A DNA stretch of 33,635 nt. Origin: an uncultured Alphaproteobacteria bacterium (GTDB taxonomy: Bacteria; Pseudomonadota; Alphaproteobacteria; Rhodobacterales; Rhodobacteraceae). The stretch spans positions 1-33,635 of the forward strand of contig CACIAQ010000020.1 of assembly GCA_902584635.1 (NCBI GenBank). The letters are read 5' to 3'. The notes under the pieces are model-generated. The model ran no database searches, had not been told where the DNA came from, and was given only the letters and a program-made list of their open reading frames with translations. The first letter of the stretch is position 1. Every line of letters begins with the position of its first letter. The translations under genes were made by a program, and so were the position numbers. Positions 1-33,635 of the stretch are shown here, one piece after another.

Positions 1-2
1 CT

Positions 3-650
3 ACCCAAAAAGGAGACGCTTTAACAACTAATACAAATAGCTATACTCAGTCACTTCTAAAAGTTATTGGACAGACAAGTGATAATGTTAATTTGTTATC
101 TGTAATATCTCTAACTTTTGTTTTCAATATTTTTGCCCTCCCATTCATTGCATTAATAAGTCTATTGCTTATTGAAAAATTTGATCCAAACGAATTATAT
201 ATCGGGGTATTTACATCCTTGGAAGGAATTGGAGCTCTATTAGGAGGAACGGCCATAACGGTTATTGCGATCAATAAAAAATTGATTAGCTTTATATCCT
301 TCCTTGCAATTATTTTGCTATCTATATCTCTATCTGCCTCAAGTAATTCGATTTTGATGTATCTTTTCTTTATATTAATTTTCGGAATGGCTACTGCTTG
401 TTATTCAGCATTACAAAGTACCATAATCTATATTAATTCCACTCCAGAGCTTTGTTCCTCAACTTTCAGTTTGCTTACAATAGCTATTGGCTGTGGCGCA
501 CTCGGTTCGTTAAACATTTATTTAATGTCAGATTTCTTCACTACTGAAGAGATTTCTAATATTATGGCAATCGAAGGATCACTAGTGGGTTTGTTTTTTA
601 TAATTATAGCCTTAGTACGGTTCCCAATATCGAAATTTTTGGAAAAGTAA
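3..650 (+). CDS. MFS-type transporter, C-terminal part (cut by window edge)
   Basis: The reading frame is open from the first bases of the window to a TAA at 648-650, so this is the 3' part of a longer gene. The roughly 215 visible residues form about five to six strongly hydrophobic helices rich in I, L, F and S, ending in a short basic tail (RFPISKFLEK). The glycine-rich stretch GIGALLGG at the start of a helix and the overall layout resemble the C-terminal six-helix half of a major facilitator superfamily exporter. The substrate cannot be inferred. There is an 80-bp gap to leuA, and no clear terminator hairpin follows. The first half lies outside the window, so any fusion or N-terminal feature is unseen. 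Confidence 0.7.
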   Translation, partial: TQKGDALTTNTNSYTQSLLKVIGQTSDNVNLLSVISLTFVFNIFALPFIALISLLLIEKFDPNELYIGVFTSLEGIGALLGGTAITVIAINKKLISFISFLAIILLSISLSASSNSILMYLFFILIFGMATACYSALQSTIIYINSTPELCSSTFSLLTIAIGCGALGSLNIYLMSDFFTTEEISNIMAIEGSLVGLFFIIIALVRFPISKFLEK

Positions 651-730
651 AATTGGAAGAACTTAATTTTTTATTATGTAATTAGTTGAAAAATGCTGTA
701 TTGCATTCTATTTTGCTGTAACTTTAAGAA

Positions 731-2401
731 ATGAACGTTAAGGATAAGCATACAAAATATAAGCCATCAGACCCAGTATCGTTGGATAAAAGAACTTGGC
801 CGAGTAAAGCTATTAAAAAACCTCCAATTTGGTGTAGTGTTGATCTTAGAGATGGCAACCAAGCCTTGGTAGAACCAATGGATACATCCCGTAAGCTTAG
901 GATGTTCAAAACGTTAGTCTCTATGGGCTTTAAGGAGATTGAGATCGGGTTCCCATCTGCCTCTGACACTGACTTTCAATTTTGTCGATACCTAGTAGAT
1001 AATAAAATTATACCAGATGATGTAACAGTGCAGGTGCTCACACAAGCTAGAGAACACCTAATTGATAAGACCTTTGAAGCTTTAAAGGGTTGCAAGTCGG
1101 CAATTTTACATCTTTATAACTCGGTATCGACTTTGCAGCGTAAAGTTGTTTTTAAACAAGATAAAGAGGGAGTTAAGAAAATTGCAGAAAATGGTGCGGC
1201 AATGGTGTTTGAGAGATTAAAGCATTTGCCGGATACTACACTGACCCTTCAATATTCTCCAGAAAGTTTCACGGGAACTGAACTAGATTACGCACTCGAA
1301 GTTTGTGAAACTGTATTAGATTGCTGGAAGGCATCAAAACAAAACAAAGTAATAATTAATTTGCCAGCAACGGTAGAGATGTCTACCCCTAATATTTATG
1401 CAGACCAGATTGAATGGATGAGCAATAATTTCACAGATAGAGATAGGGTTATATTATCATTACATCCCCATAACGATAGAGGAACGGGAGTTGCTGCAAC
1501 TGAGCTTGGTTTACTGGCGGGAGCCGATAGAGTCGAAGGAACACTGTTTGGAAATGGGGAGCGAACAGGAAACGTCGATATAGTAACCCTAGGACTAAAC
1601 ATGTTTACCCAAGGTGTTGATCCAGAACTAGATTTTTCTGATATCAATAAACTTATTGAGACTGCGGAGTTTTGCAACCAACTACCTGTACACCAGCGTC
1701 ATCCCTATGCAGGGCTTTTGGTCCATACTGCATTCTCGGGTAGTCATCAGGACGCTATTAGAAAAGGGATGGAAGCAATCTCAAAGTCTAATAACCCCCA
1801 TTGGGAGGTTCCATATTTACCAATTGATCCCAGTGATATTGGTAGAACTTATGAGGCAATAATTAGGGTGAATTCGCAGTCAGGAAAGGCTGGTTCTGCT
1901 TGGTTGTTAGAACAAGAACACAACATTAATATACCGAGGGGAGCTCAAATTCAGTTTAGCCAAGCAGTTCAGAGCATTGCTGACAAGTCAGGCAAAGAAA
2001 TAACTTCAGGTATGATTTGGAGTATATTTGAGCAAGAATTCTTAAAAAAAGGAAATTTTTCTCTTCTCAAATTTAAAAGTAAGAAAATATCAAAAGCTGA
2101 TAATACTGAATTTGTTGAGGCGACCATACAACATAATGGGGAAAAAATAAAAATTTCTTCAACAGGCAATGGTCCAATAAGCGCTTTCGTAAATGCGATG
2201 AGAGATACTTTCAAGCTAACTTTTATGCTTAATGATTTCGGGCAAAATACAAGAAGCTCTGGGTCTTCTGCTGAAGCAGCAGCTTACATAGAAATTAAGG
2301 TTCCAGACGAAAATGGGAAAAGTGTGTTCGGTGTAGGCATAGATACTTCCATTACTCTGGCCCCAATCAAGGCCGTAATAAGCGCTATAAACAGAATATA
2401 A
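731..2401 (+). CDS. leuA: 2-isopropylmalate synthase
   Basis: This enzyme makes the first committed step of leucine synthesis, condensing acetyl-CoA with 2-oxoisovalerate in the cytoplasm. The 556-residue length matches the long (yeast/actinobacterial-type, TIGR00970-like) form. Visible motifs of the DRE-TIM barrel are LRDGNQAL (residues 39-46, metal and catalytic residues R40 and D41), HPHNDRG (H245 and H247, metal ligands) and GNGERTGN (from residue 274). The C-terminal third is the LeuA allosteric dimer domain that binds leucine, with a conserved GNGPISAFV near residue 478. The ATG at 731 has only a weak upstream purine tract (TTTAAGAA). The gene stands alone here with no other leu genes beside it, and looks intact. 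Confidence 0.96.
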   Translation: MNVKDKHTKYKPSDPVSLDKRTWPSKAIKKPPIWCSVDLRDGNQALVEPMDTSRKLRMFKTLVSMGFKEIEIGFPSASDTDFQFCRYLVDNKIIPDDVTVQVLTQAREHLIDKTFEALKGCKSAILHLYNSVSTLQRKVVFKQDKEGVKKIAENGAAMVFERLKHLPDTTLTLQYSPESFTGTELDYALEVCETVLDCWKASKQNKVIINLPATVEMSTPNIYADQIEWMSNNFTDRDRVILSLHPHNDRGTGVAATELGLLAGADRVEGTLFGNGERTGNVDIVTLGLNMFTQGVDPELDFSDINKLIETAEFCNQLPVHQRHPYAGLLVHTAFSGSHQDAIRKGMEAISKSNNPHWEVPYLPIDPSDIGRTYEAIIRVNSQSGKAGSAWLLEQEHNINIPRGAQIQFSQAVQSIADKSGKEITSGMIWSIFEQEFLKKGNFSLLKFKSKKISKADNTEFVEATIQHNGEKIKISSTGNGPISAFVNAMRDTFKLTFMLNDFGQNTRSSGSSAEAAAYIEIKVPDENGKSVFGVGIDTSITLAPIKAVISAINRI

Positions 2402-2472
2402 TCTTCTGGGCATAGCATTAAACAAACACAGTATTGATTGCTTTTTTATAGTGCTTCTCTCATTATCTTTAA

Positions 2473-3075
2473 ATGAAAAGATATAGCTTATTATGTTTCA
2501 TAATTCTCCTTTGTGTTTTTAACCCCAAGATTAGTATGGCGGAACCTGGGTTTTTCCTACAAACACTTACCAGCCGTCTTGTTGATTAGGTTTTCGGGCG
2601 CATAGATACCTATATTGAAGATAGACCAGACCAAAGTGAAAAAACTTTAGATGGAAAAGATATTCTAACGGCTAAAAAGCTGCCTGAGAAAAAAGTATCC
2701 ATCAAGACTGATGAAGTTGTCAAAAGAGATGATACTTATTACGAAAAGTTTTCAAACGTCCCATTTTCTGGGTACCTTGAGTCCTATTATCCAAACGGTC
2801 AACTGAAAATCATTGGGGAATTCTCTGATGGTAAAAAAATTGGAAAGTGGAGCGAATACTATATGAATGGAATTAAGAGATCTGGAGGTCAGTTTGCTCT
2901 TGGCAAAAGAGACGGAGCTTGGGTGTATTACTTTCTAAATGCAAATATTAGAGAGAAACGATTTTATAATGACGGGAATAAAGAGGGTCTCTGGGAAAAA
3001 TTTGATATTGATGGAACTATAGTCCAAACTGAATCTTATCAAAATGGGCGTTGCATTATTACTACAATTAATTGA
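2473..3075 (+). pseudogene. Secreted MORN/YwqK-repeat protein gene with in-frame TAG
   Basis: An ATG at 2473 opens a frame that encodes a clear signal peptide (MKRYSLLCFIILLCVFNPK, then SMA as a likely cleavage site). It reads 38 codons, meets a TAG at 2587-2589, and continues in the same frame without further stops to a TGA at 3073-3075. The downstream part carries repeated YYxNG / GxxxGxWxxYY units, for example SYYPNGQL, YYMNGIKRSG and WEKFDIDG. These are typical of MORN-like proteins annotated as the YwqK family. One substitution would restore a protein of about 200 residues. No ATG lies between the stop and 2863. It is a relative of the intact gene at 9709-10308. It is either a young pseudogene or a sequencing error; readthrough is unlikely because TAG ends other genes here. 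Confidence 0.8.
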
Positions 3076-3098
3076 AATCATCTTATAAAGTTTAGTTT

Positions 3099-4304
3099 AT
3101 GAATATAGAATCCTTTGACTTATACAATCCTCCAATGGACTTTATTGATCACGTTTACAAGTATTATAAATTACTCAGAGAAAAATCACCTATTCATAAA
3201 AACCCCGATGGCTCTTATGTTTTAACAACATATAAAGAAATTGTTAGCGTCTATCGAAATTTTAAGATATGGAGCTCTGATAAAAAAATAGACTTTGGTG
3301 CCAAATTTGGTGCATCACCCCTTTTTGAACACCATACAACTTCCGTCGTTTTTGTAGATCCACCAAATCATACCAGGATAAGGAAAATTTTCCAGCAGGC
3401 TTTTACTCCTAAATCTATTCGTGGGTTAGAAAAAGATATTATCAACTTAGTAGATAGTTATTTAATTACTATGCATGAGAAAAAAAAATTTGATTTTGTT
3501 TCAGACTTTTCTTTTCGACTTCCGGTAGATGTAGTTTGTAGCGTTTTGGGGATACCAAGCGAGGATCGACAACTAATTAGAGATTGGGCACATAAAATTC
3601 TTGGTGCATTGGAACCTAAACTTACTCCTAAACAGTTAGATGAAGGTTCGACCGCTGTTGTAAACTTCAAGCAATATCTTAAGGATCAGATTAGATTTCG
3701 AAAAACTCATAAAGATATTAATAATGCTCATGAAATTCTTTCATTCTTGATTGAAGCTGAAGGCCTAGAGTTATCTGAAACAGAGTTGCTTCATCAATGC
3801 ATTTTTATGCTGAATGCTGGTCATGAGACTTCGACAAATATGTTGTCCCATGGGCTTAACGAACTGATTAATCATGGGGATCAATTTAAGTTGTTGCAAA
3901 AGGAGCCTGAAAGAATTGATACTGCTATTGATGAAATTCTTAGATTTCAACCACCAATTCAGATTAATAACAGACGATGTTTGGAAACAACTATGTTGGA
4001 AAATGTAACAATTCCAGAGGGTACTCCAGTTCATATGATCATTGCTGGAGCCAACAGAGACCCCTCACAATTTTTTGAGCCCGAAATCTTCAATATATCA
4101 AGATCACCAAATAGACATTTATCTTTTGGACTAGGCATTCATATATGTGCTGGTATTAATCTGGCACGTCTAGAAGCAAAAGTTGCCTTTTTAAGGCTAA
4201 TGTCTTCATTTAAAGAAATAAACCTATTAAAAAAACCAACTATTGCGAAGCGAATTAGATTCCGAGAAATAAAAGAGATGCAGGTTGAGGTGTCTTCGTT
4301 TTGA
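3099..4304 (+). CDS. Cytochrome P450 (bacterial soluble type)
   Basis: This is a 401-residue heme monooxygenase, the usual length for soluble bacterial P450s fed by ferredoxin. Motifs are in order: a substrate-side DPPNHTRIRK (from residue 87), the I-helix AGHETS (240-245, with T244 for oxygen activation), the K-helix EILR (E279 and R282), and the heme-binding loop FGLGIHICAG with the thiolate ligand C350. It begins 23 bp after the broken MORN gene and ends before a non-coding gap. No ferredoxin or ferredoxin reductase gene is adjacent, so redox partners must be encoded elsewhere. The substrate is unknown. It appears intact, unlike the second P450 at 8041-9252, which belongs to a different subfamily by its KPWRPPS and EESLR sequences. 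Confidence 0.95.
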   Translation: MNIESFDLYNPPMDFIDHVYKYYKLLREKSPIHKNPDGSYVLTTYKEIVSVYRNFKIWSSDKKIDFGAKFGASPLFEHHTTSVVFVDPPNHTRIRKIFQQAFTPKSIRGLEKDIINLVDSYLITMHEKKKFDFVSDFSFRLPVDVVCSVLGIPSEDRQLIRDWAHKILGALEPKLTPKQLDEGSTAVVNFKQYLKDQIRFRKTHKDINNAHEILSFLIEAEGLELSETELLHQCIFMLNAGHETSTNMLSHGLNELINHGDQFKLLQKEPERIDTAIDEILRFQPPIQINNRRCLETTMLENVTIPEGTPVHMIIAGANRDPSQFFEPEIFNISRSPNRHLSFGLGIHICAGINLARLEAKVAFLRLMSSFKEINLLKKPTIAKRIRFREIKEMQVEVSSF

Positions 4305-4506
4305 TGAATTTCCTAGTGTTATCGTCCGCTAAAAAAAGGCCACGTCCCCCTGCAGCCTAGTTAGGGAGGAAAGGAAAAAGGTCGCTGCTCGTTCTTATTA
4401 AACCATAAGGTTTTATTCGCTAACCTTTGAGTATAACATTAACAAAAAAATTTTAATATGTATACCTTCTTGTAATCCAACGTTTGAAAGGTATTCGGTT
4501 TTGTGA
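4305..4506. other. Non-coding gap between convergent P450 and membrane-protein genes
   Basis: This 202-bp stretch has no credible ORF. It holds an imperfect inverted repeat around 4345-4371 (TCCCCCT ... AGGGAGGA, one bulge), which is C/G-rich compared with its surroundings. On the minus strand it is followed, after a short spacer, by CCTTTTTTT, so it could help end the minus-strand transcript from 4507-5907. The fit to a canonical intrinsic terminator is poor. Confidence 0.3.
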
Positions 4507-4734
4507 TTAGAAGAATGATGTCAAGGAAAGTAACATTAGACCAATAACGATAGTATAACCAACAAATTGAATAGCTCCCTTGCTTCTCGCAGTAAGCTTA
4601 TGATTAAGTACGTGCAAGAAGAAATAAGCAAACAGATGAAAAATTAGATACATCACTATGCTGAGAGGAATGAGTATCCACCAATCAAGAAAACCTATCT
4701 GTTTAAATCCTTTACCTTTCACTTGATCATTCAA
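4507..4734 (-). CDS. Small membrane protein of unknown function
   Basis: A 75-residue ORF with two hydrophobic segments (about residues 18-42 and 54-75) separated by a basic loop containing HKLTARSKG. This suggests a two-helix inner-membrane protein. It begins 27 bp downstream of the TPR-FkbM gene on the same strand and is probably co-transcribed with it. The frame has no ATG. The first possible start is TTG at 4734 and the next is GTG at 4722, neither with a strong Shine-Dalgarno sequence. I do not recognise a family. Its reality rests on composition, topology and the tight spacing. Confidence 0.5.
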   Translation of the reverse strand: MNDQVKGKGFKQIGFLDWWILIPLSIVMYLIFHLFAYFFLHVLNHKLTARSKGAIQFVGYTIVIGLMLLSLTSFF

Positions 4735-4761
4735 TACCGATTTTATCTTTAAAGAATAACT

Positions 4762-5907
4762 CTAAAAACAATGAATAGCGAATGCGTTTGGTCTTTGATC
4801 ATTCAATATTATCTCGTTAGCAATTTTAAAAATAATATCTGGAGTAGCCTTTTCCCATTCATTTTTGAAAGTTTCTTTACCCTTAATCTGGCCCCAGTGG
4901 TTTCTCACGTATTCTATATTGTAGATTTTAAAAAGTTCAGCCACTAGATTCTCAAATGCCTTTGGATTTCTTTTGTGAATAAATTTAGGGTGAATTTCCA
5001 AAAATATTTGTGGTCTTACATTTCTTATCAATTCCCACCCTCCTTCGAATGCTTCTACTTCAAAACCTTCAATATCCATCTTTATTACTGAAGGCTCCAA
5101 ATTAAGCATAGATGATAAATCATTTAAGGTGGTCGTATTCCAGCCTAACTTACTTCCGATAAACTTGTTAACTACAACACCTCTTTCATTTGTATTCTTT
5201 TTAATAAGATTACTCGAATAAAAATCAGGTTCAAGTGATACAACTTCTTTACTTTTAGTCACTTTATTAAAAATACTGCTGTAATAACCTATATGTGCTC
5301 CGATATCATATACAATATCCGTTCCTCGAACATTTTTTAATATTTTTTTTACCATTAAAGGCTCATAGCAACCGTAATTATCGATGGATTTCTGCATCGT
5401 AGATCGAGGATCTATTCCTATCAAAGAGAAGCTAATATTCGAGTCAATCGATACATTCACTGAATCCGCAAGCTTCAAATAAAAATTTTCATTTTCTTTA
5501 AGTTGCACACCATTTTTATTCAAAAAGACATTTATTTCTTCTCCGTTTAACCCTTGTTCAATAAAAAAATTTATGCAGCCATTTATACTTGTTTGAGACC
5601 GTGGATTCGATTTCAATGAACTTAAATAATGGTCTTGAGCAGTTGATAATTGTCCCTTCTTAAAATTAATATATGCAATCCAATGAAGGCTATCAGAGTG
5701 ATTGGGCAGACATCTTAATGCTTTCAAAAAATAATCTTCAGCAGGCACCAAATCTTCCAAAAAAATTAAGCTTAACCCCATATTGTATAAAGTAAGATGC
5801 TTATCAATGGGTATATTTTCTCTATTGGACTTTTCAAAATAGGTGAAGGCTTGCTCATATTTACCTTCAGAAAAAGCTAGCAATCCCTTACCAAAATTTG
5901 TTTTCAT
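4762..5907 (-). CDS. TPR-repeat protein with C-terminal FkbM methyltransferase domain
   Basis: 381 residues. The first ~120 form about three tetratricopeptide-like repeats (GKGLLAFSEGKYEQAFTYF; then a second with LEDLVPAEDYFLKAL and a third with KKGQLSTAQDHYLSSLK). Residues ~190-350 are an FkbM-type SAM-dependent methyltransferase: the SAM-binding DIGAHIGYYS, SLEPD at the end of strand 2, and VIKMDIEGFEVEAFEGG followed by FLEIHP. FkbM enzymes O-methylate sugars or polyketides, and TPR-FkbM fusions often occur near glycan or surface-polymer genes. No glycosyltransferase is visible here, so the substrate is open. It is divergent from the VOC gene at 6048, and the small membrane protein follows it. 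Confidence 0.88.
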   Translation of the reverse strand: MKTNFGKGLLAFSEGKYEQAFTYFEKSNRENIPIDKHLTLYNMGLSLIFLEDLVPAEDYFLKALRCLPNHSDSLHWIAYINFKKGQLSTAQDHYLSSLKSNPRSQTSINGCINFFIEQGLNGEEINVFLNKNGVQLKENENFYLKLADSVNVSIDSNISFSLIGIDPRSTMQKSIDNYGCYEPLMVKKILKNVRGTDIVYDIGAHIGYYSSIFNKVTKSKEVVSLEPDFYSSNLIKKNTNERGVVVNKFIGSKLGWNTTTLNDLSSMLNLEPSVIKMDIEGFEVEAFEGGWELIRNVRPQIFLEIHPKFIHKRNPKAFENLVAELFKIYNIEYVRNHWGQIKGKETFKNEWEKATPDIIFKIANEIILNDQRPNAFAIHCF

Positions 5908-6047
5908 TTATTAAGTCTCGCTGGTTACAGTAATACTATCCAAAAACACAAAGTAGTAAAGGCTCATCAACTTTTTTAAAGTCACTTTATAGCTGAACTT
6001 TTTTTTGATACTCTATTTTTTTAATAAAAATTCTAAGGGGTTTTTAT

Positions 6048-6797
6048 ATGCGTTTAAGGCAATTGGTTATTGCTACGAGTGAGATGGAACTTCTAGCAGA
6101 TAGTATTTGCGAACTTTTCGAGCTGAAAAGAACATTCAGTGATCCAGAGTTAATTGTCTTTGGCTTACAAAATGTTCTTATTCCTTTAGGAGATACCTTT
6201 TTAGAGCTGGTAACACCCGTTACAGAAAATACATCTGCGGAACGTTTCCTTAAAAAAAGAGGTGGTGACGGAGGCTATATGGTCATTGTTGACTCAGTCG
6301 ATCTAGAAAAAGAACGAAAAAGGCTAGAAGATGTTAGAATGGATATTGTGTGGTACGAAAATCGTAAGTTTGACGATATTCATGGTCAATCTCTTCATAT
6401 TCATCCAAAACAAGTTGGTGGTGCTATTTTGTCGATAGATAATATGAAACCTGCGTCTTGTTGGCTCTGGGCAGGAACAGAATGGGAGAAAGATATAAAC
6501 AAGTCAATGGTAAGTCACCTTTCTGGCGTTAACATCTGCACTCCAAATCCACATAATTTATTATCTAATTGGGAAAGAGCGCTAGGTAGGAAAAGATCAA
6601 TAGATGGTACTTCGATCGATTTATCAGGATCAAGTATTAACTTTGTTATGAATACTCAGTCACAATCTGAGCATGTATCAGCCTTTCAAATTCATACAGC
6701 TAAAAGGTTAGATTTAGAAAATAGAGCGGCGAGCAGAGGATATTTGATAAACAATAATATTCATTTGGGCGGCGTAGACTTTCTACTAGTTGAATGA
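6048..6797 (+). CDS. VOC-superfamily (glyoxalase-like) protein
   Basis: 249 residues starting at an ATG preceded by AAGGGG. The N-terminal strand RLRQLVIATSEME, followed by FELKRTF, VFGLQNVLIPLGDTFLELVTP and later GGAILSID, matches the vicinal-oxygen-chelate fold of the Glyoxalase_3-like type, with two tandem beta-alpha-beta-beta-beta units. The usual first metal histidine is not present at the end of strand 1 (LVIA), while the E in FLELV is kept, so the metal site may be altered. Such proteins are often annotated as glyoxalase or dioxygenase without known substrate. It is transcribed away from the FkbM gene, with the 140-bp gap between them presumably holding both promoters. Confidence 0.78.
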   Translation: MRLRQLVIATSEMELLADSICELFELKRTFSDPELIVFGLQNVLIPLGDTFLELVTPVTENTSAERFLKKRGGDGGYMVIVDSVDLEKERKRLEDVRMDIVWYENRKFDDIHGQSLHIHPKQVGGAILSIDNMKPASCWLWAGTEWEKDINKSMVSHLSGVNICTPNPHNLLSNWERALGRKRSIDGTSIDLSGSSINFVMNTQSQSEHVSAFQIHTAKRLDLENRAASRGYLINNNIHLGGVDFLLVE

Positions 6798-6903
6798 AAG
6801 AATAGCCAGTAGGATATCGCTAGGTTTGCTTTGCATGAATAAATGATAAACGATTCATTGACGTTGATCAATCTTGACCTATTTCATCTTGGGGAGAGAT
6901 AAG

Positions 6904-7263
6904 ATGATAACAGTATTTTACGACGGAAAATGTGGCCTTTGTAGCCGGGAGATAGGTCATTATATGAAGATCAGCCCTCCCACAACCTTTATTTGGCGCG
7001 ACATCGCAAATGAGCCACTGCATCTGAAGAAGATCAAAGTTTCTCAAAGTGATGCACTAAGAAGGTTGCATGTTTCTGACGAAGCAGGAACTATCTATAT
7101 TGGAATTGATGCGTTCATAGCTATTTGGAAAAAACTTCCAAGATGGCGTCTGTTAGCGTTAATATGTGCTATCCCAGGGTTGCGATCCATTCTTAGTTTG
7201 ATTTATAATAAATTTGCTGATTGGAAGTTTTCGCGATCTGCTCATTGCCAGATGTCAATCTAA
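6904..7263 (+). CDS. DCC-family thiol-disulfide oxidoreductase (DUF393)
   Basis: 119 residues. The start at 6904 is preferred because a strong GGGGAGAG lies just upstream and because the family begins with a short strand running straight into the active site (ITVFYDGKCGLCSREI). An earlier TTG at 6874 would add ten residues without a ribosome site. The DGxCGLC motif (YuxK/DCC family) carries the paired cysteines of a thioredoxin-like fold. WRDIANEP and a C-terminal helical half with WRLLALICAIPGLR are also typical. Family members are small redox proteins of poorly known role. The next gene starts 9 bp after the stop, so the two are probably one transcript. Confidence 0.87.
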   Translation: MITVFYDGKCGLCSREIGHYMKISPPTTFIWRDIANEPLHLKKIKVSQSDALRRLHVSDEAGTIYIGIDAFIAIWKKLPRWRLLALICAIPGLRSILSLIYNKFADWKFSRSAHCQMSI

Positions 7264-7272
7264 AACAAATAA

Positions 7273-7671
7273 ATGGAGAATGATTTTAAAAAAGTGGTGT
7301 TAGTGAAATCACTCTTATTCTCATTAATAGTTTTTTGGGGTGGCTATAATTCTACTGTAATGAATGCGAACGAAAGTAGAGAGTACTTTACTGATGTTGG
7401 AAATATATTATTTATCTTTTTTTCCATTATCTATATGTTTAACGCATTTTTCCTTATAATGCTGAAAAATTTTGGTAGATTGACCTATTTACCTTTGGTC
7501 TTACTCTTTGTTTTTCTAGGATTTATAAGCGAGCTTTTTAATCCAATGCAAATAAAAAAAGATTATTTTTACCTATTTATTTTTTACATTATTTCCCCTC
7601 TATTTTTTGTTATGCAAGGTGTAGTACTCACTATGCTAATGTCAAAAAGTATTCAGGAGAACTTTCACTAG
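7273..7671 (+). CDS. Four-helix membrane protein, function unknown
   Basis: 132 residues with four predicted transmembrane helices (about residues 10-27, 43-64, 70-90 and 99-123). The only notable polar stretches are a short loop (NANESREYFTDVG) and a KDYFY turn. No catalytic motif is seen and no family is recognised. It follows the DCC-family gene by 9 bp, suggesting translational coupling or at least co-expression. Some DCC proteins are paired with or fused to membrane proteins, but that is only a loose parallel. It ends at TAG 7669-7671, which shows TAG is a normal stop in this genome. Confidence 0.65.
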   Translation: MENDFKKVVLVKSLLFSLIVFWGGYNSTVMNANESREYFTDVGNILFIFFSIIYMFNAFFLIMLKNFGRLTYLPLVLLFVFLGFISELFNPMQIKKDYFYLFIFYIISPLFFVMQGVVLTMLMSKSIQENFH

Positions 7672-7760
7672 GCCTTATGCATTAATCAATAATGTTTTCA
7701 ATACTCTACAAAGCGGAGTAATTAAGTCGTTTATAATATATAGCTAGATGGAGCTTATAA

Positions 7761-7985
7761 ATGAGAAAATGGGAATACTTAGTATTGGTAGAGAACGTAA
7801 GAAGCTTAAAAAGCTTGCAGGATCTAGCAAAAGATGATGAATTGTATGCCGATCAATTGCGACAAGGAAATTATGCCCCATCGTTGAATAAATACGGTGA
7901 CCAAGGTTGGGAATTAGTAAGTGCTAGTCGCGTTGGTGGAGGAAGAGCTTTGACCGAATATGTCTTTAAGCGTCCGAAAGAATAA
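7761..7985 (+). CDS. DUF4177-like small protein
   Basis: 74 residues with a GGAG ribosome site before the ATG. The pattern MRKWEYLVLVE, then LNKYGDQGWELVS near the middle and YVFKRP at the end matches the small DUF4177-like fold, which is a beta-strand, helix, GWELV strand and a closing F-K-R strand. Members are widespread in bacteria with no assigned role. It stands alone before the decayed P450. Confidence 0.75.
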   Translation: MRKWEYLVLVENVRSLKSLQDLAKDDELYADQLRQGNYAPSLNKYGDQGWELVSASRVGGGRALTEYVFKRPKE

Positions 7986-8040
7986 TTAAATAAAAAGAGG
8001 CTGATTTAGTTGTTGTACAGGCTGATAATTTTTACATGAA

Positions 8041-9252
8041 CCTCTTTCAAGGCCAAAAGCAATAGCGGTTCCTCAAAATGTTACAGAATGGGATATTGCT
8101 CCGTATTCGAAGGAAGTCTTACTAAATCTAGAAACATTTTTTAGCACCTTACGTGAAGAGAGCAGTTTGTCTATCTTAATAAATATAAAATGCTAGCATG
8201 TGGGAGGTATAAGGAAACAAAGGAGGTCTTCTTGGACCACAAAAGGTTTGTTTCTTCAAGGAGGGGTGGGAATTCAAGATTTAAAACTAGAGAAGCCATG
8301 GAGACCACCATCTCTTGTATTAGAAGTTGACGCCCTGAGCATACAAAAAATAGGCGCTTTCTTGCTAAAGCGCTGTCACCAAATAAAATATCTCAACTTA
8401 AAGATTTTTTTAAAGATTGTGCAGATAAATTGATAAGTGAGTTATTACAAAAAAAAGAGATAGATGGCATTTCTGATTTAGGAGGAATTTCCCCAACTAG
8501 GGTATTCCCAGAAGCTGTAGTCTTAAAAAAAATCGATAAGGAAACCCTGTTGGGGTACGGGGCAATGGTTTTCAATGCTCTTGGCCCTGATAATGAGTTT
8601 CGTAAAGATGCAATGGTTTAAGGACTTTCCGTCCTTGAGAAAATAAATAAGCAATGCCTTGAAGAAAATATTGACGCAGATGGCCTTGCAAAAGAAGTTT
8701 GTCGTAGTACAGCAGAAAACTCAGAAGAGGACCAGTTAGCAGGAATGTTAGTGAGATCATTATTATCGGCAGGAATTGACACCACGGTGAGTTCAATTGG
8801 AAATTTATTGTAGTGCTTTGCATAATATCCAGAACAGTTCCAACTAGTAAAAGACAATAAATCATTAGTAGGTAATGCGGTAGAAGAATCTTTACGTTTA
8901 ACAAGCCCTGTTAAAGCTTTTTGTCATACATCAGCTACAAACACCGAAGTATCTGTTTTAGTTATAGAAGAGGGCACAAAAATACTTTGTGTTTTAGGGT
9001 CAGCAAATACTGATTCCGAAGTATGGGGAAACCCATATAATTAGATGTTTCCCGAAGAACTTTAGGCCACTTGGCTCTTGGTATAGGTATTCATATTTGT
9101 GTAGGTCAAACTTGGCAAGAGCTGAGATAACAGCTCTAGCAAGCTCCTTAACTGGACTTGTAAAAGTGATGGAACTAGCGGGTGAAGCTACCTTGAAACC
9201 AAATAATGCAATGAGATCGATTGAAAGCCTTCCAATTATTCTGAAGACGTAA
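8041..9252 (+). pseudogene. Decayed cytochrome P450
   Basis: P450 sequence can be followed across three frames. It starts with PLSRPKAIAVPQNVTEWDIA (8041 on), then LEKPWRPPSLVLEVD (about 8310), then HTKNRRFLAKALSPNKISQL after a frameshift near 8335. It goes on to the I-helix SAGIDTT (about 8770), the K-helix EESLR (about 8885) and the heme loop LGIGIHICVG (about 9075) after another shift. A further shift gives NLARAEITALASSL and the end at TAA 9250-9252. In-frame stops include TAG 8194-8196, TAA 8619-8621, and several between about 8812 and 9063. No start codon is in frame at the 5' end. KPWRPPS and the order of motifs resemble CYP199-type aromatic-acid P450s. This is advanced decay, not a single error. 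Confidence 0.92.
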
Positions 9253-9568
9253 CGTCTAAATCACTCCAAACTTCGTAACCCCTGTACCCAGAAGCTTTTG
9301 CAACAAACTGACCTCCTACTTTCCCCCATTGACCATGAAATTTTTGGCATTTTTCATATGCATCATAATCTCTGTAAGTCCATATGATTGTTATTCTTAT
9401 TACGTCATCACCCTGGACCCTAGAAGCACGCTGTGAAAGTTGTCCATTGTCACGAAGAAAATCCATAGCTTTCTTGTTGTAAAAAGTTCTAAATTTCATT
9501 AGCCAATTATCATACTGGACCTCTGAGGGAAAGGTTACCAAAACCACACTAGTGAAAACATCTGACAT
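9236..9568 (-). CDS. Small ABM/dimeric alpha-beta barrel-like protein, unknown role
   Basis: 110 residues starting at an ATG at 9566-9568. A first strand (TSVVLVTFPSE) is followed by two amphipathic helices, then a strand DVIRITIIWTYRD and a helix YDAYEKCQKFHGQWG. This order is like an antibiotic-biosynthesis-monooxygenase or NIPSNAP-type ferredoxin-like fold, though no signature is decisive. The 3' end overlaps the remnant end of the P450 pseudogene by 17 bp in convergent orientation. It might be related to the small paralogs at 30262-31633, but similarity is too weak to claim by eye. Confidence 0.6.
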   Translation of the reverse strand: MSDVFTSVVLVTFPSEVQYDNWLMKFRTFYNKKAMDFLRDNGQLSQRASRVQGDDVIRITIIWTYRDYDAYEKCQKFHGQWGKVGGQFVAKASGYRGYEVWSDLDVTSSE

Positions 9569-9708
9569 GATCAGATTATCTAAGGAATAATGAAAAAAGA
9601 CAATAGTAAGACCAAAAAATTTAAACTAATTTAATTAGGTAAGTGTTAGGATTAATCTCAATTGATAAGGCACGTCAGCATACTATGTATTGTAACAACG
9701 GTGATTTA

Positions 9709-10308
9709 ATGGAAAAATATAAGAGTTCAGAAAGACAAAGTATGCCTCAAACCGATAGAAATCTATATATTAAACTAATTGCTCTCACTGCATTTTTTTT
9801 GATTATGCTAATGATATTACCCTCAAATAAATGCCTTTCTGAGCCGAGAACGTGGGAGAATTTGGTCAAGAGAAAGAACCAATTTTTCGAAAAATTCACA
9901 AATACCCCCTTCAACGGAAAAATTGAGGTTTATTGGCCGAATGGTCATCTCAAAGAAACCGGAACGATTAAAAATGGCAAGAAGGATGATCTTTGGGAAT
10001 ATTATTATGAGAATGGAAAAACAAAAGAGATTGAGTTTTTTACTCTTGGAATGTTGAATGGCACAAGAGAGCAGTATGGTAGTGGTGGTCAGCTTTACAT
10101 AAAAGCAACTTACAAGGATGGTAAGTTGGACGGCCCATGGGTTTTTATAGATCCATATGACGGTTGGCTCTATAAGAAAGGTCAATATAAACTCGGAAAG
10201 AAAACTGGCACTTGGACATATTATACATTTTTAGGTAATATTGAGAAAACAGAGATATGGAAAAATGGGTTGAAAATCTTTGACTCAACAGATGCAGAGA
10301 GTTCTTAA
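9709..10308 (+). CDS. MORN/YwqK-repeat protein, membrane-anchored or secreted
   Basis: The frame is open from GTG 9643, with ATG starts at 9685, 9709 and 9742. I chose 9709 (199 residues) because GGTGA lies a few bases upstream. The start at 9742 would place a hydrophobic signal/anchor (LIALTAFFLIMLMIL) closer to the N-terminus, so it is a real alternative. After the anchor come at least four MORN-like units: VYWPNGHLKETGTIKNGKKD, WEYYYENGKTK, EQYGSGGQLYIK, and GQYKLGKKTGTWTYY. Proteins of this type are annotated as YwqK-family, with no clear biochemical role. It is an intact relative of the TAG-broken gene at 2473-3075. Confidence 0.8.
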   Translation: MEKYKSSERQSMPQTDRNLYIKLIALTAFFLIMLMILPSNKCLSEPRTWENLVKRKNQFFEKFTNTPFNGKIEVYWPNGHLKETGTIKNGKKDDLWEYYYENGKTKEIEFFTLGMLNGTREQYGSGGQLYIKATYKDGKLDGPWVFIDPYDGWLYKKGQYKLGKKTGTWTYYTFLGNIEKTEIWKNGLKIFDSTDAESS

Positions 10309-10336
10309 CGTTAGGCTTTTTCAAAAATGAAAATTC

Positions 10337-10780
10337 CTAGCGACTTTCCAGACTAGAAAGAAGAGCATTTAATCTCTCAGGTATTCCGTTACCTTCAAAG
10401 GCTTCTAAAATAAATTTAGATTTTGATAAGAAAGTTAGCTTTTCCTCAATCCAAATTTCAAATTTTGGTGCTAATTCATTTGTATTATTGAAGTGGCCTA
10501 ACGGAATCTTACCATGCCCACCATTACTTCAGGAGCTGGCTTATTATAAACACTACGTTGCATGTTGAGCAAAAATAGGCTTTGTTGATAAATCCACTGC
10601 CACCGGAAAATTCATAGACATTTGTTTCACCCTCGAAATCGACTTCTGTGTCTGCATAAAGACATCCAATGTTTATTGAGCCTGTATGGCGTCTACAACT
10701 ATTGCAGTTACACTGAACGACTAACATAGGTTCAAAGTCAGTTTTAAAACTAAATTGTTTGCAGTGACGCCCCCCTGATG
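10337..10780 (-). pseudogene. Frameshifted GFA/CENP-V-family gene
   Basis: On the minus strand, GGRHCKQFSFKTDFEP continues into MLVVQCNCNSCRRHTGS and YFCSTCNVVF, which is the zinc-binding layout of GFA (glutathione-dependent formaldehyde-activating enzyme-like) proteins. That frame stops at about 10524. A shifted frame then gives NGGHGKIPLGHFNNTNELAP, KFEIWIEEKL and FEGNGIP, the standard C-terminal part of the same family, ending at TAG 10337-10339. The first CxC motif is degraded (GRHCKQ in place of a CxCG-type motif) and no start codon is found in frame before a TAA near 10808. So at least one frameshift and a lost start are present. It lies between the intact MORN gene and a VOC gene. Confidence 0.82.
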
Positions 10781-10923
10781 TTTCATTAGTTAATAGCTCT
10801 TTTGATGGTTAAACTAAGGACAGTATAGCATTCCGCAGACACATGGAAGTGGTCAGATAGTATACATCCAATCAAAACTTGATTTTTAGCCAAATTAAAT
10901 TAGTTTCTGAGAAGGAACATTCG

Positions 10924-11472
10924 ATGCAAGCAATATTACAATCCCAAGGAATCCACCACATTACTCTGAATGGTGCTGATAGAGAGACATCTATTGGTTT
11001 TTGGCAAGATGTCTTGGGGATGAAGCTTATTTTTGAGCAGCCGAACCTAGATGATGAAACTGAAACCCACTTATATTTTGATTGTGGTGACGGACGAACA
11101 ATGACCGTTTTTACTAACGAGTCGCGAACAGGAAAAACAAAACCACTAGACACTTCTGTAGGGTCTGTACATCATTTAGCATTCTGGGTAAGTCAAAGCA
11201 CTATAAGGATTGCAGAAAAAAAATTGAAAGAAAGGGGTATTGGTAGTTCCGGTATAAAAGATAGAGGGTTTATGGACTCAATTTATTTCCGAGACCCACT
11301 AGGTTTGTTGATTGAACTAGCAACTTATAAATTTGAACCCCCTCTCGGCTACACTCATGGACAGGTTCTAGAAAACGCTCATAAACTGCGACTCTCAAGG
11401 GGGGCAAAGAATATAGAGGATGAAGACATATCAAATTCCCTTATAAGTCTAAGTAAAAAAGGTATTTCATGA
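10924..11472 (+). CDS. VOC-family dioxygenase/glyoxalase-like protein
   Basis: 182 residues from an ATG preceded by GAGAAGGAAC. The sequence GIHHITLNGADRETSIGFWQ, followed by DVLGMKL, VHHLAFWV and FRDPLGLLIELATY, is the classical two-module vicinal-oxygen-chelate pattern. Likely metal ligands are H12, the first H of HHLAF and the E of LIELATY, so this copy keeps a full metal site, unlike the VOC protein at 6048. The C-terminal extension (FEPPLGYTHGQVLENAHKLR) is also seen in ring-cleaving dioxygenase-like and hydroquinone-dioxygenase-like VOC proteins. The substrate is unknown. The ABC transporter starts 46 bp later and may be co-transcribed. Confidence 0.87.
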   Translation: MQAILQSQGIHHITLNGADRETSIGFWQDVLGMKLIFEQPNLDDETETHLYFDCGDGRTMTVFTNESRTGKTKPLDTSVGSVHHLAFWVSQSTIRIAEKKLKERGIGSSGIKDRGFMDSIYFRDPLGLLIELATYKFEPPLGYTHGQVLENAHKLRLSRGAKNIEDEDISNSLISLSKKGIS

Positions 11473-11518
11473 AACGCTCTTGTTTTACGAAAACTTCTAA
11501 AATGTCAGAGCTCAGAAA

Positions 11519-13351
11519 ATGAACCCAGCCAACTGGATCAACCATAAACAAAAAGCTGAGGGACCTCCTCCTTCTAATACTCTGAGTTTTTTTTACTGGG
11601 CTCTAGGAGGGAGTTTTCCCGTATTATTTTTATCCGGTTTTGTTTCTATATTCACTGGTTTTATTGAGGTATCTGCTGTGGTCCTTTTAGGACTTCTTAT
11701 AGATGCGGCGTTGGCCTCTTCAACAAACAGCCCAATAAGTAGCCAGATCTTGCTTCTAGCATCAGGTTTACTATTTTTTTTAGTAATTAGGCCAATAATA
11801 TTCGGAGCTTTTTCATATGCGCAAACCGTCGTTGTGTCACCAAACATATTCAATTTAATTTTATCAAGACTCCATCGATGGACACTCGGTCAGTCCGTTA
11901 CCTTTTTTGAAAATGACTTCGCAGGAAGGATTGCACAAAAAGAAATGCAAACTGCTCGTGCCGCAACAGACGTAGTGATAGAAATCATTCATACTATACT
12001 ATTAGCTCTTGCTTCAGTGGTGGGGGCGGCTCTTATGCTTACAACAGTGAATATAACACTTTCAGTAGCTCTATTCTTGTGGTTGGTTGGATATATTTTT
12101 CTCATTCGATATTTCATGCCCAAGATTAGAAAAAGATCTCGTGAGAAAGCTGGCGCAAGGGCATTGGTGACTGGACAAATTGTCGATACGGTTACCAATA
12201 TAAAAACGGTGAAGTTATTTGCTCATGACAAGAAAGAAGATGATGCGGCAATTGATGCAATGGATAATTTCAGAGACTTTTCTATCCAATATGGTGTTAT
12301 TGCTGCCTGGTTTAGGTTCTGTTTAAACGGTCTCTCAGGACTCTTACCTATAATGTTAGTTGGCGGGAGCCTTTATTATTGGAGCGTAGGTAATGTTTCA
12401 GCAGGCGATATTGCTGCTGCAGGAGCAATATCTTTAAGACTATCACAGATGACTGGATGGGTAAGTTTTACTCTGATGACTTTATACGCAAACCTAGGAG
12501 AAGTCGAAGATGGAGTAAAAACTTTATCTACTTCATATAAACTAGGCGATAAACATAATGCACCAGACCTTTTGGTATCAAATGGATCTATAGACTTTAA
12601 AAATGTTAGCTTTACCTATGGCCAAAATTTAGCTGCCGTAAAAAATATTTCTTTGTCTATTCAAGCAGGAGAAAAAATTGGACTTGTGGGAGCGTCTGGA
12701 GCCGGCAAATCTACCTTAGTATCACTATTACTAAGGCTCTATGAACCGCAAAAGGGAGCCGTCTTAATTGATTCCATCAATATAAACGATATAACTCAGT
12801 CAAGTTTAAGAAAGCAAATAGCAATGGTGACACAGGAAACCGCTCTTTTTAATAGGTCTGCACGCGACAACATCATGTATGGAAATCCCGGCGCAACAGA
12901 AAAAGATCTAATTCGAGCCAGCAGGCAAGCAGAGGCTCATATGTTCATTCAAGATTTAGAGGATCACAAGGGAAGGACGGGTTACGACGCACATTTAGGC
13001 GAACAAGGTGTAAAGCTATCTGGAGGCCAAAGACAAAGAATTGCTCTCGCGCGAGCAATTTTAAAAGACTCACCTATTCTTGTTTTAGATGAAGCTACTA
13101 GTGCCTTAGATAGCGAAGTTGAAAACTCAATACAAAATGCCCTTGAGTTAGTCATGGAGAATAAAACCGTTTTAGCTATTGCGCACCGCCTATCTACTTT
13201 GGCGAAAATGGATAGAATAATTGTTCTTTCGGATGGACAGATAGTTGAGGAAGGTAAACATAAAAGGCTTTTGAAGATTAATGGGTTATATAGACAATAC
13301 TGGGATAAGCAGTCAGGAGGTTTTATCACCACTGAACAGGCTGCTGAGTAA
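11519..13351 (+). CDS. ABC exporter, fused membrane and ATPase domains
   Basis: 610 residues in the half-transporter layout of type I exporters (MsbA/multidrug style): six transmembrane helices in about residues 25-330, then a nucleotide-binding domain from about 360. The ATPase motifs are Walker A GASGAGKST (391-399), the signature LSGGQRQRIALARAI (from 500), Walker B ILVLDEA (520-526) and the switch histidine in AIAHRLST. It should act as a homodimer or pair with a partner in the inner membrane. No partner gene is adjacent. The substrate cannot be read from sequence. It follows the VOC gene closely and is followed by 89 bp without features. Confidence 0.94.
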   Translation: MNPANWINHKQKAEGPPPSNTLSFFYWALGGSFPVLFLSGFVSIFTGFIEVSAVVLLGLLIDAALASSTNSPISSQILLLASGLLFFLVIRPIIFGAFSYAQTVVVSPNIFNLILSRLHRWTLGQSVTFFENDFAGRIAQKEMQTARAATDVVIEIIHTILLALASVVGAALMLTTVNITLSVALFLWLVGYIFLIRYFMPKIRKRSREKAGARALVTGQIVDTVTNIKTVKLFAHDKKEDDAAIDAMDNFRDFSIQYGVIAAWFRFCLNGLSGLLPIMLVGGSLYYWSVGNVSAGDIAAAGAISLRLSQMTGWVSFTLMTLYANLGEVEDGVKTLSTSYKLGDKHNAPDLLVSNGSIDFKNVSFTYGQNLAAVKNISLSIQAGEKIGLVGASGAGKSTLVSLLLRLYEPQKGAVLIDSININDITQSSLRKQIAMVTQETALFNRSARDNIMYGNPGATEKDLIRASRQAEAHMFIQDLEDHKGRTGYDAHLGEQGVKLSGGQRQRIALARAILKDSPILVLDEATSALDSEVENSIQNALELVMENKTVLAIAHRLSTLAKMDRIIVLSDGQIVEEGKHKRLLKINGLYRQYWDKQSGGFITTEQAAE

Positions 13352-13440
13352 TCAAACAATTCATATGAGTAATTTCACAATTTTAGTTTGTTACCGATTT
13401 ATATTTAGTGTGAAAGTGATGTTAATAAAATTTAATAAAA

Positions 13441-14049
13441 ATGGTGAAGGCGATGGATGAGAAAAGATTGAGAGAGATTTACGGCCCTGCTAAGGAAAAA
13501 GCTGCAGCTAAAATTTTAGACAAATTAGATAAACACTGTGTAAGTTTTATTGAGAACTCATCTTTTGTTATTGTTGGGACACTAAATGATCAAAATATTG
13601 ATCTGTCACCAAAAGGTGATCCTCATGGCTTTGTAAAAGTAATAAATGAAAGTTTTTTAGAGATTCCAGATAGACCAGGCAATAACCGCATAGATGGCCT
13701 ATTAAATATTTTAAAAAATAATTTTGTTTCCCTTTTGTTTTTTATTCCAGGCGTTAATGAAACATTAAGAGTACAAGGGAGAGCCACAATATGTGAGGAT
13801 CTTGAGATAAGAGAAAGACATAAATTACACTCTAATATTCCAAAAACTGTTATAAGAATACAGGTTACCCAAGCACATTTACACTGTGGGAAGTCAATAT
13901 TGAGAGGAAGTTTATGGCATTTTGATAAATGGCCCAGAACGCGTCCTATTCCAACCCTTTTTGAAATGATCGAAGATCAAACAGGTATTGAATGCGAAGT
14001 CAAGGAGGATAACGATATTATCGCTCAATACCGTAAGGATCTTTACTGA
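13441..14049 (+). CDS. Pyridoxamine 5'-phosphate oxidase-like FMN protein (DR2398-like)
   Basis: 202 residues from ATG 13441; an in-frame ATG at 13453 gives a more typical N-terminus (MDEKRLREIYG) but neither has a well-placed ribosome site. The pattern FVIVGTLN, LSPKGDPHGFVKV, FLEIPDRPGNNRIDG and then RVQGRATI matches the FMN-binding split-barrel proteins known from DR2398 and relatives (TIGR04025 style). The C-terminal half has KSILRGSLWHFDKWP. Such proteins bind FMN, or possibly F420, and reduce unknown substrates. Given the F420 genes 6 kb away, an F420 link is possible but not shown. Confidence 0.82.
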   Translation: MVKAMDEKRLREIYGPAKEKAAAKILDKLDKHCVSFIENSSFVIVGTLNDQNIDLSPKGDPHGFVKVINESFLEIPDRPGNNRIDGLLNILKNNFVSLLFFIPGVNETLRVQGRATICEDLEIRERHKLHSNIPKTVIRIQVTQAHLHCGKSILRGSLWHFDKWPRTRPIPTLFEMIEDQTGIECEVKEDNDIIAQYRKDLY

Positions 14050-14130
14050 ATAATCCTAGTCGTGAAATTAGTTTTCAATGGATACAATTTGAATTAGCCT
14101 ATTATTTTAGTGATTTTTAGAGGAGTTACG

Positions 14131-16866
14131 GTGCCTTTACCTTCAGGGGGAGATTTTAAACCAATATTAGAATACTACAGACGCTACTTGAAAGACCCCA
14201 ATAGCGTACCAATTGACTGGGCTATATACTTTGAAGAAACCCAGCATAGTAATCAGATAAACGAGAAGACTGCATTCCCAGACACAAAAAATCATAGTAT
14301 GTTGGACACTATAAAAATTAAGTACAGGCAGTATGGCCACTTAAGCGCAAAAACCGATCCATTAGATAGAAAAAATATTTCAGACCACTTAGAAATCAAA
14401 GAGGTAGTATCTGCAGCTTTAAAGGAAATTGAATTTCAAAAAGACAGGCATAATACTCAAAAACTTGAAGTCGAAAAAACTATTAAGAAGTTTAAATTTT
14501 TATATTCTGGCTCTATAGGACCTGAGTTTCATCATATAAATGACTCAAAAACAAAGGACTGGCTTTATACCACTTATGAACTTGTACGAGCCGAAAACCC
14601 TGAATTAAGGGATAAAAAGTACTCATTTTTTAATTTAATTAAGGCTAATGAGTTTGAAAAATTTTTACGAGTAAAATACCCCACCAAAAAAAAGTTTGGG
14701 TGTGAGGGAGCCGAAACTATCGTGCCATTAATACAAATGCTGTTGAGGAAAGCATCAAATAAAAATTTCAAGGAAATAATTATTGGAGGTATGCACAGGG
14801 GTCGGTTGAATGTAATTGCAAATGTTGCAAAGAAGCCTAATGAACATATTTTTGCTGAGCTTAAGGAAAAAAACTTTTTTACTGAAAACAAATATTTAAC
14901 TGGTGATGTTCCATATCATTTGGGTCACTCTAATATACTAGAATTTAATAAAAATAAAATTAATGTTTCAATATCACCACATCCCTCTCATCTATTAACC
15001 GTTGCTGCTTACACAATGGGAAAAGCAAGAGCTAAAATTGATCAAAATAATAAGATGGATAACATTTTATGTATCCAAATGCATACAGACGCAGCATTCT
15101 CTGGACAAGGATTAGCGTCAGAATTACTCCAACTAAGTAAGCTTTCCGGCTATTCAGTAAATGGCAGTATTCATGTGGTAGTTAACAATAAAATTGGATT
15201 TACTACTAGTGAGGAGGAAGGACGATCATCTTATTATTGTACTGATATCGCCAAAATGATAGAGGCTCCGGTTTTGCATGTAAATGGAGACGATCTCGAC
15301 GCAATTATACAAAGTGCTTCTTTGGCAATTATGTATCGGAAAAAATTTAAATCTGATATTTTCATAGATCTTGTATGTTATAGAAAATATGGTCATAACG
15401 AATTGGATGAACCTAGATTCACTGATCCTTTACTTTATAACAAAATTGATAATAAAGTTTCATCGATCGATCAGTGTCAGGAAAAGTTGCAAAACGACTT
15501 TAATGCAAAAAAATTTAGAAAAATCATTTCTGGACTTTATAACAGAGATTTAAATAGGTCGTTTGTCAAGTCTCACAGTTACAATACAAATAAAGGAAAT
15601 TGGTTGCTGAAAGATTGGAAAAAAATATCTTTTGCTACCGAACTTGATATAAATAAAAGGGTTACAACTGGAATTAAGGGTACAAAATTAAGGGAACTCT
15701 CAAAACTCCTAACTAAATCCCCAGATAATTTTCATCTCAATCCAAAAGTTTCAAAATTTCTTATGGAACGAGCGCAATCAGTCGAAAGTGGAAATAATAT
15801 AAATTGGTCTACTGCCGAAGCATTAGCACTCGCTGTATTACTGGATAAGGGTTTGCCCGTAAGATTTTCGGGACAAGATGTTATAAGAGGTACTTTCACG
15901 CAGCGGCATTGGGCAATTCATGATATTAAAAATGGAAAAAAATATACTGCTTTAAAAAATCTCTCAAGGGAGCAAGGTAGGTTTTCTCCTATAAATTCTC
16001 CTCTTTCCGAGTACTCTACCCTCTCATTCGAATATGGTTATAGTCTAGTAGATCCATATTCACTCACTATTTGGGAAGCACAATTTGGAGATTTTGCTAA
16101 TGGTGCTCAAACGACAATAGACCAAGTAATCTCTTGTTCCGAATACCGCTGGCGAAGAATGACTTCACTAGTATTACTTCTCCCCCATGGACTTGAAGGC
16201 CAAGGACCTGACCACTCTTCTTGTAGAGTAGAACGATTTCTTTCGCTTTGTGCAAATGGGAATATGCTTGTTGTAAACTGTTCCACGCCAGCGAACTATT
16301 TTCACCTTCTTCTTAAACAAATGGCTGCGCCCTATAGGAAACCACTAATCGTTTGCTCACCGAAATCATTACTTAGAAACAAACAGTGTGTTTCCTCACT
16401 AAAAGAATTTTCAGAAGACACCTTTTTTAGGAAAATACTGGTAAGCGATCCTAATGCTGATAGCAAAACGATCTATAGTAAGATTATATTCTGCTCAGGG
16501 AAGATACGGTACGACTTAGAAAAAACACTTCGATCAAAAAATCTTGAATTGAAAATCCTCGTGGTTTCGGTTGAACAATTATATCCATTCCCCCAAGCCG
16601 AAATAAAAGACATTCTTTCTCAGAAAGATGCTGGAGAGTATATATGGTGTCAAGAAGAGCCAAAAAACCAGGGCCCTTGGAAATATATTAAGGAAATGTT
16701 CGAATATTACTTCACCTATGAAATCCTAAATAAAAGAGACGGTTCTTTAACAAAAAAAATTCATCTTAGTTGTATTTCTAGGCCCCAAAGGGCCGCTCCA
16801 GACGGAGGTAACTATGCAATATTCGAAAAGGAACAAATGGAAATAATCGATGCGGCGTTAGGTTAG
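14131..16866 (+). CDS. sucA: 2-oxoglutarate dehydrogenase E1-like (SucA/DHTKD1 type)
   Basis: The GTG at 14131 is preferred because AGAGGAG sits 6-7 bases upstream, giving 911 residues; GTG 14110 lacks a ribosome site. This thiamin-diphosphate enzyme decarboxylates 2-oxoglutarate (or a close 2-oxoacid) and passes the acyl group to an E2. Motifs are MHRGRLNVIANVAKKPNEHI, GDVPYHLGHS, HTDAAFSGQGLASE, VVNNKIGFTTS, YCTDIAKMIEAPVLHVNGDD, GHNELDEP, RFSGQDVIRGTFTQRH, WEAQFGDFANGAQ and HGLEGQGPDHSSCRVERF. The N-terminal E2-binding leader is present (FKPILEYYRRYLKDPNS). No sucB, lpd or sucCD lies beside it. GHNELDEP and YCTDI are features also seen in DHTKD1-type 2-oxoadipate E1. The enzyme class is certain; the substrate is less so. 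Confidence 0.9.
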   Translation: MPLPSGGDFKPILEYYRRYLKDPNSVPIDWAIYFEETQHSNQINEKTAFPDTKNHSMLDTIKIKYRQYGHLSAKTDPLDRKNISDHLEIKEVVSAALKEIEFQKDRHNTQKLEVEKTIKKFKFLYSGSIGPEFHHINDSKTKDWLYTTYELVRAENPELRDKKYSFFNLIKANEFEKFLRVKYPTKKKFGCEGAETIVPLIQMLLRKASNKNFKEIIIGGMHRGRLNVIANVAKKPNEHIFAELKEKNFFTENKYLTGDVPYHLGHSNILEFNKNKINVSISPHPSHLLTVAAYTMGKARAKIDQNNKMDNILCIQMHTDAAFSGQGLASELLQLSKLSGYSVNGSIHVVVNNKIGFTTSEEEGRSSYYCTDIAKMIEAPVLHVNGDDLDAIIQSASLAIMYRKKFKSDIFIDLVCYRKYGHNELDEPRFTDPLLYNKIDNKVSSIDQCQEKLQNDFNAKKFRKIISGLYNRDLNRSFVKSHSYNTNKGNWLLKDWKKISFATELDINKRVTTGIKGTKLRELSKLLTKSPDNFHLNPKVSKFLMERAQSVESGNNINWSTAEALALAVLLDKGLPVRFSGQDVIRGTFTQRHWAIHDIKNGKKYTALKNLSREQGRFSPINSPLSEYSTLSFEYGYSLVDPYSLTIWEAQFGDFANGAQTTIDQVISCSEYRWRRMTSLVLLLPHGLEGQGPDHSSCRVERFLSLCANGNMLVVNCSTPANYFHLLLKQMAAPYRKPLIVCSPKSLLRNKQCVSSLKEFSEDTFFRKILVSDPNADSKTIYSKIIFCSGKIRYDLEKTLRSKNLELKILVVSVEQLYPFPQAEIKDILSQKDAGEYIWCQEEPKNQGPWKYIKEMFEYYFTYEILNKRDGSLTKKIHLSCISRPQRAAPDGGNYAIFEKEQMEIIDAALG

Positions 16867-16876
16867 CAATTTTAGT

Positions 16877-17998
16877 TTAATAATGTTTATGATGCAGCGA
16901 GGTAGAGTAATGTGATTTCAAAACATCTCCACCAAAGTCATTTTCTAAATCTCTCCAAACGGTGTGAATATGGTTAGCTCCTCTTTGTGTGTTATCGTAC
17001 TCAACAAATATTCGGCGTCCTTGGATTCTATAATAGTGAGGTTGATGTTTTTCTTTTTTTCCTGCCCAACAAAAAAATAAATTGTCAAAATCATCTCTAA
17101 TGTTTTTAAGTTGTTGATCAGCCATATTATCTGGTAATCGATCTAAATAAGCGTTCAATAAAGCCTCTAAAATTTCTTTTTGATTGTCTTTCAAATATAT
17201 TGATTGGACACCTTTAGGTTCAAGCGAGAACTTTATTGCTTCAATATGGCTTTCATCCAAACTCAACAATTTTTCGGCATTTTTTTGAAGGTCTAATAAA
17301 AGCTTTTTCATGTCTCCCTCGAATTCTCCTCTCCATAAATCGATGAGATCCATAGGTTTATCTCCATCAGTCACAAATGACCTATTACCGGTTGTTAAAT
17401 CTACAGGCGGTATTGCAGATATAAGAGCAGATTGCAAGTTAGTGCCCGATAAGGAAGTGAATAACTCTCGGCCAAGGTCTTCCAATGAAGCTAAAGGTCT
17501 ATGCAAATGCGGACCCAATAATGGACTATCTGCCGGGTCAGCTCCAAAAAAACTTGGTGTGAAAGATAAGACTTTTAGCCCCTTTATGGAATAATGCAAA
17601 GAAATATGATGGCCTCCTAGTCGCCATCCCCATTCCTTCTCAGATCCAGGATCTCCAAAAATACTTATGTAGTAAAGAAGAGGGTCTCTCCCCCGCTCTC
17701 TTTTAAAATTTACTTTAAAATCTTCAAGATTATCTAGTATATTATCAAGACCCATAATTGCGGCAACTGTATTAAAGCCTGAAGTGGAGAGCCCTGAGGA
17801 GACAAGGCTAAGCACTAATCTATGTTGGGTAGAGCTCATATCAGCAAAAGATAATCCACCATGATTAGTGGGCGTATAAAACCAAACGGTTCTATCTTGA
17901 TCAGAATAACTTTTTAATGCCAATCTTTTCTGAGATTTACTAAATGATTTAACCAAAGCTAAAGCTCTTATGGTCATTGTCTTTACAAAATTACTCAT
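16877..17998 (-). CDS. DUF3500-family protein
   Basis: 373 residues from ATG 17998. This start lies one base after the stop of the upstream FAD monooxygenase and has AGGTGA five bases before it, so it is preferred over GTG 18007. The sequence WFYTPTNHGGLSFADMSSTQ, WGWRLGGHHISLHYS, then FFGADPADSPLLG and a histidine-rich C-terminal part (IFVEYDNTQRGANHIHTVW, then WRDLENDFGGDVL) is typical of DUF3500. Members occur in bacteria and fungi and have no settled biochemistry. Conserved histidines (GGHHISLH, NHIHT) hint at a metal site. It is the last gene of a three-gene operon with an FDOR-type protein and an FAD monooxygenase. Confidence 0.88.
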   Translation of the reverse strand: MSNFVKTMTIRALALVKSFSKSQKRLALKSYSDQDRTVWFYTPTNHGGLSFADMSSTQHRLVLSLVSSGLSTSGFNTVAAIMGLDNILDNLEDFKVNFKRERGRDPLLYYISIFGDPGSEKEWGWRLGGHHISLHYSIKGLKVLSFTPSFFGADPADSPLLGPHLHRPLASLEDLGRELFTSLSGTNLQSALISAIPPVDLTTGNRSFVTDGDKPMDLIDLWRGEFEGDMKKLLLDLQKNAEKLLSLDESHIEAIKFSLEPKGVQSIYLKDNQKEILEALLNAYLDRLPDNMADQQLKNIRDDFDNLFFCWAGKKEKHQPHYYRIQGRRIFVEYDNTQRGANHIHTVWRDLENDFGGDVLKSHYSTSLHHKHY

Positions 17999-17999
17999 T

Positions 18000-19178
18000 T
18001 TATTCACCTGCTTTGTGAAGACCGAACAGGAACCTCTTTTCCTCAGGATTCCAGTTGTTGTAAACTTGTGATCTATCGCCTATCAGCCTTGTTCTGTTTA
18101 TTAAATCTTTCCCTAATCTAAGTTGCTTAGACTCCCATATTTTTAATGATTTATCGATATCTTTTTGTTTCTCGAGCGAATTGGCCAATTGCCAACCATC
18201 TTCAGCAGCTTTAGCAGAGCCTGCTGCAGCATGTGGCCTAGCAACGAATGCGGCATCACCTAAAAGACAAATTCTTTGAAAGACCATTTTATCAACAGAA
18301 ACATCGTACACTACTTGAATAAAAGGATTTTGGGTGGCATCTACTAAATTAGCTATATCCCTAGGCATTCTAGCTTTCGCTACGGCTTTCGCTTCAAGCA
18401 CGTGGTGCTCTTTTAATAATCCTGGTGGAACAGATATAGATCGATATTTGCCATCATTACCTGTAAGCAAATCATTTAATTCACTTCCCTCCGCATAGTT
18501 CCTATACCAAACAAAATTTATCAACCTCTCTCCTTTTTTAACAGAGCCATCTAGAGAGGGAATCGGATACACGAGAATGTGACTATTAGCGAAAACGTAA
18601 TAGGTTATAGCTTCTGAAAGGCTTTCTCTTAATTTTTGATCAAGATCGCTTTCCGAGACCATTCCTCTCCATGCAACATAACCAGAATAATTACTTAATA
18701 CATTAGGTAAAAGTTTTTTTCTACTATCTGAACCAACTCCATCCGCACAAATCATTAGATCAAAAGTCGCAGACTCTCCATTTTTAAACTTAGCAGTTAC
18801 AACTTTGGAGTCATTTTCCCAATCAACAAGCTCCTGGCCGAGGTTGTAAGAATTAGAATCAAACCTTCTAAGCAGAAGTTTATATACTGTTGTCCAGGAA
18901 CTAAATCGATAAGTATGGGCTTTTTCGAAAGTTATTTCATTTTGTCTATCAAGATAACGAATTTTTGGTGTTTTTACACTTATGTCATCTAGATCAATTT
19001 TCGCAAAAGTTTTAAGATATCGTGACGCTGGCTCTAAAAAACCTATCCCAGCACCACGTTGTTCAAGCTCACTTTGTGACCTTTCGAAAACCTCGACTTC
19101 TGCTATACCGCGGTCTCTTAAAAGACACGCGGCAGTCAGTCCTCCTATGGATCCGCCGATTATTCCGACTTTTACCAA
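18000..19178 (-). CDS. FAD-dependent aromatic-type monooxygenase
   Basis: 392 residues of the PHBH-like flavoprotein monooxygenase class. Motifs: the Rossmann loop GGSIGGL (residues 8-14), acidic end-of-strand EVFERS, the DG motif ICADGVGSDSR, and the GD motif LLGDAAFVARPHAAAGSAKAAEDG. The GGSIGG form and the GD motif resemble 2,6-dihydroxypyridine hydroxylase-like enzymes. The start is a TTG at 19178 lying inside the last codons of the upstream gene (TTGGTAA overlap). No ATG or GTG occurs before the flavin-binding strand, so translational coupling is likely. It sits between the FDOR-type protein and DUF3500. It may hydroxylate an aromatic or N-heterocyclic compound. Confidence 0.9.
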   Translation of the reverse strand: MVKVGIIGGSIGGLTAACLLRDRGIAEVEVFERSQSELEQRGAGIGFLEPASRYLKTFAKIDLDDISVKTPKIRYLDRQNEITFEKAHTYRFSSWTTVYKLLLRRFDSNSYNLGQELVDWENDSKVVTAKFKNGESATFDLMICADGVGSDSRKKLLPNVLSNYSGYVAWRGMVSESDLDQKLRESLSEAITYYVFANSHILVYPIPSLDGSVKKGERLINFVWYRNYAEGSELNDLLTGNDGKYRSISVPPGLLKEHHVLEAKAVAKARMPRDIANLVDATQNPFIQVVYDVSVDKMVFQRICLLGDAAFVARPHAAAGSAKAAEDGWQLANSLEKQKDIDKSLKIWESKQLRLGKDLINRTRLIGDRSQVYNNWNPEEKRFLFGLHKAGE

Positions 19179-19702
19179 TTATTCCAATCAAATGTTCCAA
19201 ATGTTGCAACATTATCTACCTTGCATTCAAATAGAATTCTTTTCTCTGGAAAAGAGGGATCTCTGAGAGGATATTCATCAACACCTAGATATTTCTTTGC
19301 AATTTTATTTAGTTGATTTATTACTTTCTCTCCACCTTCATCATCTTCATGGGTTGACTGTTCTACAGTAACTTTTAAACTTAGCCAATGATACATCTCT
19401 TTTGGATTTACTATCATTATTGAAATTTGTGGATTATCTTTTATCCACTTTGTTTTCTTTCTATGCTCGGCCACATTTACGAGAACTTTGTCTCCTTCAT
19501 AATCAAACCACATTGGAGTCAAATTTGGCCTACCAATACCACCCATAACAGCCATAACGCACGCTATCGGTTCGTCCATTAGTCTTTTATACATTGGGTC
19601 GAGATCAGATATGCTCTCAATTTTTTCTCTATCACCGATGGTGAATTGGTTTGCGGTAACACCCTCTCTTAAGTCAATAAACTTTGCTACTTGTACCCCC
19701 AT
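19172..19702 (-). CDS. Split-barrel F420/FMN oxidoreductase (FDOR-B/PPOX-like)
   Basis: 176 residues. ATG 19702 is chosen because GGAAGGAG lies six bases upstream; an in-frame start at 19768 would add 22 unsupported residues. The pattern PIACVMAVMGGIGRPNLTP, MWFDYEGDKVLVNVAEHRKK, TKWIKDNPQISIMIVNP and YHWLSLKVTVE is that of the FDOR-B / pyridoxamine-phosphate-oxidase-like split barrel, whose members use F420 or FMN. The adjacent cofGHC operon makes F420 the more likely cofactor. First gene of the leftward operon, it overlaps the FAD monooxygenase by 7 bp. Its start lies 74 bp from the inverted repeat at 19776-19801. Confidence 0.85.
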   Translation of the reverse strand: MGVQVAKFIDLREGVTANQFTIGDREKIESISDLDPMYKRLMDEPIACVMAVMGGIGRPNLTPMWFDYEGDKVLVNVAEHRKKTKWIKDNPQISIMIVNPKEMYHWLSLKVTVEQSTHEDDEGGEKVINQLNKIAKKYLGVDEYPLRDPSFPEKRILFECKVDNVATFGTFDWNNW

Positions 19703-19775
19703 ATTATGCTCCTTCCCTTTTAAATTAAATTTCCCCTTCGATGATATCACTTTGTTGAATTGCTTCAATTTAAAT

Positions 19776-19801
19776 TTACCTTAGGGAATAACTTAAGGTA
19801 A
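19776..19801. promoter_or_regulatory. Candidate shared operator: 8-bp inverted repeat with 10-bp spacer
   Basis: TTACCTTA at 19776-19783 is repeated as its perfect reverse complement TAAGGTAA at 19794-19801. The centre is about 74 bp from the chosen FDOR start (19702) and 73 bp from the chosen cofG start (19874), so it sits midway between two divergent operons. The spacing of about two helical turns between arm ends fits a dimeric repressor or activator site. No regulator gene is adjacent. The alternative is a chance palindrome in AT-rich DNA. Confidence 0.5.
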
Positions 19802-19873
19802 GCAATTCTTTGAAACAATGATTGCCTATCTCTTTTAAACATGTCATATTGGAAACTACGGGGGGAAATTGCT

Positions 19874-21053
19874 ATGACGCGATTGTTGTTTAATACTGAG
19901 AGTATTAGGGACTTTGCAATTCAGGAAAATGAAATATCTTTTTATCGAAATTTAGTTAAAAGATCTCCTTTAGACATTTTAATGGCTAAAGCTTCTAGCA
20001 AGAGAGATGACTATTGGGGTAAAGTTATCACCTACTCAAAAAAGGTTTTTGTTCCACTCACAAACATGTGTAGGGATTCATGCAGTTATTGTACGTTTGT
20101 AAAGCACCCCGATCATCCTGAGGCTAAGATAATGTCTCCCGAGGAAGTATTACTGTCTGCACAAATGGGAGAAAAAAAGGGGTGTAAAGAACTACTATTT
20201 AGTTTGGGAGAAAAGCCTGAAAAAAAGTATGTAAAGCCCAAAAAAGCTCTAGAGGCTCTTGGTTATAACTCTATGACTGATTATCTCCATGATATGTGTA
20301 AAATGGTTATTGAGAAGACATTCCTCCTACCTCATGTAAATGCTGGCACTCTTAGTGAGTATGAACTCAAAAAACTCAAAAATGTTTCTGCATCGATGGG
20401 TATGATGCTGGAGACAACTAGCAAGAGACTAAACAAAATTGGTGAAGCTCACTATGCATGTCCGGATAAAGTACCGATTCAGAGGATAAGGACTTTAGTT
20501 GCCGCAGGATGTTCGAAAGTGCCCTTCACTACAGGTATTCTCATTGGTATAGGCGAAACTTTTGATGAAAGGATTGAAGCCCTTCTATTGATAGAAAAAA
20601 TCAATAATCGATACGGTCACATTCAGGAAGTAATAATTCAAAATTTTCAGAGAAAGCCTGATATCGCTATGGCGAAACACCCCGAACCGACATTAAATGA
20701 CATGTTGGAAACCATAGCCCTCGCTAGAATTATTTTAAGCCCATCGATAAGTATCCAAGCCCCCCCCCAATCTAGAGAAGGAACATATTGAATACATTAA
20801 TGCTGGGATTAATGATTGGGGTGGCATATCTCCGGTGACGCAAGACTTCATCAACCCTCAACATCCTTGGCCAAATATTGATGCGCTCGATACCATGGTG
20901 AGAAATGCCGGTTTTGAGCTGGGTGAAAGATTAACAGTTTATCCGAAATTTAATACGCGACAGTTTTTATCTCCGACAATTAGCGCTCATATTTCAAAGA
21001 GTGCAAATAAGTTTCATCCAACTGATAAACCTAAGAAATTGGAATCAGCATGA
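19874..21053 (+). pseudogene. cofG: FO synthase subunit 1 (CofG), frameshifted in a C9 run
   Basis: CofG and CofH together make the deazaflavin FO, the core of coenzyme F420; CofG is the radical-SAM partner that closes the ring. ATG 19874 is chosen because GGGGGGAA lies upstream. The radical-SAM cluster motif CRDSCSYC is at C66, C70 and C73. The frame runs to a run of nine C at 20760-20768, then goes off into a short tail and TGA. Eight C would continue seamlessly as PPNLEKEHIEYINAGINDW, GGISPVTQDF and on to the true C-terminus at 21053. The repaired protein is 392 residues. The stop overlaps the cofH start by ATGA, the normal operon arrangement. It is either a sequencing error, phase variation or real inactivation. 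Confidence 0.9.
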
Positions 21054-22288
21054 AAGACCTGCATACAGTTTGTACATTCACAGACCAAGCCCAAATTTTT
21101 ATGGATGTCTCAAAAGACATTCGTTTAATTCTGGAAAATTCTCTCAGCGACAGGCGTCCGAGCTCAAATGATATTGAACGATTATTTCTTACCACTGGTA
21201 AAGAAAAAAAGGCTGTTTTAAAAGTTGCAGATTGGCTAAGAAAAAAGATAAATGGCGATAACGTCAGCTTTGTAATCAACAGGAATATTAATTTTACTAA
21301 TGTCTGTTACATGGGTTGTAAATTCTGCGGTTTTGCCAAGCGTCTAGATGAAGAAGGAGCTGAATGGATAAGTGTAGAGCAAGTAGTACAGCGAGCAGAG
21401 GAGGCCTGGAATAGAGGTGCTTCGGAAGTATGTATTCAGGGCGGACTTCATCCGAAACTTCCTGGCACATATTATCGAGATTTATTGATTGCGTTAAAAA
21501 AAGCGCTACCCAAGTTACACATACACGCTTATTCTCCTTTTGAAATTTGGTATGGTGCGAAGAAAATGAAACTAAGCCATTCAGATTTTCTCGAAGATTT
21601 AAAGGAATGTGGATTAGGTTCTATGCCTGGGACAGCTGCAGAGATTTTAGATAAACAAATAAGGGAAAAACTCACAAAAAACAAGCTAAGTACTGCTCGT
21701 TGGGTTGAAATAATCAAGGCTGCACACAGTTTGGGAATCCCTTCAACAGCAACTATTATGTATGGCCATATCGACGCTCCAATGCACTGGGCTATTCACC
21801 TTGATACTATCCGTCGGATACAGATAGAGACTGGTGGTTTTACAGAATTTGTTCCATTGTCATTTGTTCATTTCGATTCCCCATTATTTCTTGAGAATCC
21901 CAATCTTGTAAGACCAGGTGCATCCGATAATGAAATAGACCTTATGCATGCTGTCTCACGAATTGCCTTAAATGGATTAATCGATAACGTCCAGGTTTCT
22001 TGGACAAAATTGGGGGCTGAAAGAGCAAGAAATCTTTTGTCGATGGGCGTGAATGATATGGGGGGAACTCTTATGAATGAAAGTATCTCTCGCTCAGCTG
22101 GATCAAAGAATGGCCAAGAAATTACAGAAAGAGAAATGGTAGATATAATCCGGTCAGCGTCTAAAGTACCTGTTAGAAGAAATACTTTATATAAAACGAT
22201 AAAAACCTACGGGACTAATGAGGCTGTAACTACTTCTGAGCCTCTAGTTTCAAGAGATGGACAAAATCCACTAAGTTTTTTAAAGTAA
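21050..22288 (+). CDS. cofH: FO synthase subunit 2 (CofH)
   Basis: 412 residues. CofH joins 5-amino-6-ribitylaminouracil to tyrosine by radical-SAM chemistry, giving the substrate of CofG. The cluster cysteines are in CYMGCKFCGF (C86, C90 and C93). Other family hallmarks are EVCIQGGLHPKLPGTYY, HIHAYSPFE, GLGSMPGTAAEIL, ATIMYGHID and WTKLGAERARNLLSMGVNDM followed by GGTLMNESISRSAG. The start overlaps the cofG stop (ATGA), so the pair is translationally coupled; a cofG frameshift would remove the terminating ribosome and could reduce cofH translation. It is followed by cofC after 11 bp. The gene is intact. Confidence 0.96.
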   Translation: MKDLHTVCTFTDQAQIFMDVSKDIRLILENSLSDRRPSSNDIERLFLTTGKEKKAVLKVADWLRKKINGDNVSFVINRNINFTNVCYMGCKFCGFAKRLDEEGAEWISVEQVVQRAEEAWNRGASEVCIQGGLHPKLPGTYYRDLLIALKKALPKLHIHAYSPFEIWYGAKKMKLSHSDFLEDLKECGLGSMPGTAAEILDKQIREKLTKNKLSTARWVEIIKAAHSLGIPSTATIMYGHIDAPMHWAIHLDTIRRIQIETGGFTEFVPLSFVHFDSPLFLENPNLVRPGASDNEIDLMHAVSRIALNGLIDNVQVSWTKLGAERARNLLSMGVNDMGGTLMNESISRSAGSKNGQEITEREMVDIIRSASKVPVRRNTLYKTIKTYGTNEAVTTSEPLVSRDGQNPLSFLK

Positions 22289-22299
22289 AAAATAATTAA

Positions 22300-22953
22300 A
22301 TGAAATTCAGAAATTATCAAAATAGAACCACAATCTTAATTCCTATGAGAGCCCTAAATGAAGGGAAAAGCCGTTTATCCAACGTTCTTTCTCCTAGTAG
22401 TAGGTCAAGGCTAGTAGAGCTTTTGTTTTCTCAGCTTCTTAAGAAATTAAATATATTAAGATGCCAATTTCCTGGGATCTTCTCGGACGTAGTTGTGATA
22501 ACACCATGCAAAAAAGTAAAAGATTTATCGGAGGAATTTAATGCTATTGTACTTGAAGAACCAATGCCAAACAATCTCAACTCAGCTTTAACTTTAGGTT
22601 TACGCTGGTCGGATGAGAACGATTATAATTCTAGTCTTATAATTCCTGGAGATATCATTGATCCACTTACTAAAGATATTAAAAAAATTATAACTTTAGG
22701 AAAAAAAGCCTCGGAATGTATGATAATTTCTCCGTCAATTGACTTCGGTACAAACGCACTATTTCTAAATCTTCCCACAAAAATGAATCTTAAATTTGGA
22801 CCAAACTCATTCTTTGAGCATCAAAAGGAAGCTGAGAAAAAATCAATTAAAACAATAATAGCTCCTTTAGATAGCCTTAAAGATGACTTAGATACGGGTA
22901 AAGACCTGAGGTTGCTGAAAACCAAAAAACCATCTTTATTCAAAAAAATCTGA
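22300..22953 (+). CDS. cofC: Phospholactate guanylyltransferase (CofC/FbiD family)
   Basis: 217 residues. The enzyme activates a three-carbon phosphoacid (2-phospholactate, phosphoenolpyruvate or 3-phosphoglycerate by lineage) with GTP, for transfer to FO by CofD. Recognised features are ILIPMRALNEGKSRLSN at the N-terminus (nucleotide-binding loop with RxxxxKSRL), VVVITPCKK, LGLRWSDE, the metal-binding aspartate region in LIIPGDIIDPLT, GTNALFLNLP, FGPNSFFEHQKEAEK and a closing LDSLKDDLDTGKDLRL. PGDIID differs from the usual PxDLP-type loop. The start has no clear ribosome site and lies 11 bp after cofH. cofD and cofE are not in the window. Which phosphoacid is used cannot be told by eye. Confidence 0.88.
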   Translation: MKFRNYQNRTTILIPMRALNEGKSRLSNVLSPSSRSRLVELLFSQLLKKLNILRCQFPGIFSDVVVITPCKKVKDLSEEFNAIVLEEPMPNNLNSALTLGLRWSDENDYNSSLIIPGDIIDPLTKDIKKIITLGKKASECMIISPSIDFGTNALFLNLPTKMNLKFGPNSFFEHQKEAEKKSIKTIIAPLDSLKDDLDTGKDLRLLKTKKPSLFKKI

Positions 22954-23267
22954 TTTATCCTTAGCCTTATTCAAAAGGCTCACTTTATGTTTACGTTAAC
23001 GTCACGTTATGCTTGAACTTGCTATTATTTAATATAGGATAATTGCATTCACATCGTGAATTTATCCTCCCCTAATTGGGCTAACATTCTAATGTTGGCC
23101 CATTTTCTCAAAGAAACCCATCCCAAATAATATACTTGTTTCTAAATGATAAAGACACAAGAGCCCTCCCCCAACTGGCAAACATTTTAGAAATGGTCTC
23201 CTTGAGTTTTAGAATGATGGCATGGCCAAAAAATTTGTCGAATAGTATTTGCAGTACTGTGACAAAA
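22954..23267. other. Non-coding gap after cofC
   Basis: This stretch lies between cofC and the small minus-strand membrane ORF. It contains the terminator hairpin at 23077-23109 and a weaker short repeat AGCCTT/AAGGCT at 22963-22980. I see no other ORF, RNA gene or repeat in it. Confidence 0.5.
23077..23109 (+). terminator. Intrinsic terminator-like hairpin after the cof operon
   Basis: TGGGCTAACATT at 23077-23088 pairs with AATGTTGGCCCA at 23091-23102, with one G-T pair in a stem of about 11-12 bp and a tight loop. The hairpin is followed by TTTTCTC. The downstream T-run is on the plus strand only, so it should stop the rightward cofGHC transcript, about 125 bp after cofC. Confidence 0.7.
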
Positions 23268-23363
23268 TTACTTTTTTATATTTCTTGATGACCAATACAA
23301 ATAAGTCACAAAGCCAAAAATCAAAAATACCTTAATCAACATAAAGATATCCATTAGTTCCAT
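23268..23363 (-). CDS. 31-residue single-pass membrane protein (small ORF)
   Basis: A short frame downstream of the HDAC-like gene on the same strand. It encodes MELMDIFMLIKVFLIFGFV, one strong hydrophobic helix, then TYLYWSSRNIKK with a basic end, which predicts an inner-membrane peptide with the C-terminus in the cytoplasm. The AGAGGAG purine run lies 12 bases upstream of the ATG, longer than ideal, and overlaps the HDAC stop region, so coupling is possible. No family is recognised. The evidence is composition, topology and position only. Confidence 0.45.
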   Translation of the reverse strand: MELMDIFMLIKVFLIFGFVTYLYWSSRNIKK

Positions 23364-23382
23364 TTGTAAAACCCGCTCCTCT

Positions 23383-24291
23383 CTATGCCTGTGCCCAAAT
23401 CTGATGCGCAGCTTTTACAACAGTTGCATGGCGATGAGCAAGCTCGCGCTTGTCATGGGAGTATCCACCTCCCATCACTGTTGCTATCGGGATATCCCTT
23501 TTCTTGAAAAAGTTCAATACTGTCACTTCTCTCTCAAAAAGACCTTCATCATCGATACTTAATCTACCCAGCTTATCATTAGCATGTATATCAACTCCTG
23601 CTACATATAGAACCAAGTCTGGAGAAAATCTTTCTATGCATTTATTCAATCCGTCTACCAAGTGCTTCTTATACCCAAACCAAGACATGTTATCCTCCAA
23701 ACCGATATCGAGATCACTGTTAGCCTTTCTGTAAGGAAAATTTTTTGAAGAATGTATTGAACAGGTGAATATTTTATCATTATTCTCTAATATTCTAGCT
23801 GTTCCATCTCCTTGATGCACATCACAATCGAAAATCAGAATATTTTTTACTTCTTTTGTTTTAGTCAAGGTTAATGCTGTAAAAGCTAGATCATTAAATA
23901 CACAAAACCCTGATCCAAAATCAAAATGAGAGTGATGGGTACCCCCTGCCAAATGACATGAAACGCCGTATTGCATGGCAGATCTCGCAGCTAATAAGGA
24001 TCCATTTACGGCAATAAAGGATCTCTTTGCCAATACTGGACTCCAATGCAACCCTAGCCTCCTCTGTTCTTTTTCATCTAATGAACCATTTGCTATCTTC
24101 TCAACATATTCGCTACAATGAGCGATGCAAACTTGTTCTGCATTCGCCTTTTCCGGCACTAGAATGGTCGCAGAATCCATATATTCAGACTTTTTTAATA
24201 ATTCGAAGAGATCTGAAAACTTTGTTGAGGTAAATCTATGCCCTGGAGGCAACGGAATATCATATTCAGGATGTGTAATCCAAGTTATCAT
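23383..24291 (-). CDS. Histone-deacetylase-like amidohydrolase
   Basis: 302 residues of the arginase/deacetylase fold. Active-site motifs: AGGTHHSHFDFGSGFCVFND (the paired catalytic histidines in THHSH), IFDCDVHQGDGTA (zinc ligands D and H), and YVAGVDIHANDKLG (third zinc ligand D). VMGGGYS near the end is also typical, where the Y is the transition-state tyrosine. Sequence features are closest to HDAC11/class IV-like bacterial members. Bacterial homologues hydrolyse acetyl-polyamines or acyl amides, so the natural substrate is uncertain. ATG 24291 has GAGGGG upstream. It is followed on the same strand by the small membrane ORF. Confidence 0.92.
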   Translation of the reverse strand: MITWITHPEYDIPLPPGHRFTSTKFSDLFELLKKSEYMDSATILVPEKANAEQVCIAHCSEYVEKIANGSLDEKEQRRLGLHWSPVLAKRSFIAVNGSLLAARSAMQYGVSCHLAGGTHHSHFDFGSGFCVFNDLAFTALTLTKTKEVKNILIFDCDVHQGDGTARILENNDKIFTCSIHSSKNFPYRKANSDLDIGLEDNMSWFGYKKHLVDGLNKCIERFSPDLVLYVAGVDIHANDKLGRLSIDDEGLFEREVTVLNFFKKRDIPIATVMGGGYSHDKRELAHRHATVVKAAHQIWAQA

Positions 24292-24488
24292 TGAAACCCC
24301 TCGAAAAAATTAAGCAGAGCTAAAACCACTGGTTGCACGAAAATATATAATATTTTGAATCTTCTTACTAAACTTTTTAATTCTGGCATCAGAGAGCTAT
24401 CGTTTATAAATACATTCTTGATTGTTATATTCTTTTTATTAACTATTTCTACTAAGCTAAAAAGCAAAAATTAAATAAGGAGCTTATC

Positions 24489-25190
24489 ATGACTGATCAA
24501 GTTTGTGTTGTTGTTGGTGGGGGCAAGGGAATGGGCGCGGCGATTGCGCGGGAAATGAAAAAAAGGAATTACAAGCTTTCATTGATGTCTCCATCAGACA
24601 ATTGTGAAAATCTTGCTGATGAGCTTGACGGAATAGCATATCGCGGCAGGGCTGAAAACTCTAGAGATACTGATAACCTTATAAAAGTTACGATGAAGAA
24701 ATTTGGTAGAATAGATAGCCTTTTAATCCATGTAGGTGGTCCACCTAAGGGTGATCTTCTTGAAATATCAGATGATGATTGGAAAAAAGCTAATGAAATG
24801 GTGCTAATGCCAGTAATCCGGTTATCCAAGTTAATAACCCCTATTATGCAATCTCAAGGAGGTGGCTCAATTGTAAACATAACAACATTTTCAGTTTTTG
24901 AACCTAGCTTAATGTTTCCAACATCAAGCGTTTATAGGGTGGGAGTATCGTCCTACACCAAACTTTACTCTGATCGGTATGGACCAGAAAATATAAGAAT
25001 GAATTGCTTATTACCCGGATTTACAGACAGTCTGGATTTGCCAGAAAAACTATCCCGTATGTCTGCATTCAAAAGATTCGCTAGAGCAGAGGAGCAGGCA
25101 AAAACAGCAGCTTTCTTACTTTCGGATGACAGCAGCTATATAACCGGACAAAGTATAAGGGTCGATGGAGGTGTTACGAGACATATCTAA
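24489..25190 (+). CDS. SDR-family oxidoreductase with altered catalytic site
   Basis: 233 residues from an ATG with a strong AAGGAG. The Rossmann nucleotide-binding motif is VVVGGGKGMGAAIA, and LLIHVGGPPKGD replaces the usual NNAG. It lies close to 3-oxoacyl-ACP reductase-like members: GGSIVNITTFSVFEP supplies the serine region, but where YxxxK is expected the sequence reads VYRVGVSSYTKLYS, so the lysine four residues after Y is a valine. ITGQSIRVDGG is the usual C-terminal motif. It matches the group of BKR-like SDRs that lack the full tetrad. The substrate is unknown. Its stop lies 4 bp from that of the convergent deoxyribosyltransferase gene. Confidence 0.88.
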   Translation: MTDQVCVVVGGGKGMGAAIAREMKKRNYKLSLMSPSDNCENLADELDGIAYRGRAENSRDTDNLIKVTMKKFGRIDSLLIHVGGPPKGDLLEISDDDWKKANEMVLMPVIRLSKLITPIMQSQGGGSIVNITTFSVFEPSLMFPTSSVYRVGVSSYTKLYSDRYGPENIRMNCLLPGFTDSLDLPEKLSRMSAFKRFARAEEQAKTAAFLLSDDSSYITGQSIRVDGGVTRHI

Positions 25191-25194
25191 TGAA

Positions 25195-25626
25195 CTACTT
25201 TGAAAATGTTTTTTTTATAACCGGAATGATAGCACTTATGTTTTGAACCTTTTCGGTAATCATTCCCTCTACAAATAAATTTCTAAATCTTCTCTCCGAT
25301 GCATCAATTCCAATGATCGGTTTCCCCTGTGCAAACGTATACCCTATTTCGGCAGAAGTCCCTGAGTCTATGTCCCAACCCGTTATTAACGCAACAGTTA
25401 GATCCGACTCTCTTAGAGCGGTTAAATCTGCAACAAATATTTTGTCCTTTGTCTCTTGGGTCATAGACGTTGTCTTTAATTCAGACTCTTCAACACCCGT
25501 TAAGTCTCGATGTGGGAGAAAACATTTAAAGCCCTCTTTCTCAAGATTGAGTGCTATGGATTCCAAAAAACCTCTCTCATGATCATTGAATAAAGGTCCG
25601 GCGATATAAACCTTCTTTTTCATCAT
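25195..25626 (-). CDS. Nucleoside 2-deoxyribosyltransferase-like protein
   Basis: 143 residues starting at tandem ATGs. KVYIAGPLFNDHERGFLE, followed by CFLPHRD, VADLTALRESDLTVAL and GTSAEIGYTFAQGKPIIGI, is the PF05014 pattern, with the aspartate of ADLTALRESD and the glutamate of SAEIGY as likely catalytic and ribose-binding residues. Such enzymes exchange nucleobases between deoxyribonucleosides in salvage, or hydrolyse nucleotides as in DNPH1 relatives. It is convergent with the SDR gene and nearly abuts it. No partner gene points to a pathway. Confidence 0.88.
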   Translation of the reverse strand: MMKKKVYIAGPLFNDHERGFLESIALNLEKEGFKCFLPHRDLTGVEESELKTTSMTQETKDKIFVADLTALRESDLTVALITGWDIDSGTSAEIGYTFAQGKPIIGIDASERRFRNLFVEGMITEKVQNISAIIPVIKKTFSK

Positions 25627-25877
25627 ATTTTCTAAAAAAATGTTGCTCCCTATATTACGTGTAATGCATATTTTTTACTCCTTCAAGTTTTCCTTTTGTT
25701 CAGAACTTTTTACCCTGAGATTCTTTTTTCTATTTCAGTGTCTTTATTTTTGTTTGATATTATTTATGGATTGTTTTTAAATGGCATTTGACTTTTCTAC
25801 CTCTATAACAAAAACAAAACTTTTGAAAAATTACAAAAGAACACTACTTCTAAAAAAAAAACTTTCGGAAGATATAA

Positions 25878-26231
25878 TTGGAGACGAAAAAGCTTACCCT
25901 TTACGATGAGGAGCCATACTTTAGTAATACTCTTAACTCAATGGCAAAAAATAATTGGGTTTTAGTGTCTACAAAACGGTTTAAAGAGGAATTCTCTTTT
26001 AAAACAATAGTAGAATGCACTTTTAGTAAAAAAAGTATCTTCCATCGGAAATCAGAGTATGAAATTGATTATTGGATCAACTCAATATGTAATGGAAAAA
26101 TTGTTAATGAGAATAATATATGGATAGTAGAAGCGTGTTCCTTAGATGAGGCTAGGTCAATAGCAACTAAACATTTTGCAAACGTATCCGGATTTAATAT
26201 TAGAAATATCAAGAAAATTTGGTCTTACTAG
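25878..26231 (+). CDS. Hypothetical small protein
   Basis: 117 residues. The frame begins directly after a TAA, and its first start is TTG 25878 with CGGAAG six bases upstream; the next in-frame ATG is 20 codons in. The protein is charged and lysine-rich, with a central YEIDYWINSICNGKIV and a C-terminal WIVEACSLDEARSIATKHF and FNIRNIKKIW, reminiscent of small alpha-beta proteins. I recognise no family. The 3' end overlaps the convergent MBL gene by 75 bp, so one of the two ends may be an artefact of a lost stop codon. Confidence 0.5.
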   Translation: METKKLTLYDEEPYFSNTLNSMAKNNWVLVSTKRFKEEFSFKTIVECTFSKKSIFHRKSEYEIDYWINSICNGKIVNENNIWIVEACSLDEARSIATKHFANVSGFNIRNIKKIWSY

Positions 26232-27125
26232 CCCCGTCCAGCTCGTGACATATTGAGAATTTTTATAAAGGAATTCTAATTCCATCTCACCAAGGATAAC
26301 TTTTCCAGACCAATGCCTTCTAACAGCCTGCAACCAATCTTCGTCATGAAATTCTGCAAACCCATCAGGAACAAAGTGATTTAAAGCTAAGCATTTTACT
26401 TTTGCACACTTGGCAATTAATCCTGCATTCTCAGCTAAAGTATGGCTTTGTAGAAGATGGTTCCTAAGCTTTTGATCTTCATGCCCTGAACGATTCATTA
26501 TTAAGTCAATTCCTTCAGGCAACATGACCTCGTGTATTAGGAGATCGGCCTGATCGGCAAAATCTATCATCTCTGGCATGTAAGCTGTGTCGCCGGACAA
26601 TACAATTGAATAGTTTCCCCACTCAAAACGAAGTGCAAAACTATCCCGTATCGGGGGATGTAGATTGCGCATAACAGATACATGGATATTGTATAATGAC
26701 AAAAACTGTTTATCTTCAAAACCATAAAATGCCGTCAGTTTTTCTAAATCAATTCGTCCTTCATCCTCTATTCTTAGCGAAATATCATCAACCATTGACT
26801 CAAGAAAAGCTCTCCAATAATCTTTTAGCCGTTTAGGACCATAGATAGGTATAGGTTTTACGCGACCTGATACCCAGGCTGTGTGAATCAAAGGTCCAAG
26901 CTCGAGATAATGATCGGAATGCATATGCGTAATGAAAATAGCGTCTATTTTATGAAGTTCAATACCCTGGTCACAGATAGATCGTGAAACCCCTAAACCT
27001 GTATCTACTAACAAATTTTTTCCGTTGATGTGAATTAAAGTAGAGGTAGGCATATTCGACCCCGGTCTTATAGCTGGGCCACCTTTAATTCTAAAAGGGA
27101 AACGAAATCCACCATATGATCCCAC
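26157..27125 (-). CDS. MBL-fold metallo-hydrolase
   Basis: 322 residues from GTG 27125; an in-frame TGA precedes it. The metal-binding HMHSDHYLELGP is clear, followed by VLSGDTAYMPEMI, ADLLIHEVM, HTLAENAG and ALNHFVPDG. This is close to the RNase Z/arylsulfatase-type MBL branch. The usual first strand with a GTG-type glycine loop (MRVTxLGTG) is missing; the protein begins directly in a region GSYGGFRFPFRIKGG. The last ~37 residues (after EMELEF) extend past the expected end and overlap the convergent 25878 gene. So both ends look altered, by start erosion and stop loss. The substrate is unknown. Confidence 0.83.
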   Translation of the reverse strand: MGSYGGFRFPFRIKGGPAIRPGSNMPTSTLIHINGKNLLVDTGLGVSRSICDQGIELHKIDAIFITHMHSDHYLELGPLIHTAWVSGRVKPIPIYGPKRLKDYWRAFLESMVDDISLRIEDEGRIDLEKLTAFYGFEDKQFLSLYNIHVSVMRNLHPPIRDSFALRFEWGNYSIVLSGDTAYMPEMIDFADQADLLIHEVMLPEGIDLIMNRSGHEDQKLRNHLLQSHTLAENAGLIAKCAKVKCLALNHFVPDGFAEFHDEDWLQAVRRHWSGKVILGEMELEFLYKNSQYVTSWTGLVRPNFLDISNIKSGYVCKMFSCY

Positions 27126-27259
27126 TCATTTCTTATTTAAATAAAAATTAATTTTTAGTTTAAAGAAATAACATTGTTCAACAAAATCTATATTTATAAG
27201 GTCCCGCGGTTTGGGGTATCGATGAACAAACCTATAAATAGTAATTTTTTACACTAGTT

Positions 27260-28012
27260 TCAAAGAGCATAAAAGAAATCAATTATTAATTTGGAACTTG
27301 CTACTAAAATCAAAGTGTAAATTGCATTATAGAATATACTTTCTTTTATCACCTTTAAAAGCTTATACCCAATAAATATACCGAATACTGATAAAGGTAA
27401 GAGCGCTAGCGATTGGATTAGAGAACTAGAGTTGACCATTGATAGATGAATGTAAAAAGGTAGCTTTACCAAATTTATGCATGTAAAAAACATTATTCTG
27501 GTTCCAACATAAATCTCTTTGCGTAACCTTAATGGAAGCAAATATATACTAGTCGGAGTACCTCCGGAGTGAGCACAAAAAGAGGTGAACCCGGCGATGG
27601 AAGAGCAAATAGCGCCTTTTAAAAAATTTTCTTTTGCTGGTTTATCAGCATCTTTTTTAAAAAAAAAATAATGAAATGAGAATAAAAAACCCATTATACC
27701 TAAGATAAATTTGAGATAATCCTCAGAAAACAATGAGAATGTAGATGCTCCAATAATTGCTCCAACCGCGGCAAAGGGAACCATCAACTTTAATGTATTG
27801 AGATCAAATCCCTTGCGAAATTTAAAGGCTGAAATGAAGTCGGAAAAAATCAATATAGGTAAAAGAATTGCCAGAGCCTGATTTAATGGCATCATAAAAG
27901 TCATCAGAGGAATGGATATCAACGAGACAGACCCGCCGAGTCCAGATTTTGCAATGCCAAATAAAATAATTGCAGGTACTACAGTAAATAGAAATAGTAG
28001 ATTTATTTCCAA
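27260..28012 (-). CDS. TSUP (TauE/SafE) family membrane permease
   Basis: 250 residues with about seven to eight transmembrane helices and the two repeated halves of the TSUP family: FGIAKSGLGGSVSLISIPL near the start and CSSIAGFTSFCAHSGGTPTS in the middle. Family members export sulfite, taurine-derived sulfonates or related anions. The only start is TTG 28012; an in-frame TAA lies just upstream. The PCu(A)C gene ends 40 bp before it on the same strand, so they may share a transcript, although no functional link is obvious. Confidence 0.88.
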   Translation of the reverse strand: MEINLLFLFTVVPAIILFGIAKSGLGGSVSLISIPLMTFMMPLNQALAILLPILIFSDFISAFKFRKGFDLNTLKLMVPFAAVGAIIGASTFSLFSEDYLKFILGIMGFLFSFHYFFFKKDADKPAKENFLKGAICSSIAGFTSFCAHSGGTPTSIYLLPLRLRKEIYVGTRIMFFTCINLVKLPFYIHLSMVNSSSLIQSLALLPLSVFGIFIGYKLLKVIKESIFYNAIYTLILVASSKLIIDFFYAL

Positions 28013-28051
28013 TATTTAAACTCGTTCTTTAAAATAAATGAACATAGCTAT

Positions 28052-28588
28052 TCAGTGATCGTGCTTTTGACTATGGCCGTGTCCATGTTTGTGTTTATGT
28101 GCTTTACGACTTTTCTTTGCACTTTTAAGTTTAAGATCAATATCTAATGACCCCTGCTCCTCAAAAACCAAGGTTACAAGATGTTTACTACTCTCATTAA
28201 ACTCAATCGAAATATTAACAAACATAATGTGGATTCCTCCAGGCTCAAGTTTCAATAAACCATTAGCTGGAACTGCTATACTTTCTAAGTGCTTCATTTT
28301 AGCAACACCTTTTTTATCGACATGGGTCATATGCAGCATAGCCTTTCCAAAATCAGCTGTTACTTTTTTTAAAATTACAGGATCAGAATTTTTGTTTGAA
28401 ATAACAAAATAGCCTGCCCCTGATTTAGCATTTTTTCCAAAAACCACTAAGTGTGGATTGCTAACTGTTATTCCCTTCAATTCAAACTCAGCAGCATTTA
28501 CCGGTATAAGGCATACTGGAAAGGCAGCTAGAAAAAACCAAAAAATGTATTTCTTTAGTAGAAAGTAAATAATTGCACAGCCCTTCAA
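28052..28588 (-). CDS. PCu(A)C-type periplasmic copper chaperone
   Basis: 178 residues. An N-terminal hydrophobic segment (FWFFLAAFPVCLIPVNA) followed by AEFELKG suggests export with cleavage after NA. The PCu(A)C cupredoxin-like domain shows MLHMTHVDKKGVAKMK, IAVPANGLLKLEPGG and IHIMF, corresponding to the H...M...HxM copper-binding set; the first HxM is HMT here, so one methionine is shifted or missing. The C-terminal tail is histidine-rich (KHKHGHGHSQKHDH), probably extra metal binding. These proteins deliver copper to cytochrome oxidase. The start is unclear: TTG 28588 is the best candidate since no ATG lies before the signal peptide. Confidence 0.9.
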   Translation of the reverse strand: MKGCAIIYFLLKKYIFWFFLAAFPVCLIPVNAAEFELKGITVSNPHLVVFGKNAKSGAGYFVISNKNSDPVILKKVTADFGKAMLHMTHVDKKGVAKMKHLESIAVPANGLLKLEPGGIHIMFVNISIEFNESSKHLVTLVFEEQGSLDIDLKLKSAKKSRKAHKHKHGHGHSQKHDH

Positions 28589-28730
28589 AAAAGTATTGAA
28601 TATGAATGACTTATCTATTTATTTGTTGGGCTTGGCAAGAATTTTTTATTTATAAATATAAATCTAAAGCAACGCAATTTAATTACCATCGAATATGCTT
28701 GCTGTTAGAAAAATAGAGTAATGGTACACA

Positions 28731-29161
28731 ATGAAATTTAAACATTAAGGCGAGCAACTATTGATGATGCATCAGCATGTGCATTAATAGTTGATGACTG
28801 GATTGAAAAAACGGTAGAGATGCCGTGCCTTTTTGACAAACACAAGCTTACCGAAATGATTAGAAATGCAATTCTACTGAGAGAAGTATGGGTAATTGGT
28901 TAGCCAATTAATGGCTATATTTCTTATAATCCTGACTCTTTACAAACTTCCGCATTATATGTGAACAAAAGAGGTGAAGGTATTAGGAAGATTCTTGTTG
29001 ACCGAATAAAATCTGACCACAAATATTTACCTCTGTGGAGTCGTGAATTTAATAATTCGGCACATAAGTTTTATAAAAGAGAAGGATTTTAGTTGAAAAA
29101 TAGAAAAGACCGAGGCTCGGATGGTATACTGGAAATACAATTCAAGTGGATTGAAAAGTAA
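28731..29161 (+). pseudogene. Broken GNAT-family acetyltransferase
   Basis: The frame starting at ACA 28742 reads TLRRATIDDASACALIVDDW, LREVWVIG, then a TAG, PINGYISYNP, ALYVNKRGEGIRKILVDRIK, WSREFNNSAHKFYKREGF, a second TAG, and LEIQFKWIEK to TAA 29159-29161. That is a complete GNAT fold, with the RRAT start, the ALYV / G-G-G-K acetyl-CoA loop and the FYxREGF motif. The start codon is lost by a frameshift (ATGAAATTTAA lies just upstream), and there are two in-frame TAGs. The next gene starts 3 bp after the stop, in frame. Confidence 0.88.
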
Positions 29162-29164
29162 GTA

Positions 29165-29848
29165 ATGAGCAATAAACAAATAATAGGTTTCGACGCCGAT
29201 GATACCCTTTGGGAAAATGAAATATTTTTTTATCAAGCACAGAGGAAGTTTATCGAACTACATCCCCATATCAAAGATCCTGAACAAGCAATACTTCAGA
29301 TTGAAAAGAAAAATATCAAGTTTTATGGCTATGGAATAAAAGGGTTTATACTTTCATTATTAGAAACATCAGTACGATACTCCAGTAACCAACCCAATTT
29401 CCAGAATATAGATAAAATAATAAAAATCGGAAAAGAGATGCTTGCTCAGCCCATACAACTCTTACCCCATGCAAAAGATACACTTCGACATCTTTCAGAG
29501 CACTATACTCTTATAATGATAACAAAAGGAGATTTGCTTGATCAGCAGAGAAAAGTAGAGAAATCTGGACTTTTGAAATACTTTAGCTCAATAGAAATCG
29601 TCTGGGAGAAAGACAAGCAAACATATTTGGAAATTTTGCAAAAGAATAACATTTCACCGAAGGACTTTTTAATGGTTGGAAATTCGTTAAAATCTGACGT
29701 TTTACCTGTTACAAAAGTTGGGGGAACGGGAATATATATTCCTCATAAATTTACATGGAAACATGAGGAAGTTGACAGTACTTTTGATTTAGATAGGTTT
29801 GTCGAACTGAAAAATATATCGGATTTAAAGGTTTGGTTGAAAAACTAA
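29165..29848 (+). CDS. HAD-superfamily hydrolase
   Basis: 227 residues. The four HAD motifs are present: DADDTLWE (motif I nucleophile and acid), MITKGD (motif II), KDKQTYLEIL (motif III lysine) and GNSLKSDV (motif IV acidic residue). A helical cap sits between motifs I and II, as in the HAD-like phosphatases that act on small phosphoesters. It follows the GNAT remnant by 3 bp. The usual partner and substrate are unknown. The ATG has only a weak ribosome site. Confidence 0.88.
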   Translation: MSNKQIIGFDADDTLWENEIFFYQAQRKFIELHPHIKDPEQAILQIEKKNIKFYGYGIKGFILSLLETSVRYSSNQPNFQNIDKIIKIGKEMLAQPIQLLPHAKDTLRHLSEHYTLIMITKGDLLDQQRKVEKSGLLKYFSSIEIVWEKDKQTYLEILQKNNISPKDFLMVGNSLKSDVLPVTKVGGTGIYIPHKFTWKHEEVDSTFDLDRFVELKNISDLKVWLKN

Positions 29849-29912
29849 TTTAAAATAAATTCTATGCTTCTAGCTGACGCTCTTCAAATCAAATAAAACA
29901 ATGGAGATCCTC

Positions 29913-30166
29913 ATGACTGTTTGGTATTCACTTATATTGATTATAAACCTCACCCCAAATGTTGGGATTACACCAAATGCGAGTTTTCAATCTCCTATCA
30001 TACAAAATAACTTATCTAAAAATGAATGTATGAGACAAGCGTATGAACTGAAAAAAGACCCTCGGTTTTTTATAAAAATAATGGGGAAATCTTGGAGTAT
30101 TTTCAGAATTCGGATGAAGTACTTGGCGACCATCGGTACTATTGCTATCCAACTCGCACCAATTGA
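29913..30166 (+). pseudogene. Short gene with probable single-base deletion
   Basis: ATG 29913 has GGAG upstream and begins with a hydrophobic stretch (MTVWYSLILIINLTPNVGI), then LSKNECMRQAYELKKDPRFF. The frame as written continues to 30185 as a tail without protein-like character. One extra A in the five-A run at 30074-30078 moves it into NNGEILEYFQNSDEVLGDHR, then YYCYPTRTN and TGA 30164-30166. The second reading has balanced composition and a cysteine to pair with that in NECMRQ. It could be a small secreted, disulfide-bonded protein. I recognise no family. Confidence 0.55.
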
Positions 30167-30261
30167 TACATATACTTTTTTCTAAATTTGAGCATTAATT
30201 GCGCTATTTTTAAAATAATGTTCACCATTGAAAGCCATATCATTTAGTAGTTAAATAAAGT

Positions 30262-30564
30262 ATGTTTAAAACAACAATCATAAATACTTTTTCTTCCGAA
30301 GATGAATGTGAAATGTTCATTATGGTATTAAAACAGCAGTGGCCAAAATATAAAGACTCAATTCCCGAGAGCACTCTAGAAATCGTTAAAGATATAGATA
30401 TGTCAAATAGAATGTTGGCGCTCTGGACCTTTAGAGAAAAGGCAGACCAAAAAGTTATTATGAAAATAGGAGAGCAAATAATCGTACCTTTTAGAGATCG
30501 ACTAGCACCAAAAACAATTACATATAATTGGGAGGTTGACCAAGTTCTTTCACTGGGAAGGTAA
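30262..30564 (+). CDS. Small ABM-like protein, copy 1 of a tandem family
   Basis: 100 residues with an intact frame. FKTTIINTFSSEDECEMFI and LEIVKDIDMSNRMLALWTF are a strand, helix and strand arrangement similar to a dimeric alpha-beta barrel. It aligns loosely by eye with the two decayed units at 31035 and 31422, sharing TTIINTFSSEDE compared with TSIINFFSEEDF and the region before RMLALWTF. The start is ATG 30262 without an obvious ribosome site. The role is unknown. Confidence 0.6.
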   Translation: MFKTTIINTFSSEDECEMFIMVLKQQWPKYKDSIPESTLEIVKDIDMSNRMLALWTFREKADQKVIMKIGEQIIVPFRDRLAPKTITYNWEVDQVLSLGR

Positions 30565-30691
30565 AAGTTACAATGGAGATATGTATTCCTGAATATGTAA
30601 TAAATTAAAATCAGGATTTCCATAAAACACCTTTTATGATGCTAATCAATAAAATTTATTATGAGTGTGAAACAGGAATTTGGAGGTGCCA

Positions 30692-31027
30692 ATGAACAAA
30701 TGGAACAAAATTAAAAGCCTGATTGAAAATAAAAACTTTGGGGGACTCCAGGATATTTTACATGATGAATATTTATATCTAAGAGAAACTACATTAATTT
30801 CTAAAGATGAGATGGTTTCGTTCATAAAAAAAAGATTTGAGGACGGTTTAACTTTTGAAAAACTTGAGCTTATAATTGAAAATAAAGATCTATTGGCATG
30901 GAGGGACGTCTTAATAGAACACGGAGGTAAAAAGTGGGAAACTACATATGTGCAATTATGGAAAGATAATAAAGTTTGGAGAGATATTGTTAGCGTTCGT
31001 GATTTGGAGAAGGAAAGTTGCATCTAA
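30692..31027 (+). CDS. NTF2/SnoaL-like small protein
   Basis: 111 residues; ATG 30692 is chosen because GGAGGTG lies just upstream, which beats an earlier in-frame start at 30680. The layout (first helix MNKWNKIKSLIENKNFGGLQ, then LHDEYLYLRETTLISKDEMV, and a final VQLWKDNKVWRDIVS strand) is like the NTF2-like SnoaL fold, where a helix is followed by a curved beta-sheet forming a pocket. No catalytic residue can be named. It sits between copies 1 and 2 of the ABM-like tandem family. Confidence 0.62.
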   Translation: MNKWNKIKSLIENKNFGGLQDILHDEYLYLRETTLISKDEMVSFIKKRFEDGLTFEKLELIIENKDLLAWRDVLIEHGGKKWETTYVQLWKDNKVWRDIVSVRDLEKESCI

Positions 31028-31034
31028 AAAATTA

Positions 31035-31360
31035 AATGAAGAAGACTTTCTACATATATAGTAAAAATTTCTGTAGCTAGGACTAGTATTATAAACTTTT
31101 TTTCAGAAGAAGATTTCGATAAATATTTTGCTCTTCATAAAGAATTTGCAAGTTCTTTGGATGAATGTGGTCTTCTTGAAGCAACGTACGTAAGAGCAAG
31201 TACACCTTCATTACTGTATTTTTCTATTGTTGAAACCCTAGAAGGAGCTCAAGAGATATTAAGAAAGGCAAATGAATGGCGTAAAAAGTACGACTTTAAA
31301 GTTGACGTGATTACCTTTGATGGAGAAATTCTTTATGATTATAGTAAGATAAAAAAGTAG
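31035..31360 (+). pseudogene. ABM-like tandem family, copy 2, start lost
   Basis: The homology block starts at ISVARTSIINFFSEEDFDKY and runs through LDECGLLEATYVRASTPSLL to YDYSKIKK at 31360. No ATG or GTG lies in frame before it, the only in-frame start being TTG 31157, inside the domain. An ATG at 31035 in a neighbouring frame (MKKTFYI) would join it with one base change, so the 5' end is probably frameshifted. The C-terminal two thirds are open. Confidence 0.6.
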
Positions 31361-31421
31361 TTTGGTATCTAATCAAGTCGGAAGAAAGTATTTACGCATT
31401 ATTAGTGTTGGTAAGGTTGGC

Positions 31422-31633
31422 ATGTTTGACTTTTTCACAGAGGCAGACTGTGAAAAATTTTTGCCCTTCATACTACCAAAGTTCCCGAACTCTTAGAACG
31501 TGGTTTATTAGAAATCACTTGGGTTCGAGCAAGTCCAGATTTCGTTTTGATGTTTGTTTTTTTCTATTTTTGTAAACGTGCCCCTAAACTAACAGTTTAT
31601 CTTTCTTGGTTTACACCTACGTGCATAAACTAA
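31422..31633 (+). pseudogene. ABM-like tandem family, copy 3, truncated and frameshifted
   Basis: GMFDFFTEADCEKFLPF is followed, after a frameshift near 31467, by HTTKVPELLERGLLEITWVR and ASPDFVLMFVFFY. This lines up with copy 2 (HKEFASSLDECGLLEATYVR, ASTPSLLYFS), with ten residues between H and GLLE in both. The end is degraded (C-terminal part lost, stop at 31631-31633). The rest of the gap to the cold-shock gene holds no ORF I can support. Confidence 0.65.
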
Positions 31634-31914
31634 ATAGAATAACTATAAATTTGTGATTGAGGTCAAATGAGATCCAGACTATGGTCCGGCTGAGATAAAG
31701 TTAATTGCCCTCATACTGCACCGATAGCAACTGAAATCCAGCAATGACAATAACTTAGGTCTCTCCGTTTTCATGTCAACAGGCACGATTTGTTTCACAG
31801 TTTGTTTAACAGTTGAAAAGACCCTCCCCCCACGGATGGGACAATGGGGCTACTCACGTAGTAAAATCTTGGAGTGTGCAGCAGATGGCGTGTTTTTTAT
31901 GAAGTTATTTTTGT

Positions 31915-32121
31915 TTAACCAATAACTTTTATATTGGCAGCAGATGAGCGACCCTTATCCTGGTTTATTTCAAAAGAGACTTTTTGATTTTCTAAAAGCG
32001 TTTTAAATCCAGACTTTTCTACAGCGCTGATATGTACAAATATGTCCTTATTACCATTGTCAGGCTGTATGAAACCATATCCTTTGTTGGTATTGAACCA
32101 TTTTACCGTTCCATTTGCCAT
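31915..32121 (-). CDS. Cold-shock domain protein (CspA family)
   Basis: 68 residues, the full length of a single cold-shock domain. The RNA-binding motifs are NKGYGFIQP (RNP1) and KDIFVHISA (RNP2), with the leading GTVKWFN. It is an RNA chaperone that melts secondary structure in cold-stressed or growing cells. The ribosome site AAGGATAG is present. It has a long upstream leader (see 32122-32414), as such genes often do. Confidence 0.96.
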
Positions 32122-32414
32122 AATATCTATCCTTGTTTTTATTATAATTTTTTTGAGGAAAATAAATTTCCTCTTTTCTATTAATAAGGAAAAAAACTGA
32201 ACTCAACCTTATCCCTATAACAATAACCTTCGTTACACAACAATTTCTTTAAAAATAATATCCTATTCTCCCCAAACTTCACTTAATCAGGCAAAAGGAA
32301 GTCATATTTATGTTTTTGGATAGTGCAGCAGATCAACCACCATAATTTCGCCACTGCTCCCTTCCTCTGCAGACCCTAATTTTTAGTATTAATATTGTTG
32401 AGAAATTATTGCTA
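32122..32414 (-). promoter_or_regulatory. Non-coding leader region of the cold-shock gene
   Basis: This 293-bp stretch between the cold-shock gene and the Rieske-type gene has no supported ORF. It should hold the promoter and 5' untranslated region. On the minus strand there is a possible 5-bp stem AGCAG/CTGCT around 32320-32355 and the ribosome site AAGGAT next to the start. No canonical cold-box is recognised. Confidence 0.35.
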
Positions 32415-32933
32415 CTAGGCAAGTTCAAGCACAACTTTTCCATTAGAGCTAGACAATTTATGCTCTGGAACGATCATAGGGTCTCCGGACGATTTACCCG
32501 CAACTCCTAGCCCATTTGAATCAAACTCACTCGAGTGATACCTGCCACGTTTGGTACAGGCAAATGGCACTTTGGGGTCACCTGTAAGACCGATAGCTTT
32601 CCCCTTATGAGGGCAGGTCAATTCAACAATCAGGTAGTCGTTATCTTTTCTCATTGCCGCAACAAATTGTGTTTGCCCAGTTCCTGCATAGTCATCACTA
32701 TCATTTGGACGAGCAATTACTGTAACTTCTCCTGGTTTAAGTGCTGAAATATCGATGCTAGCAGGACCACTGTTGAGCCGTAGAATTCGTGAAAGTCCAA
32801 CTGGACTGTCAGTTGGAATATCAGCCCAACTAGTTAAATCTGCAGTTGTCGCAGCGTTTAGCACGGCTGGGCATAAAAATGTGGCAGTGCTAGCAAGGCT
32901 AACGATGACGTGTCGACGGGAAATTTTTTTCAT
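32415..32933 (-). CDS. Rieske-type [2Fe-2S] protein, exported, variant cluster motif
   Basis: 172 residues with a twin-arginine signal (SRRHVIVSLASTATFL, likely cut after LNA), so it is folded with its cluster before export. The Rieske-like region shows CPHKG (C107 and H109) and then FACTKRGRYHSSEFD (C126 and H133). The second pair is Cys-x6-His rather than the usual Cys-x2-His, and the disulfide cysteines of high-potential Rieske proteins are absent. The start lies 7 bp after the cytochrome b561 stop on the same strand, so the two form a probable electron-transfer pair. The partner oxidoreductase is not visible. Confidence 0.85.
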   Translation of the reverse strand: MKKISRRHVIVSLASTATFLCPAVLNAATTADLTSWADIPTDSPVGLSRILRLNSGPASIDISALKPGEVTVIARPNDSDDYAGTGQTQFVAAMRKDNDYLIVELTCPHKGKAIGLTGDPKVPFACTKRGRYHSSEFDSNGLGVAGKSSGDPMIVPEHKLSSSNGKVVLELA

Positions 32934-32940
32934 ACTCAGG

Positions 32941-33450
32941 TTATCCTTTCTTTGTTATCCAAATATTTCTAAAGGTGTTGTCACGGTCTATAAAACTGTG
33001 TTTAAGCGTGCCTAATACATGAAGAGCCAGAACTGCAAGCAAAACCCATTTTAAGGTAAAGTGAACTTCCATGAACAAGTCCCCTAAATCAGATCTAGCA
33101 AAGGCAACATTTATGGGAAACATCAGCTCAGTGATTCTGAGGCCCGAAGCCGTAACGTAGCCAGTGACGACATAAGCAATAAGAAGTACATAAAGTGTGA
33201 TTTTAACTAAAGCCGCCAGTATCTTTTCCCACCAAACATGTTCAGGATTTCGTGGGCCAACCCCGAAAACTAACCTCAGTCCGATCCAGATAAAAACAAT
33301 TACTAAAAGAAGTTGTCCTGCCCATTGATGAAAGATCAATGCATTTGAGCCAACAATTTTGTAACTGTAAAGTAGTCCAGAAGTAGCTAACGTGAACACG
33401 AGAACAGCAGTTATCCAATGCAATACTATTATTCCATAAGAATATCTCAT
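32941..33450 (-). CDS. Cytochrome b561-type membrane protein
   Basis: 169 residues with four transmembrane helices. Likely heme ligands are H11 (VLHWITAVLVFTLATSGLL), H41 (FHQWAGQLLLV), H130 (VHFTLKWVLL) and H144 (ALHVLGTLKHS), two per heme, as in the prokaryotic b561 family (PF01292). It should move electrons between the quinone pool and a periplasmic partner, here probably the Rieske-type protein that follows 7 bp after its stop. The 185 bp beyond the start (33451-33635) holds no ORF. Confidence 0.92.
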   Translation of the reverse strand: MRYSYGIIVLHWITAVLVFTLATSGLLYSYKIVGSNALIFHQWAGQLLLVIVFIWIGLRLVFGVGPRNPEHVWWEKILAALVKITLYVLLIAYVVTGYVTASGLRITELMFPINVAFARSDLGDLFMEVHFTLKWVLLAVLALHVLGTLKHSFIDRDNTFRNIWITKKG

Positions 33451-33635
33451 TTTACACCAAACACATTAAGGTAATACTTATAAATTCCAAAAATTTGTCC
33501 GGTCTTTGCCATCATATTTTGGCTTCTAGAAACTAAAAAAACCATGTTAAACTCGATTACACAGAGCTCAGTCCGTGCCCTATTCTTTTCCAAGCTGATT
33601 TTTGACGATATAATTACGAAATTAAACCAGATCTA

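Follow-up and report, generated by a model that had tools for sequence, protein, structure and literature searches.

An inserted redox gene block beside a distinct cofGHC haplotype, a candidate F420-linked module in an uncultured alphaproteobacterial genus

Related systems and layout of the locus

Loci for F420 synthesis of the cofGHC/fbiC type have cofG, cofH and cofC as signature genes. The FDOR-B reductases (MSMEG_3380, Rv1155 and Rv2074) share a split-barrel fold; according to the available sections of a review (PMC8498797), enzymes of the FDOR-B group take part in antibiotic pathways. Its Table 1 gives Actinobacteria and Chloroflexi for FDOR-A/B, and for the two Alphaproteobacteria that were tested the same sections rate F420 as a trace, minor or niche cofactor. 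A hydroxylase, PhyA, is paired with a DUF3500 protein, AN10530 (a putative dioxygenase), in the fungal 1,2,3,5-tetrahydroxybenzene pathway, as given in the accessible text of PMC12388069; excerpts of PMC13094099 treat this pathway as restricted to fungi so far. The sole solved DUF3500 relative that we found is ApmL/Amc20 (PDB 9x86), whose entry is titled 'dehydratase ApmL in Amipurimycin biosynthesis'; ApmL goes unmentioned in the available parts of PMC12247030, PMC10698177 and PMC11188666. Literature searches on DUF3500, F420 and related terms returned, in the portions of text available, no description of an F420 module with DUF3500.

The window (the whole 33,635-nt stretch of DNA analysed) holds cofG, cofH and cofC running rightward, opposite a leftward operon encoding a split-barrel FDOR, an FAD-dependent monooxygenase (FMO) and a DUF3500 protein (Table 1). 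This arrangement, proposed in an earlier note from the sequence, is borne out by profile scores above curated cut-offs for the three cof genes (for cofG, the first piece) and by ORF coordinates, with overlaps of 7 bp between FDOR and FMO and 8 bp between FMO and DUF3500. The span assigned to it there, 19172-22953, leaves out FMO and DUF3500, although both were named. The six genes listed are present, but the ThDP-type partner sucA2 and a break in cofG were missed; the ORF at 19841-20791 does match TIGR03550 but is only the first part of cofG.

Table 1. Features of the cofGHC locus and the adjoining redox genes in the window
Feature	Coordinates	Strand	Remarks
FMN-type PPOX flavoprotein, native left neighbour	13441..14049	+	TIGR04025, 214 bits
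sucA2 (second, divergent 2-oxoglutarate-dehydrogenase-type E1, ThDP)	14110..16866	+	918 aa; left end of insert; NF006914
DUF3500 protein	16877..18007	-	376 aa; PF12006
FAD-dependent monooxygenase (FMO, PRK07236 group)	18000..19178	-	392 aa; NF005566
Split-barrel FDOR/PPOX reductase	19172..19702	-	176 aa from ATG at 19702; TIGR03618 below cut-off
Divergent intergenic region	19703..19840	.	Imperfect inverted repeat at 19775-19802
cofG, broken at C9 run	19841..21053	+	TIGR03550 (first piece); second piece by comparison
cofH	21050..22288	+	412 aa; TIGR03551
cofC	22300..22953	+	217 aa; TIGR03552; right end of divergent haplotype

Cofactor synthesis genes and the FDOR

The first piece of CofG scored 354 bits against TIGR03550 (cut-off 213), CofH 475 bits against TIGR03551 (cut-off 374) and CofC 118 bits against TIGR03552 (cut-off 105). 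The break in cofG lies at the sole run of at least eight C in the window, a C9 at 20760-20768; downstream of it, the rest of CofG continues in a different frame (20769-21053) and overlaps the start of cofH. This 94-aa second piece has no Pfam match and was identified against the intact 403-aa copy in the sister genome G011; in relatives with kept context, cofG is intact, with ORFs of 392-415 aa. The break is either an assembly error or a real mutation. Whereas cofG and cofH are unfused in the window, frames of at least 801 aa, the size of the FbiC fusion, occur in all 14 other cofG-positive Alphaproteobacteria sampled.

F420 synthesis appears to be genus-wide. cofD was retrieved from 15 of 22 genus genomes, in one as a fragment, and was not found in the genome of the window, which is 77.5% complete; no cofH match was obtained in the genus genomes G004 and G006. 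In G011, cofD, cofE and the NADPH:F420 reductase gene npdG are located about 49 kb from cofGHC, with cofE and npdG over their cut-offs and cofD just under (255.0 vs 257.5); an LLM F420 protein is also encoded there.

The FDOR, whose ATG at 19702 agrees with ortholog starts, resembles FDOR-B enzymes in its split-barrel fold, in its best sequence and fold matches and in its presence with F420 genes. It matched TIGR03618 (Rv1155_F420) with an E-value of 1.3e-15 and 57.7 bits, below the cut-off of 79.05, as did three orthologs at 67.6-74.6 bits. A structural model (pLDDT 78, built from 9 sequences) had the MSMEG_3380 F420 reductase as its best fold match (1.5e-8) and an F420 complex as the third, placing the fold nearest to F420 enzymes, as in FDOR-B; the list also includes FMN and heme proteins, among them HutZ. 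The protein differs from described FDOR-B reductases in its sub-threshold score, in its first ~35 residues, which are conserved in orthologs and not covered by the best PDB sequence matches, and in its alphaproteobacterial host.

Among sampled Alphaproteobacteria, cofG was present in 5/5 genomes with a strong FDOR ortholog versus 5 of 40 FDOR-negative ones (Fisher p 2e-4), and in 9/9, from eight families, when four weaker matches were added (p 1e-6). Together with the fold match to MSMEG_3380, this agrees with the earlier description of the FDOR as a probable cofactor user; F420 is its likely cofactor. In trees, the FDOR and FMO of the window group with actinobacterial trio sequences, apart from alphaproteobacterial FDORs. 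Among plasmid records, 16 match the FDOR, none at 60% or more.

An insert, a separate haplotype and a recurrent trio

All 12 non-carrier genus genomes with kept context have an empty site, while 5 of 22 genus genomes carry the insert, complete in G000, G011 and G012; in G018 and G014 it runs off a contig end. Homology to non-carriers ends at 14050 on the left (blastn), and on the right the divergence of carriers stops within the gene after cofC. Mean identity between carriers and non-carriers at fourfold sites is 36, 42 and 42% for cofG, cofH and cofC, compared with 72-81% in six of the seven flanking genes (G002, G008, G010, G014, G018 and G021 left aside). Fast protein evolution as the source of the cofGHC divergence was ruled out, since fourfold sites diverge too.

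Trees built without G002, G008, G014, G018 and G021 place the carrier cofGHC in one clade (support 100/100), while a single carrier clade is rejected for the flanks (AU p 9e-5); the flank tree is weakly resolved, having good support at 3 of its 12 inner branches, and a first tree preceded the AU test. The disagreement between the cofGHC tree and that of the flanks indicates that cofGHC moves together with the redox genes as one block, and the sequence comparisons support inheritance of the two as a unit, with the carrier cofGHC as a separate haplotype. At its left end the block is variable: the PPOX gene is diverged in G000 and G012 (77% and 76% to G020) and near-native in G011 (90%). The inverted repeat in the divergent intergenic region is similar in G011 and not kept in G012.

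Outside the genus, the order FDOR-FMO-DUF3500 recurs in nine actinobacterial loci, seven of them with an ALS-like ThDP gene. Seven trio loci were among the best 80 DUF3500 loci and two among 11 further actinobacterial FDOR loci, where genes within ~6.5 kb were compared and FMO adjoins the FDOR in 10/11. The recurrence of this order, and the block's standing as a distinct haplotype, argue that the arrangement is more than chance. cofG is present in all nine full-trio genomes outside the genus, so that the trio was not found to occur widely without F420 genes; it also occurs in the genome of L111, where FDOR and DUF3500 alone were seen. In the actinobacterial class, this co-occurrence is weak evidence, because cofG is likewise present in 19 of 20 FDOR-negative genomes.

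In every locus read outside the genus, the trio or the FDOR stands without cofGHC at its side. The adjacency from which the earlier note argued is, among the trio and FDOR loci read, confined to this genus, which leaves that part of its interpretation unsupported in the form given, and a widely conserved cofGHC-trio operon was rejected. As no other trio locus adjoins cofGHC, the link could be one of locus sharing.

A candidate pathway and its alternatives

FMO scored 425 bits against NF005566/PRK07236 (cut-off 333). Its best PDB match is the 2,6-dihydroxypyridine 3-hydroxylase 2vou of the PRK07236 group (6.8e-65), with homology over the full length; the nicotine-plasmid dhpH is 34.5% identical, but no pyridine pathway was recognised beside the window FMO. 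Elsewhere in the class, none of 384 others matched FMO at 1e-110, with at most four candidates scored per genome. The DUF3500 protein, whose gene adjoins and overlaps that of this aromatic-type hydroxylase, reaches the gathering score of PF12006 (256 bits; cut-off 27). Residues H133, H134, H346, H348, R327, R352 and D357 are invariant in 36/36 and 14/14 sequences of two alignments. Its sole significant fold match is 9x86; ApmL/Amc20 has no counterpart of residues 214-262 of the window protein and belongs to a natural-product cluster. Ring opening by DUF3500 is what we infer, one relative being called a dehydratase and another a putative dioxygenase.

SucA2, by its sequence, is at the level of curated 2-oxoglutarate dehydrogenase E1 equivalogs (982 bits against NF006914, cut-off 764; 824 against TIGR00239, cut-off 770) and is 43% identical to the canonical SucA (994-aa frame) on another contig, C5, of the same genome. 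It occurs in 5 of 22 genus genomes, the same five that carry the insert whole or cut by a contig end. A role as sole SucA was rejected, as four of five carriers, that of C5 included, have a canonical copy (none was recovered in G011). Actinobacterial clusters do not encode SucA2, except for Kgd in L110 and L221, which was dropped as proof of a ThDP partner because both loci group together. An ALS-like ThDP gene adjoins the FDOR in 6 of 7 trio loci of the best-80 set and 7 of 11 further FDOR loci; profiles were run on two of these genes.

With the insert, the haplotype, the conserved gene order and the co-occurrence of FDOR with F420 synthesis demonstrated by genome comparison, we propose, with about even confidence, that sucA2, DUF3500, FMO and FDOR make up an accessory redox module gained by horizontal transfer, which lies beside a distinct cofGHC, is inherited with it and would act as an F420-dependent ring-modifying pathway. 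FMO would hydroxylate a phenolic or heteroaromatic ring, which DUF3500 would then open or dehydrate once activated; FDOR could use F420H2 to reduce an intermediate at a quinone or a C=C/C=N bond; SucA2, in actinobacteria mostly the ALS-like enzyme, might act on the resulting 2-oxoacid; and CofG, CofH and CofC would provide FO together with the activated precursor of the F420 side chain. That hydroxylation is joined to F420 reduction in one pathway, as the earlier note suggested, is plausible. The ring chemistry is as apt to be wrong as right, and the order of steps is a tentative guess, unlikely to hold in full. The proposal is weakened by the sub-threshold FDOR score, the FMN and heme folds listed, the missing cofD and the broken cofG of this genome, the variable left end of the block and the near absence of SucA2 from the actinobacterial clusters, and by the occurrence of DUF3500 without F420 genes and the dehydratase title of its solved relative.

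Somewhat unlikely, in our view, is that an ordinary acquired cluster landed at the cofGHC locus and that the linked cofGHC was swapped by hitch-hiking recombination with a relative, with no functional tie to F420. The confinement of the adjacency to this genus and the recombination visible near the left end, in the PPOX gene, favour such an event, whereas the tracking of F420 synthesis by this FDOR subfamily in Alphaproteobacteria and its nearest folds, F420 reductases, speak for a functional link. A biosynthetic module, in which a small molecule is built or modified by FMO, a DUF3500 dehydratase, FDOR and the ThDP enzyme, would fit the amipurimycin context of ApmL and the antibiotic-pathway roles of FDOR-B enzymes in the available sections of PMC8498797; the insert encodes four enzymes and no synthase, carrier or transport gene, which makes it distinctly unlikely. 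Least probable of all is that the FDOR belongs to the split-barrel proteins that bind FMN or heme, its co-occurrence with F420 reflecting shared ancestry or lifestyle: the TIGR03618 score and the presence of HutZ and FMN proteins in the fold list point that way, but against it stand the first and third fold matches and the 9/9 cofG co-occurrence across eight families.

Under the F420-dependent reading, the comparisons suggest that a pathway in need of the cofactor has spread in an uncultured genus in company with part of the genes for making it. A candidate F420 user, a hydroxylase and DUF3500, which has no settled bacterial function, form a module common to actinobacteria and this genus, and the exchange of early cofactor genes with it inside the genus offers a defined gene set for probing the roles of F420 and DUF3500. 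A more specific version, quite improbable, is a bacterial equivalent of the fungal tetrahydroxybenzene route, with which it shares the pairing of an aromatic-type hydroxylase and DUF3500: FDOR and F420H2 might keep an easily oxidised polyhydroxylated ring reduced for cleavage by DUF3500, SucA2 or the ALS-like enzyme might handle a six-carbon dioxo-acid, and part of cofactor synthesis would travel along as the haplotype. The window module is bacterial, however, and the accessible text on the fungal pathway mentions no F420 or ThDP partner.

DUF3500 itself was rejected as a marker of F420: most loci lack FMO and FDOR, and both non-actinobacterial DUF3500 genomes examined have no cofG over the cut-off (one weak match, 3.5e-4). 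None of the 20 other DUF3500 loci of the own class has FMO, FDOR or cof genes, and 71 of the 80 best loci lack FMO and FDOR, many being interrupted by contig ends. The remaining nine comprise the seven trio loci together with L111 (FDOR) and L118 (FMO); an FDOR-like match at 22% identity in L175 was left out of this count. Of six DUF3500 plasmid regions, four gave no clear hint from annotation, one is unannotated and one resembles ring degradation.

Gene arrangement and the empty site

The described arrangement of cofGHC facing a leftward FDOR-FMO-DUF3500 operon (the trio) with overlapping ends was borne out: cofG, cofH and cofC lie on the plus strand, divergent from the trio genes, which overlap by 7 and 8 bp. 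In this draft genome (G000; 2.0 Mb, 92 contigs, 77.5% complete; the window is contig C20), the cofG ORF ends past a C9 run, and the remainder of CofG lies in another frame, overlapping the cofH start; an intact copy of 403 aa is present in the congeneric G011. An imperfect inverted repeat of 11 pairs between the two operons, a possible operator, has a similar counterpart in G011 and is not kept in G012.

Coordinates of the features discussed
Feature	Position	Strand	Remark
Cytochrome P450	3099-4304		left flank
PPOX	13441-14049	+	FMN-type flavoprotein
sucA2	14110-16866	+	divergent OGDH E1-type (ThDP)
DUF3500	16877-18007	-	
FMO	18000-19178	-	FAD monooxygenase
FDOR	19172-19702	-	split-barrel reductase
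Inverted repeat	19775-19802		candidate operator
cofG	19841-21053	+	separate from cofH
cofH	21050-22288	+	
cofC	22300-22953	+	
Histone-deacetylase-type amidohydrolase-like gene	23383-24291		named by eye; no NCBIfam match
F420 cluster L253	G011 C1:88000-104000		LLM is TIGR03842

PPOX is directly followed by cofG in 12 of the 22 genomes of the genus (L052-L063). The sucA2, DUF3500, FMO and FDOR block separates them in G000, G011 and G012, and partial inserts occur in G018 (contig end just beyond FMO) and G014 (contig end within sucA2). Outside the empty-site count are G009, whose contig is cut inside cofG, and G008 and G021, with another context; no cofH match was found in G004 and G006. Compared with the non-carrier G020, homology ends at 14050, one base past the PPOX stop, and restarts at 19965, within cofG. 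SucA2, a full E1 by profile, is encoded in 5/22 genomes (those with full or partial inserts), a count on which draft gaps bear, no SucA match of any kind having been found in 3/22. F420 synthesis is genus-wide, with cofH in 18/22 and cofD in 15/22 genomes. The histone-deacetylase-like gene lies right of cofC in every genome with kept context. P450s in the left flanks of several sister genomes are only 25-28% identical to that of the window, so this site may be variable. The top plasmid matches of an SDR gene in the flank lie in Sulfitobacter, Mameliella and Sinorhizobium, which points to Alphaproteobacteria as the probable class.

Two cofGHC haplotypes

Between G000 and 12 main-clade non-carriers, identity was 71-77% for cofG, 71-74% for cofH and 59-64% for cofC, against 91-97% for the flanking ABC, HDAC-like, NDT and TauE genes, 88-97% for SDR, 84-92% for glyox, 84-87% for MBL and 77-82% for PPOX. 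The G020 cofGHC was 87-95% identical to those of other main-clade non-carriers. At fourfold sites (3 carriers, 11 non-carriers), mean carrier/non-carrier identity was 36% for cofG and 42% for cofH and cofC, 72-81% for ABC, HDAC, SDR, NDT, MBL and TauE, and 60% for PPOX; cofGHC means inside either group were 70-85%. Across 15 genomes, carriers formed one clade in the cofGHC tree (support 100/100), while a single carrier clade was rejected by the weakly resolved flank tree (AU p 9e-5). Together, the identity, fourfold-site and tree comparisons thus indicate, from three full carriers that are all incomplete drafts, that cofactor and redox genes are exchanged as one block, with a left end that differs from carrier to carrier. 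The donor of the carrier cofGHC may have been a relative within the wider genus, since the outlying species G010 shares slightly more identity with this haplotype (cofG 75-79, cofH 77-79, cofC 61-62%) than with that of non-carriers (71-73, 71-72 and 55-58%).

The trio elsewhere and its link to F420

We scanned genomes with a DUF3500 alignment and examined the best 80 loci, 7 of which contain FDOR, FMO and DUF3500 together: L107, L108, L109, L112 and L130 in Acidimicrobiales, L110 in an acIV bin and L117 in Pseudonocardia. L111 has FDOR and DUF3500 only. Identities are 50-71% (FDOR), 46-57% (FMO) and 43-52% (DUF3500). An ALS-like ThDP gene adjoins FDOR in 6/7 trio loci (divergent in L117), and Kgd takes its place in L110. 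FDOR orthologs at 1e-30 were retrieved from 12 of 296 genomes in the class of L107, its own included; at the other 11 loci, two of which (L224, L228) are cut near FMO, FDOR is adjoined by FMO in 10 and by a ThDP gene in 7, and DUF3500 is present in 2 (L221, L225). As a recurring order, cofGHC next to trio genes did not hold up, being found beside FDOR at 0/11 of these loci.

The window FDOR grouped with L107/L109 (support 93/84, not full), outside the alphaproteobacterial FDOR clade, and the window FMO, whose alignment rows have an unusual letter make-up, fell inside the trio group (85/94, not full). The FDOR orthologs L247-L251, which lack FMO and come from five families of Alphaproteobacteria, branch together as a separate clade; the ORF adjoining FDOR in L251 is LLM-like by eye.

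The trio did not prove widespread without F420 genes, which would have counted against the F420 link drawn in the earlier note: cofG is present in 9/9 full-trio genomes outside the genus (G471 and G538 included) and in the L111 genome, but likewise in 19/20 FDOR-negative genomes of the same class. F420 is patchy in Alphaproteobacteria. Outside the genus, cofG accompanies 5/5 strong FDOR orthologs there, all without FMO, or 9/9 counting weaker matches, and occurs in 5/40 genomes negative for FDOR, sampled in the order listed (p 2e-4 and 1e-6, respectively, by Fisher test, uncorrected for relatedness). The best fold match of the FDOR AlphaFold model (pLDDT 78) was the F420 reductase MSMEG_3380, and Rv2074 with F420 followed; FMN and heme proteins were among the remainder, and FDOR scored below the TIGR03618 cut-off.

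Putative pathway and cofactor supply

The closest solved protein to FMO is 2,6-dihydroxypyridine hydroxylase. The confident DUF3500 model (pLDDT 89) had ApmL/Amc20, titled a dehydratase, as its sole significant fold match. All 36 relatives in a set chosen by a pattern that includes the GHH motif keep five His, Glu336 and two Asp; in an independent set, His133, 134, 346 and 348, Arg327, Arg352 and Asp357 occur in 14/14, Glu336 in 13 and His324 in 7, compatible with a putative metal or acid-base site. According to a review, a DUF3500 protein of fungi is a putative dioxygenase that opens 1,2,3,5-tetrahydroxybenzene, the product of PhyA (PMC12388069), and another article places this pathway so far in fungi (PMC13094099). 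One of six plasmid DUF3500 regions examined has adjoining cupin, AMP-binding and fumarylacetoacetate-hydrolase-family genes.

Judged from these sequences, the enzymes would form a chemically coherent set, their order being a guess: FMO would hydroxylate the substrate, DUF3500 would open the ring or dehydrate, FDOR would reduce with F420H2 and the ThDP enzyme would process an oxo-acid. The component families are already known; in the literature searched, available in part, we found neither the module with a ThDP partner, nor its position beside unfused cofG/cofH, nor the haplotype exchange.

Cofactor supply for the module is plausible because one G011 cluster (L253) encodes cofD (just under the cut-off), cofE, an NADPH:F420 reductase and an LLM F420 protein. 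Its dihydropyrimidinase-like and allantoate-amidohydrolase-like genes suggest a role for F420 in the metabolism of pyrimidines or hydantoins. The separate cofG and cofH of the genus differ from the FbiC fusion; in the other cofG-positive Alphaproteobacteria sampled, 14/14 frames are of FbiC-fusion size (at least 801 aa). Another F420 arrangement, cofG-cofH-cofD-cofC in a row, occurs in G008 (L065) and G021 (L066), with a divergent cofC (35-36%) and, in G021, a cofH broken by stops.
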